A stretch of 50,033 nucleotides of DNA from Candidatus Adiutrix sp. (GTDB taxonomy: Bacteria; Desulfobacterota; Desulfarculia; Adiutricales; Adiutricaceae): positions 1 through 50,033 of the forward strand of contig JAISJK010000095.1 of NCBI GenBank assembly GCA_031261565.1, given 5' to 3'. Made by a program: the position numbers and the translations under genes. The notes below the pieces were generated by a model. The model made no database searches. It had not been told where the DNA came from and worked only from the letters and a program-made list of their open reading frames with translations. This document shows positions 1 through 50,033 of this stretch, piece after piece. Position 1 is the stretch's first letter, and every line of letters begins with the position of its first letter.

Positions 1-28
1 AAATAAATTATAAAGTGATGGTGCTGCC

Positions 29-163
29 ATGAAAATGACTTTCCAACCCCATGTTTTGAGAAGAAAACGCACTCACGGCTTTTTGAGCCGGATGAAGACC
101 CACGGCGGCCGCCTGGTTATCAACCGCCGCCGGGCCAAAGGCCGCAAACGCCTGGCTCAGTAG
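29..163 (+). CDS. rpmH: 50S ribosomal protein L34
   Basis: A 44-residue, very basic protein that matches bacterial L34, a small protein that stabilises 23S rRNA in the large ribosomal subunit. The family signature RKRTHGF is at residues 12-18, and the Arg/Lys-rich tail ([12 protein letters not shown]) is typical. The start MKMTFQP fits the usual MKRTYQP beginning. A second ATG two codons in is possible but less likely. The stop codon TAG overlaps the GTG start of the next gene, so translation is probably coupled. rpmH followed by rnpA, yidD, yidC and jag is the classic bacterial order near the replication origin. The 28 bases before it are AT-rich and show no clear ribosome binding site. Confidence 0.95.
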
Positions 164-834
164 TGGCCGGAGCCGCCGGCTGTCCCTTCCCCAAAACGGC
201 CCGCTTGCTGACCCGGAGCCAGTTTGCGGCCCTGGCCCGGCGCTCGGAACAGCCTGAACTGACTTTCAAAACCGGCTCCTTTCTGGTGGTCGGGCGGAAG
301 AACGGTCTGGATCGCACCCGGCTGGGGGTGACGGTCACCAAAAAGACGGGGATAGCGGTGGTGCGCAACCGGCTCAAGCGGCAGGTTCGGGAGTTTTTTC
401 GCCATCAGGTCGCGGCCTGGCCGACCGGGCTGGATCTGCTGTTCATCGCCCGCCAGACGGCCGGGGCCTTGCCGCGTCAGGTGATTGCCCGGGATCTGGA
501 GCGGGTCGGGCCAAAAATCGCCGCTCTTGCCGGCCCGGGTCAGTCTGACCCTCACAGCCAGCCGGGCGGCACCTCCGGTTCGGGTCTGGCCGGTTTTATC
601 CAGCGGAGTCCGGGGCGGCTGGCCCTGGGGTTGATTCACCTTTACCAGCGCTCAATCTCGCCCTTCATCCCTCCCTGTTGCCGGTTTAGACCCACTTGTT
701 CCGATTACGCGGCCCAGGCCATCCAGACTCACGGCCTGGGGCGCGGCTCTCTCCTGGCCCTCTGGCGGCTGTTGAGATGCCATCCCTTTCACCCCGGCGG
801 CTACGACCCGGTTCCTCCGCCGCCCAGCCGCTGA
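163..834 (+). CDS. rnpA: RNase P protein component fused to YidD membrane-insertion factor
   Basis: One 223-residue frame carries two proteins that are normally separate. Residues about 8-125 are RnpA, the protein subunit of RNase P that helps the RNA subunit process tRNA 5' ends; the RNA-binding motif is [12 protein letters not shown] at about 68-79. Residues about 126-150 are a Gly/Pro/Ser-rich linker. Residues about 150-220 are YidD, a small membrane-associated factor that aids YidC-dependent insertion; its motifs [20 protein letters not shown] and [16 protein letters not shown] are present. Gene order is that of separate rnpA and yidD elsewhere. The start is GTG within the rpmH stop (TAGTG). 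No internal stop separates the domains. Whether the product is cleaved or works as a bifunctional protein cannot be told from sequence. Confidence 0.9.
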
Positions 835-872
835 CAGGTCTTAGGAGCCGTTTTAGCTCAGGAGCAGTATTG

Positions 873-2561
873 ATGGATAAGCGTTCCTTCTGGATCATGA
901 CCCTGGTCATGGTGGTCATATTGGGCTGGGGCTATATTGCCCCGGCTCCGGAAACAACTTCGGCTCCAACCGCCGCCCCGTCGGCCGCTGTCCCGGCCGT
1001 CTCCGGGTCACCCGCCGCTGCCCCGCCGGCCACTACCTCACCAATGGCTAAGCCGGCCACCCGACAGGTCACGGTCACCACTCCCCACTATGTGGCCGTC
1101 TTTGATGAGCGCGGCGGCCGTCTGGCCAGTTTCACCCTCACTGATTACCACCGCCGCAAACTGGGCGCGGATTTGTCCGCCGCCCGGATGGAGCTGATCA
1201 ACCAGACCAACCCGGCCGACTGGCCCCTGCTCCTGCGCCTGACCAGCCCCAGCGCTCCCCCCCTGGAGGAGGCCCCCTTTCTGGCCGAGGCGGAGAGCCT
1301 CAAGGTGGCCGAGGGCCAGACCGGCCATCTGACCATGACCTTTCAGGATCAATCCGGCCTCCAGGTGAGCCGGACTTACGCCTTTTCCGGCGACACTTTT
1401 CTGGTGGGCCAGCGGGTCAGCCTGGACAACGGCGGCCAGCACTCCCTGGATGGCGCGGTCACTATGCGGATCAATACCGCGCCCTTCTCCCCGGCCAACC
1501 CCAGCCAGTACGCCGGGCTGGGGGCCTATGTCAACAATAGCCTCCTGACCGAGCCGGCCGCCGACGCGGGGGCGGCCCTGGCCAAATTGCGGGGCAAACT
1601 GGTTCAGGCGGACTGGGTCGGCTATATGGATCAGTATTTCCTGACCGCCCTGGTGCTGCCCGACCGCTCCGAAACGCCCGGCGATAGCCTGCCGGAACTG
1701 GCGGCCGTGCTCCAGGATCACGGTGGTCTGGCCGTGGCGGCCAGCCGGACGCTCAACCTGATCCCGGGCCAAAAGGCGGCTTTTGACTTTGATTTTTATT
1801 ACGGGCCTAAAAACAGCCGGGATTTAAAAGCGGCCGGACACAATCTGGCCAAGAGCGTGGATCTGGGCTGGTTTTCCTTTCTGGCCATTCCCCTGGCCTC
1901 TTTATTGCACTTTCTGTATTCGTTGGTGGGCAATTACGGGCTGGCCATTATCATTGTGACCATCCTCATCAAGATCGTCCTCTGGCCATTGACGGCCGCC
2001 AGCTACCGCTCCATGAAGGAAATGCAGAAACTGACCCCCAAAGTGGCCAAGTTGCGCGAAAAATACGCTGACGACAAAGAGGCCATGAACCGGGAGATAA
2101 TGAGCCTCTATAAGACTTACAAGGTCAACCCCCTGGGCGGCTGTCTGCCCATGCTGCTACAGATCCCCTTTTTCATCGCTTTTTACCGGGTGCTGTATTC
2201 CCTCCTGGAGTTGCGCGGGGCGCCCTTTATCTTTTGGATTCAGGATCTCTCCGCCCCGGATCGCCTGGGGGCCCTTGATTTCACCATCCCCTTTTACGAG
2301 CCGCCCACCGGGCTCCCGGTTTTGACCATTCTGATGGGCATCAGCATGGTTGTGCAGCAGAAGATGACCCCGACCACCATGGGCGACCCCACCCAGGCCA
2401 AAATCATGATGATGATGCCGGTTTTCTTCACCATCATCCTCATCAACATGCCCGCCGGCCTGGTGCTCTACTGGCTGGTGAACAATATCCTGTCCATTGT
2501 CCAGCAAAAGCTCATCAATCGGCCGGCCAAACCCGGGGCTGGCGCGGCCGGGGCCCGCTGA
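873..2561 (+). CDS. yidC: Membrane protein insertase YidC
   Basis: YidC inserts and folds inner-membrane proteins, alone or with SecYEG. The 562-residue protein has an N-terminal membrane anchor (residues about 5-22), an Ala/Pro-rich linker, the large periplasmic P1 beta-sandwich domain of Gram-negative YidC (about 50-335), and the conserved five-helix insertase core from about residue 340. Core motifs include SYRSMKEMQKLTPK, with the groove arginine, and KVNPLGGCLPMLLQIPFF. The start is ATG at 873 after a GGAG site. A longer frame opening at 696 only overlaps yidD and is not used. It lies 38 bp after the RnpA-YidD fusion and 2 bp before jag, so all form one operon. Confidence 0.95.
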   Translation: MDKRSFWIMTLVMVVILGWGYIAPAPETTSAPTAAPSAAVPAVSGSPAAAPPATTSPMAKPATRQVTVTTPHYVAVFDERGGRLASFTLTDYHRRKLGADLSAARMELINQTNPADWPLLLRLTSPSAPPLEEAPFLAEAESLKVAEGQTGHLTMTFQDQSGLQVSRTYAFSGDTFLVGQRVSLDNGGQHSLDGAVTMRINTAPFSPANPSQYAGLGAYVNNSLLTEPAADAGAALAKLRGKLVQADWVGYMDQYFLTALVLPDRSETPGDSLPELAAVLQDHGGLAVAASRTLNLIPGQKAAFDFDFYYGPKNSRDLKAAGHNLAKSVDLGWFSFLAIPLASLLHFLYSLVGNYGLAIIIVTILIKIVLWPLTAASYRSMKEMQKLTPKVAKLREKYADDKEAMNREIMSLYKTYKVNPLGGCLPMLLQIPFFIAFYRVLYSLLELRGAPFIFWIQDLSAPDRLGALDFTIPFYEPPTGLPVLTILMGISMVVQQKMTPTTMGDPTQAKIMMMMPVFFTIILINMPAGLVLYWLVNNILSIVQQKLINRPAKPGAGAAGAR

Positions 2562-2563
2562 TC

Positions 2564-3106
2564 ATGGCCAAGCTGGAATTCGCGGGCCAGAACCTGGAGG
2601 AAGCCATCAACCGGGCCGCTGCGGCCCTGAACCTGGCTCCGGAAAGGCTGAAATTTTCTGTCCTGAGCATGGGGGCCAAAGGGTTTCTCGGGTTTTTCGG
2701 CCGGCGGCCGGCCCGGGTCGCGGTGGATCCCGATGATCCCCAGCTCGATCTGGGCGAGGCGGCTGCGGCCCCGGTGGCACTGCCGGCGGCGGCGCTGGAC
2801 GCTGCCGACCAGCTCGTCCGCTTGGTGGCCCGGGAGCTCATCAGCCACATGGGCCTCTCCGCCGAGATCACCCTCGCCCGATCCGGCTCCAGCCTCATTC
2901 TGACCCTAGACAGCCCGGACAACGCTCTCCTCATCGGCCCCCGGGGGGTGACTCTGGCCGCCCTGCAACTTATGGTCGCCAAAATTTACCTCCGGCGGCT
3001 CAAAGAGGCCGGGCGAGACCAGGAGCCTGGCCCACGGGTGGTGGTGGAGGTGGCCGGCTACCGCCCGCGAATCCCCAGCCAGCGGCCCCGGCGAAGCTCC
3101 AAGTGA
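2564..3106 (+). CDS. jag: Jag/KhpB RNA-binding protein lacking its R3H domain
   Basis: Jag (KhpB) is a cytoplasmic RNA-binding protein usually made of Jag_N, KH and R3H domains and encoded after yidC. This 180-residue copy has Jag_N (residues about 3-50, with the motif GAKGFLGFFGRRPA) and a KH domain (about 85-165) with the GxxG loop read as GPRG followed by VTLAALQLMV. It stops shortly after AGYRPR, where family members continue for roughly 50-60 residues of R3H domain. I checked the other two frames downstream and saw no convincing R3H remnant, so this is a true truncation or a degraded tail rather than a simple frameshift. It starts 2 bp after the yidC stop. Confidence 0.85.
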   Translation: MAKLEFAGQNLEEAINRAAAALNLAPERLKFSVLSMGAKGFLGFFGRRPARVAVDPDDPQLDLGEAAAAPVALPAAALDAADQLVRLVARELISHMGLSAEITLARSGSSLILTLDSPDNALLIGPRGVTLAALQLMVAKIYLRRLKEAGRDQEPGPRVVVEVAGYRPRIPSQRPRRSSK

Positions 3107-3258
3107 AAGAGGAAGGCCAAGATCATGTCTACTGACTGAGCAGGGGAATGAAGACGGCCCACCCCTTAGCGGGCGAACAATCTCCAAGCGGGCCTGGGTC
3201 AGAAAAGCCAGCCAGAGGGCCAGGGCGGCCGCGGTCATCCTCGTGGCCCAGGCCCGGT
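3107..3258 (+). other. Intergenic region between convergent genes
   Basis: This 150-bp gap separates jag (+) from the LysM protein gene (-). It holds a 10-bp inverted repeat (3189-3198 against 3247-3256) with a long spacer and no T-run, so I do not call a terminator. It may contain the decayed 3' end of jag. No small gene is supported. Confidence 0.4.
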
Positions 3259-5337
3259 TCAGTATTTAATGACCGTCAGACCCGGCTCAGCCAGTCGGGC
3301 CAGCCCGGAGGGCATGGCGGCCCTGGTGATGAAAAATTTTCTGGGGCCCATGGTGGCCAGCCGCCCCTTGATGGTCAGGGACATTTTGGGCCCGCCGGCC
3401 GGGGCGGCCAGGGTCAGCGAGTCTCCGGGCTTGACCGCCAGGCCGGCCAGGACGCCGTCAATGACCGACTCATCGTCCCGCTGGCAGGAAACCACGGTGT
3501 AGCCGCTCTGGTGCAGAGTCTGGACAGCCTCGGCCGGCAATTCCCCAAACTCCATGACCACTTTGTTCTTATTTTTTTCCCAGAGCAGCGGGGCGGTCAG
3601 GGTGGGCGCTACAGTGGCTCCGGGCTGGCGGGCCAGGGCCACCTGGGCGCTTAACCTGGGCTCAAGCCCCAGGGCTTTGGCCAGACCGGCGGCCAGGTGG
3701 GCCGGGCTGGAGCTGGTTTCGGCCAGATTGACCACCGGCAATTCGGCCGGGGCGGTCGGGGCTTCGCCGGCCGGAACCAGGGCGTTGCGATAAATATCCA
3801 CCACTTTGATGCCGTGATCCTGTAAAAAACTGACCCAGGCCGGGCTGGTGGGCTGCTCGGGCGAGCGGGCTTTGTTAATGACCAGCGGCTGGCCGGCGTT
3901 CCAGGCCTCCTGAGTGGGCCAGACCATCCAGTCGGCGTTGATTTTCAGGCGGATATCGCCGCCGCCCTCGTAGGCGCGGTCTTTGGTGTAAACCCGGTAA
4001 TAGCCGCACAAAGACCAGAGACGCCCCAGGGCCTGCTCCAGGGTCTCTTTTTTGGAGGTGCGGAAAACCAGGTAGGGCGGGCTCAGGCGGGCCAGGTCAC
4101 GGACGGTGGTCTGCGGCAACCGGGAGCCGGGATCCAGCACCACCCGGGAACCGCCGCTCAGCTCCAGCACCGGGAAATCGCTGGTATTCAGCTCCACCGC
4201 GCCGCTGCCGGCCGGGATCAACATCTGGCCTTGGCTGTTGACCTTTTCCCCCAGTCGGGTCAGTAGCAGGCCCAGGGTATTTTTGGCCGACACCACCGCC
4301 TCGGCCGGCAGTTCCATAACTGCAGCCCGGCGACTGGGGCGCTCGCTCCTGACGGCGGCCGGGCGGCGTCTCTCGGCAATGGCCAGGGCCGCCCCTTTGA
4401 TCTCCTGGGGGTTGACCCCGGCCAGGGCCGTCAGATAGTCGCCGGCCGCCGGGATTTTTATTTCCGCGCCGGCTATTATCAGATCGGTATTTTTAATCTC
4501 GGGGTTAAGTTGCTGCGTCACTTTCAAAAGGTGGTGATAGATGAGGTCAACGTGCATGCCTTCCCGCCGCAAAAGCCTTTCCAGGCTGTCGCCGCGTCTG
4601 ACGGTGACGGTGCGGTAAATCACCTGGCTTTGCGGCTCCTGGGCCAGGGGGCCGGCGTTGCCGGAGGGAAAGTCGAGGCCAGGGTAAGCCGGAGCGGCCG
4701 GGGCCGGCTGAGCCTGGCCTGGCTCGCCTTTGGACGCCGGAGCCGGCTGGGGCTGGGCTGGCTGAGCCAGCGGGGTGGCCGGGCTCACCTCGGCTGGCGG
4801 GCTCGCCTCCTGAGCGCCGGTGTGGCGCAAGACCACCACCCGGGCTGACTGCTGGGTGGTCTGGGGCCGGTCATAAACTTTAAGGGTCTCGGTGGCCATT
4901 GGCGGCGATGAGGTCTCGGCCGACTGGGTCTCCTGGGGCTCCTGGATTTTCTCCGCCGCCTTTTCGTCCAGCTTGGAGGGCAGATTAATCATCTGGCCCG
5001 GCTCCAGAGCGCTCGGGTTTTTCAGCTCCGGGTTAAGGGACTTGACCAGGCGGATCATCTTGGCTTCATCCTGGCGGGAAATCGAGAAGCCCCGGCTCTT
5101 CAGCAACTTGCCCAGGCTGTCGCCGCGCTTGACCTGATATTGATCCACTGATACCTTCAAATCTTCAAATTCATAGACCTCCAGCACTTTGGTCAGAGTG
5201 ATGGTGTGCCCGGCCGCGTCTTCAGCGGCGGCCGCAGCCAGGAGGTGGCCGGAGGAGGAGCAGAAAATCCACAAAAGCGCCGGGGCCAACCCCTGGGCCG
5301 CAATGGTCAGTATGTGTTTTTTATTCAAATGTTTCAT
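3259..5337 (-). CDS. Secreted protein with two LysM domains
   Basis: A 692-residue exported protein. The N-terminus is a signal peptide (MKHLNKK followed by a hydrophobic stretch to about residue 40). Two LysM peptidoglycan-binding domains follow: one at about 60-125 containing YQVKRGDSLGKLLKSRGF, and one at about 240-300 containing VTVRRGDSLERLLRREGM. They are joined by a Pro/Ala/Gln-rich linker. The remaining ~390 residues have no domain I recognise. The start MKHL at 5337 has an AGGGAG site upstream; a longer frame into the previous gene is not used. It lies 31 bp after the chemoreceptor gene in the same direction and is probably co-transcribed with leuS and that gene. The role is likely cell-wall associated, but the exact function is unknown. 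Confidence 0.75.
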   Translation of the reverse strand: MKHLNKKHILTIAAQGLAPALLWIFCSSSGHLLAAAAAEDAAGHTITLTKVLEVYEFEDLKVSVDQYQVKRGDSLGKLLKSRGFSISRQDEAKMIRLVKSLNPELKNPSALEPGQMINLPSKLDEKAAEKIQEPQETQSAETSSPPMATETLKVYDRPQTTQQSARVVVLRHTGAQEASPPAEVSPATPLAQPAQPQPAPASKGEPGQAQPAPAAPAYPGLDFPSGNAGPLAQEPQSQVIYRTVTVRRGDSLERLLRREGMHVDLIYHHLLKVTQQLNPEIKNTDLIIAGAEIKIPAAGDYLTALAGVNPQEIKGAALAIAERRRPAAVRSERPSRRAAVMELPAEAVVSAKNTLGLLLTRLGEKVNSQGQMLIPAGSGAVELNTSDFPVLELSGGSRVVLDPGSRLPQTTVRDLARLSPPYLVFRTSKKETLEQALGRLWSLCGYYRVYTKDRAYEGGGDIRLKINADWMVWPTQEAWNAGQPLVINKARSPEQPTSPAWVSFLQDHGIKVVDIYRNALVPAGEAPTAPAELPVVNLAETSSSPAHLAAGLAKALGLEPRLSAQVALARQPGATVAPTLTAPLLWEKNKNKVVMEFGELPAEAVQTLHQSGYTVVSCQRDDESVIDGVLAGLAVKPGDSLTLAAPAGGPKMSLTIKGRLATMGPRKFFITRAAMPSGLARLAEPGLTVIKY

Positions 5338-5368
5338 CTGGCTCCCTGTCGCCCGGCCGCGAATGTTA

Positions 5369-6646
5369 TTAAAGTTGAAAGTCATCATCATCCATGGGAA
5401 TGGCCGCGTCCATCCGCGTTTTTTTGCCCTGGTCAACCACAATTTTAGGCCGGGTGCCTCCGGGGGGCGCGGCCAGATGCTCAGCCAGGCTGAAACCTTC
5501 TCCAGCCGCCGGAGGGGGCGCCGGCCCGGCCGGCCGGCGGTGACGGCGAGAGGCCTCCTCAGCGCCTTTTAATATGGCGACCATCTCCTCCAGAGCCTGG
5601 CTCAACAGAGCGGCCTGATGGGTCAGACTGGCGGAGAGCGACTGGGTTTCACCTGCTCCAGCTGCGTTTTCCTGAGTCACCTTGTCCATCAGGGCGATGG
5701 ACTGGTGAATGTGCTGGATATCCTTGGCCTGACTCTGGCTGGCCTGGGCAATCTCGGCCACGATGCTCTCCATCTGGTCGGCGGTCACCACCATGGCCGC
5801 GAAACGCTCTTCGGTGTTTTTGACCAGCAGAGCGCCCTGATTGATGCGGTTCATACTGCCGGCCAGAATTTGGGCCGTGTTTTTAGCCGCCTCGGCCGAG
5901 CGGTTGGCCAGGTTGCGAACCTCGTCCGCCACCACGGCAAAGCCCACCCCGGCCTCGCCGGCCCTGGCCGCCTCCACTGCCGCGTTCAGGGCCAAAATAT
6001 TGGTCTGAAAAGCGATTTCCTCCACGGTTTTGATGATCTGGCTGGAAGCCCGGCTCGAATCGTGGATTTCCTCCATGGCCCGGGAAATTTCCCGCATGGC
6101 CCCGTTGGCCTCGCCCACATGAGCTTTGGTCTCGGTCATCAGGTCATTGGCCTTGACCGAGTGGCCGGCGTTCCGTTTGGCCAGGGTCAGCATTTCCTCC
6201 AGGCTGCTGATGGCCTCCAGCACGGCCGCAGTATTTTCCGAGACGCCTTTGGCCAGGAGCTGGCTGGAGTGGGCCAGGTGGTCGGCTGTCCGGGTGATGG
6301 CCGCCGCCCCCCGGTCAAAGTGGTCAAAGACTCCTCCCAAGGGGCGAATGGTGGCCCGCAGAATCAGGGCCACCACCACAGTCAGCATCAGGGCCACGGC
6401 CAGCCCCAGGGCCATGGACACGATAACCTGGTGGCGGGCCGCCCCGGTCTGCTCCCGCAACATGGTCGTCAGGTGCCTGGCATCGTCGTCATCGGCCTGC
6501 CCGGCCACATGAGTGGTCGCCAGCCCCTCGTTCAGAGCCAGGCTGTTATTGACCCGCAGGGCTATAAAACCCAGGAGCAGGGCCACGGTGACGAAAATCA
6601 GGGCCTGGCCGAAGATGAGTTTGGCGCTCAGAGAGAGTTGTTGCAA
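5369..6646 (-). CDS. Methyl-accepting chemotaxis protein
   Basis: A 425-residue chemoreceptor that would signal to CheA/CheW at the inner membrane. Transmembrane helices lie at about residues 8-30 and 72-97. The periplasmic loop between them is only ~40 residues, too short for a usual ligand-binding domain. The cytoplasmic signalling domain is complete; its hairpin tip reads [20 protein letters not shown] and continues [15 protein letters not shown]. The C-terminal tail is Pro/Ala-rich and ends in the acidic DDDDFQL, common in receptors of this phylum. With so small a sensor it may detect an intracellular or membrane signal, or act with a partner. It follows leuS with 15 bp between them. Confidence 0.9.
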
Positions 6647-6661
6647 GATTCAGGCCGCCTC

Positions 6662-9094
6662 TCAGGTCGGTTTGACCACCAGGTTGACCAGTTTATCTGG
6701 CACATAAATTTTCTTGACCATAGTCTGGCCTTCCAGCCACCTGGCCACCGCCGGGTTGGCCAAAACCTGGGGCTCGATGGCCGCCTCTTCCAGGCCGGCC
6801 GGCAGTTCCAGCTTGCCCCTGACTTTGCCGTTGATCTGGATGACGTATTCCACGGTTGTTCGCAGGGTGGCCGCCTCGTCCCAGGCGGGCCAGCCGCCGT
6901 TAAAAACGGTCCCGCTGTGGCCCAGCAGTTCCCACATCTCCTCAGCCACATGGGGGGCCAGGGGGGCCAGCATCTTAATGACCGCCTCGGAGATAACCCG
7001 GCTCTTGACCTGGTTTTTGGTCAGGTGGTTGATGAGCTCCATCAGGCGGGCAATAGCCGTGTTGTAGGAAAAACGGGCCAGGTCGGCAGTCACCGCCTTG
7101 ATGGTGGAGTGGAGCCAGTAGCTGGTCTCCGCCTCCTGGAGCCCGGTTTCGGGCAACTGCTGGCCGTCCTCCGGTAATATGGCCGTCCAGAGACGATCCA
7201 AAAAGCTTTTCATGGCTTTGACCCCGCCCTCGCGGAAGTCGCCGCCTTCCAGATAGGCCCCCATGAACATCAGATACATACGGAAAGCGTCGGCCCCAAA
7301 GGCGTTGATGTATTCATCAGGGTTCAGCACATTGCCCCGGGACTTGGACATTTTGGCCCCGTCCCGCACGATCATGCCGTGGGCCACGAATCTTTTATAG
7401 GGCTCGTTGAAATCAATGAAACCACACTGGTTGAGGGCTTTGCAGAGCCAGCGGCTGTAGAGGAGATGAAGCACGGCATGCTCGTTGCCGCCGACATAGA
7501 GGTCAACCGGCAGCCATTTTTTAGTGCGGATCGGATCAAAAGGGCGGTCGGAAAACTCGGTCGAAGGATAGCGGTAGAAATACCAGGCCGAGCAGAGAAA
7601 GTTGTCGGACACATCGGTTTCCCGGGTGGCCGGGCCGCCGCAGGTCGGGCAGGTGGCGTGAAAGAAGGCTTCATCCCGCCGCAGAGGCGAAAACCCGCTA
7701 CCGTCCGGCTTATAATCTTCCAGGTAGGGCAGAACCACCGGCAGGTCTTTTTCCGGCACGGGCACCAGGCCGCACTGGTCGCAATAAATGACCGGGATAG
7801 GCGGGCCCCAGTAGCGCTGGCGGCTGACGCACCAGTCCCGCAGGCGGTAGTTGATCTTAAACTCGGCCAGCCCCTGCTCTTTCAGTTTATTGGTGATGGC
7901 CGGGCCGCCCTCCTCTTTGGCCGGCAGGCCGTCAAAGGGGCCGGAATTGACCAGCCGGCCCTCCCCGCTGTAAGCTTCGGCCGGAGGGTCGGATATTTGA
8001 CCGTCCGGTGAAACCACCTGACGGATGGGCAGATTGAATTTGACGGCGAAATCAAAGTCGCGCTGGTCGTGGGCCGGCACGGCCATGATGGCCCCGGTGC
8101 CATAGCCCATCAGGACATAATCGGCCGCCCAGATCGGTATTTTGTCCCCATTGACCGGGTTGACGGCCAGAGCCCCGGTAAAGACCCCGGTTTTATCCCG
8201 GTTTTCGGCCTGGCGGTCGACTTCCGACAGGCGGGCCGCCTTCTCCCGATAATCAGCCAGGTCGGCCCGTTTCTCCGGCCTGGTGATTTCGTCCAGCAGG
8301 GGATGCTCGGGGGAAAAAACCATGTAGGTGGCCCCATAGAGGGTATCGGGCCTGGTGGTGAAGACTTTGAAATCAGGGCCGTTTTCCACCCGGAAAGTGA
8401 CCTCGGCCCCCTGGCTGCGGCCGATCCAGTTGCGCTGGGCGGTCTTGGTCCGCTCCGACCAGTCGATGTGATCCAGCTCCTCCAGCAGTTCCTGGGCAAA
8501 GGCGGTGGTTCGGAAATACCACTGCTCCATATCTTTTTTAGTGACAACGGAGGAGCAGCGCTCGCACTCGCCGTCAATGACCTGCTCGGCGGCCAGCACG
8601 GTTTTACAGCCGGGGCACCAGTTGACCGGGGCTTTTTTCTTGTAGGCGTAGCCATTTTTTAAAAGGGTGACGAACATCCACTGAGTCCAGCGGTAATATT
8701 CAGGGCTGGTGGTGTCCACCTGCCGGCTCCAGTCGAGCATCAGGCCGATTTTTTTTAGCTGGTTTTCGCGAAAATTATCAATATTCTTAGGCACCATCTC
8801 CGCCGGGTGGCGGCCGTGCTTCAGAGCGAAGTTTTCCGAGTGCATGCCGAAAGCGTCAAAGCCCATGGGCTCCAGCACATCATAGCCCAGAAGGCGGTGA
8901 TAGCGGCCCTGAATGTCCGAGCCGACAAAAGCGAAGACATTGCCGACATGAAGCCCCTCGGCCGAGGGGTAGGGGAACATCATCAAATTGTAAAAGGGCT
9001 TGGCCACCCGATCCAGGTCAAGGCGGTCAGTGCCGCGCTCCACCCATTTCGCCCGCCATTTAGCTTCCACCGCCGCCTGATCATACCTGGCCAT
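6662..9094 (-). CDS. leuS: Leucyl-tRNA synthetase
   Basis: Class I leucyl-tRNA synthetase, which charges tRNA-Leu with leucine in the cytoplasm. The 810-residue length suits bacterial LeuRS. The HIGH site appears as HVGN (residues 49-52, after PYPSAEGL), and KMSKS is intact at about 581-585. The CP1 editing domain shows the Thr-rich loop FTTRPDTLYGA and the GTGAIMAVPAHDQRD stretch with its catalytic aspartate. Zinc-type cysteine pairs occur at CPGC/CERC (about 160-180) and CDQC/CPTC (about 438-485). It is the first gene of a minus-strand unit with the chemoreceptor and LysM genes and has a good promoter upstream. The HVGN variant belongs, as I recall, to a known LeuRS subgroup. Confidence 0.95.
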   Translation of the reverse strand: MARYDQAAVEAKWRAKWVERGTDRLDLDRVAKPFYNLMMFPYPSAEGLHVGNVFAFVGSDIQGRYHRLLGYDVLEPMGFDAFGMHSENFALKHGRHPAEMVPKNIDNFRENQLKKIGLMLDWSRQVDTTSPEYYRWTQWMFVTLLKNGYAYKKKAPVNWCPGCKTVLAAEQVIDGECERCSSVVTKKDMEQWYFRTTAFAQELLEELDHIDWSERTKTAQRNWIGRSQGAEVTFRVENGPDFKVFTTRPDTLYGATYMVFSPEHPLLDEITRPEKRADLADYREKAARLSEVDRQAENRDKTGVFTGALAVNPVNGDKIPIWAADYVLMGYGTGAIMAVPAHDQRDFDFAVKFNLPIRQVVSPDGQISDPPAEAYSGEGRLVNSGPFDGLPAKEEGGPAITNKLKEQGLAEFKINYRLRDWCVSRQRYWGPPIPVIYCDQCGLVPVPEKDLPVVLPYLEDYKPDGSGFSPLRRDEAFFHATCPTCGGPATRETDVSDNFLCSAWYFYRYPSTEFSDRPFDPIRTKKWLPVDLYVGGNEHAVLHLLYSRWLCKALNQCGFIDFNEPYKRFVAHGMIVRDGAKMSKSRGNVLNPDEYINAFGADAFRMYLMFMGAYLEGGDFREGGVKAMKSFLDRLWTAILPEDGQQLPETGLQEAETSYWLHSTIKAVTADLARFSYNTAIARLMELINHLTKNQVKSRVISEAVIKMLAPLAPHVAEEMWELLGHSGTVFNGGWPAWDEAATLRTTVEYVIQINGKVRGKLELPAGLEEAAIEPQVLANPAVARWLEGQTMVKKIYVPDKLVNLVVKPT

Positions 9095-9131
9095 AATTCA
9101 GCTCCCAGCTGATTGATATACCAAATGTCTC

Positions 9132-9161
9132 ACTATAGCCCAAGTCCCCGGTTCCAGTCAA
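9132..9161 (-). promoter_or_regulatory. Sigma-70 promoter for leuS
   Basis: On the minus strand the -35 box is TTGACT (9156-9161) and the -10 box is TATAGT (9132-9137), separated by 18 bp. It lies about 40 bp before the leuS start, back to back with the promoter of the FHA gene. Confidence 0.55.
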
Positions 9162-9172
9162 GTTTTCCCTGA

Positions 9173-9201
9173 TTGACACGGCGCTCGGATTTTGCCATAA
9201 T
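9173..9201 (+). promoter_or_regulatory. Sigma-70 promoter for the FHA/AAA+ gene
   Basis: The -35 box TTGACA (9173-9178) and -10 box CATAAT (9196-9201) are separated by exactly 17 bp and lie 33 bp before the start at 9235. The match to consensus is strong. Confidence 0.65.
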
Positions 9202-9234
9202 TACAGCATTACAGATATTTAGGCAGGTGCATAT

Positions 9235-11145
9235 ATGGCTCAGATTTACGCATTTAGAGAAGATAGGCTGGGCTTCCACTACACTTTGAGCCGGAAGGCG
9301 GTTTTAGGGCGGGCGCCCGAATGCGACCTCCTGATTTTTGACCGCAGCGCCTCGCGCCAGCACGCGGAAATATTCATAATGGACGACAGCTATTATCTGG
9401 CCGATCTGGGCAGCACCAATGGCACCCTGCTCAATGAGCAGCCGGTGACTCTCCAGACCCGGCTGCAGCCCTTTGACTGCATTAAAATCGGCCAGGAGCT
9501 GTTTATTTTTGAGCCGGGGCTGGAAGTGGTGCTCGGCCCCGCCCCGTCAGCGCTGATTATCGAGTCTTTGAGCGAGGATGTGGTCAACCTGGTGACGGAG
9601 CTGGCCGAGACGGCGGCTGGTACGGTGGCTCCGGAGGATGTGCCGGGCCTGATGGCTCTGGCTCACCGCCTTGGGCGGACGGAAAATGTCGAGGCCCTGG
9701 AGACCGTCGTGCTGGATTATCTGCGCGAGCGATTCAAGATAACTTTTATGTCTGTTTTGTGGCCGGCCCGGCCGCCGGCCCAGCGGCTGATCTCCCTTTT
9801 GACCTCCCACGAAGACAAGAGGCTTTTGTTGAGCCACTCGCCTTACATCCGGGCCTTGCGCAACCGGGAAGTGCTTTTGTGGCCCAAAAGCGTTACTGAG
9901 CTGTCCTTCAGCGATGGCCGACGCCATGTGACCCAGGTGGACAGCCCCTCCCTGGTGGGCCCGCTGGCCGCTGAAAACGGCCAGGCCGGCCTCATGTATC
10001 TGGAAAACCAGGAGCGGCCGTTTACGGAAAAAGATATGCGCTCTTTCGCCGCCATGCTGGGCATTATCGGGCCGTCTGTGGCCCGCCTGGCCGACACCCT
10101 CAGCCGGCCGTTTGAGCCGCCCAAATCGCCCTCAGCCGCCGCCGAGTTTTTCCTTGGCTCCAGCGACAACAAGATCAAGATCGTCTTCGCCACGGCCGCT
10201 CAGGCGGCCGCCGGCTCGGGGGCTATTTTAATCAGCGGCGAATCAGGCAGCGGCAAGTCAACCCTGGCTGAATACATCCACAATGTCAGCGACCATAAAA
10301 AAGGCCAGCTGGTGACGGTCAATCTGGCTACTCTGCCCCCGGCCGACATTGAAGGCGTCCTGTTCGGGCAGACTGACGCCACCGGGGGGCCGGGCCACGC
10401 CGGGCTGGTGGAGCGGGCCGATGGCGGCACTCTTTTCCTCCGCCATGTGGAATACCTGCCCCCGGCCGTGCAGAAACGCCTCCTGATGGCCATTGAGGAA
10501 GGGCTGTTTTTCACCCTGGGCTCCAACCGCCCCAAAGCGCTGGATTTAAGGGTCATCAGTTCCACATCCATTGATTTGTGGGCCAGGGTGCAGGCCGGCT
10601 ATTTCCGGGAGGATTTATATATCCGTCTCAACCGTTTGAACATCTCCATGCCCCCGTTAAGGGAAATCAAGCAGGGCCTGGACAGTTTTTTGAATAATTT
10701 TATGAATAAGTCAGCTCAGAAGATGGGCCTGGTCTTTACCGGGCTGGATCCGGCGGTCATGGAGTGTCTGCGGGCCTATAGCTGGCCGGGCAATTTTGCC
10801 GAGTTGCGGCTGGAGGCCGGGCGCATGGTTCTTTTCAGCCGCAATGGCCGGGTGGCCCTGGGCGATCTGCCGGCCCATCTGCGTCTGGCGGCGGATACCT
10901 TTATGGGTGATGAAGGCGAGATGCCGCCGCCCCTTGTCCGGGAGGCCGAGCGGCACCAGCTGGTCGAGGCCATGGCCCGCTGCGGGGGCGACCTGGAAAA
11001 TGTGGCCGCTCTTTTAGATCAGCGGCCGGAAAACGTCATCCTCAAAATGCGGGCCCTGGGCCTGGATCCCATTGACTACCAGCCCCCGGTCAAGCTGAGC
11101 CTCCCCAAAGACAGGCCGGGCGGCACTTCCATGGCCGATGACTAG
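9235..11145 (+). CDS. FHA-domain protein with a degenerate sigma-54-activator AAA+ domain
   Basis: A 636-residue protein built like a bacterial enhancer-binding protein but with altered key motifs. Residues about 5-95 are an FHA phosphothreonine-binding domain (GRAPECDLL, SRQHAEI, LADLGSTNGT). Residues about 150-300 look like a GAF-type sensor. Residues about 310-540 are AAA+, with an intact Walker A (GESGSGKST, about 334-342). The sigma-54 contact loop GAFTGA is missing: the region reads LFGQTDATGGPGHAG. The Walker B stretch reads GGTLFLRHVEYL where active relatives have GGTLFLDE. A Fis-like helix-turn-helix closes the protein (about 585-625). It probably binds nucleotide and DNA but cannot activate sigma-54 normally. 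proC follows 30 bp later in the same direction. Confidence 0.85.
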   Translation: MAQIYAFREDRLGFHYTLSRKAVLGRAPECDLLIFDRSASRQHAEIFIMDDSYYLADLGSTNGTLLNEQPVTLQTRLQPFDCIKIGQELFIFEPGLEVVLGPAPSALIIESLSEDVVNLVTELAETAAGTVAPEDVPGLMALAHRLGRTENVEALETVVLDYLRERFKITFMSVLWPARPPAQRLISLLTSHEDKRLLLSHSPYIRALRNREVLLWPKSVTELSFSDGRRHVTQVDSPSLVGPLAAENGQAGLMYLENQERPFTEKDMRSFAAMLGIIGPSVARLADTLSRPFEPPKSPSAAAEFFLGSSDNKIKIVFATAAQAAAGSGAILISGESGSGKSTLAEYIHNVSDHKKGQLVTVNLATLPPADIEGVLFGQTDATGGPGHAGLVERADGGTLFLRHVEYLPPAVQKRLLMAIEEGLFFTLGSNRPKALDLRVISSTSIDLWARVQAGYFREDLYIRLNRLNISMPPLREIKQGLDSFLNNFMNKSAQKMGLVFTGLDPAVMECLRAYSWPGNFAELRLEAGRMVLFSRNGRVALGDLPAHLRLAADTFMGDEGEMPPPLVREAERHQLVEAMARCGGDLENVAALLDQRPENVILKMRALGLDPIDYQPPVKLSLPKDRPGGTSMADD

Positions 11146-11175
11146 GCCAGGGCTAAAGCTGGGGCTTAAGTTCCA

Positions 11176-11979
11176 ATGACGCGTTTCGACATCGGCTTTC
11201 TCGGCTATGGCCGCATGGCTAGGGCCATATCGGCCGGCCTGGCTCAGAGCGGCCTCATTCCCTACCCGCGCCAGCTCATCTCCGGCCGCAACCAGACCAG
11301 GCTGGCCCAAGATGCCGCTGATGTGGGCCTGACCATGGCTGTGGACAACGGTGACCTGGTTCGGCGGTCTGAAGTCGTGATCTTGGGGGTCAAACCCCAC
11401 CAGATCGTGGCGGTGCTGGAGGAGATCAGGGCGGAAGTCGGGGATCAGACCTTCATCTCCCTGGCCGCCGGGGTCAGGCTGGAGGTCATGCGCCGGGCCT
11501 TGCCGGCCGGGGCCGCCCTCATCAGAACTATGCCCAATGTGGCCGCCCTGGTGGGCCGGGGCCTGACCCTCATGTGCTGGGCCGGTAGCCTGGATCAGGC
11601 GGCGCTGGCCCGGGCCCGGGCCATCTTTGAGTCGGTGGGGCATTGCCTGGAAATTGACGAAAAGCTCTTTGACGCCGGGGGGGCGGTCAGCGGCTCCGGC
11701 CCGGCCTATTTTTTCACCATTATGGAAAGCCTGGTGCGGGGGGCGGTGCGGCTGGGTTTACCCTGGGACACGGCCCGGGCCATGGTTATCCAGACCGCCC
11801 TGGGCTCAGCCGTCATGGCCGGCCAGAGCGGGCAACCCCTGGCCGAGTTGCGGGACATGGTCACCTCCCCCGGCGGCACCACAGCCGAGGCCCTCCTGAC
11901 CCTGGAGAGCGCCGGGCTGGGCGGCCTCCTGCAAAAAGCCCTGGAAGCGGCGGCTGAGAAAAGCAAAAAACTGATTTGA
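11176..11979 (+). CDS. proC: Pyrroline-5-carboxylate reductase
   Basis: Catalyses the last step of proline synthesis, reducing 1-pyrroline-5-carboxylate to L-proline with NAD(P)H in the cytoplasm. The 267-residue length is normal. The N-terminal Rossmann motif is IGFLGYGRMARAISAGL. The family signatures ILGVKPHQI, TMPNVAALVG, VSGSGPAYFFTIMESL (about 176-191) and VTSPGGTTAEALLTLE are all present. It follows the FHA regulator by 30 bp and is probably in the same transcript, although the start lacks a strong ribosome binding site. No oddity is seen. Confidence 0.95.
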   Translation: MTRFDIGFLGYGRMARAISAGLAQSGLIPYPRQLISGRNQTRLAQDAADVGLTMAVDNGDLVRRSEVVILGVKPHQIVAVLEEIRAEVGDQTFISLAAGVRLEVMRRALPAGAALIRTMPNVAALVGRGLTLMCWAGSLDQAALARARAIFESVGHCLEIDEKLFDAGGAVSGSGPAYFFTIMESLVRGAVRLGLPWDTARAMVIQTALGSAVMAGQSGQPLAELRDMVTSPGGTTAEALLTLESAGLGGLLQKALEAAAEKSKKLI

Positions 11980-12048
11980 TTCCCCTCTCGGCGGAGTGGC
12001 CGTAGGGGCGGGGGGCGGCCGTCCTGCTGGCAAAATCGCCTTCCGTCG

Positions 12049-12067
12049 GGGCTGAAAATTTCAGCCC
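12049..12067. promoter_or_regulatory. Dyad-symmetric sequence upstream of nrfH
   Basis: Two 9-bp arms, GGGCTGAAA and TTTCAGCCC, are separated by one base. The site lies about 35 bp upstream of the possible nrfH -35 box. Such a compact, nearly palindromic site suits a dimeric regulator, but no known operator was recognised. The rest of the 198-bp gap 11980-12177 shows only a weak promoter candidate. Confidence 0.35.
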
Positions 12068-12102
12068 TCCTGGCTAATTTCATAATCATTTCACATTTTC
12101 TA

Positions 12103-12131
12103 TTTACTTTTGCTGCAAACTGCTGTAGAGT
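12103..12131 (+). promoter_or_regulatory. Weak promoter candidate for nrfHA
   Basis: TTTACT (12103-12108) and TAGAGT (12126-12131) with 17-bp spacing, each matching four of six consensus bases. The weak match suits a promoter that needs an activator, which would agree with regulated nitrite respiration; this is inference. Confidence 0.3.
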
Positions 12132-12177
12132 AAAACTTACAGTATAGATGTTATTTATCCATAAGGAGTCTGAATTT

Positions 12178-12750
12178 ATGGAATATTTTAACATAACATC
12201 GAAGCGGTTCATGTGGTTCATGTGCGTTTTGGGCGGTTTGTTTGCTGGTCTTGGTCTCTATACGGTCTATATTTCCCGGGCTTGGTTCTATGTCTCGGAC
12301 GACCCGGCCGCCTGTCTCAACTGCCATATCATGGCCTCCTATTATCAGGACTGGAATCATAGCTCCCACCGGGCCTGGACGACCTGCAACGACTGCCATG
12401 TGCCCCAGGACAGCCTTCTTTCCAAATATACGCTCAAGGCTGTGGACGGTCTCTACCATTCAGCGGTTTTCACCGTAGGGGCCGAGCCCCAGGTCATTCG
12501 GGCGCGGGAAGCCAGCAGCCGGGTCATTCTGGAAAACTGCCTCCGCTGCCACAAGCCGCTGGTCACCGAACTGGTCAAAATGGAAGATCGATATGAGGAC
12601 GCCCTGCAGGGCCGGGCCGCAACCTGCTGGGAGTGCCATACCCAGGTGCCGCACACCAATATCAGCAATCTGGCTTCCGCTCCAGGGGCCCTGGTTCCCT
12701 TTCCGGCTTCTCCAGTTCCGGAATGGCTGAGCAATATGACTAAACAATAA
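12178..12750 (+). CDS. nrfH: Cytochrome c nitrite reductase small subunit NrfH
   Basis: NrfH is a membrane-anchored tetrahaem quinol dehydrogenase of the NapC/NirT family that passes electrons from menaquinol to NrfA. The 190-residue product has one N-terminal helix (about 12-32) and four CXXCH haem sites at residues 46-50, 70-74, 121-125 and 150-154. I chose the ATG at 12178 because AAGGAG lies just upstream; an in-frame ATG 30 bp earlier adds a polar extension without a good site. nrfA follows 22 bp downstream, so the two form the usual NrfH-NrfA pair on the periplasmic face of the inner membrane. Confidence 0.93.
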   Translation: MEYFNITSKRFMWFMCVLGGLFAGLGLYTVYISRAWFYVSDDPAACLNCHIMASYYQDWNHSSHRAWTTCNDCHVPQDSLLSKYTLKAVDGLYHSAVFTVGAEPQVIRAREASSRVILENCLRCHKPLVTELVKMEDRYEDALQGRAATCWECHTQVPHTNISNLASAPGALVPFPASPVPEWLSNMTKQ

Positions 12751-12772
12751 CGAATCGGAGGGGAGGCAAGTT

Positions 12773-14260
12773 ATGAAACTGCTTTATTCCGCAAAGTATG
12801 GCTCTTATTTAGTTGGCGTAACGATTTTTGTCGGGGTGATGATCGGAGTGTTTCTCCTCGGTCTGCTGGCCGCCTCCATCACCACCCGCCGGGCTGAAAT
12901 CGCCTCCATTTACAACAACCAGAAGGTTGAAATTACCGGCCTGAACCCTCACAGCGATCAGTGGGGCCTGAACTACCCCCGGGAATATGAGACCTGGAAA
13001 AAGACCCAGGAAATGGATTTTAAGAGCAAACACCTGGGGAACCAGCCTGAAGATGTGCTGGCCAGCCGGCCCAACATGGTGGTGCTCTGGGCTGGTTACG
13101 CCTTTGCCCGGGATTATTCCGCTCCGCGCGGCCATTGGTACACCATTGAAGATATGTTGACCACCCTGCGCACCGGGGCTCCCGGCGTGGCCGGGCAGAA
13201 AGATCTCCAGCCGTCCACCTGCTGGACCTGTAAAAGCCCTGATGTTCCCAGGGTTATGCAGGAACAGGGCGTGGAAAATTACTATAAGAGCCCCTGGAGT
13301 TCCCTGGGCTCGGAAATCGTCAACCCAATAGGCTGCGCCGACTGCCATGACCCGGCCACCATGAGCCTGACCATCACCCGCCCGGCCCTGGTGGAAGCCT
13401 TTCAGCGCCAGGGGCTGGATATTAAAGACGCCTCCCAGCAGGAAATGCGGAGCCTGGTCTGCGCTCAATGCCATGTCGAATATTTTTTCAAGGGCGAAGG
13501 CAAATATCTGACCTTCCCCTGGGACAAGGGCCGATCCATGGAAAACATTGAGGAATATTATGACGGCATAGAGTATGCGGACTGGACTCATGGCCTGAGC
13601 AAAACTCCCATGCTCAAAGCCCAGCATCCTGATTACGAGCTGTTCCAGTTGGGCGTTCACGGCCAGAAGGGCCTTTCCTGCGCTGATTGCCACATGCCCT
13701 ACATTTCGGAAGGCGGTCTAAAATATTCCGACCACCACCTGATGAGCCCCTTAAAAAATATCGCCTCCACCTGTCAAACCTGTCACCGGGACACGGAGGC
13801 CAACTTGCGCTCTTACGTCTATGAGCGGCAGGATAAAATTTTAGAAATCCGCAACCGGCTGGAGCCGGAGCTGGCCAAAGCCCACATCATGGCCAAGACG
13901 GCTCTGGACAACGGAGCCAGCGATGAGGAGCTGGCCGAAGCCCGCAAACTGATTCGTCAGGCGGGCTGGCGCTGGGATTTCGGCGTGGCCTCCCACGGCG
14001 CCTCATTCCATGCCCCTATTGAAACCCAGCGGATCCTCTCCCACGGCCTGGATCGGGCTCTGCGGGCCCAGCAGTCTTTACAGAAGGTGCTCTGGGATCA
14101 CAAAGTCACCAATTTTGAAATGCCCGACCTGACCACCAAGGATCAGGCTCAAGCCTTCATCGGCCTGGATATGGCTACCTTGAAAGCTCAAAAGGCCGAG
14201 TTCAGGGCCACGGTTGTCCCGGTCTGGCTGAAAGAGGCCCGCGAGAATGGCCGCCTTTGA
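12773..14260 (+). CDS. nrfA: Cytochrome c nitrite reductase catalytic subunit NrfA
   Basis: Periplasmic pentahaem enzyme that reduces nitrite to ammonium with six electrons. The 495-residue product carries the diagnostic active-site haem motif CWTCK at residues 150-154, with lysine as proximal ligand, and four CXXCH motifs at 188-192, 230-234, 303-307 and 334-338. The N-terminus has a long hydrophobic segment (about 10-35) that may be an uncleaved anchor. GGAGG precedes the ATG. It follows nrfH and is followed by a hairpin and the ResB/ResC genes. Attaching haem to a CXXCK site generally needs a dedicated lyase system. Confidence 0.96.
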   Translation: MKLLYSAKYGSYLVGVTIFVGVMIGVFLLGLLAASITTRRAEIASIYNNQKVEITGLNPHSDQWGLNYPREYETWKKTQEMDFKSKHLGNQPEDVLASRPNMVVLWAGYAFARDYSAPRGHWYTIEDMLTTLRTGAPGVAGQKDLQPSTCWTCKSPDVPRVMQEQGVENYYKSPWSSLGSEIVNPIGCADCHDPATMSLTITRPALVEAFQRQGLDIKDASQQEMRSLVCAQCHVEYFFKGEGKYLTFPWDKGRSMENIEEYYDGIEYADWTHGLSKTPMLKAQHPDYELFQLGVHGQKGLSCADCHMPYISEGGLKYSDHHLMSPLKNIASTCQTCHRDTEANLRSYVYERQDKILEIRNRLEPELAKAHIMAKTALDNGASDEELAEARKLIRQAGWRWDFGVASHGASFHAPIETQRILSHGLDRALRAQQSLQKVLWDHKVTNFEMPDLTTKDQAQAFIGLDMATLKAQKAEFRATVVPVWLKEARENGRL

Positions 14261-14291
14261 TCTACCACTCAGTTAGGGCTGAGTTTTCCTC

Positions 14292-14327
14292 AAAGCGCCT
14301 GAAAATTGATATGCTTTCAGGCGCTTT
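14292..14327 (+). terminator. Hairpin after nrfA (terminator or attenuator)
   Basis: A perfect 13-bp stem (14292-14304 with 14315-14327) and 10-base loop, ending TTTCTCT. The T-tract is weak, and no separate promoter is visible before the ResB gene 15 bp later. It may therefore reduce rather than stop transcription into that gene. Confidence 0.7.
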
Positions 14328-14342
14328 CTCTATCTGGAAATT

Positions 14343-15593
14343 ATGAGCGAAGTTAAACCCATGTGGCGATGGCCCTGGCGCTACCGCGAAAGCCTGCTTT
14401 TTACGGCCGCTTTGATCGCCGGCGGTTTCGCGGCCCAGCTGGCCTTTGGCCCTTTTGATTTTTATTTATTGCGCCACCCGGTCAACTATATTTTGGGGAT
14501 CGTTTTAACGGCCCTGATCCTCCTGAGCCTCCTGGCCGGAGATAACCCAATAGTTCGATGGCTCTCCGGGGCTTATCTGGTCGCGGCCCTGCTGGCCGGT
14601 CTTTTGCTTTTCACCCTCATCATGGGGCTGACCCCCCAGTTGCCCGGGGTCGCCCCTGACGGGGATATTTTTATCCGCCTCGGCTTTACGCGGATGACCA
14701 CCTCCTGGCCCTTTGTTTTGCTGTATTTTATGACCCTGGTCTCCTTGGGCCTGGCTGCGGCCCGGCGTTTAAGATCGCCCGGGAAGAAACTGGTTTTCAT
14801 CCTGAACCATGGCGGGCTTTGGCTGGTGCTGGCGGCGGCTGGCCTGGGGGCGGCTGACCGGGAGCAATATATCATGCATGTCCGGGAGGGCGAGGTCGAG
14901 TGGCGGGTCTACACTGATGACCAGCAGGTGCTGGAGCTCCCCCTGGCCATCAGGCTGGATGATTTTGACCTGGAGGAGTATGAGCCGAAGCTGGCGGTGA
15001 TTGACCGCCATTCCGGCCTCCCCCAGCCGGAAGGGAACCCGGCGCTTTTTCAACTGGCCGATTACCTGACCGCTGGCCTGACCGAGTGGCGTTTCGGAGA
15101 CTGGGATATATCGGTCGAGAAATATATCGCCCAGGCGGCGCCTTCCGGCAACGGGGCTTACAGTGAATTGCCCATGCCGGGGGCCAGCCCGGCCGCCCGG
15201 GTTCTGGCCCGCCACCGGGACAGCAAAGTGATTCAGGCCGGCTGGGTTTCGGGGGGCAGCCAGCTTCTGCCCGTTTCCCCCCTGGCTCTGGATGACGACC
15301 TGATCCTGGTCATGACTAAGCCGGAAGCCAAGCGCTTCGTTTCCAGGATCAAAGTGTTTACCCGGAACGGCCGGGAGGAGGAGACGGCCCTGGAAGTCAA
15401 CCAGCCGCTTAAGGTCGAAAACTGGCAGATTTATCAGTATGGCTATGACAATAAAGCCGGGCGGATGTCAACTTACAGCAGTTTTGAGCTGGTGTCCGAC
15501 CCCTGGCTGCCTCTGGTTCAGGCCGGGCTTATTTTATGGGCCCTGGGCTCCCTGGGGCTTATCTATCAGGGGAAAGGAAAACAGAAACCATGA
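14343..15593 (+). CDS. ResB-type cytochrome c biogenesis protein (System II)
   Basis: A 416-residue membrane protein of the ResB/Ccs1 family. With a CcsA/ResC partner it exports haem and attaches it to apocytochrome c. Hydrophobic helices occur at about residues 17-38, 45-65, 77-98, 120-140 and 150-172. A periplasmic domain of about 210 residues follows, and a final helix (about 390-410) comes near the C-terminus. The stop overlaps the start of the ResC-type gene (ATGA), so the two are translationally coupled. Position right after nrfHA suggests it serves maturation of these cytochromes, including the CXXCK haem of NrfA, like the fused NrfI protein known from Wolinella. Family assignment rests on topology and context. 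Confidence 0.82.
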   Translation: MSEVKPMWRWPWRYRESLLFTAALIAGGFAAQLAFGPFDFYLLRHPVNYILGIVLTALILLSLLAGDNPIVRWLSGAYLVAALLAGLLLFTLIMGLTPQLPGVAPDGDIFIRLGFTRMTTSWPFVLLYFMTLVSLGLAAARRLRSPGKKLVFILNHGGLWLVLAAAGLGAADREQYIMHVREGEVEWRVYTDDQQVLELPLAIRLDDFDLEEYEPKLAVIDRHSGLPQPEGNPALFQLADYLTAGLTEWRFGDWDISVEKYIAQAAPSGNGAYSELPMPGASPAARVLARHRDSKVIQAGWVSGGSQLLPVSPLALDDDLILVMTKPEAKRFVSRIKVFTRNGREEETALEVNQPLKVENWQIYQYGYDNKAGRMSTYSSFELVSDPWLPLVQAGLILWALGSLGLIYQGKGKQKP

Positions 15594-16369
15594 CCTGGGC
15601 GGCCTTTAACTGGCTGGCGCCGCTGGCCATAATCTGCTGGCTGGCGGCGGCGGTCTGCGCCGTGCGCCGGGCCGGGCGCCTGGCCGATCTTTTCACAGTT
15701 AGCGGCCTCCTGCTGGCGGCGATTTTTATCGGAGGCCTTTGGCTGGGCCTGGGGCGGCCGCCGTTGCGGACTATGGGCGAGACCAGGCTGTGGTATTCCT
15801 TTTTTCTCTCTGCGGCGGGGTTTCTGGCCTATAAACATTGGCAATACCCCTGGTTGCTGATCTTCTCCAGCCTGCTGGCCGCCGTCTTCACCGGCGTCAA
15901 TCTGCTAAAGCCGGAGATTCATTCCGCCGCCCTGATGCCGGCGCTACAAAGCTATTACTTCGTGCCCCACGTCACGGCCTATATTTTATCGTATTCCATC
16001 CTGGCGGTGGCCACCATCGCCGCCGTCGTTCAACTGAAAAAGCTAGAGCGAGGCCGGCCGGATCTAAAACTTTACGCCTTTATGGACAATGTGGTATATA
16101 TCGGCCTGGGCTTTTTGATGCTGGGCCTGATCACCGGAGCGGCCTGGGCCAAGGAGGCCTGGGGCCATTACTGGTCCTGGGATCCGAAAGAAACCTGGGC
16201 TTTCATCACTGCCGCCGCCTATCTCTTATATGTCCATCTGCGCCTGAGAGGCGCGAGCCCCAGGCTGGCCCTGTGGGTGCTGCCGGCGGCTTTTATCCTG
16301 CTGATGATCACCTGGCTGGGTGTTTCTTATCTGCCCACCGCGCCCGGCAGCGTCCATGTCTATTCCTGA
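15590..16369 (+). CDS. CcsA/ResC-type cytochrome c biogenesis protein
   Basis: A 259-residue, largely transmembrane haem-handling protein. The haem-binding WWD motif is intact (WGHYWSWDPKETWAF, about residues 190-204), and external histidines typical of the family flank it (for example VPHVTAY). It forms the System II cytochrome c synthetase with the ResB-type protein, ligating haem to CXXCH motifs in the periplasm. The start MTWAAFNW at 15590 overlaps the upstream stop by four bases; the longer frame from 15536 lies inside the ResB gene. About eight helices are visible. Confidence 0.93.
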   Translation: MTWAAFNWLAPLAIICWLAAAVCAVRRAGRLADLFTVSGLLLAAIFIGGLWLGLGRPPLRTMGETRLWYSFFLSAAGFLAYKHWQYPWLLIFSSLLAAVFTGVNLLKPEIHSAALMPALQSYYFVPHVTAYILSYSILAVATIAAVVQLKKLERGRPDLKLYAFMDNVVYIGLGFLMLGLITGAAWAKEAWGHYWSWDPKETWAFITAAAYLLYVHLRLRGASPRLALWVLPAAFILLMITWLGVSYLPTAPGSVHVYS

Positions 16370-16399
16370 GGCTATATTTACAATGATTAAGGGGAAATT

Positions 16400-18025
16400 A
16401 TGAAGATAAAAGCCCTGGGCGCGGTGGCCACGGTCACCGGCTCCTGTTTTAGGCTGGAAATGGACAGCGGGGCCAGGGTTCTCCTTGATTGCGGCCTCTT
16501 TCAGGGCGGCCGCCAGACTGAATTGCGCAACTTCGACACGGCCGTTTACGACCCCCAAAATGTGACGGCCATAGTCATCACCCACGCCCACATGGATCAC
16601 TCCGGTCTGGCACCCCGGCTGGTCAAAGCCGGGTATACCGGGCCAATCTACGCCACCGAACCGACCTGCGACCTCCTGCGGCCTCTCTGGCTGGACGGGG
16701 CTAACATCCAGGAGCAGGAAGCCATCTGGAAGAGCCGTAAAAACAGGCGCCAGGGCCGGCGCGGGGTGGAGCCGCTCTACCGGGAGGAAGACGCCCGCCA
16801 GGCCATGACCAGACTGACCCCCCTGGCCTTCCAGGCCGAGCGGGAGATTGTCCCGGGCTTGCGCCTGACCTGCTACCCGGCCGGCCACATTCTGGGGGCG
16901 GCCAGCGCCCACTTCACCATTCAGGAGACCGGTGGGCGTGGCCAGCGGATCTCTTTTTCAGGCGACATCGGCCGCACTGGTCAGTTGCTGCTACCCGACC
17001 CCACCAAGCTGCCGGAAACCGACACCCTTTTTATGGAAACCACTTACGGCAACCGGCTACACAAGGATATGGGGCCGTCGGTGGACGAGTTCCTGGTCGT
17101 TGTCAACCAGGCTTACCGGGAAGGCGGCAAAATCCTTATCCCGGCTTTCGCCGTGGAGCGCACCCAGGAGATTATGCTGCTCCTGGCCCGGGCCTGGCAT
17201 GATCAGCGTCTGCCCCGGGAAATGCCCATCATCCTCGATTCCCCCCTGGCCGCCCAGACCCTGGAAGTCTACGCCCACTACACCCATCTCTTTGATGAGA
17301 CCACCCGATCCTTTCTAGCCCGGGGTCTCTCCCTGGAAACGCTGCCAAGTCTGCGCATCACCAAAGACGCGCTGGAAAGCCAGCGGCTCAACGACATCAA
17401 AGGCCCGGCCCTGATCATCGCCGGCAGCGGCATGGCCAACGCCGGCCGCATCCTCCACCACTTGAAACACAATCTGTGGCGGCCCAACTGCCACGTTATT
17501 TTCGTGGGCTTCCAGGCCCAGGGCACCACCGGCCGCCGCCTTGTGGAAGGGGCCAAGGTTGTCAAAATTTTTAGGGAAGCGGTGCAGGTCGCGGCTCAGA
17601 TCCACACCATCGGCGGTTTTTCCGGCCACGCCGACCAAAAAGAGCTCCTGGCCTGGCTGGGCCGGCTGGTTCACCCCGGCCTGACCGTCAATTTAATTCA
17701 CGGCGAGATGGTCAGCACCCGGAATTTTTACGACCTGGCCCGGGCCACCTATCCTGAGGTCAATTTTCACATCCCCGACTGGCTCCGCTATGTGGCCCTG
17801 GCCGACCAGTCGCCCGGGCCGGAGGTGGCTCAGGCGGCGGCCGATTCCCTTCCGGCCCCGGCGGCCGGCCGGCTGGCACCCAGCTTTATCAGCCAGTTGG
17901 ATCGCCTGGGAGGGTTGGCCGCCAACGTGGCCCAACTGCCGCCTGACCGCCTGGCCCAGGTTGAAGATTACCTGGCCCGGGCCGAAAATTTGCTGATGGG
18001 CTGGGCCGCCGAGACTGAGGTCTGA
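16400..18025 (+). CDS. Metallo-beta-lactamase/beta-CASP RNase
   Basis: A 541-residue protein of the metallo-beta-lactamase fold with a beta-CASP insert, a family of Zn-dependent RNA nucleases related to CPSF73 and bacterial YsgM/TTHA0252-type enzymes. The metal motif HAHMDHSG is at residues 62-69, followed by further ligands in PAGHILGAASAH and FSGDIGRTG. The beta-CASP and C-terminal motifs include PAFAVERTQE, IAGSGMANAGRILHHLK and GGFSGHADQKELLAWL. An Ala/Pro-rich extension (about 470-541) follows the catalytic core. It sits between the cytochrome c genes and ahbC, ends 3 bp before ahbC and starts 30 bp after the ResC-type gene, so it may be co-transcribed. The RNA target is unknown. Confidence 0.9.
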   Translation: MKIKALGAVATVTGSCFRLEMDSGARVLLDCGLFQGGRQTELRNFDTAVYDPQNVTAIVITHAHMDHSGLAPRLVKAGYTGPIYATEPTCDLLRPLWLDGANIQEQEAIWKSRKNRRQGRRGVEPLYREEDARQAMTRLTPLAFQAEREIVPGLRLTCYPAGHILGAASAHFTIQETGGRGQRISFSGDIGRTGQLLLPDPTKLPETDTLFMETTYGNRLHKDMGPSVDEFLVVVNQAYREGGKILIPAFAVERTQEIMLLLARAWHDQRLPREMPIILDSPLAAQTLEVYAHYTHLFDETTRSFLARGLSLETLPSLRITKDALESQRLNDIKGPALIIAGSGMANAGRILHHLKHNLWRPNCHVIFVGFQAQGTTGRRLVEGAKVVKIFREAVQVAAQIHTIGGFSGHADQKELLAWLGRLVHPGLTVNLIHGEMVSTRNFYDLARATYPEVNFHIPDWLRYVALADQSPGPEVAQAAADSLPAPAAGRLAPSFISQLDRLGGLAANVAQLPPDRLAQVEDYLARAENLLMGWAAETEV

Positions 18026-18028
18026 ACC

Positions 18029-19225
18029 ATGATCGGCATCTCCAAATTATACTGCGGGACAGTAGAGCCCTCGGATGTTTTACGTTACGGGCGCAACTCC
18101 CGTAAATTGCCCAGCCACCTCCTGCAGTTTTCAGAGGATAAAAAGCCCGTGGTGGTCTGGAACGTGACCCGGGCCTGCAATCTGGTCTGCCGCCATTGTT
18201 ACGCCTCAGCCACTCCCGGCCCGGCCCCGGACGAACTGAGCCGGGCCGAAGCTCTGGGGCTGCTGGATCAACTGCTGTCCTACCAAGTGCCGGTGGTGCT
18301 CTTTTCCGGGGGCGAACCGCTTATGCACCCCCATATTTTCGAGCTGATGGAGAAGGTGGCCAGGGGGGGGGCCCGGGTGGTGCTCTCCACCAACGGTCTC
18401 CTGATTGACCAGGCCACGGCCGCCAGGCTGAAAGACCTGGGCCTCAGCTATGTCGGGGTCAGCCTGGATGGGCTGGCCGAGGCCCACGACCGCTTTCGCC
18501 GCCTGCCCGGCGCTTTCGGCCGCACCCTAAAGGCCATGGAGGCGGCCCGGGCGGCCGGCCTGAAGGTGGGGCTACGCTTCACCCTCAGCCGGGACAATGT
18601 GGCTGATCTGCCCGGCATCTTTGATTTGATTGAAAAAGAGGCCTGGCCCCGCATCTGTTTCTACCACCTGGTGGGCAGTGGCCGGGGGGAGGAAATGGGC
18701 TCAGCGGCCCTGAGCCACCAGGAAACCCGCCAGGCCGTGGATCTCATCATCGAGCGCACCCAAAAGCTGCACCAGAAGGGGCAGCCCACGGAAATACTGA
18801 CTGTGGACAATCACGCTGATGGCCCCTACCTCTATTTAAAGCTGAAAGGTGAGGGCCGGGCCGGGCGGGCGGCCCAGGTGCTGGAGTTGCTGCGCTTAAA
18901 CGGCGGCAACAGCTCGGCCTTAGGCATTGGGGCCATTTCCTGGAATGGGCTGGTGCATCCCGACCAGTTCTGGCGCGGCCTGGTGCTGGGCGATGTCCGC
19001 CGCCGCCCCTTTCCCGAGATCTGGAATGACCCGGACAACCCTCTGTTGCAGGCCCTGAAGCATAAAAAAAATCATGTCACCGGCCGGTGTCGTGCCTGCT
19101 CTTTTCTGGATATCTGCGGCGGCAATCTCCGGGCCCGGGCGGTGGCCGCCGGCGGCGATCTCTGGGCACCTGATCCGGCCTGCTACCTGACGGATGAGGA
19201 AATAGCCACGCTCGCCGTGCCATAA
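18029..19225 (+). CDS. ahbC: Fe-coproporphyrin III synthase AhbC (radical SAM)
   Basis: Radical SAM enzyme of the siroheme-dependent haem pathway. It removes the acetate side chains of 12,18-didecarboxysiroheme to give Fe-coproporphyrin III. The 398-residue product begins MIGISKLYCGTVEPSD, the start I associate with AhbC. The radical SAM cluster motif CNLVCRHC is at residues 50-57, and the GGEP and SLDG motifs follow. A C-terminal cysteine set for auxiliary iron-sulfur binding (CRACSFLDICGGN and a later DPACYL) is present. It starts 3 bp after the nuclease gene. A toxin-antitoxin pair lies between it and hemB and ahbD. Confidence 0.92.
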   Translation: MIGISKLYCGTVEPSDVLRYGRNSRKLPSHLLQFSEDKKPVVVWNVTRACNLVCRHCYASATPGPAPDELSRAEALGLLDQLLSYQVPVVLFSGGEPLMHPHIFELMEKVARGGARVVLSTNGLLIDQATAARLKDLGLSYVGVSLDGLAEAHDRFRRLPGAFGRTLKAMEAARAAGLKVGLRFTLSRDNVADLPGIFDLIEKEAWPRICFYHLVGSGRGEEMGSAALSHQETRQAVDLIIERTQKLHQKGQPTEILTVDNHADGPYLYLKLKGEGRAGRAAQVLELLRLNGGNSSALGIGAISWNGLVHPDQFWRGLVLGDVRRRPFPEIWNDPDNPLLQALKHKKNHVTGRCRACSFLDICGGNLRARAVAAGGDLWAPDPACYLTDEEIATLAVP

Positions 19226-19230
19226 ATGCC

Positions 19231-19259
19231 TTGAAACCCAGACTATTTTAGACTATAAT
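19231..19259 (+). promoter_or_regulatory. Sigma-70 promoter for hicAB (and possibly hemB onward)
   Basis: TTGAAA (19231-19236) and a perfect TATAAT (19254-19259) with 17-bp spacing, 21 bp before the hicA ATG. It lies in an AT-rich 54-bp gap after ahbC. Because hemB begins 7 bp after hicB with no other promoter visible, it could also drive hemB, ahbD and the decarboxylase gene. Confidence 0.65.
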
Positions 19260-19279
19260 TTTATCACTATTGATATCAA

Positions 19280-19549
19280 ATGAGGTTGAGATTGTCAAAC
19301 TCATTGGCTAAAATCATTCTCAAGATGCGGGAGTCACCAGGCAATGTCCGATATAACGAACTGGTCTCTGTATGCACCCATTATTTTGGGCAACCGCGCC
19401 AAGACAGCACCAGTCATTCGGTCTACCGAACACCCTGGCGGGATGACCCAAGGGTCAATATCCAACTGGGTCAAAATGGCAAAGTGAAGCCGTATCAAAT
19501 TAAACAAGTTTTAGCCGCTATTGACAAATTACGAGGGGGCAGAGAATGA
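19280..19549 (+). CDS. hicA: HicA-type toxin (mRNA interferase)
   Basis: An 89-residue protein matching the HicA family, small dsRBD-fold ribonucleases that cleave mRNA and are held inactive by HicB. The conserved stretch STSHSVYRTPW carries the likely catalytic histidine (residue 46), and RVNIQ plus KPYQIKQVLAAIDKL complete the family pattern. The ATG at 19280 lacks a clear ribosome binding site; TTG codons at 19286 and 19292 are alternative starts. The stop overlaps the hicB start by four bases. Base composition is clearly less GC-rich than the flanking haem genes, which suggests acquisition by transfer. Confidence 0.85.
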   Translation: MRLRLSNSLAKIILKMRESPGNVRYNELVSVCTHYFGQPRQDSTSHSVYRTPWRDDPRVNIQLGQNGKVKPYQIKQVLAAIDKLRGGRE

Positions 19550-19902
19550 GCGCCAAAAAGACTTCTTTAAATTTGTCTGATCATAAGCAATATACCTATC
19601 GAGTTATTTGGTCTGAGGATGACCACGAATTTGTCGGGCTGTGCGCTGAGTTTCCCTCTTTGTCTTGGCTGGAAAAAAACCAGGAAGAAGCTCTGCGCGG
19701 CATAGTCGCTCTGGTGGGGCAAACCATCGCGGACATGAAATTGTTGGAAGAACCGATACCAGAGCCACTTTCGCTTCACAAATATTCTGGTCGTTTCATG
19801 GTCAGAACGACCCCGGAACTGCACCGGTGGCTGACCGTTCAATCTGTTGAGGCCGGGGTCAGTTTGAATCGTTTTGTCAACAGCCGTCTACGGGAGGGGT
19901 GA
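19546..19902 (+). CDS. hicB: HicB-type antitoxin
   Basis: A 118-residue antitoxin that should neutralise HicA and repress its own promoter. The N-terminal HicB fold (residues about 15-65) contains FVGLCAEFPSLSW and the EEAL helix. The C-terminal part (about 80-116), with VRTTPELHRWLTVQS and GVSLNRFVNSRL, is a ribbon-helix-helix DNA-binding domain. It overlaps hicA by four bases. Its last codons contain the GGAGGGG that serves as the ribosome binding site for hemB, which starts 7 bp later, so translation of hemB may be affected by hicB. Confidence 0.88.
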   Translation: MSAKKTSLNLSDHKQYTYRVIWSEDDHEFVGLCAEFPSLSWLEKNQEEALRGIVALVGQTIADMKLLEEPIPEPLSLHKYSGRFMVRTTPELHRWLTVQSVEAGVSLNRFVNSRLREG

Positions 19903-19909
19903 ATAAAAG

Positions 19910-20890
19910 ATGTCGATTAGTTTAGTCAGACGCCCCCGGCGGCTGCGCCGTAGCCCCATCTGGCGGCAAATGCTCAAAGAGATAGCCCTGACGCCTTCTG
20001 ATTTCATTTACCCGCTCTTCGTGGTTCCCGGGAGCGGGGTTAAAAAGCCCATCGCCTCGCTGGTCGGCCAATACCACCTCTCCCCGGATCTGGCCGCTGA
20101 AACAGCGGCTGAAGTCTTCGCTCTGGGGGTTCCCTCGGTCATTCTCTTCGGCCTGCCGGCGGTCAAAGACCCGGCCGGGGCCTCGGGGGCCGACCCGGAG
20201 GGGCCGGTGCAACAGGCGGTCAGAGCCATTAAAAAGGTTGTGCCGGAGATGGTGGTGGCCACTGATGTCTGCCTGTGCGAATACACTGACCACGGCCACT
20301 GCGGCCTTCTCCTGAATGACCAGGTGGATAACGACGCCACCCTGCCTCACCTGGCCCGTCAGGCCCTCAGCCACGCCCGGGCCGGGGCCGACCTGGTGGC
20401 CCCCTCAGACATGATGGACGGCCGGGTGGCCGCCATCCGTGACCTTTTGGATCAGGAGGGCTTCAGCCACCTGCCCATCATGTCTTACAGCGTCAAATAC
20501 GCCAGCGCCTTTTACGGCCCCTTCCGGGAAGCGGCCGGTTGCGCCCCCCGCTTCGGCGACCGCCAATCCTACCAGATGGATCCGGCCCGCCGCCGGGAAG
20601 CCCGGCTGGAGCTGGAGCTCGACCTGGCCGAAGGCGCGGACATCGTCATGGTCAAACCGGCCGGACCTTACCTCGACATTATCCGCGAGATCCGCGACCG
20701 CTGTCACCTGCCCCTGGCCGCCTACCAGGTCTCCGGGGAATATGCCATGCTCATGGCTGCGGTGGCGGCCGGTTTGTTGGACGAGCGCGGGGCCGGGCTG
20801 GAATCGCTCCTGGCCATCAAGCGGGCCGGGGCCGACCTCATCATCACCTACCTGGCGCCCCGGGCGGCCCGCTGGCTGGGTGACCAGTGA
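19910..20890 (+). CDS. hemB: Porphobilinogen synthase (ALA dehydratase)
   Basis: Condenses two molecules of 5-aminolevulinate to porphobilinogen, the first common step to all tetrapyrroles. The 326-residue product has the cysteine-rich zinc site DVCLCEYTDHGHCG, the active-site lysine regions SYSVKYASAFYGPFR and MVKPAGPYLD, and the usual C-terminus AGADLIITYLAPRAA. A GGAGGGG site at the end of hicB precedes the ATG. The stop overlaps the GTG start of ahbD. It feeds the siroheme branch used by the Ahb enzymes next to it; the remaining early genes (hemA/L, hemC, uroporphyrinogen methyltransferase) are not in this window. Confidence 0.96.
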   Translation: MSISLVRRPRRLRRSPIWRQMLKEIALTPSDFIYPLFVVPGSGVKKPIASLVGQYHLSPDLAAETAAEVFALGVPSVILFGLPAVKDPAGASGADPEGPVQQAVRAIKKVVPEMVVATDVCLCEYTDHGHCGLLLNDQVDNDATLPHLARQALSHARAGADLVAPSDMMDGRVAAIRDLLDQEGFSHLPIMSYSVKYASAFYGPFREAAGCAPRFGDRQSYQMDPARRREARLELELDLAEGADIVMVKPAGPYLDIIREIRDRCHLPLAAYQVSGEYAMLMAAVAAGLLDERGAGLESLLAIKRAGADLIITYLAPRAARWLGDQ

Positions 20891-21936
20891 AGAGCGGCCC
20901 CGCCGCCATACCCCCGCCCCGGCTGATCGCCTGGGAAACGACCCGGGCCTGCAACCTGGTCTGCCGCCACTGCCGGGCCGAGGCTGTGGCCCGGCCGCCG
21001 GCCGGGGAATTAAGCTTTGAGCAGGGCCGGGCCCTCCTGGCCGAGGCCGCCGCCTGGCCCCCAGCCCCCATGATTATCCTCAGCGGGGGGGAGCCGCTCC
21101 TGCGGCCCGACATTCTGGAGCTAGCCGCCTGCGGCCACGGCCTGGGCCTGCGGATGCTCCTGTCCACCAACGGCACTCTGGTGGAGGCTGAGACGGCCCG
21201 CCGGATTAAAGCGGCCGGCGTGGCCCGGGTCAGCCTGAGCCTCGATGGCCCGGAAGCGGCCAGCCACGACGGCTTTCGCGGCGCGGCCGGCTCTTTTGAG
21301 GCCCTGGTCAGGAGCGCGGCCTATTTTCAAGAGGCGGGCCTGCCCTTCCAGGTCAACTCCACCCTCACCGCCGCCAATCTCGGAGAGGCCCCTGCCCTGA
21401 CCTCATTGGCCGCCCGCCTCGGGGCCGTGGCCCACCATATTTTTCTGCTGGTGCCGGTGGGCCGGGCCGCTGGCCTGGAGACGCCCCTGTCGGCCGAGGC
21501 CTATGAGGAATCTTTGCGCGCTCTGAAGCAGCGGGAAAGCTCCCTGCCTCTTGAATTTAAAGCCACCTGCGCTCCCCAGTATCAGCGCCTGGGCCGGGAG
21601 ATGGGCCTGGCGGCCGCTGGCCGCCACGGCAGTTCCCGGGGCTGCCTGGCCGGGCAGGGCTTCCTGTTTATCAGCTGTCTGGGGGAGGTGCGGGGCTGCG
21701 GCTATCTGCCCAACCCGGCCGGGCAGTGGCGACCGGGGCGGCTGCGAACCATTTATGAGACTTCGCCCCTCTTTCAGAGCCTGCGGAACCGGAGCCGCTA
21801 CCACGGCAAGTGCGGGGTCTGTGAATACTGGAATATCTGCGGCGGTTGCCGGGCGCGGGCCCAGGCCGCCGGCGACTGCCTGGGGCCGGAGCCGCTCTGC
21901 CCTCACCAGCCGGCCACCAGCCAGGTGTCCGCATGA
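20887..21936 (+). CDS. ahbD: Haem synthase AhbD (radical SAM)
   Basis: Final enzyme of the siroheme-dependent pathway. It oxidatively decarboxylates two propionates of Fe-coproporphyrin III to vinyl groups, giving haem b. The 349-residue product has the radical SAM motif CNLVCRHC at residues 22-29, then LSGGEPL and SLDGPEA. A C-terminal auxiliary cluster region contains CGVCEYWNICGGCRAR and later cysteines. The start WETTRACN context and shorter N-terminus distinguish it from AhbC. The GTG start overlaps the hemB stop, and the stop overlaps the next gene's ATG (ATGA), so the three genes are tightly coupled. Confidence 0.9.
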   Translation: MKSGPAAIPPPRLIAWETTRACNLVCRHCRAEAVARPPAGELSFEQGRALLAEAAAWPPAPMIILSGGEPLLRPDILELAACGHGLGLRMLLSTNGTLVEAETARRIKAAGVARVSLSLDGPEAASHDGFRGAAGSFEALVRSAAYFQEAGLPFQVNSTLTAANLGEAPALTSLAARLGAVAHHIFLLVPVGRAAGLETPLSAEAYEESLRALKQRESSLPLEFKATCAPQYQRLGREMGLAAAGRHGSSRGCLAGQGFLFISCLGEVRGCGYLPNPAGQWRPGRLRTIYETSPLFQSLRNRSRYHGKCGVCEYWNICGGCRARAQAAGDCLGPEPLCPHQPATSQVSA

Positions 21937-22418
21937 ACGGCCCGGATCTGGACAGGCCTGACCGGCTGATTTTAAACTCCATTCAGGAAAATTTTCCGGT
22001 CGCCAGCCGCCCCTACCAGGCCCTGGCCGAGCGCATCAACGCGGCCCACCAGCAGAGCCTGACCGAAGAAGAAGTTCACGCCCGGGTCATGGCCCTAAAA
22101 AAAGGCGGCTTCATCCGCCGCCTGGGGGCGGTTTTCAACGCGGGCCCGCTGGGCTATTATTCGACCCTGTGCGCGGCCCGGGTGGCCCCGGAGCGGTTGG
22201 AGCTTTTCAGCGGCCTGGTCAACCGCGCCCCTCAGGTCACTCACAACTATCTGCGCTCAGGCGGGCTGAATGTCTGGTTCACCTTCACGGCCAACAGCCC
22301 CGAAGATTTAGATGTTTTTCTGGCCGGGCTTGAGCGCGACAGCGGGGTGGAGGACATCCTGACCCTGGAGGCAGCCAGACTCTTTAAGATCAAAGTCAAT
22401 TTCCAGTTCAACGAATAA
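21933..22418 (+). CDS. Siroheme decarboxylase subunit (AhbA/AhbB family)
   Basis: A 161-residue Lrp/AsnC-like protein. AhbA and AhbB together decarboxylate siroheme to 12,18-didecarboxysiroheme, the substrate of AhbC. An N-terminal winged-helix-like part (about 8-65, with GGFIRRLGAVFN) is followed by an AsnC ligand-binding domain (about 70-155) with VTHNYLRSGG and LWFT-like VWFTFTA. The C-terminus LFKIKVNFQF is typical. The ATG at 21933 overlaps the ahbD stop; longer upstream frames run inside ahbD. Only one of the two usual paralogues is present here. Which one it is cannot be decided by eye. Confidence 0.85.
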   Translation: MNGPDLDRPDRLILNSIQENFPVASRPYQALAERINAAHQQSLTEEEVHARVMALKKGGFIRRLGAVFNAGPLGYYSTLCAARVAPERLELFSGLVNRAPQVTHNYLRSGGLNVWFTFTANSPEDLDVFLAGLERDSGVEDILTLEAARLFKIKVNFQFNE

Positions 22419-22446
22419 AAAAGCCCCCGAGGGCGGGGGCTTTTTT
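22417..22446. terminator. Bidirectional terminator between ahb genes and nifU-like gene
   Basis: A 12-bp stem (22417-22428 with 22435-22446) of six A-T and six G-C pairs around a 6-base loop. It has a T-run on each strand, so it can end transcription from both the haem genes (+) and the NifU gene (-). Confidence 0.92.
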
Positions 22447-22462
22447 GATCAGCCGGCCTGGT

Positions 22463-22705
22463 TCAGCAGCCGCCGGCCGCATACTTCTGCACCGGCACCA
22501 CTTCTTTGACTTCCGGTATGGCCGCTTTCAAAGCCTTTTCCACCCCGTCCTTCAGGGTCATCTGGGACATGGGGCAACCGCTACAGGCCCCGGTCAGGGC
22601 CACCTGAACCACGCCGTCTTTAATGTCAATCAACTCAATGTCGCCGCCGTCGGCCCGCAGGGTGGGACGAACTTTCGCCAGCACCGCTTCCACTTTTTCT
22701 CTCAT
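22463..22705 (-). CDS. NifU C-terminal-domain iron-sulfur scaffold
   Basis: An 80-residue stand-alone NifU-type (Nfu) domain that carries a labile [4Fe-4S] cluster between two subunits for delivery to apoproteins in the cytoplasm. The cluster-binding CSGCP is at residues about 41-45 in TGACSGCPMSQMTLKDGVE. The family pattern VRPTLRADGGDIELIDI precedes it. AAGGAG lies before the ATG. It is monocistronic, with its own promoter and a shared terminator. Radical SAM AhbC/AhbD nearby would need such clusters, but a direct link is inference. Confidence 0.93.
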   Translation of the reverse strand: MREKVEAVLAKVRPTLRADGGDIELIDIKDGVVQVALTGACSGCPMSQMTLKDGVEKALKAAIPEVKEVVPVQKYAAGGC

Positions 22706-22737
22706 GATAAAGACTCCTTAAGTAAGATTATTGGGCG

Positions 22738-22774
22738 CCCGGCCATGGTCATCACCATGATGACCATGGCCGGG
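22738..22774 (-). repeat. Perfect inverted repeat in the leader of the NifU-type gene
   Basis: Two exact 16-bp arms (22738-22753 and 22759-22774) with a 5-base loop (ACCAT). The arms contain a CCATGG core, and no T-run follows on either strand. Given the minus-strand promoter at 22809-22837, the hairpin would form in the mRNA leader about 30-70 bases before the start codon. It may stabilise the message or regulate translation. Confidence 0.75.
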
Positions 22775-22808
22775 TTGAGCTTTCTACTCCGAAATATGGA
22801 TAATGTTC

Positions 22809-22837
22809 AATATAGCACAAACCGAACCACGGTTCAA
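22809..22837 (-). promoter_or_regulatory. Sigma-70 promoter for the NifU-type gene
   Basis: On the minus strand TTGAAC (22832-22837) and TATATT (22809-22814) are separated by 17 bp. A short inverted repeat GAACC-AC-GGTTC overlaps the -35 region and might be a regulator site. Confidence 0.55.
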
Positions 22838-22863
22838 CTGCCTTTTTACGGCATACTTATTGC

Positions 22864-22892
22864 TTTACAGGTGGCCCCGGAATGGTTATAAT
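22864..22892 (+). promoter_or_regulatory. Sigma-70 promoter for the lpt-rpoN operon
   Basis: TTTACA (22864-22869) and a perfect TATAAT (22887-22892) with 17-bp spacing, 38 bp before the lptC start. A GGAGGAG ribosome binding site follows at about 22913. Confidence 0.7.
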
Positions 22893-22930
22893 GCTTATAT
22901 AATTGATAAGGGGGAGGAGCGGCCGGCCCA

Positions 22931-23476
22931 ATGTATCGTGCCCGTTTTTGGATTCTTTGCGCCATGGTCGGCCTCCTGGTCATTTCCGGAGCTCTGCTTT
23001 TCGGCTCCAGATATTTTGCCATGCACGCCAAATCCCTGAAAAACAGATTGCCGATTGATGTGGATATGCGGCTTGACCATCTGGTGCTCAATCAGGCCGG
23101 AAACGATAACCGCTCCATGACCATCCAGGCTGACTCGGCCCAGTATTTCAAAACCCGGGATGTTTTTGTGCTGGACAAGGTGCGGGCTAAAGTCCTGACT
23201 GATCAGGGCTACTATGACATTGAGGCCGACACCGGCAATTATGACCAGGGGAAAAGAATGATTGACCTCCTGGGCCACGCCCGGGTGGCCGATGGCGAGG
23301 GCGGGGTGCTGGTCAGCGAGGCCATGACCCTGAATTTTAACGATGATGTTTTAACCAGCGACGTTAAATTTTGCTACGCCACCCCCACCGCCGACCTGAG
23401 CGGCCGCTCGTTTGTTTTTTATACCCGGGAAAAGCTGCTCAAAGTTGAGGGCCGCACCCATTTATTGTTGCAATAG
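22931..23476 (+). CDS. lptC: LPS export protein LptC
   Basis: A 181-residue inner-membrane protein with one N-terminal helix (about residues 6-27) and a periplasmic beta-jellyroll. LptC takes lipopolysaccharide from the LptBFG transporter and hands it to LptA. Sequence features such as MTIQADSAQYFKTRDVFVLDKV, GYYDIEADTGNYD and LLGHARVADGEG match the family. It heads the operon lptC-lptA-lptB-rpoN, 29 bp before lptA. LPS transport genes confirm a Gram-negative cell envelope. Confidence 0.85.
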   Translation: MYRARFWILCAMVGLLVISGALLFGSRYFAMHAKSLKNRLPIDVDMRLDHLVLNQAGNDNRSMTIQADSAQYFKTRDVFVLDKVRAKVLTDQGYYDIEADTGNYDQGKRMIDLLGHARVADGEGGVLVSEAMTLNFNDDVLTSDVKFCYATPTADLSGRSFVFYTREKLLKVEGRTHLLLQ

Positions 23477-23505
23477 CTGATATTTCGTCAAATGGTGGTT
23501 GAGAA

Positions 23506-24111
23506 ATGGCGCTTAAGACATTGAAAGTAAACAGCTGGTGGCTATTGACCCTGGGGGCCGCTCTGGCTGTGGCCATGGCCGCCCCGGCGGCCCGGGCCCA
23601 GTTGACCCCTGGCGGCGGGGGCGAGTCCAAAGGCCCCATCGCCATCTCGGCCGACCGGATGGACACCGATGACCAGGCCGGGCTGGTCACTTTTATCGGG
23701 GCGGTGGTGGCCCGCCAGGGCACTATGACCATCACCGGCGATCTGATGAAAGTTTTTTATACTCATGAGGAGCCGGCCCCGGCCAAGGCGGCCGCCCGCC
23801 AGACCGATCCCAACAAGTCGCCTTTCAGCGACTCTGACCGCCAGATAGACCGGGTGGAATGCGAGGGCCATGTCAAAGTGGTGGACGGCGACCGGCTGGC
23901 GGTGGCTAAAAAAGGCGTCTATCTGGCCAAATCCACTCCCCGGCGCATTATTCTGACCGGCGAGGCCCGGGTCTGGCAGGGCCGCGATTCTCTGACCGGT
24001 CACCAGATAACCTATATGCTTGACGAAAAGCGCAGCGTGGCTGAAAGCGGCCCCCCCATCCGGGGAGCAGGGCGGGAGCGAGTGCGCACTATTTTCCACC
24101 AGGGCGATTGA
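23506..24111 (+). CDS. lptA: LPS transport periplasmic protein LptA
   Basis: A 201-residue periplasmic bridge protein of the OstA/LptA family that carries lipopolysaccharide between the membranes. A signal peptide (about 1-30, ending AAPAARAQ) is followed by the beta-jellyroll repeats: [36 protein letters not shown] and, further on, [21 protein letters not shown]. It lies between lptC and lptB, and the stop is 7 bp from the lptB start. Confidence 0.9.
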
Positions 24112-24118
24112 GCCGGTC

Positions 24119-24868
24119 ATGGAGATTCCGGCCCCGCCCCAAAAAAACAGCCGCCTGGTGGGCAGTGGCCTGGTCAAGGCTTACGGCCACCGCAAGGTGG
24201 TCAATGAAGTCAGCTTGGCTGTGGAGATGGGTGAAATCTGCGGCCTTCTGGGCCCCAATGGGGCCGGCAAAACCACCACTTTCTACATGCTGGTGGGCCT
24301 TATCAGCCCTGATGAGGGCTCAGTGCTCCTCAATGACTATGACCTGACCGAGGCTCCCATGCACCAGCGGGCCCGCCTGGGCCTGACCTACCTGCCTCAG
24401 GAGCCGTCGGTCTTCCGCCGTCTGTCGGTGGAAGACAATATCATGGCCATTCTGGAAACCCTAAATCTGACCCCGGAGGAGCGGGTCGCCCGCCTGAAGC
24501 ACCTTTTGGCTGATTTGAACCTCAGCCACCTGGCCAAAAACAAGGCTCTCTCCCTCTCCGGCGGCGAGCGGCGGCGGCTGGAAATAACCAGGGCCCTGGC
24601 CCTGACCCCGATTTTTCTGCTCTTTGACGAGCCTTTCGCCGGCATTGACCCCATTGCCGTCAGCGATATTCAAAATCTGATTCTGCTCCTGCGCAACCGG
24701 GGCCTGGGCATTCTCATTTCGGATCACAATGTCAGGGAAACCCTGAGCGTCTGCGACCGGGCCTACATCATCAACGAAGGCCAGGTGCTCAAGGAGGGGT
24801 TGCCCAGGGAACTGGCCGGCGATGAGGCCGTGCGGCGCATTTATCTGGGGCGCGACTTCAGTCTCTGA
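24119..24868 (+). CDS. lptB: LPS export ABC transporter ATP-binding protein LptB
   Basis: A 249-residue ABC ATPase that powers LPS extraction from the inner membrane with LptFG, which are not in this window. Walker A is [16 protein letters not shown] (about 46-61), the signature is [17 protein letters not shown], Walker B is [14 protein letters not shown], and the switch histidine is in [11 protein letters not shown]. The family-specific [17 protein letters not shown] is present. The ATG at 24119 just after the lptA stop is preferred; a longer frame from 24020 lies within lptA. Confidence 0.95.
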
Positions 24869-24903
24869 ACTGAGCCCGGCGCCCGCCGGAGATTGGTAAT
24901 TAT

Positions 24904-26820
24904 ATGGCCATGGATTTAAGGCTCAGCCAGAAACAGACTCAGGTCATGACCATGACCCCCCAGTTGCAACAGGCCATCAAGCTGTTGCAGCTCGGGCAGA
25001 TGGAGCTGGTTGAGGAAATAAATCAGGAGATGCTGGAAAACCCCATGCTGGAACTGGCTCCGCCGCCGGACAGCGCTGAGGCGGCGGCCCACGACAAGTT
25101 GAGCGATCCGGACTATGACCAGACTCCGGAGTCCGAGGGCCGAGAGGCCGATGAATTCGCCGACTCGGCCGGGGCCACCGGGGAAGAGGTGCGGGAGGAA
25201 TTTGACTGGGAGAATTACCTGGGCGAATATTCCAGCGCCCCTTCCACCAGTCTCAATGTCGGCAGCCACGAAAGCCCGGAGGAAACCCCCGGCTTTGAAA
25301 GTTTTGTGGCCGCCAAGACCTCGCTCAGCGACCACCTCTGCTGGCAATGGCGCTTTTCGGCGGCCAGCGAGCGCGATTTGATCCTGGGCTCGGCCGTTAT
25401 CGGCAGCCTGACTGACGATGGCTACCTGGCCGCCACCCTGGAAGAGCTGGCCGAGCAGGCCCAGGCCACGGTTGAGGAAATGGCCGCCATCGTGGCCCGG
25501 GTGCAGGAGCTGGATCCACCGGGGGTGGCCGCCCGCGACCTGGCCGAGTGTCTGCTCATTCAATTGAAGCGACTGGAGCCGGATCAACAGGAACCGGAGG
25601 AACCGGAGCCGGAGCAGCCGGAACTGGTGCGTCTGGGGTTGCAACTGGAGCGGCTTGAGCCGGACGCCAGCCTGGACAGCCTCCTGGCCGCCGAAATCTG
25701 CCGCCAATACTGGGATCTGGTGGAAAATAAAGATGTGCCCGGTCTCTGCCAGAAACTCAAAGCCACCAAAACGAAAGTGATGGCGGCCATTAAGCTCATC
25801 CGAGCCAGTAGCCTCAGCAGCCTGGCCGGTGAAATCTGCCACCATCACCCGGATCTGGTGGAAAAGAAAGACCTGGACGGTCTCTGCACTAGCCTCAAAG
25901 CTGTCAAAAGAACCACAAAAAAAATGGAGGCGGAGGTAAAGGAGGCCATTGAGGTGGTCATCGGGTTTCTGGAATCTCGCAGTAAGGCCGATGAAAGCCG
26001 CCGCCAGGCCGGCGAAATCCGCCGCTTGGCCGGTGAAATCTGCCGCCGTCACCTGGATCTGCTGGAAAAGAAAGACATGGCCGGTCTCTGCCGGGTTCTC
26101 AAAGCCGTCAAGGAAGACGTGGTGGGAGCCATTGAGGCCGTCCGATCTCTGGAGCCCCGCCCCGGCCGGCCCTACAACAACACCGATTCCGTTTATGTCA
26201 CCCCCGATGTCTATATCTCCAAAATCGGCGGGGAATACGTCATCACCCTGAATGAAGACGGCCTGCCCAAGCTGCGCATCTCCCGGGAATACCGCCGCCT
26301 CCTCACCGACAAAACCGCTCAGGGCGAGACTAAAAAATACCTCAGTGAGAAACTGTCGGGGGCGCGCTTTCTCATCCGCAGCATCAACCAGCGCCAGCGA
26401 ACCATCTACCGGGTGACCGAGGCTATTTTCAAGGTGCAGCGCGAGTTTCTCGACTATGGGGTGGAGCACTTAAAGCCCATGGTTTTGCGCGATATCGCCG
26501 AGGAACTGGGCTTTCACGAATCCACCATCAGCCGGGTGACCACCAACAAATATGTCTACACCCCCCAGGGGCTCTTTGAGCTGAAATACTTTTTTGACAG
26601 CCCCATCAACCGTTTTCAGGGCGAGGCTCTGGGCTCGGAGAGCGTCAAAAACCGCATCAGGCAGATCATCGCTGCTGAAGACCCCCAGAAGCCTCTGAGC
26701 GATGAGCGCGTTGTGGAAATCCTCCGGGGCTCCAACATTGACATAGCCCGCCGCACGGTGGCCAAATACCGGGAGATGCTGGGGCTGGGATCCTCCAGCG
26801 AACGGCGGCGTATGTATTGA
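24904..26820 (+). CDS. rpoN: RNA polymerase sigma-54 factor with internal triplication
   Basis: Sigma-54 directs RNA polymerase to -24/-12 promoters and needs AAA+ activators. Region I (residues about 1-50, QTQVMTMTPQLQQAIKLLQL) is intact, as are the DNA-binding helix-turn-helix (HESTISRVTTNKYV) and the RpoN box ARRTVAKYREMLGL near the C-terminus. At 638 residues it is about 150 longer than usual. The excess is in the core-binding domain: a module around GEICRRHLDLLEKKDMAGLC and the following helices occurs three times (residues about 257-302, 304-360 and 372-420). Only the third runs into the normal RSLEPRPGRPY. An extra Glu/Pro-rich piece repeats LKRLEPD as LERLEPD just before. It follows lptB by 35 bp. 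Confidence 0.95.
   Translation: MAMDLRLSQKQTQVMTMTPQLQQAIKLLQLGQMELVEEINQEMLENPMLELAPPPDSAEAAAHDKLSDPDYDQTPESEGREADEFADSAGATGEEVREEFDWENYLGEYSSAPSTSLNVGSHESPEETPGFESFVAAKTSLSDHLCWQWRFSAASERDLILGSAVIGSLTDDGYLAATLEELAEQAQATVEEMAAIVARVQELDPPGVAARDLAECLLIQLKRLEPDQQEPEEPEPEQPELVRLGLQLERLEPDASLDSLLAAEICRQYWDLVENKDVPGLCQKLKATKTKVMAAIKLIRASSLSSLAGEICHHHPDLVEKKDLDGLCTSLKAVKRTTKKMEAEVKEAIEVVIGFLESRSKADESRRQAGEIRRLAGEICRRHLDLLEKKDMAGLCRVLKAVKEDVVGAIEAVRSLEPRPGRPYNNTDSVYVTPDVYISKIGGEYVITLNEDGLPKLRISREYRRLLTDKTAQGETKKYLSEKLSGARFLIRSINQRQRTIYRVTEAIFKVQREFLDYGVEHLKPMVLRDIAEELGFHESTISRVTTNKYVYTPQGLFELKYFFDSPINRFQGEALGSESVKNRIRQIIAAEDPQKPLSDERVVEILRGSNIDIARRTVAKYREMLGLGSSSERRRMY
25672..26163 (+). repeat. Three tandem copies of an rpoN internal module
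   Basis: Copies at about 25672-25809, 25813-25983 and 26017-26163 share the pattern [L/A]AxEICxxxxDLxExKDxxGLCxxLKA. They also share DNA stretches such as TGGCCGGTGAAATCTGCC and GGTCTCTGCC, so they arose by in-frame duplication rather than convergence. The middle copy carries an additional insertion of charged residues. Confidence 0.85.
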
Positions 26821-26853
26821 TCCTTTAACCCGCGACCGAGAGGAAGGTTGACC

Positions 26854-27393
26854 ATGATTTCCAAAAAAATGACTACCGCTTTAAATGCCCAGGTGACGGC
26901 CGAGCTCTATTCCAGCTATCTCTATGTCTCCATGAGCGCCTGGCTCCAGGCCGAGGGCCATCAGGGCGCGGCCCACTGGATGAGCCTTCAGGCCAGAGAA
27001 GAAATTTACCATGTCATCAAATTTTATAATTTTATTCTGGATCGGGGCGGCCAGATCAGGCTTGGCCCCATTGAGGCCCCGCCCGCCAAGTGGAAATCGG
27101 CCCTTGAGGTCTTCGAGCAGGCCCACGCCCATGAGCAGAAAGTCACCGCGCTCATTGACAGCCTCATGACCCTGGCCAAGAGCGAGAGCGATCACGCCTC
27201 GGAGATTTTCCTCCAGTGGTTTGTTACCGAGCAGACCGAAGAAGAGGCCAACACTCTGGCCACGGCCCAGAAATACAAACTGGCCGCCGGCCAGGGGGCC
27301 GGGCTGTTTATGATCGACCAGGAACTGGCCGCCCGCACCCTGACCGTGTTGGTCAAGGATGCTCTGACCGGCGTCCCGCCGACGGCTGTTTAG
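26854..27393 (+). CDS. ftn: Ferritin
   Basis: A 179-residue non-haem ferritin of the bacterial Ftn type that oxidises and stores iron in a 24-subunit shell. Ferroxidase-site residues are visible in AELYSSYLYVSMSAWL and AREEIYHVIKFYNFILDRGG, and later in WFVTEQTEEEANT. The ATG at 26854 follows a GAGAGGAAGG site; an in-frame TTG 6 bp earlier is less likely. It is 33 bp after rpoN, where many relatives carry hpf/raiA instead, and 10 bp before carD. Confidence 0.93.
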   Translation: MISKKMTTALNAQVTAELYSSYLYVSMSAWLQAEGHQGAAHWMSLQAREEIYHVIKFYNFILDRGGQIRLGPIEAPPAKWKSALEVFEQAHAHEQKVTALIDSLMTLAKSESDHASEIFLQWFVTEQTEEEANTLATAQKYKLAAGQGAGLFMIDQELAARTLTVLVKDALTGVPPTAV

Positions 27394-27403
27394 GCCTCTC
27401 CGA

Positions 27404-27913
27404 GTGCCCTGGGAACCAGGAGACCTGGCTGTCTATCCGGCCCACGGCGTGGGCCGGATAGAGGCCGTGGAGCAGCGCCGGGTCGGGGATCAGCAGTATG
27501 ATTTCCTGATCCTGCGCATCCTGGAAAACGGCATGAAGATTATGATCCCGGCCCAGAATGTGGACACCATAGGTTTGCGGCCCCTCATCGCCCGGGAAGA
27601 GGTGACCCGGATTTACGAGCTGTTCAGATCGCCGCCCAAAGCCCTGGAGGTCGCCAACTGGAATCGCCGCCACCGGGAATATCTGGAAAGAATCAAGACC
27701 GGCTCGCCCTTTGAGGTGGCGGTGGTGATGGGCGAGCTCCTCTCCCTGCGGGTGGACAAGGATTTGTCTTTTGGCGAGCGGAAGCTTCTGGATACGGTCA
27801 CCACCCTCCTGGTCAAAGAAATGGCCCTGGCCTCCGGGCAGAGCGAAAAAGATGTGACCGACGAGATCAGCAGTTTTTTCCCGCCGGCCAAAGGCGCTGG
27901 CAGCCCGGCCTAA
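27404..27913 (+). CDS. CarD/CdnL-family transcription regulator
   Basis: A 169-residue protein with the RNA-polymerase-interacting Tudor-like domain at the N-terminus (GDLAVYPAHGVGRIEAVE, DFLILRILENGMKIMIP) and a helical C-terminal domain (about 70-155) that binds DNA near the -10 element. CarD proteins stabilise open promoter complexes, often at housekeeping promoters. The start is GTG, 10 bp after the ferritin stop. The stop lies 3 bp before the pseudouridine synthase gene. Confidence 0.9.
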   Translation: MPWEPGDLAVYPAHGVGRIEAVEQRRVGDQQYDFLILRILENGMKIMIPAQNVDTIGLRPLIAREEVTRIYELFRSPPKALEVANWNRRHREYLERIKTGSPFEVAVVMGELLSLRVDKDLSFGERKLLDTVTTLLVKEMALASGQSEKDVTDEISSFFPPAKGAGSPA

Positions 27914-27916
27914 CCC

Positions 27917-28897
27917 ATGGAAGATGGCTTTAACCCCGCCACCGGGCTCATCACCTTTACGGTTCGGCCCCCGGAGGAGAAACGCCGGCTGGATGTGGTG
28001 CTGGCGGCCCGCTACCCGGCCTTTTCCCGCACCCAGCTGGCCCGCCTGGCCAAAGAGGGCCAGGTGCGGCTGGATGACCAGCCGGCCAGGGCCAGGGCCA
28101 GTCTGGCGGCCGGCCAGACAGTCACCTTCCCCCCGCCCCAGGCCCCGCTGACCGACTGGCCGCCCGAGCCGGAGGTCAGGCTGGAGATTATTTATGAAGA
28201 CGACCAGATTCTGGTGGTCAATAAGCCCTGGGGCCTGGCCGTCCACCCCGCCCCGGGCTACCGGGGGCCGACCCTGACCGGGGGGCTGCTAGCCCGGGAC
28301 GGTCAGCTGGCTGAAGTGGGGGAAAGGCACCGCCCCGGCCTGGTTCACCGGCTGGATAAGGATACCAGCGGCGTCCTGGTCACGGCCAAAACCGAGACGG
28401 CTTTGCGATCTCTGGCCGCCTCTTTCAGCCGCCGGGAAACGAAAAAATGCTATCTGGCCCTGGTTAGGGGCCGGCCGGCCCGGGGCCGGGGCCAGGTGGA
28501 ACTGCCAATTGGCCGCCACCCCACTCAGCGCCATAAAATGGCCGCCGGGGCGGGCCGGGAACGGCCGGCCCGGACTATCTACCGGGTTCTGCGCCATTTC
28601 CCCGCCCCCGGGGTGAGCCTGGTCATGCTGCAACTGGTCACCGGCCGCACCCACCAGGCCAGAGTGCATCTCCAGAGCCTGGGCACGCCGGTGCTGGCCG
28701 ACCCGGTTTACAGCCGGGGCGTAGCCGATCTGGCCAGCCGTTTCCCCCAACTGGCCCCCGGCCTCAACCGCCAGATGCTCCACGCCCGGCGCCTGACCAT
28801 CAGCCACCCGGCCACCGGCCGCCCGGTCACTTTTCGGGCCCCCTGGCCGCCGGATTTTTTAAACATCTTCCGGGAGCTTTTGAAGCTGGAAAAATAA
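27917..28897 (+). CDS. RluA/RluD-family pseudouridine synthase
   Basis: A 326-residue enzyme that isomerises specific uridines in rRNA or tRNA. An N-terminal S4 RNA-binding domain (about 15-80, with TQLARLAKEGQVRLDD) precedes the catalytic domain. The catalytic aspartate is in GLVHRLDKDTSGVLV (about 138-152), and TGRTHQARVHL and the NRQMLHARRLTI motif are present. The S4 domain and length resemble RluD (23S rRNA helix 69), but the exact target is not decided. It starts 3 bp after carD. Confidence 0.9.
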   Translation: MEDGFNPATGLITFTVRPPEEKRRLDVVLAARYPAFSRTQLARLAKEGQVRLDDQPARARASLAAGQTVTFPPPQAPLTDWPPEPEVRLEIIYEDDQILVVNKPWGLAVHPAPGYRGPTLTGGLLARDGQLAEVGERHRPGLVHRLDKDTSGVLVTAKTETALRSLAASFSRRETKKCYLALVRGRPARGRGQVELPIGRHPTQRHKMAAGAGRERPARTIYRVLRHFPAPGVSLVMLQLVTGRTHQARVHLQSLGTPVLADPVYSRGVADLASRFPQLAPGLNRQMLHARRLTISHPATGRPVTFRAPWPPDFLNIFRELLKLEK

Positions 28898-28911
28898 AAG
28901 CATTTAGGGTC

Positions 28912-28940
28912 TTGTCACCAAAAGATTATAGGGCTATACT
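28912..28940 (+). promoter_or_regulatory. Sigma-70 promoter for cheW
   Basis: TTGTCA (28912-28917) and TATACT (28935-28940), 17 bp apart, 38 bp before the cheW start, with AAGGAG close to the ATG. Confidence 0.6.
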
Positions 28941-28978
28941 GGTCAAAACCTAGCCCTCTAGCGTCTAAGGAGTTCACA

Positions 28979-29500
28979 ATGAGTTCTGATAAATCCGCCA
29001 CTAATCAGGCCGTGGCCAAGGGCCGGGCCGCCGGCCAGGAAGGCAAATTTCTGACCTTTTCTCTGGCTGACGAGGAATACGGCATCGGCATCCTGAAAGT
29101 CCGCGAAATTATCGGCATGATGCCCATAAGAACTGTGCCCCAAACCCCCGGCTTCGTCAAAGGGGTCATCAATCTGCGGGGGAAGGTCATCCCGGTGGTG
29201 GATCTGCGGCTTAAATTCGGCATGTCGGAAATCGACTACACCGAGCGCACCAGCATCATTGTGGTGGATGTTTCCTCTGATTCCGAGCATCTGGTGCATA
29301 TCGGCATTGTGGTGGATTTCGTTTCCGAGGTGGTCAATATCAAAGCCGACGATGTCGAGCCCACGCCCACCTTCGGGGCCCAGTTGAATACCGAGTATAT
29401 TCTGGGGATGGCCAAAATCGGCAAAAGCGTTAAAATCCTCCTGGATATTGACCGCATTCTGGCGGTAGAAGAGCTCGATGGGCTGAACCTGGGCCTTTAG
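28979..29500 (+). CDS. cheW: Chemotaxis adaptor protein CheW
   Basis: A 173-residue adaptor that links chemoreceptors to the CheA kinase. The CheW SH3-like domain covers residues about 20-165: FLTFSLADEEYGIGILKVRE, TPGFVKGVINLRGKVIPVVD and the C-terminal ILLDIDRILAVEEL. A short Lys/Ala-rich leader precedes it. It has its own promoter and lies just before a sigma-54 activator gene and a flagellin gene. No CheA is in the window. Confidence 0.95.
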   Translation: MSSDKSATNQAVAKGRAAGQEGKFLTFSLADEEYGIGILKVREIIGMMPIRTVPQTPGFVKGVINLRGKVIPVVDLRLKFGMSEIDYTERTSIIVVDVSSDSEHLVHIGIVVDFVSEVVNIKADDVEPTPTFGAQLNTEYILGMAKIGKSVKILLDIDRILAVEELDGLNLGL

Positions 29501-29525
29501 ACCTCACTTCAATAAATTCATAACT

Positions 29526-31148
29526 TTGCTGGATATCAGCTCCAACTGTCAGCCTGGGCCGCCGGAGGCGGCCCAGATCAACCGAGAGATACTGGGTGCC
29601 TTGGCCGGCCGGGCCGGGCGTAAAAATCTCCTGACCGTGCTGGCCGACTCCCTCTACCCGAGTTGCAATTTTTCCTGGCTGATCATCAGTCTCCTGGAAC
29701 AGCGCGAGGAGATGTTTATTGATTATTCCCTGCCGGGCAAAAAACTCGTCAATCCCTTCGCCCCGGTGCTGCCCCACTCTTTAACCCTGACCGTGGCTGA
29801 AAATATCCAGGACACCAGGCAGCCCAAAATTATTCCTGACTGCCTGGACTATTTCACCTACCTGGACGCTCCGCCCATTTTTCAGCAGAGCGTGGCCTCG
29901 GTCATCGCCTTTCCCCTGACCCTGAATAATGAAATATTCGCCACTCTGTTTCTGGGCTTTGAGAGCCGGCCGGACAATTTAGACAAAATGGCCGCCCTGG
30001 TCAGCGCTCTCTGCCCCACCGTGGCCGCCTGCCTGGGGGTGGTTTTATCCATTGAACGGATGCGCCACGGCCGGCTTTCACCCCCCGAGCCCACCGAGAG
30101 CCAGCCCCCGCCGGAAATGGCCTTTGACGCGGCCATGGTTTTCCACAGCCCGGCCATGCGTTCAATTATCCAGCAGGTCAGCGTGCTGACCAATCTGGAT
30201 GTCCCGGTGCTCCTCCTGGGCGAGACCGGCACCGGCAAGAGCATGATCGCCCGGCTTATCCACAACCAGAGTTCCCGGGCCTCCGGCCATTTCGTCCGGG
30301 TCAACTGCCCGGCCCTGTCTTCCAGCCTTTTTGAGAGCGAAATGTTTGGCCACGCCAAAGGCTCATTTACCGGGGCCACTAAAAACCGCATCGGCCGCTT
30401 TGAACTGGCCCACCAGGGCACCCTGTTTCTCGACGAGGTGGCCGAGCTGTCTATGGACATGCAGTCCAAGCTGCTGCAGGTGCTGGACGACTCCAGTTTC
30501 GAGCGGGTGGGCGAGAGCGTCCCCATTCTGGTGGATATGCGCATCGTGGCCGCCACCAACGTGCATATCGGGGAGGCTATCAGCCAGGGCCGCCTTCGGG
30601 GCGATCTCTTTCACCGCATTTCAGTTTACACCATCGAATTGCCGCCCCTGCGGGCGCGGCCGGATGATATCGCCCCCCTGTCCATGGTTTTGTCGGCCCA
30701 GTCGGCCGCCCGCCTGAATCTGCCGGATGTGGTTTACACCAAAAACATCAAGGCCGCCCTTTCCCAATACCACTGGCCGGGCAACACCCGGGAACTCAGC
30801 AACCTCATGACCCGCCTGGTCATCGCCCAGAGCGTCCACGGCAAATTGAATCCGGAACTGGTCAGGGAAATCATTGAGCAGTCGGAAAGCTATTTTGTGA
30901 CGGAATCAAAATCGCCGGGCTCAAACCAGGCACCGGCCGGGGCGGCAGCCTGGGGCGGCGGCCCGAGCGGCCCGGCCGAGAGCCCGGAGATTTTGCAATC
31001 CCTGGCCGAGATGGAGCGCCGGCACATTGTCCGGGTGCTGGAGCATTCCGGCGGAGTCATTGCCGGCCCCAAAGGGGCGGCTAAAATTCTGGGCCTGCCC
31101 CGCTCGACCCTGCTGCACCGCATGAAAAAACTGGGCCTCAACGGCTAG
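29526..31148 (+). CDS. Sigma-54-dependent regulator with GAF-like sensor
   Basis: A 540-residue enhancer-binding protein. Residues about 20-175 look like a GAF sensor. The AAA+ domain (about 205-440) has Walker A GETGTGKS (about 232), the sigma-54 contact loop as GSFTGA (about 279, a known variant of GAFTGA), Walker B LFLDEVAEL and the arginine-finger region. A Fis-type helix-turn-helix (about 495-540) ends the protein. No ATG is available before the sensor, so TTG at 29526 is the best start although no strong ribosome site precedes it. Position between cheW and flagellin suggests control of flagellar or motility genes; that is inference. Confidence 0.9.
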   Translation: MLDISSNCQPGPPEAAQINREILGALAGRAGRKNLLTVLADSLYPSCNFSWLIISLLEQREEMFIDYSLPGKKLVNPFAPVLPHSLTLTVAENIQDTRQPKIIPDCLDYFTYLDAPPIFQQSVASVIAFPLTLNNEIFATLFLGFESRPDNLDKMAALVSALCPTVAACLGVVLSIERMRHGRLSPPEPTESQPPPEMAFDAAMVFHSPAMRSIIQQVSVLTNLDVPVLLLGETGTGKSMIARLIHNQSSRASGHFVRVNCPALSSSLFESEMFGHAKGSFTGATKNRIGRFELAHQGTLFLDEVAELSMDMQSKLLQVLDDSSFERVGESVPILVDMRIVAATNVHIGEAISQGRLRGDLFHRISVYTIELPPLRARPDDIAPLSMVLSAQSAARLNLPDVVYTKNIKAALSQYHWPGNTRELSNLMTRLVIAQSVHGKLNPELVREIIEQSESYFVTESKSPGSNQAPAGAAAWGGGPSGPAESPEILQSLAEMERRHIVRVLEHSGGVIAGPKGAAKILGLPRSTLLHRMKKLGLNG

Positions 31149-31359
31149 GCCTAGCCGAGAATCCGAATACCCGTCCCGGCTGCCCGCCGCCTAAAAATAC
31201 CCGCCTCCATGATGGTCTCTCAAATAACTTCAGGTTTAGCTGAAAAAAAATTCAAGGTATTCCTCCGACCGGTCGATATATAAAACAGGAAACAGTCTAA
31301 GGTTAACCTAGCCAGGGCAGGAAGCCCTGTCCAACTGTCCGTCAAGGAGGATACACATC
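31149..31359 (+). other. Flagellin leader region
   Basis: This 211-bp gap holds a FliA-like promoter, a 10-bp perfect palindrome AGGTTAACCT (31300-31309), a 6-bp hairpin (31313-31318 with 31324-31329) and a strong AAGGAGG ribosome site at 31344-31350. Expression of the flagellin is thus likely strong and controlled separately from the upstream regulator. Confidence 0.6.
31253..31279 (+). promoter_or_regulatory. Sigma-28 (FliA) promoter candidate for flagellin
   Basis: CAAGGTAT-N11-GTCGATAT matches the FliA consensus TAAAGTTT-N11-GCCGATAA at 5 of 8 and 6 of 8 bases with the ideal spacing. A class-3 flagellar promoter is expected before a flagellin gene. Confidence 0.5.
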
Positions 31360-33207
31360 ATGTCGCTCATCATTAATCACAATTTGATGGCCCAGAACGC
31401 CACCCGCAACCTGGGCAAAACTTACAGCCAACTATCCACCAGCGTGGAGCGCCTGTCTTCGGGCCTGCGCATCAACAGCGCGGCCGATGACGCCGCCGGT
31501 CTGGCCATTCGGGAACTGATGCGGTCCGATATCGCCACCACCAACCAGGGCCTGCGCAACGCGGCCGATGCCATCAGCCTGATTCAGACGGCTGACGGTG
31601 CCCTGGGCGTCATTGACGAAAAACTGACCCGCATGAAGGAGCTGGCCGAGCTGGCCGCCACCGTCACCTATACCCCGGTGCAGCGGGATATCATCACCTC
31701 GGAATACCAGGCCATGGCCCGGGAAATCGACCGCATCGCCGCCGCCACCAACTTTAACGGGGTCAAGCTACTGGACGGCTCCATCTCTACCCAGCACGGC
31801 GGCCAGGGGCTGAAAGTCCACTTCGGGGTGGGCAACAACGCGGCCGAGGACTATTACTTCATCAACATCGGCGATGTGCGGGCCACCAGCAGCGGCGGTC
31901 TGCGGGTGGGCGGCGACGCCAAAAACGACATCTGGGGCCAGGGCGGGGCCGCCTCCATCATCGGCGATAATAAAGGCCCGGGCTGCTGCGGGGCCGGCTT
32001 CAGCAGCTTGAATGACCCTGACGCCAAACTGGCCAGCGGGGCCTCTTTCAGCTATGGCTATAACTGGGACTGGAAAGAAGGGGATGAAACCAAGCTGGTC
32101 GGAGGCAAATACACGGCCGGCCTCTACCGGGTCGGCAGCGGCGCGAGCTTGCAGAATCTGGTGGACATGGTCAACGCCGGCACCCAGAGCCGGGTGGGCC
32201 TTAAATTTGAGGTAACTGCCGGGTCTGACTTATACACCAACGCCAGCGCTTTCAGCATCTGCCTTGGCGACGAGGCCTATTTTTGGTCGACTGCGGCCGG
32301 CAGCGCCGTAGCTCACGCGGAATACGACGCCGGCAAGTCGGTAGTGAAGAAGGTCGGCGATGGCGACATCTCCAAAGCCCTTACCAGCGCCATCAACACC
32401 AATTCCAATAGCTTTTGGGCCATGTGGGACAGCGCCAACAGCACGGTTTATGTCTTCAATAAAGAGGGCGGGGATCATAACGACCTTTTGGCCTGCGAAC
32501 AGTTGTTCAAGGGGACGGCTACCACTTCGAGCGAGGCCAAAGCGCTCCTGGGCAATGTCTCCTTTGAAAACGTGGCCACCGGCCGAAATGATAAAACCAC
32601 CTCAGCCGGAACCAATTTTAGCCTGGGCGGTGAGCGCTGGGCCACCATGACCCCGATCATGACTCAGAACAACAATGGCACCGAGGTCTGGAACGTCACC
32701 TTAAACGGCCGCGATGTGGGCGATGGGCGGAATTTGTGGATAGCCAATATCGGCAGCGGCGCCTCTTACGACCTTGACGTGACCAAGGCCGGGGGAACCG
32801 CCAATTACACTCTTACCGGGCTGGTGGGCACAGCGGCCAATATCACGGGGATGGGCCGCGACTCTTTCGTCGAAATTCAGAACGCGGCCGACGGCCAGTG
32901 GAAGGGGGCCGAGGTGCGCACCCAGTCCAGCGCCCAGGAGGCTCTTGAAGCCCTGACTGAGGCCATCACCAGGAAAGATAAAGTGCGGGCCGACCTGGGG
33001 GCCATGCAAAACCGGCTGGAAAACACCATAAGCAATCTGGAGATCCAGTCTGAAAACCTGCAGGCTGCGGAAAGCCGCATCTCGGATGTGGACGTGGCCA
33101 AGGAAATGACTGAATTCACCAAAAACAACGTCCTGACTCAGGCGGCCGTGGGTATGCTGGCCCAGGCCAACTCCCTGAGTTCCCTGGCCCTGGCCCTCCT
33201 CGGCTAA
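31360..33207 (+). CDS. fliC: Flagellin
   Basis: A 615-residue filament protein. The N-terminal D0/D1 domain (residues 1-145) is typical: SLIINHNLMAQNATRNL, SSGLRINSAADDAAGLAIRE and TNFNGVKLLDGS. The C-terminal D1/D0 domain (about 515-615) contains ENTISNLEIQSENLQAAESR and ends SLSSLALALLG. Between them is a surface-exposed region of about 370 residues with unusual cysteines: a CC pair near residue 210 and single Cys near 300 and 380. A terminator follows directly, so it is monocistronic. Large variable domains are common in flagellins, but cysteines are rare. Confidence 0.95.
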   Translation: MSLIINHNLMAQNATRNLGKTYSQLSTSVERLSSGLRINSAADDAAGLAIRELMRSDIATTNQGLRNAADAISLIQTADGALGVIDEKLTRMKELAELAATVTYTPVQRDIITSEYQAMAREIDRIAAATNFNGVKLLDGSISTQHGGQGLKVHFGVGNNAAEDYYFINIGDVRATSSGGLRVGGDAKNDIWGQGGAASIIGDNKGPGCCGAGFSSLNDPDAKLASGASFSYGYNWDWKEGDETKLVGGKYTAGLYRVGSGASLQNLVDMVNAGTQSRVGLKFEVTAGSDLYTNASAFSICLGDEAYFWSTAAGSAVAHAEYDAGKSVVKKVGDGDISKALTSAINTNSNSFWAMWDSANSTVYVFNKEGGDHNDLLACEQLFKGTATTSSEAKALLGNVSFENVATGRNDKTTSAGTNFSLGGERWATMTPIMTQNNNGTEVWNVTLNGRDVGDGRNLWIANIGSGASYDLDVTKAGGTANYTLTGLVGTAANITGMGRDSFVEIQNAADGQWKGAEVRTQSSAQEALEALTEAITRKDKVRADLGAMQNRLENTISNLEIQSENLQAAESRISDVDVAKEMTEFTKNNVLTQAAVGMLAQANSLSSLALALLG

Positions 33208-33230
33208 GAGCCGGCGGCCGGATAAACCGA

Positions 33231-33260
33231 GAGCGGAAAGACCGTCAGGTCTTTCCGCTC
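33231..33260. terminator. Terminator between flagellin and SPFH genes
   Basis: A perfect 13-bp stem (33231-33243 with 33248-33260) and a 4-base loop GTCA, flanked by short A/T stretches. It sits between two convergent genes and may act on both. Confidence 0.85.
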
Positions 33261-33267
33261 TTAAAAC

Positions 33268-34200
33268 TCAGGCCTTTTTGTTGGCCGCCAGAACCTGTTT
33301 GCCCACAGCCACCACCGAGGCGATATCCACCACGTTGTTGGGGATAATCATGGTGTTGCTGGCCTTGGCCAGTTTGCCGAATTCGCCTAGGTAGGATTCG
33401 GCGATGCGCAGCGAGACCGCCTCATCGCCCCCCGGCTGACCAATGACCTCGGCCACCATCTTCAGGCCCAGGGCCGTGGCCTCGGCCACCAGGCGAATCT
33501 GGGAAGCATGGCCCTCGGCCTCGTTGATAAGCCGCTGCTTTTCACCCTCGGATATATTGATCTTGGCCTGCTTCTCCCCCTCGGCCCGGTTGACCTCGGC
33601 CTGGCGCTCGCCTTCCGAGCGGGCGATCTCGGCCCGCTTTTCCCGCTCGGCTTTCATGTATTGCTCCATGGCGTCCTTGATGCTCTGGGGCGGGGTGATG
33701 TTGCGCACCTCATAGCGGTTGACCTTGATGCCCCAGGGCTCGGAGGCCTTGTCCACGGCCTCGATGATGGCGGCGTTGATGGTCTCCCGCTCCTCAAAGG
33801 TGCGGTCGAGCTCCAGCTTGCCGATGACGCTGCGCATGGTGGTCTGGGCGATCTGGATGGCCGCGAAGTGGTAGTGATCCACGCCGTAGCTGGCTTTTTT
33901 GGGATCCATCACCGTCATGTAGAGCACTCCGTCCACCTCCACCGAGATGTTGTCGCGGGTGATGCAGATTTGGGAGGCCACGTCAATGACCTGCTCTTTG
34001 AGGGTGTGCTTGTAGGCCACCCGATCCAGAAAGGGTATCAGCAGATGGAATCCGGAAATCAAAGTGGCGTGAAACTTGCCCAGCCGCTCCACCACAAAGG
34101 CCTCGTTCTGGGGCACGATGCGGACATATTTGACGAAGATGAAGATGAGGAAGGCGGCGGCCACCATCAGGCCGGTCAGGGTCGAGCTGTTGAAATTCAT
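33268..34200 (-). CDS. SPFH/band-7 (stomatin-like, QmcA-type) membrane protein
   Basis: A 310-residue protein with an N-terminal transmembrane segment (about 8-26) and the SPFH domain (about 27-200: IVPQNEAFVVERLGKFH, GFHLLIPFLDRVAYKHTLKE). A long charged coiled-coil (about 195-255, repeats of RSEGERQAEVNRAEGEKQAK) follows. SPFH proteins form ring-like membrane scaffolds that organise lipids and proteases. An NfeD gene directly upstream in the same operon is the standard partner arrangement. AAAGGAG precedes the ATG. Confidence 0.92.
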   Translation of the reverse strand: MNFNSSTLTGLMVAAAFLIFIFVKYVRIVPQNEAFVVERLGKFHATLISGFHLLIPFLDRVAYKHTLKEQVIDVASQICITRDNISVEVDGVLYMTVMDPKKASYGVDHYHFAAIQIAQTTMRSVIGKLELDRTFEERETINAAIIEAVDKASEPWGIKVNRYEVRNITPPQSIKDAMEQYMKAEREKRAEIARSEGERQAEVNRAEGEKQAKINISEGEKQRLINEAEGHASQIRLVAEATALGLKMVAEVIGQPGGDEAVSLRIAESYLGEFGKLAKASNTMIIPNNVVDIASVVAVGKQVLAANKKA

Positions 34201-34234
34201 GCAAATCTCCTTTAGGTTGAAAAACTTTGGCTGT

Positions 34235-34696
34235 TTATAGAGAGGTCACAATCAGAGTCAGGCCGTCCAGGCCGACCACTTTGGCCCGGGCCCCAGCGGG
34301 TAGGTGCGGCCCGTCAGTGCGAACCTGCCAGTTGGTGCCGTCCAGCTCGGCCAGACCGGGCTGCCCCGGCCCGGCCTCTTTGAGGATGCTGACTTCCCGG
34401 CCCAGATAGCGCGAGCTGACCACCGGGTCGTCCAGGTTGTCGCTCTGGGCCAGCCGGCCCCGGAGCAGGGCTTTGAATTTTTGCCGGAAAATAAGCAGGG
34501 CGGCCACGGAGACGGCGATAAATATCAGCCACTGCGCGATCTGATCCAGGTTCAGAAACAGCAGCAACAGGCTGACCACCCAGGCCCCCAGTCCGAAAAA
34601 GACCAGAAAGAAGCCCGGGGTCAGGGCCTCCAGCACCAGAAAAACAATCCCCAGCAAAAACCAGCACAAACCCGGCTCAAGAGTGAATTCCGTCAT
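34235..34696 (-). CDS. NfeD family protein
   Basis: A 153-residue membrane protein with about four helices in residues 8-70 and a C-terminal soluble OB-fold domain (about 90-150: RYLGREVSILKEAGPGQPGLAELDG and VVGLDGLTLIVT). This is the short NfeD form that pairs with SPFH proteins; both genes lie 34 bp apart in the same direction. The function is linked to membrane quality control, but the mechanism is not settled. Confidence 0.88.
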   Translation of the reverse strand: MTEFTLEPGLCWFLLGIVFLVLEALTPGFFLVFFGLGAWVVSLLLLFLNLDQIAQWLIFIAVSVAALLIFRQKFKALLRGRLAQSDNLDDPVVSSRYLGREVSILKEAGPGQPGLAELDGTNWQVRTDGPHLPAGARAKVVGLDGLTLIVTSL

Positions 34697-34734
34697 AGGG
34701 TCACCGCCTTTCCGGCTGTCAGGCTGTCAGCTTT

Positions 34735-35310
34735 TCAGCCCTTGATTTTTTTCAAAAGCCAGGCCATATTGGCCCCGGCCACCCGCATGGTCTGCTCGCC
34801 CTCGGTGTCCTGGCGCACCTCGCCCAGCTCCCGGGCCACGCCCAGGTTCCAATAGATGGAGCCCACGGTAAACATGCCCATAATGCCAAAAAAATGGTTG
34901 ATGGAATCATAGGTGTGCACCTGCCCGGCCCGGCGGGCCACCACAGCGGCCATGCCGGCTTTGCGCTCCAGGAGGCGGCCGTTGGCGTTGGCCACATAGC
35001 CGCACCGGTCGATCAGGGCCTTCAGTTCCGGGGTCAGGTCGGCGAAATAGACCGGGGTGCCCAGAATCAGGCCATCGGCCTCCAGCATCTTGGCGATGAG
35101 GCCATTGATCGGGTCGTCATCCTGAATACAGCGGCGGTCGCGGCGCCGGCTGCAGGTGCCGCAGGCTTTACAGCCATGCACCAGCCGGCCGCCAATCTGC
35201 TCCATCTCCACTTCCAGGCCCTCTTTGGCCAGCTCTTCCAGGGCCCAGCCCAGCATAATGGCCGTGTTGCCCGTGGGGCGGGGGCTACCGTTAATGGCCA
35301 GCACTTTCAT
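34735..35310 (-). CDS. Iron-sulfur flavoprotein (NADPH-dependent FMN reductase fold)
   Basis: A 191-residue flavodoxin-like protein. The FMN phosphate loop is INGSPRPTGNTA (about 5-16). A compact cysteine motif, C-x2-C-x2-C-x7-C in GCKACGTCSRRRDRRC (about 48-63), matches the [4Fe-4S] signature of archaeal and bacterial iron-sulfur flavoproteins, and TPVYFADLTPELKALIDR is family-typical. These are oxygen- or peroxide-related electron carriers in anaerobes; the substrate here is unknown. The ATG at 35310 lies inside the 3' end of the upstream metal-hydrolase gene (20-bp overlap), so the two are coupled. Confidence 0.85.
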   Translation of the reverse strand: MKVLAINGSPRPTGNTAIMLGWALEELAKEGLEVEMEQIGGRLVHGCKACGTCSRRRDRRCIQDDDPINGLIAKMLEADGLILGTPVYFADLTPELKALIDRCGYVANANGRLLERKAGMAAVVARRAGQVHTYDSINHFFGIMGMFTVGSIYWNLGVARELGEVRQDTEGEQTMRVAGANMAWLLKKIKG

Positions 35311-35953
35311 GTTTGCCTCCAGAAATGGTTTTAATTTCCACCGCCACCTGGCCGGCGAGGGCGGTTTTGAATTGGCGGGCCATCTCTTCATCCCCGACAA
35401 TCTTGCCGTAATGGATGGGGATGGCCACTTCCGGCCTGATGGTCAGGGCCGCCTGGGCCGCCTCGGCGGCGGTCATGACGTAGGTGCCGGAAACCGGGAG
35501 CAGGGCCACCTGGGCCTGAATATCTTTCATCTCGGGAATGAAGTCGGTGTCGCCGGCGTGGTAGATGCTCAGACCGTCCAGGGTGACCACAAACCCCAGG
35601 CCCCCGGCCGCCCGGGGGTGAAAATCCTTATTGGTGTTGTAGGCCGGCACGGCCTTGATGACCACCCCAAAGACCTCCAGCTCATCACCGGGCTCCATGA
35701 CCGTGATGGGGCTGTCGTAGCCGGCCTCCCGGAGTTTGGCCTCGGCCGGGTCGGTGGTGAAGAGGCGGGTGGCCGGGCTGGTCAGGCCCTTTAAGGCGGC
35801 CGGGTCGCAGTGGTCATAGTGGTCATGGGTGACCAGCAGAATCTGGGCCGGGGGGCCGCTCACTTCCCAGGGGTCAATGTAGATGGTGCGGCTGCCGGCC
35901 AGGCGCACGCTGTCGTGGCCCAGCCATAAAATGTGGTCGGTCTTGACGCTCAT
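35291..35953 (-). CDS. Metal-dependent hydrolase (UPF0173/YtkL-like)
   Basis: A 220-residue stand-alone metallo-beta-lactamase-fold protein. Metal ligands are in LVTHDHYDHCDP (HxHxDH, about 41-48), and the later motifs YHAGDTDFIPEM and PIHYGKIVGD carry further ligands. Proteins like this are annotated as hydrolases of unknown substrate. It is 21 bp downstream of the penicillin-binding gene and overlaps the flavoprotein gene, so all three are one operon. Confidence 0.85.
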   Translation of the reverse strand: MSVKTDHILWLGHDSVRLAGSRTIYIDPWEVSGPPAQILLVTHDHYDHCDPAALKGLTSPATRLFTTDPAEAKLREAGYDSPITVMEPGDELEVFGVVIKAVPAYNTNKDFHPRAAGGLGFVVTLDGLSIYHAGDTDFIPEMKDIQAQVALLPVSGTYVMTAAEAAQAALTIRPEVAIPIHYGKIVGDEEMARQFKTALAGQVAVEIKTISGGKHESAGH

Positions 35954-35974
35954 GGCGGTATCTCCTCATTATTC

Positions 35975-37378
35975 TTAATGAGTATAACCGACTGTCCGGG
36001 TAGTGGCAAGGGCCGATTTAGGGGCGGCGGCCTGCTTCCGGGGCGGGGTCAGACGGCCCCGGTAATAGGCGGCCAGAGCTTCCCGGATCATTTTCTGGCT
36101 GGTGGTGGTGGTCAGGCCATTGTGGATGAGCACGGCGCTCAGGGCTATCTTGTCCCGGCAGCCGGCGCCGGGCCTGGGCGTGGCCCAGGCCACAAACCAA
36201 TCCACCCGGCGGCCTTCCTCGTCATTGATGGTGCCGCTTTTGCCGCCGACAATGAGGCGGGATAAAACCGGGTGAGAGCGCACCGCCGCGCCGATTACTT
36301 TGCGGCCCGTGCCCTCTTCCACGGCTGAGCGCATCAGGCGGGCCAGCTCTTCGGCCGTGGCCGGGCTGATGACCTCCCGGGCCTGGCCCGGCGCTGATTG
36401 ATAATAGATGCGGTTTTCGCGGTCAAAGACTTCCCGCACAATTCTAGGCTCGGGCAGACTGCCGCCGGCCACCACGGCTGCGGCCATCAGGGCGGCGTGG
36501 AGGGGTGACATCCTGGTCTGGCGGTTGAAGCCGGAGGCCAGCTCAGCCAGATGGAAATTGTCAGTCTCATCGATGCTGAAACTGGAAGCTTCCACCGGCA
36601 TTTCAAAATCTATATCCTGATTGAAGCCGAAACGGCCGGCGAAATCAGCTAAATCTTCCGGGCCCACGAAGGCGCCGAGCTTGCCGAAGACAGTATTGAT
36701 GCTCTCGGCGAAACTTTCCTGGAGGGTAGCTGTCTGGCGGCCCCGATCCGGGGTCCGGGCCACGTTATTTTTATAGAGGGTGTGCTTGCCGCCGTCATAG
36801 GCCAGTTTGGAGTCGGCGGAAAGCTCGGCCTTTTCCACGGCGGCGGCGGCGGTGACGATTTTAAAAAGGCTGGCGGCCGGAAAGGAGCCGGCCAGGGCGG
36901 CCTGGCGATCCAGCCCCCCCTCGCGATAGCCGGCCAGGGCCAAGACTTCGCCGCTCTCCGGATCCAGGGCCACCAGGGCGGCCTGGCTGGCCCGGCTGTT
37001 GCTGATCAGGGTTTCGCAGCGGGCTTGCAGCTCCGGCCGCAGAGTGCTGCGGACGAATAGCCGCCGGCCCTGGCGGTCGATGACCGGCAGAACCTCCTGG
37101 CTATCGCCTAAGGAGCGGGCACCGATCAGGCTGACCAGCTCTTTTTTGGCCAGCTCCGGCTGACCCCCGGCCGGCCGGGCCATGACGGTGGTGATAGCCG
37201 GCGGGCCGGCCTCCGGCCGGGCCTGGCGGCGGCTGATGAGACCCAGAACCATCAGGATCAGCTCTAAAAAGATAAGCGCCGAGAGCAGGGCTATGGCCAG
37301 GCGGCTCAGATTAGGGCGGGGGCCGAGACGGCCGCTGGATGGGCTCTTCAGGCCATAATTTCCCAGATAATTCCACAT
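35975..37378 (-). CDS. Penicillin-binding transpeptidase-domain protein
   Basis: A 467-residue membrane-anchored protein with one N-terminal helix (about 27-48) and a transpeptidase domain (about 135-440). Active-site motifs are SLFK (SxxK, about residue 169-172), SIN (SxN) in AESINTVFG, and KSG in GGKSGT in place of the usual KTG. There is no glycosyltransferase domain, and the N-terminal dimerisation domain of class B enzymes is very short (~85 residues). The tail is basic and Ala/Pro-rich. It likely cross-links peptidoglycan in the periplasm. It heads a minus-strand operon with the metal hydrolase and flavoprotein. Confidence 0.88.
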   Translation of the reverse strand: MWNYLGNYGLKSPSSGRLGPRPNLSRLAIALLSALIFLELILMVLGLISRRQARPEAGPPAITTVMARPAGGQPELAKKELVSLIGARSLGDSQEVLPVIDRQGRRLFVRSTLRPELQARCETLISNSRASQAALVALDPESGEVLALAGYREGGLDRQAALAGSFPAASLFKIVTAAAAVEKAELSADSKLAYDGGKHTLYKNNVARTPDRGRQTATLQESFAESINTVFGKLGAFVGPEDLADFAGRFGFNQDIDFEMPVEASSFSIDETDNFHLAELASGFNRQTRMSPLHAALMAAAVVAGGSLPEPRIVREVFDRENRIYYQSAPGQAREVISPATAEELARLMRSAVEEGTGRKVIGAAVRSHPVLSRLIVGGKSGTINDEEGRRVDWFVAWATPRPGAGCRDKIALSAVLIHNGLTTTTSQKMIREALAAYYRGRLTPPRKQAAAPKSALATTRTVGYTH

Positions 37379-37444
37379 GGGCTGGAGTATAACACAAAAT
37401 TAAGTAAAATTGAATATTAATTATTATAAATTATAGGGTCTGAT

Positions 37445-37473
37445 TTGAGGATCATCTCAGATAGTGATATAAT
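37445..37473 (+). promoter_or_regulatory. Sigma-70 promoter for the DUF3786 gene
   Basis: TTGAGG (37445-37450) and a perfect TATAAT (37468-37473) with 17-bp spacing, 30 bp before the start. The rest of the 37379-37503 gap is very AT-rich. Confidence 0.6.
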
Positions 37474-37503
37474 ACCGCCTATTTACTTGATCGGGCCGGG
37501 GCT

Positions 37504-38121
37504 ATGAAACATATTAATGGCTATGAGCAGATTTATCTGGATTTGGCGGCTGACCTGGCCGGGTTTGACCTAGTGGGCAACGCGTCTCACCTGGGTCTGC
37601 GGGTAGTAGAGGGCGGGGTCGGGCTGCGGTTTTTGGGCCGGGATTATCAGGTGTCGGCCAGGGGGGTGGAGGTGCTGGACGGCCGCCCGGTCAGCTTCAA
37701 TCACCTGAGCCTGGCGGCTCATTACGCCATGAGCCCTGGCCGGGGGGAGCCCTCCGGCCAGTTTCTGCCGCTCCGGCGTCTGACTGGCCTGGTGGAGGGG
37801 CAGGGCGCTTACGACCGGGATGGCCTGAGCCGGCCGTTAATAAAAAAGTTCGGCAGCGACCGGGCCTCTCTGGAAGCGGCTATAGATAGCCTGGAAGGCT
37901 GCCCGGCCGGGCCGGATCCGTCCGGCGGCCTGGCCTGGCTTTTCCAGCCTTTCCCCAAAGTGGCGCTGAAACTGATTCATCACCCGGCCGATGAGGAATT
38001 CCCGGCTGAATACCAGCTCCGGTTTGATTCGTCGGCCACCCGCTTTATGGCCTTTGAGGCCCTTGGCTTTCTGGCCGGCGTCTTTGTCCAGGACCTCTGC
38101 GCCGGCGGCCCGCTGGGCTAG
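37504..38121 (+). CDS. DUF3786 domain protein
   Basis: A 205-residue soluble protein that I recognise as the DUF3786 family, found mainly in strict anaerobes such as sulfate reducers and acetogens, often as an extra domain or neighbour of corrinoid or iron-sulfur proteins. Visible patterns are GYEQIYLDLAADL, LGRDYQVS, YAMSPGRGEPSG and the C-terminal KLIHHPADEEFPAEYQLRFD. There are only two cysteines and no classical catalytic motif. It stands alone with its own promoter, convergent with the CDF gene. The function is unknown. Confidence 0.8.
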   Translation: MKHINGYEQIYLDLAADLAGFDLVGNASHLGLRVVEGGVGLRFLGRDYQVSARGVEVLDGRPVSFNHLSLAAHYAMSPGRGEPSGQFLPLRRLTGLVEGQGAYDRDGLSRPLIKKFGSDRASLEAAIDSLEGCPAGPDPSGGLAWLFQPFPKVALKLIHHPADEEFPAEYQLRFDSSATRFMAFEALGFLAGVFVQDLCAGGPLG

Positions 38122-38162
38122 CCTATACCGAACAGGCGGACAAGCGAAAACACCAGCCGGAT

Positions 38163-39131
38163 TTATCCCTGCTCCGCCGGCTCGACATGAATCACCACAT
38201 CCACCGGCTGGGGGCCGGGTCTCTCGACCTGGAGATTGAGTATCTTGTATTTAACTGCGGCGGCCAGGCGGTGGCTTTCAGTGACAGTCATGGCCCCATC
38301 CACCCAGATATGCAGATCCACGGCCAAAGTCTCGGGCGACAGATGGCGGGTGCGTATTTTATGAGTGGCCACCACCCTGGGAGTGGATAGCGCCGCCTGC
38401 CGGATGGCTTCCCGCATCTGGCCATCGGCGCTGGCGTCAACCAGGGCCGACAGGGTGGGTTTAACCACTTCCCAGGCGGCCGCCAGCAACATGAGGCAGA
38501 CCACCAGCGTGCCCAGGGGGTCAAGATACCACAGATTCAGGCCGGACTGCGCGCCCCAGGCCGTCAGGCCGATGGCCAGGGCCGGCGGGATGGAGCTTAA
38601 GGCGTCGGAGCGGTGGTGCCAGGCGTTGGCGATCAGGGCCGATGAGCTCAAAAGGCGCCCTTTGGCCGCTGTCCACCGGAAGAGAATCTCTTTACTGATA
38701 ATGCTGCTGATGGCCGCGCCCAGGGCCAGCCAGGTGGCGGCGGTGACCCGCACCAGCCGCTGGGCCTCGTCTTCATTGATGTCCCGGCTCAGATTGGCCG
38801 CAGCCTCCCAGCCCAGGGCCAGACCCAGGAGGGCCAGCGACAGGCCGATAGCCAGGGTGATCATGGTTTCTATTTTTTTATGGCCATAGGGGTGCTCGTC
38901 ATCGGCCGGGGCTGTCCAGTAGCGGACGCCAATCAAAACCGCCAGATCCGTGCCCAGGTCGGATAAGCTGTGGATGGCGTCGGCCATCAGAGCCCGGCTG
39001 CCGGCCAGGACGGCTCCGCAGCCTTTCAGGGCCGCCAGGACGACATTGAGAGCCACTCCGACCACGGTGATCAGGGATATTTCCCGGGTCAGATCCTGGC
39101 CGGTCTTGAAACGGGCGGGCTGGTCGGGCAT
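38163..39131 (-). CDS. Cation diffusion facilitator (CDF) metal exporter
   Basis: A 322-residue inner-membrane divalent-cation/proton antiporter. Six transmembrane helices span about residues 20-235. The metal site residues are in ADAIHSLSDLGTD (helix 2) and NAWHHRSDALSS (helix 5), the zinc/iron/manganese-type HxxxD pattern. A cytoplasmic domain (about 240-315) with DLHIWVDGAMTVTESHRLA follows. AAGGAGG precedes the ATG. It lies 68 bp downstream of the HMA-like gene, so it is probably the last gene of the metal-transport operon. Confidence 0.93.
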   Translation of the reverse strand: MPDQPARFKTGQDLTREISLITVVGVALNVVLAALKGCGAVLAGSRALMADAIHSLSDLGTDLAVLIGVRYWTAPADDEHPYGHKKIETMITLAIGLSLALLGLALGWEAAANLSRDINEDEAQRLVRVTAATWLALGAAISSIISKEILFRWTAAKGRLLSSSALIANAWHHRSDALSSIPPALAIGLTAWGAQSGLNLWYLDPLGTLVVCLMLLAAAWEVVKPTLSALVDASADGQMREAIRQAALSTPRVVATHKIRTRHLSPETLAVDLHIWVDGAMTVTESHRLAAAVKYKILNLQVERPGPQPVDVVIHVEPAEQG

Positions 39132-39199
39132 TAAGTCCTCCTTGGGAGCTGATCAAGCTCTAGGACTAACACAAAAAGACCGCCAAGGCCACAGTTTTA

Positions 39200-39682
39200 T
39201 TAATCAGCCGGATCTTTTAAAAGAATGCCCATGATCCGCCGACGGTATTTCAGCACATGCTGGATGGTCAGGCCCGCCAGGGACAGGCCGCTGTAAACAT
39301 GGAGGCCTTTGGAGCGCAGGAAAGCAGAGCTGGAGCAGACCAGGAAGGCCAGGAGCAAGGTCGCATATTCGGCGGTCTCATTGTTCCGGCCCGGGGCGGG
39401 CTGGTTTTCAGCCGAGGCGGCTTGGGCCTCCAGGTTGGCCAGGCGGGTCAAAAAATCGTCAAACCCCTCCGGGTCAAGCTCGGCCAGGATGGTGAAAGCG
39501 GCCTCAGGTTCCATCTCAAGCGGATTATATTCCAGTAAAATCCCGCCGGTGGCCGGGTTGGCGCTGGCCCTGAGCACGCCGGGCCGGGTTTTCAGCTCAG
39601 CCGCCGCCGTGGCCGCCGCGTCCGGGTCTTTAAAGCGCGGGTTGCGAATCCGGGCCCGGCCATTGATAAAGCTGGCAATCAT
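39200..39682 (-). CDS. HMA-like domain membrane protein
   Basis: A 160-residue protein. Residues about 1-75 resemble the ferredoxin-like heavy-metal-associated fold (INGRARIRNPRFKDPDAAAT, RASANPATGGILLEYNP) but lack the CxxC metal motif. A linker and then hydrophobic segments (about 107-140) follow. Such HMA2-type proteins accompany one group of P1B-ATPases. Its start overlaps the ATPase stop by four bases, so the two are translationally coupled. It may serve as an accessory or regulatory subunit; the role is not established. Confidence 0.75.
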   Translation of the reverse strand: MIASFINGRARIRNPRFKDPDAAATAAAELKTRPGVLRASANPATGGILLEYNPLEMEPEAAFTILAELDPEGFDDFLTRLANLEAQAASAENQPAPGRNNETAEYATLLLAFLVCSSSAFLRSKGLHVYSGLSLAGLTIQHVLKYRRRIMGILLKDPAD

Positions 39683-41757
39683 TTTATTTTCTCCGGTAAA
39701 AAGGGCCTGGTGCTGCGCCAGGCCACATAGGCGGTGACGCTGTTGTGTAAAATGGAGATAGCGCTCGGCCCGGCCAGCCCCAAGAGAGCCAGGCTCAGAA
39801 AAATGGTGTTCATAGACACAATGATCCGGTAATTGCCGCGAATACGGCGCATGGTCAGGCGGGACAGTTCCCGGGCTGTCTTCAGGCGCCCCAGGTCGCC
39901 GCCCAGCATGATGACATTGGCGATATCCTGGGCCAGGGGTGAGCTGTCGTTCATGGCCAGGCCCACATTAGCCCGCGACAGGGCCGCTGAATCGTTCAGT
40001 CCGTCGCCCACCATCAGCACCCGCCGCCCCCCGGCCACCAGCTCTTCCACAAATCTGGCTTTGTCCTCGGGCAACAGGTGGGATTGGTACTCGCTAAAGC
40101 CTGTTTCCCGGGCCAGGGCGGCGGCGGTGGTCTCTACATCGCCCGTGAGCATTATCTGGCGGGTCAGGCCGTCAGCTTTCAGATCGGCCAGCAATTCCGG
40201 GACACCCGGCCTCAGCTGATCCTGAATGGAGATCAGGGCCGCCAGCCGCCCGTCCACGGCCAGGTATAAAATGCTGCGGCCCGAGGAGGCTTCGGCCTCG
40301 GCGGCGGTCTCGGCCGGCGGGCTCAGCCGAATGTGCTCATCATCCAGCACGAAATGGCGGCTGCCCAAAATTACTTTCCGCCCCCGCCAAGTGGAGGATA
40401 TGCCGTGGGCCACCACGTAATCAACCTCGGCGTGTTCTTCTTCATGGCCCAGATTTTCCCGCCGGGCCTGGGCCACCACGGCCCGGCCCACCGGGTGCGG
40501 AAAGTGCTCCTCCAGGCAGGCGGCCAGCCGCAGGGCCTCGTCCCGGCTATAACCGTCAAAAGGTATGACCTCAGCCACCCGGGGTTTGGCTTCGGTCAGG
40601 GTGCCGGTTTTGTCGAAAACAATCGTGTCGGCGGCGCTGAGCTCTTCCAGGTAACGCCCGCCCTTGATGAGCAGGCCGTTTTCATTGCCTTCGCGCATGG
40701 CTGACCAAACCGCCAGCGGCGTGGCCAGGCGAATGGCGCAGGAGTAATCCACCAACAGGGCGTTGCCGGCTTTGATGGGGTCGCGGGTGAGGAGATAGAC
40801 CAGGCCGGCCAGGATAAAATTGAAGGGGACGATGGAATCGGCCAGACGCTCGGCCCGCCCCTGAATCCCGGCCTTGGACGATTCCGATTCCTCCAGGTAA
40901 CGGACGAGGGAGTTGACCCTGGTGTCGCCTCCCACTTTGGTGGCCCGGATGACCAGCTCGCCGTCCTCCACCACGGTGCCGGCGAAAACCGCCCCGCCAG
41001 GCGAGCGGTACACCGGCAAAGGTTCCCCGGTCATGGAGGTCTGCCCGACCATGGCCTGTCCATCCACCACCACTCCGTCAACCGGGATCAGGCCGCCGGA
41101 GCGCACCACCACCAGATTCCCCACCGCCAGTTCCGATTCCCTGATTTGAAGCTCCCGGCCCTCCTCAGCGCGTATCCACACCTTTTCATCGTGGCCGCTC
41201 AAGCTGCGGAAAAGGCCGGCGCGGGAGCGCTGCCTGGTCCACATTTCCAGATAATGGCTGAGGGCGAAAAAAAACAACAGGGTGCCGCCGCTCTTAAAGT
41301 CGCGGCGCAGAAAGCAGACCAGCAGGGCCGAGGCGTCCAGCACCTCCACGTTTAAGTGGCCGGAAATCAGGGAAAAGATACCTGATATAAAATAGGGGAT
41401 GGATTTAATCAGGCTGAGGGCCGTCCGCACCGGCCACGGCAGCACTTTTTTGGCCAGATGGCCCCAGACCGGATTGGGGGGCAGGGGTTCTTCTTCCGGC
41501 GGCCTGACCCCGGTTGGCCAACCCGGCCCGGCCCCCTCCGGCTCAAAGCTGGCTATCAGGCTGATAACGCCGGCTTTGGCCGCAGGGTCGAAGACTACCA
41601 GAAGCCCCCGGGTCGAATGACTCCAGGAGACCAACTCCAGGCCCGGCAGTTCGGTCAGGAGAGCGCTCAAGCGGTGAGCGTCATTGGCCCCGAAAGAGTT
41701 GGGGGCCACCCTCAGACGTATTCGCCGCGCCAGGTCGGTGACGACTAATCCATCCAC
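39679..41757 (-). CDS. P1B-type heavy-metal-translocating ATPase with DYSCA motif
   Basis: A 692-residue ATP-driven metal pump. Phosphorylation site DKTGT (382-386), TGE actuator loop (SMTGEPLPV), HP nucleotide site (EEHFPHPVGRA) and VGDGLNDSAAL hinge motif are all intact. The membrane metal motif is DYSCAIRLATP (337-347) instead of the usual CPC/SPC. The N-terminal ~60 residues are HMA-like without CxxC, and the last helix ends SILHNSVTAYVAWRS. Metal specificity cannot be read from this motif; manganese, zinc or iron are possibilities. It sits between a small helical membrane protein and the HMA-like gene, with a CDF exporter downstream, so the operon is for metal export or metallation. Confidence 0.92.
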   Translation of the reverse strand: MDGLVVTDLARRIRLRVAPNSFGANDAHRLSALLTELPGLELVSWSHSTRGLLVVFDPAAKAGVISLIASFEPEGAGPGWPTGVRPPEEEPLPPNPVWGHLAKKVLPWPVRTALSLIKSIPYFISGIFSLISGHLNVEVLDASALLVCFLRRDFKSGGTLLFFFALSHYLEMWTRQRSRAGLFRSLSGHDEKVWIRAEEGRELQIRESELAVGNLVVVRSGGLIPVDGVVVDGQAMVGQTSMTGEPLPVYRSPGGAVFAGTVVEDGELVIRATKVGGDTRVNSLVRYLEESESSKAGIQGRAERLADSIVPFNFILAGLVYLLTRDPIKAGNALLVDYSCAIRLATPLAVWSAMREGNENGLLIKGGRYLEELSAADTIVFDKTGTLTEAKPRVAEVIPFDGYSRDEALRLAACLEEHFPHPVGRAVVAQARRENLGHEEEHAEVDYVVAHGISSTWRGRKVILGSRHFVLDDEHIRLSPPAETAAEAEASSGRSILYLAVDGRLAALISIQDQLRPGVPELLADLKADGLTRQIMLTGDVETTAAALARETGFSEYQSHLLPEDKARFVEELVAGGRRVLMVGDGLNDSAALSRANVGLAMNDSSPLAQDIANVIMLGGDLGRLKTARELSRLTMRRIRGNYRIIVSMNTIFLSLALLGLAGPSAISILHNSVTAYVAWRSTRPFLPEKIK

Positions 41758-41766
41758 CTCTCTGGG

Positions 41767-42015
41767 CTACTCGGCGGCCTTTTGCCGGTCTTGCAGTTTC
41801 TGGTCGGCTTCAGCCACCAGATCCTCCAGGTTTTCTTTAGCCGTTTCCACCAATGCCTGGGCCTTGCGCTTGGCGGCCAGGCCGTGGCTCAACAGGCTGG
41901 AGGCCCCTTCCTTGAGCGGCGAGGGACGACCCGACAGGGCGGCGTGGCTAACCGCGCCCACTAAAACACCAAAGCCGAACAGGGCGGCCAATCTCCATCC
42001 ATTCATAATAAACAC
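41767..42015 (-). CDS. Small membrane-anchored helical protein (PacL/DUF1490-like?)
   Basis: An 82-residue protein. One transmembrane helix (about 8-27, LAALFGFGVLVGAVSHAAL) is followed by a charged amphipathic helix (about 48-80, KRKAQALVETAKENLEDLVA). It lies 9 bp upstream of the P1B-ATPase. The plan, and the pattern of RKAxxxxExAKxxxxDLVAEA, recall mycobacterial PacL (DUF1490) scaffold proteins that cluster P-type ATPases in the membrane. The C-terminal metal-binding histidine tail of PacL is absent. Resemblance is from memory and needs a profile search. Confidence 0.6.
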   Translation of the reverse strand: MFIMNGWRLAALFGFGVLVGAVSHAALSGRPSPLKEGASSLLSHGLAAKRKAQALVETAKENLEDLVAEADQKLQDRQKAAE

Positions 42016-42047
42016 CTGACTCCTTACGCTGGTTTGAATGCTCCGGC

Positions 42048-42075
42048 CCCCGGCCCGGCCTAATCCGGGCCGGGG
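42048..42075 (-). repeat. GC-rich hairpin in the metal-operon leader
   Basis: Perfect 11-bp arms (42048-42058 with 42065-42075) and a 6-base loop. With the minus-strand promoter at 42119-42147, it lies in the mRNA leader about 30 bases before the first start codon. No T-run follows on the minus strand, so a simple terminator is unlikely. Confidence 0.65.
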
Positions 42076-42118
42076 TAGCCTCGAGCGGGAAAGTTTCAGA
42101 GAGGCTGACTTGGTTAAA

Positions 42119-42147
42119 AGTATATGTTAAATGATTCTTAATTGCAA
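42119..42147 (-). promoter_or_regulatory. Sigma-70 promoter for the metal-transport operon
   Basis: On the minus strand TTGCAA (42142-42147) and TATACT (42119-42124) are 17 bp apart. It is divergent from, and only 10 bp away from, the ald promoter, so one regulator could affect both. Confidence 0.5.
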
Positions 42148-42156
42148 TATATTTTT

Positions 42157-42185
42157 TTGACTCTTCTCCCCAAAATTCGTATAAT
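42157..42185 (+). promoter_or_regulatory. Sigma-70 promoter for ald
   Basis: TTGACT (42157-42162) and a perfect TATAAT (42180-42185) with 17-bp spacing, 32 bp before the ald start. Confidence 0.7.
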
Positions 42186-42217
42186 ATCTGAATTTAGGTC
42201 AAACTAAAGGTGATTGC

Positions 42218-43336
42218 ATGAAAATCGGCTGCCCCAGGGAAATCAAAAACCATGAAAACAGGGTCGGGCTGACCCCCAACGCCGCCTGCGCCTATGTGCA
42301 GGCCGGGCATGAAGTGCTGGTGGAAAGCGGGGCCGGGCTGGGCTCTGGCCTCAGCGACCAGGAATATGTGGCCGCCGGTGCCCAAATTCTGCCCGGCCCG
42401 GCCGAGGTCTGGGGCGCCGCCGAGATGATCGTCAAAGTCAAGGAACCTCTGGAGCCGGAATACCCGTTGATGCGGCCCGGTCAGCTGGTCTATGCCTACT
42501 TTCATTTCGCGGCCGACGAGAGCTTGTTCCGGGCTTGCCTGGAGCGGCGGATTGTGGCCCTGGCCTATGAAACCGTGCAGGAGGGCCGCGCTCTGCCGCT
42601 CTTAAAGCCCATGAGCGAGGTGGCCGGCCGCATGGCCTGTCTGATGGGCGCTTTTTATATTTCCAGCCCCCAGGGCGGCCCGGGCCTATTGCCCATGGGC
42701 GTCACCGGGGTGGCCCCGGCCGAAGTGCTGATCCTGGGCGGCGGAGTGGTGGGCACCAACGCCGCCCATATCGCCGCCGGACTGAACGCCAATGTCGTCC
42801 TCCTCGACATCAGCCTGGCCCGTCTGGAGTATCTGGACGAAATCATGCCCGCCAATGTGCTCTCCCTGTATAATGACCCGGTGACTCTGGAAACCCGCTT
42901 GAAAACGGCCGATATCATCATTGGCGCGGTGCTGATCCCCGGGGCCAGAGCCCCCAGACTGATCCGGCGGGAGCACCTGAAGTTGATGAAGCCGGGCTCG
43001 GTCATGGTGGATGTGGCCATTGACCAGGGCGGCTGCTTTGAGACTTCCCGCCCCACCACCCACAGCCGGCCGACCTTTGTGGTGGATGAGGTCATTCATT
43101 ACTGCGTGGCCAATATGCCCGGGGCCTACGCCCGCACTTCCACCTTTGCCCTGAGCAACGCCACCGTCAGCTACGGCCTGAAACTGGCTGCGGAGGGGGT
43201 GGAAAAAGCCTGCCGGGAGTCTGAGGCCCTGCGCCTGGGGCTGAATATGTATCAGGGCCGGATCACCTGCAAACCCGTGGCCGAGGCTTTTGGCCGGCTG
43301 GATATCTATGCCCCGGCGGCCGAGGTTATCGCCTGA
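42218..43336 (+). CDS. ald: Alanine dehydrogenase
   Basis: Interconverts L-alanine and pyruvate plus ammonium with NAD(H) in the cytoplasm. The 372-residue length is normal. The N-terminus [20 protein letters not shown] is diagnostic. The catalytic lysine and histidine regions ([18 protein letters not shown]) and the NAD-binding loop [17 protein letters not shown] (about 173-189) are present. It has its own strong promoter and is followed 22 bp later by a SNF2 helicase gene, with no functional link evident. In an organism that reduces nitrite to ammonium it could help assimilate the product, but that is inference. Confidence 0.96.
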
Positions 43337-43358
43337 GAGGCCGGCCCAGGAAAGGTTA

Positions 43359-46064
43359 ATGTTAATGACAACGACAATGGTTGGCGACTCGGACCTAAGA
43401 TTAACTCCGGCGGGGGTCGTGGCCTGGAGCGGGGATGGCGGCGACTGGCGCGAGAGGCTGTTTCGCCTGGGGGCCGCCCCGGCGGAAGCCGGGTTTGGCC
43501 CGGCCGCCCGGTTCTGGCACGAGCTGTCCCGCGCCTTTCTCCTCCACTTTCAGAGGGCCGCCGCTGATTTCTGGAGCATAGACGAATTGGAGGGCCGCGC
43601 CGTCAACCCAGCCCCCTTTCGGTTGCCTCCGCCGCCCGAAGACCTTTTGCCCGGTTTTTTGGCTGTGGCCCCGCCTCTGGTGGGCGGCGAATACCTGGAG
43701 GAAAATTTACCTTCGGTCTGGGGCGCGCTGGGGCGGTGGCTGGAAGAGGCCCTGGCCGCCGCCGGCGGGCCGGCGCCTTTTCTGGCCGAGTATGCCCCCC
43801 AGTGGCAAAAGGTGGGGCGGGTCTATTTTCATCTGGCTGAAAACAAGGCCGACCCCGACTATCCTTTCCTCTTTGTGGCCACCTACACCACCGGCTTGGC
43901 CCCGGGCGGGCGGCCGCAGCACAAACCTCTGGGCCGGGCGCTCAACGACTATATCAAGGCCGGCGACAAGCCCGTTCTCAAGCGCCTCTTGACGCCGGTG
44001 GATCGGGCGGCCCAAAGCTTGGCCTGGGTGGGCCAGCTGGAGAGTTCCAAACGCATCTTCAACCAGCACACCCCTTTTAACCCGGCCGAGGCCTACCGCT
44101 TTTTAAAGGATATCCCCCAGTTGGAGGCGGCCGGCCTGTGGGCCAGAGTGCCCGACTGGTGGCAAAAAAGGCCGCCCCGGGCGGGCCTGAAAATCGTGCT
44201 GGACGCCGAGGAGCGCCAGGCCAGGCTGAGCGCCGCCAGCCTCCTCAGCTTTGACCGCCGCCTGGTGCTGGGCGATGAGGAGCTGACTGAAGATGAGCTG
44301 AAGAAACTTCTGGCCGGTCAGGATGGGCTGGTCTTCTTTAAGGGCCGCTGGGTGGAAGTGGATAAAGAGCGCCTGAACAGCGCTCTGGAGCAGTGGAAAG
44401 CCATTGAGGGGCGGGTCAGGCAGGGGGAGATATCCTTCAGCCAGGGCATGCGCCTTCTGGCCGGTCTGCCGGGCGACTGGCGGAGCGCGGAGGAGCCGGA
44501 CGAGGAGGGGCTGTTGCGCTTCGAGGCCGGGCCGCAGCTGGCCGGCCTTTTGGCGGCTATGCGCGAAGCTCCCCCGGCCGGGGATCATCCGGCCCTGGCC
44601 ACCCTGCGGGGCCAACTGCGGCCTTACCAGCAAAAAGGGGCTGACTGGCTGATTTTTATGACTTCCCTGGGCCTGGGGGCCTGTCTGGCCGATGACATGG
44701 GCCTGGGCAAGACCATTCAGGTGCTGACCCTGCTCAGCCACCTCAAATACGCCGGGCCGGGGGCGGCCCGCCCCTCGCTTTTGGTGCTGCCCGCCTCGCT
44801 TTTGGGCAACTGGCGGGCCGAGGCCCGCAAATTCGCCCCCGGCCTGAATCTGCGCTTCATCCATCGGGCGGTGGAGGGCGGCCGCGACCTGGAGCTGATG
44901 GCCAAAAACCAGGCCAAGACCCTGGCGGGCTGCGACCTGGTGGTCACCACTTACGCCATGCTCACCCGTCAACCCTGGCTTCAGGAGGTGGAATGGAACC
45001 TGGTGGCGGCTGACGAGGCCCAGGCGGTCAAAAACCCCGGCGCCCGCCAGACCAAAGCTTTAAAATCCCTAAAAGCCGGGGCCCGCCTGGCCCTGACCGG
45101 GACGCCCGTGGAAAACCGCCTGAGCGATTTGTGGTCCCTCTTTGATTTTCTCAATCCCGGCCTCCTGGGCTCGGCCGGCGATTTTGCCAAATATGCCGCC
45201 CGGCTGGCCAAGAGCGCCAACGGGCCCTCCTATGCCCCCCTCAAACGGCTGACCTCCCCTTACATTCTGCGCCGCCTGAAAACCGACCGGAAGGTCATAT
45301 CCGACCTGCCGGATAAAGTTGAAAGCGTCAGTTTTTGCCAACTGAGCAAAAAGCAGGCGGCCCTCTATGAAAAAATAGTTGACGATCTGGCCGTGGCCCT
45401 GGAGTCCGGGGCCGGAGGGATGGCCCGGCGGGGCCTGATTCTCCAGACCCTGATGCGCCTGAAACAGATCTGCAACCACCCCGACCAGTTAAACGGGGCC
45501 GGGGGGTATGATCTGAAGGACAGCGGCAAATTTAAACGATTGGCCGAAATCTGCGGCGAGATGGCCGAGCGGCAGGAGCGGGTCTTGATCTTCACCCAGT
45601 TCCGCGAGATCATCGCCCCCCTGGCCGCGCTCTTAAGCCATACCTTCGGGCGGCCGGGCCTGACTCTCCACGGCGGCACCCGAGCCACCGAGCGCCACCA
45701 GCTGGTGGAGGATTTTCAGCGGGAGGACGGGCCGCCGTTTTTTATTCTGTCGCTGAAAGCCGGGGGCACCGGATTAAACCTCACCGCCGCCGCACGGGTG
45801 GTTCACTTTGACCGCTGGTGGAACCCGGCCGTGGAAAACCAGGCCACTGACCGGGCTTTCCGCATCGGGCAGACCCGGAACGTGATGGTTCACAAACTGG
45901 TCTGCGCCGGGACGGTGGAGGAAAAAATCCACGAAATTATTCTGGAGAAAAGCAGGCTGGCCGACCAGATTCTCGGCGGGAGCGGCCAGGTGGATTTAAC
46001 CTCTCTGAGCGATGCGGCCATCATGGATATGGTGCGGATGGACTTGAGCCAGGTCTCGGACTAG
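43359..46064 (+). CDS. SNF2-family DEAD/DEAH-box helicase
   Basis: A 901-residue Swi2/Snf2-type DNA translocase. The N-terminal half (about 1-410) is specific to bacterial SNF2 proteins and lacks a known domain. The ATPase core carries motif I DDMGLGKT (about 446-453), motif II DEAQ (about 550), motif III LTGTPVENRLSDLWSLFDFL and the C-lobe motifs GGTGLNLTAAARVVHFDRWW and RAFRIGQ. The ATG at 43359 follows AGGAAAGG; the frame from 43290 overlaps ald and is not used. The SWIM-domain gene follows after 34 bp, a common pairing in bacteria. The pair is suspected to act in DNA remodelling or defence, without proof. Confidence 0.93.
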   Translation: MLMTTTMVGDSDLRLTPAGVVAWSGDGGDWRERLFRLGAAPAEAGFGPAARFWHELSRAFLLHFQRAAADFWSIDELEGRAVNPAPFRLPPPPEDLLPGFLAVAPPLVGGEYLEENLPSVWGALGRWLEEALAAAGGPAPFLAEYAPQWQKVGRVYFHLAENKADPDYPFLFVATYTTGLAPGGRPQHKPLGRALNDYIKAGDKPVLKRLLTPVDRAAQSLAWVGQLESSKRIFNQHTPFNPAEAYRFLKDIPQLEAAGLWARVPDWWQKRPPRAGLKIVLDAEERQARLSAASLLSFDRRLVLGDEELTEDELKKLLAGQDGLVFFKGRWVEVDKERLNSALEQWKAIEGRVRQGEISFSQGMRLLAGLPGDWRSAEEPDEEGLLRFEAGPQLAGLLAAMREAPPAGDHPALATLRGQLRPYQQKGADWLIFMTSLGLGACLADDMGLGKTIQVLTLLSHLKYAGPGAARPSLLVLPASLLGNWRAEARKFAPGLNLRFIHRAVEGGRDLELMAKNQAKTLAGCDLVVTTYAMLTRQPWLQEVEWNLVAADEAQAVKNPGARQTKALKSLKAGARLALTGTPVENRLSDLWSLFDFLNPGLLGSAGDFAKYAARLAKSANGPSYAPLKRLTSPYILRRLKTDRKVISDLPDKVESVSFCQLSKKQAALYEKIVDDLAVALESGAGGMARRGLILQTLMRLKQICNHPDQLNGAGGYDLKDSGKFKRLAEICGEMAERQERVLIFTQFREIIAPLAALLSHTFGRPGLTLHGGTRATERHQLVEDFQREDGPPFFILSLKAGGTGLNLTAAARVVHFDRWWNPAVENQATDRAFRIGQTRNVMVHKLVCAGTVEEKIHEIILEKSRLADQILGGSGQVDLTSLSDAAIMDMVRMDLSQVSD

Positions 46065-46098
46065 GCCCATAACTTTGTAGGTAGATAGGAGAGCAGAT

Positions 46099-47175
46099 AT
46101 GGGGTGGATGAAGAGAAATATGTATGGGCCCTACGTCTCCGTGGCCCAGAAAAAAGCCCGGGCGGAAAATCTGGCCCGCCGGCTGCAAAAAGAGAGGCCG
46201 GACTTGCGCCCGGTCTGCCCCCAGGGCCGAACCATTGCCGCCAGTTTCTGGGGCAAGGCCTGGTGCCGCCACCTCCGAACCTACGCCGACCACGTCAACC
46301 GCATCGGGCGCGGCCGCAGCTACGTCTTAAACAGCGCGGTCTGTCATCTGGAGGTGACCAGCGGGCGGCTGGAGGCCCTGGTGGCCGGTTCCCAGGGCCA
46401 CCCCTATAAGGTCGCCGTCACCGTGCAGCCGGTGGGTCAGAGTCAGTGGCAGGCCATCACCGAGGCCTGCGCCGGGCGGGTGGGCTCTATGCTGGATCTT
46501 TTGTCCGGCCGCTTTCCCAAGGAGATCATGGCCCGGGTCTCCGACCCGGAAACAGGCCTTTTCCCCAAACTGGGCGAGCTGAAATTCGCCTGCAGCTGTC
46601 CTGACTGGGCCCAGATGTGCAAACATGTCGCCGCCGTGCTCTACGCCCTGGGACACCGGCTGGACGAAGAGCCGGAGCTTCTGTTTACTTTGCGGGGTGT
46701 GGATCCGGGTGAGCTGGCCAACCTGCAGGCTCTGGGCCAGGTGGCTGACGCCGGCGCGCCGGCCGAGATCAGCGCGGAATCTCTCTCCGCCATGTTGGGC
46801 ATTGAACTGGATCTGGGGACGGGCAAGCCTCCCTCCCGGCGCAAAGCGTCTCCCCCGCCCAAGGCTGCGTCTTCACCGCCCAAGGCTACGCCCCAGCGGC
46901 CAGCCGCTCCCCGGGCCAAAGTCGCCAGGGCCTCGGGTCGTCGGCCGGCGGCCCCGCCGGCCTTCGCCAACCCGGAGCGCCTCAAAGGCCGGGAGATAGC
47001 CGCCCTGCGTAAAAAAATGAAGCTGACCGTGGCTGAATTCGCCGCCGCTCTCGGCTCAGCCCAGATTTCGGTGGTCAGATGGGAAGCCCAAAAAATTCCC
47101 GCCCTGCATCAAGCGTCAAAAGATAAACTGCTGGCCCTGGCCGCCAAGGTGGGCTCAGGCCGCCTCCGCCCGTAA
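46099..47175 (+). CDS. SWIM zinc-finger protein with C-terminal XRE helix-turn-helix
   Basis: A 358-residue protein. Residues about 45-160 form the conserved region of bacterial SWIM proteins (ASFWGKAWCRHLRTYADHVN, RGRSYV). The SWIM zinc finger ligands are C165, C167, C174 and H176 in CSCPDWAQMCKH. A Pro/Ala/Lys-rich linker (about 245-295) follows, and then a domain like an XRE-type helix-turn-helix (about 298-350: GREIAALRKKMKLTVAEFAAAL, SVVRWE). The HTH is an addition not usual in this family. It is 34 bp after the SNF2 helicase. AGGAGA precedes the ATG. Its 3' end overlaps the convergent GNAT gene by 21 bp. Confidence 0.88.
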   Translation: MGWMKRNMYGPYVSVAQKKARAENLARRLQKERPDLRPVCPQGRTIAASFWGKAWCRHLRTYADHVNRIGRGRSYVLNSAVCHLEVTSGRLEALVAGSQGHPYKVAVTVQPVGQSQWQAITEACAGRVGSMLDLLSGRFPKEIMARVSDPETGLFPKLGELKFACSCPDWAQMCKHVAAVLYALGHRLDEEPELLFTLRGVDPGELANLQALGQVADAGAPAEISAESLSAMLGIELDLGTGKPPSRRKASPPPKAASSPPKATPQRPAAPRAKVARASGRRPAAPPAFANPERLKGREIAALRKKMKLTVAEFAAALGSAQISVVRWEAQKIPALHQASKDKLLALAAKVGSGRLRP

Positions 47176-47736
47176 AACGCCGGCCACCCACCGGGGATCC
47201 AGACTTTTAAAGGGCGCCGGCGGGCGGGGCTGGCCGGCCGTCCGGTTTAAAGCCTTGGCCAGCCAGACCACCGCCAGCCATTGGCCGTGTTTATAGCCGG
47301 CTTCGGGAAAGACAGCCGTCTCTTCATACCCCCGGGCCCGGTGAAAGGCCAGACTGCCGATGTTAGCGGCCGTAATCACCGCATAAAGCCGGCGATAGCC
47401 CTGGCGGGCCAGCACTGTCTCCAGAGCCCCGGCTAAAGCGCCACCCAAACCCTGGCCCTGAAACCCGGGGGCCACATAGATGGCTGATTCGGCCAGCCAT
47501 TGGTAGGCTTGGCGCGGGAAAGGGGCCGAGGCATAGGCGTAGCCGGCCAGGCGGCCGTTTTTCTCGACCGCCAGCCAGGGGAACTGGGCGGTGACTTTGA
47601 AGAATCTCTCCCGGAACTGGGCCGGGCCAGGCGGCTCATATTCAAAGGAAACCGTGGTTTCGCGCACATAGGGGGCGTAAATCTCCAGGAGGGCCGGGAG
47701 GTCGCTTTCGACTGCGCAACGCAGGGTGACCGACAT
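47155..47736 (-). CDS. GNAT acetyltransferase (phosphinothricin acetyltransferase-like)
   Basis: A 193-residue N-acetyltransferase. The acetyl-CoA loop is APGFQGQGLGGALAGAL (about 90-106). The start MSVTLRCAVESDLPALLEIY and the middle YVRETTVSFEYEPP resemble the PAT/Bar and YncA-type group that acetylates amino-acid analogues. The C-terminal ~25 residues are unrelated and Pro-rich. The start at 47736 is 7 bp after queF. The true substrate (methionine sulfoximine, other amines) cannot be told from sequence. Confidence 0.85.
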   Translation of the reverse strand: MSVTLRCAVESDLPALLEIYAPYVRETTVSFEYEPPGPAQFRERFFKVTAQFPWLAVEKNGRLAGYAYASAPFPRQAYQWLAESAIYVAPGFQGQGLGGALAGALETVLARQGYRRLYAVITAANIGSLAFHRARGYEETAVFPEAGYKHGQWLAVVWLAKALNRTAGQPRPPAPFKSLDPRWVAGVLRAEAA

Positions 47737-47743
47737 GGCCGGG

Positions 47744-48205
47744 CTACCAGAGCTGCCGCAGCTCCTGGCGGCGGTCGTCCGGGAGGCTTTGATCCAGCTC
47801 CTCAACGCGGACTGAAATCCGGGTGCCGCCCCGGGGGTTGAAAATTCCCTCCACCGTCAGGCGGCGCGGGGCCAGGAGGGCGATCAGATCCCCGGCTATC
47901 TGGTTGGTCAGGCTCTCCATAAAGGTGCCCTGATTGCGAAAGGCACCCAGGTAGAGTTTGAGGGATTTGGACTCCACACAGCGCGATCCGGGCACATAGC
48001 GGATCCGGATGAGGCCGAAATCCGGCTGGCCGGTCAGGGGGCAGAGGCTGGTGAATTCCGGGTGCTCCAGGGTGATGACGTAATCCCGGCCGGGATAGCG
48101 GCTGGGGAAAGATTCGAGAATGGCGATGTCCGGCCGGTCAAAACGAATGGCCGTGGGCCGGCCGAGCTGGGTCAGGCCGGAGACGTCATCAAATTGAGGG
48201 GGCAT
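47744..48205 (-). CDS. queF: NADPH-dependent preQ0 reductase QueF
   Basis: Reduces the nitrile of 7-cyano-7-deazaguanine (preQ0) to the amine preQ1 in queuosine synthesis. The 153-residue product is the short, unimodular type. The catalytic cysteine and aspartate are in SLCPLTGQPDF and the substrate-binding glutamate in CVESKSLKLYL. AAGGAG lies before the ATG. It is 11 bp downstream of the DUF499 ATPase gene and 7 bp upstream of the GNAT gene, so the three look like one transcript. No other queuosine genes are in the window. Confidence 0.92.
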   Translation of the reverse strand: MPPQFDDVSGLTQLGRPTAIRFDRPDIAILESFPSRYPGRDYVITLEHPEFTSLCPLTGQPDFGLIRIRYVPGSRCVESKSLKLYLGAFRNQGTFMESLTNQIAGDLIALLAPRRLTVEGIFNPRGGTRISVRVEELDQSLPDDRRQELRQLW

Positions 48206-48216
48206 GATGGGCTCCT

Positions 48217-50033
48217 TTACTCATCAAATCCAAAATCTTTCACTTTCAGTGTTCGGCAATTTTCGGAGACAGTTCTGACCGTCCGGGGCGGCAGGCCCAG
48301 CGGAGCCTTGAGATTTACTTCGAGCGTAACCTCCAGTTGAGACTTGTCCACGGCAGCCAGGTGGCTGATGACTTCTTCCACCAGACGCTGCACATCGCGG
48401 TTAATCCGGGTGTTGTCCAACTGGGCGGACATGTAAAAGCGGGTGTTCCCGGGTGGCGCCGGTTCCAGGTCAACCGGCTTCTTTTCAGATTCGGGCTGGT
48501 CTCCCGGGGTTGGGCCCCCCCCGCCCGGTTGCGGCTGCGACAGAGGTTGGGGTTGGGGTTGGCTGGCCTGGTCTTCCGCGATCTGCTTTTGAGCGGCGGC
48601 CACCTTCACCAGGTAGCTGGAGTGGTCAATGGTTCCCACCGGCTGGTTATATTTCAGATCAATAAAGCGGTTTTGGCCCAGGCCGGCGGCCAGGGCGAAA
48701 TATTCAGGCGAATTCAGGCCGCTGCGGATACTCTCCTCCAAAACTTCATAGCCGGCCAGTCGCGGCAGGTAACAGTAGGTGCACAGGTAATCCCAGAGCT
48801 TTTTTAGGGCGATATGGGTATCTTCCCGCCATAAGACTTTGTCCAGCTCCAGGAGCAGCATCGCTGACCCCCATTTGGTGATCAACGATTCGTTCTGCTT
48901 CATTTTATTGGCGGCTTTGGCCACCAGGCCCTCAGCCCCGCCGCTGATGCGGACAGCGTCCCAGGTCAGGGTTTTCATATCAACATTGCGGTCGATATAG
49001 GGAACCAGAAGCCAGCAATACGCCTCTTTGATTCGGAGTTCGACAGTGCCATCGCTTCGGGTTAGGTTTTGGGTCGTTTCCCGGTTTTGAGCGGCGTCCA
49101 GCCCCAGGTCTTCACTATCTTCCTTGATGGACTTCCAGGCCAGATAGAGCCGGGTTTCCTGTTTTAACGAAGCCATCATGTCCTGATCCGGAGCAATAAA
49201 GGCCAGCATATTACGATAAATTCTGGGCGCTGTGCCCCGGTTATTTAAAAAGTCCACAGCGACCTGACTGGCCCGGCTGTCCTGGGTTGAAGCTTTATAT
49301 TCGTCAGCCGGCCGCAGGATGACCAGGCGGACGGCCTGATCATCCGTTATATCCAGCGAGGATCCCGGGCAGATATGGACGCCGGCGAAGGGGGCCTCTT
49401 TCCGCAATTTCTTAAGCCGGTTCTCTATCTCATATTCCACATCGGAGGCGGCTATCTGGGTGGCGCGGTCTGCCACAGTTTTGCGCAAGGTGGGCCGTGT
49501 GTCATACCAGAAGTGGTCGCCGGAGGGGTTGGTGTAGAGATAGGCCAGGGATGTATGTAAAGTGTTCAGGGCATCGTTAAAATCGGCAATACTCTCCCCC
49601 GGCTGGATGAGGCCCAGGCGCATCCGGGAAGATTCAATGCCGCGCACCGACTGTTCCTTGACAGTGGGGGCGCTGCCCAGCATAATGGCCCGCGCCACCC
49701 GCCGGGCCGCCAGCTTTTGACCATACCTGGGAGTGGTCTGGTCCTTTTGATAGGGAATTGATCTCTTTCCATCCACTTCGCGGTCAACCAGGGAATTCCA
49801 GCCCTCCGGCAAATGCCGGGTCAACTCGTCCCGCACACCCGGGACATCCATAGGAATTGATCCCGGCATAATCATCAAGCCGGCGTCATTGCCCATCCAC
49901 AGTTCATGAATGACCGCCGCCATCAGCCGCAAAACGCCGCGCGTCCGCTGAAATCGCTCCAAAGTCGCCCAATCCTCATAAAGCCGGTCAAAAAATTCCG
50001 GGTGAATCGGGTAGCAGGAAACCAGGCGCTCTT
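48217..50033 (-). CDS. DUF499-domain ATPase, C-terminal part (runs off right edge)
   Basis: The 604 residues in view continue without a stop to the window edge, so the N-terminus, with the AAA+ Walker A, is outside. The visible start YPIHPEFFDRLYEDWATLER and then RFQRTRGVLRLMAAVIHELW is the pattern of DUF499 proteins, large ATPases found in anti-phage islands with DUF1156 methyltransferases and DUF3780 proteins. A Gln/Pro/Gly-rich linker (about residues 490-535 of the fragment) leads to a C-terminal domain of about 70 residues. Family assignment is by recalled pattern. Genes to the right would show whether a complete system is present. Confidence 0.75.
   Translation of the reverse strand, partial: ERLVSCYPIHPEFFDRLYEDWATLERFQRTRGVLRLMAAVIHELWMGNDAGLMIMPGSIPMDVPGVRDELTRHLPEGWNSLVDREVDGKRSIPYQKDQTTPRYGQKLAARRVARAIMLGSAPTVKEQSVRGIESSRMRLGLIQPGESIADFNDALNTLHTSLAYLYTNPSGDHFWYDTRPTLRKTVADRATQIAASDVEYEIENRLKKLRKEAPFAGVHICPGSSLDITDDQAVRLVILRPADEYKASTQDSRASQVAVDFLNNRGTAPRIYRNMLAFIAPDQDMMASLKQETRLYLAWKSIKEDSEDLGLDAAQNRETTQNLTRSDGTVELRIKEAYCWLLVPYIDRNVDMKTLTWDAVRISGGAEGLVAKAANKMKQNESLITKWGSAMLLLELDKVLWREDTHIALKKLWDYLCTYCYLPRLAGYEVLEESIRSGLNSPEYFALAAGLGQNRFIDLKYNQPVGTIDHSSYLVKVAAAQKQIAEDQASQPQPQPLSQPQPGGGGPTPGDQPESEKKPVDLEPAPPGNTRFYMSAQLDNTRINRDVQRLVEEVISHLAAVDKSQLEVTLEVNLKAPLGLPPRTVRTVSENCRTLKVKDFGFDE

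Follow-up and report, generated by a model that had tools for sequence, protein, structure and literature searches.

A patchwork in-frame expansion inside the core-binding domain of sigma-54 in a Candidatus Adiutrix species

The window analysed here is a 50,033-nt stretch of contig JAISJK010000095.1 (assembly GCA_031261565.1, Candidatus Adiutrix sp., forward strand), from a gut bacterium. The host genome is 95% complete and comprises 2.24 Mb in 139 contigs. The window carries rpoN, the gene for sigma-54, with the following features.

24904–26820, plus strand: rpoN, sigma-54; complete open reading frame of 638 aa (about 493 aa in congeners)
24919–25056, plus strand: region I, activator-interacting domain (AID), residues 6–51 (Pfam PF00309, E = 1.5e-16)
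25294–25572, plus strand: N-terminal part of the core-binding domain (CBD), residues 131–223 (Pfam PF04963)
25575–25671, plus strand: acidic 15-bp repeat (EPEEPEPEQPE) and partial second QLKRLEPD copy, absent in relatives
25684–25809, plus strand: module M1, diverged extra copy of ~42 residues, located by repeat alignment
25822–25968, plus strand: module M2, diverged extra copy with a 7-codon insertion, located by repeat alignment
25985–26047, plus strand: 21-bp triple repeat (KADESRR-QAGEIRR-LAGEICR) running into M3, located by repeat search
26026–26151, plus strand: module M3, assigned as the native C-terminal CBD subdomain from conserved columns, omega and pLDDT
26335–26811, plus strand: DNA-binding domain (DBD) with HTH and RpoN box (Pfam PF04552, E = 5.9e-60)

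The encoded protein is 145 residues longer than RpoN of the congeners, which comprise Ca. Adiutrix MAGs and strain Smac51; every congener protein has about 493 residues and a single C-terminal CBD module, whereas the window RpoN has three. Identity to the congener proteins is 75–84% over the aligned residues. The CBD profile PF04963 is complete but matches in two stretches (profile positions 2–137 and 97–185; protein-level E = 1.8e-62), and an intact RpoN box, ARRTVAKYRE, lies at 26746–26775. The same domains and the same upstream order, lptC-lptA-lptB-rpoN, are found for RpoN of Ca. Adiutrix and other Desulfobacterota; with Smac51, the order is shared for those four genes only. Sigma-54 of E. 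coli and Klebsiella in solved holoenzymes (8f1i, 5ui8, 7qwp) agrees in sequence and predicted fold over region I, the CBD, the ELH-HTH and the RpoN domain but contains no counterpart of M1, M2 and the linkers.

Using a 125-nt reference, three direct copies were located at 25679, 25817 and 26021 (ungapped identity 60% and 74%). All module pairs were 71–74% identical in DNA when aligned in frame with 7 codons of M2 omitted. The best self-match of the repeat region scored 58.8, whereas 150 codon shuffles gave no score above 15.2, and the array was the only direct repeat of at least 40 nt within 1.5 kb in the 50-kb window. The insert is a patchwork of M1, M2, the partial QLKRLEPD copy, the 15-bp repeat and the 21-bp triple repeat. 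A further two-copy 21-bp tandem repeat (90% matching) is present elsewhere in the window, at 46846–46887. No module copies were detected outside rpoN when the host genome was searched.

Several proposals of an earlier note on this DNA are borne out by these data, namely the unusual length of RpoN, the in-frame triplication of a module, and the integrity of the other functional parts (AID, N-terminal CBD, DBD and RpoN box). Its placement of the module in the core-binding domain also stands. By sequence, the repeat unit corresponds to the C-terminal CBD subdomain only, and the insert is placed inside the CBD, between its two subdomains, and not between region I and the CBD. Its effect is thus not just a longer spacer from region I to the DNA-binding part, as the note had supposed.

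The three modules differ in how they have evolved. M3 connects to the downstream protein as it does in relatives and retains all 15 columns that are conserved in 90% or more of 27 relatives, while M1, where charged and aromatic residues of conserved positions are missing, has given up four and M2 two. Omega was 0.14–0.34 for M3 against the congeners, compared to 0.97 (0.44–2.29) for M1–M3 and 0.46 (0.23–0.97) for M2–M3, the intervals being wide because the modules are short (42 codons). Third positions dominate the differences between M3 and the congeners (about 4–10/4–9/16–18 by codon position), whereas the differences between copies are roughly even (16/10/11, 9/12/12 and 13/12/12). On this sequence evidence, M3 is assigned as the native copy, under purifying selection, and M1 and M2 as extra copies; the even codon-position differences, together with omega, suggest that M1 and M2 are under relaxed constraint. 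The idea of three equivalent core-binding units is therefore not sustained. Hydrophobic columns were kept at 16 of 16 positions in M3 and at 14 of 16 in each of M1 and M2, compared to 11.6–12.1 in a neutral simulation starting from M3 with transition bias set at 2.5 (P = 0.13–0.19, not significant). This retention is somewhat above expectation, and some structural constraint on M1 and M2 is possible. Once the insert is left out, RpoN shows no unusual rate of evolution (branch 0.148 compared to 0.065–0.242 in congeners).

An AlphaFold2 model built on a 37-sequence alignment was confident over the N-terminal CBD (residues 141–223, block pLDDT 93–97) and the M3 region (residues 371–420, block pLDDT 95–97). 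The insert was drawn as long helices with block pLDDT of about 58–86, and its position is not fixed by the model, given an overall pTM of 0.46. A Foldseek search with the model returned sigma-54 of solved polymerase complexes. In such complexes the path of sigma-54 through the polymerase is fixed and the CBD plugs the RNA exit (PMC10786286, PMC7057263), contacting the beta flap tip and the beta' zinc finger (PMC10786286). Both contact regions are identical to those of the congeners where read (one congener's beta was left out), and the altered core binding proposed by the earlier note thus finds no support in sequence.

The title of a paper on the Aquifex CBD speaks of a "conformational fracture point", reportedly the joint between the two CBD subdomains. 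The insert, which by sequence lies between these subdomains, may sit at that joint.

The spacing between Q220, invariant among the relatives compared, and L384, nearly invariant, is 163 residues in the window RpoN compared to 17–23 in 36 relatives from several phyla. The protein thus departs from the uniform length and CBD spacing of sigma-54, a variant trait of the factor and not a defining one. Among the genomes that matched the CBD profile, 55 at class level and 380 at phylum level, no relative had the same expansion, in a screen that rests on split CBD matches and that expansions yielding one Pfam match would escape. The class table was a full listing; the phylum table gave match counts for all genomes, and the six others with two matches were inspected. 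These six (G080, G093, G187, G189, G292 and G327) turned out to be cases of two separate genes, of gene fragments at the end of a contig, of weak matches to part of the profile, or of a short insertion of another kind. In G093 (G093:C154:23048-23731) and G292 (G292:C11:20399-21097), the CBD match is likewise split within one open frame, but the extra residues form a short insert near CBD profile position 48 and do not repeat the C-terminal subdomain at the site seen in the window RpoN. Literature searches turned up no sigma-54 described as having a repeated CBD.

Synonymous divergence between copies (dS 0.38–0.56) was lower than that between M3 and the congeners (0.65–1.0), with overlapping intervals. 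M1, M2 and M3 formed one clade in the DNA tree (support 0.907); the protein tree lacked that clade. The lower dS and the DNA-tree clade indicate that the expansion most likely arose on the branch leading to this Ca. Adiutrix species, and comparison with close relatives, which had been suggested for dating, agrees in that all of them lack it. The expansion is apparently recent, largely tolerated and adjacent to an intact original copy.

The window RpoN appears to serve a functioning sigma-54 system. A CBD profile search of the 95%-complete host genome returned one CBD gene and no second rpoN, consistent with the earlier note. Exact matches to the –24/–12 pattern TGGCACN5TTGCW numbered 18 in the genome, compared to 0 for the reversed pattern used as control, and the number of sites per Mb was the highest among seven congeners searched. 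One repeated element accounts for 5 of the 18 sites (variant sites L137 and L146 counted in), and others lie 5' of genes with the Pfam names FlgE, FlgH, transglycosylase, type IV pilin, LpxC, DctP protein and DnaJ protein. AAA+ activators (PF00158) gave 13 matches, 12 of them strong. With consensus promoters and activators both present in the genome, the sigma-54 system looks alive, and the earlier expectation that the protein is probably active is supported at this level.

Taken together, these results are probably best explained by a young, patchwork, in-frame expansion of rpoN that is tolerated, with M3 the original module and M1 and M2 passengers. In-frame duplications and short slippage repeats put about 145 residues, including M1 and M2, between the two CBD subdomains, and the original M3 kept its connection to the remaining protein. 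Docking at the RNA exit, on the beta flap and the beta' zinc finger, would still be carried out by M3 together with the N-terminal CBD subdomain, and RpoN is predicted to be active for that reason. M1 and M2 would protrude beside the exit as a mostly helical extension binding nothing essential, its reading frame maintained solely by the need for the parts downstream, while its amino acids drift. The expansion is a real, rare and lineage-specific form of a known factor, and its interest is most likely evolutionary and not mechanistic. The only sigma-54 of a genome with a live-looking promoter set has a natural 145-residue CBD insertion, which offers a ready-made test of how much the sigma-54 architecture tolerates and of where the flexible CBD joints lie.

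It is unlikely, if conceivable, that M1 and M2 have instead gained a function: lying next to the RNA exit, they could form a helical arm with an effect on the release of sigma, its affinity for core or its response to activators, or with another binding partner. The hydrophobic pattern kept in both modules, the M2–M3 omega with its upper limit of 0.97, which suggests some constraint, and the high density of promoter sites agree with such a gain. The frame open through 145 codons does so too, but an absence of stops would be expected in any case, given the essential DNA-binding part further along the gene; moreover, the even codon-position differences, the conserved residues missing from M1 and the unchanged polymerase contact regions argue against it. 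A new regulatory arm at the RNA exit, or one contacting another factor, through which promoter escape or activator control is changed, is doubtful. Decay of rpoN towards a pseudogene in a shrinking genome, with the expansion as part of that decay, is highly improbable: the genome is small compared to the 4.7 Mb of one congener, but all other RpoN domains are intact, the branch without the insert is ordinary, and consensus promoters and activators remain. An assembly artefact or a chimera of related strains is equally improbable despite the fragmented assembly, since copies 26–29% different in DNA make stacking of repeats by assembly error impossible, the reading frame is intact, the copies cluster together and not with different congeners, and the lptC-lptA-lptB-rpoN order is that of a congener with a complete chromosome.

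The expansion aside, the promoter searches gave two further observations. Exact –24/–12 sites numbered one each in G001 (Ca. Adiutrix intracellularis) and G002, 22 in G003 and 18 in the window's genome, with rpoN and activators present in all four. The single sites in G001 and G002, despite rpoN and activators, suggest that some members may be losing part of their sigma-54 regulon.

The repeated element is an interspersed sequence of ~100 bp that carries a perfect or near-perfect –24/–12 site and, after it, a (CT)n run whose length differs between copies. Copies are located on G000 contigs C54, C76, C109 and C21 (loci L139, L141, L148 and L137), with a variant on C102 (L146), and three copies lie close to a contig end, at distances of up to about 225 bp. 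The element may represent a mobile repeat, or a promoter region whose length varies. The L146 variant has different flanks, and an open reading frame with a signal-peptide-like start is found about 310 bp downstream of it.
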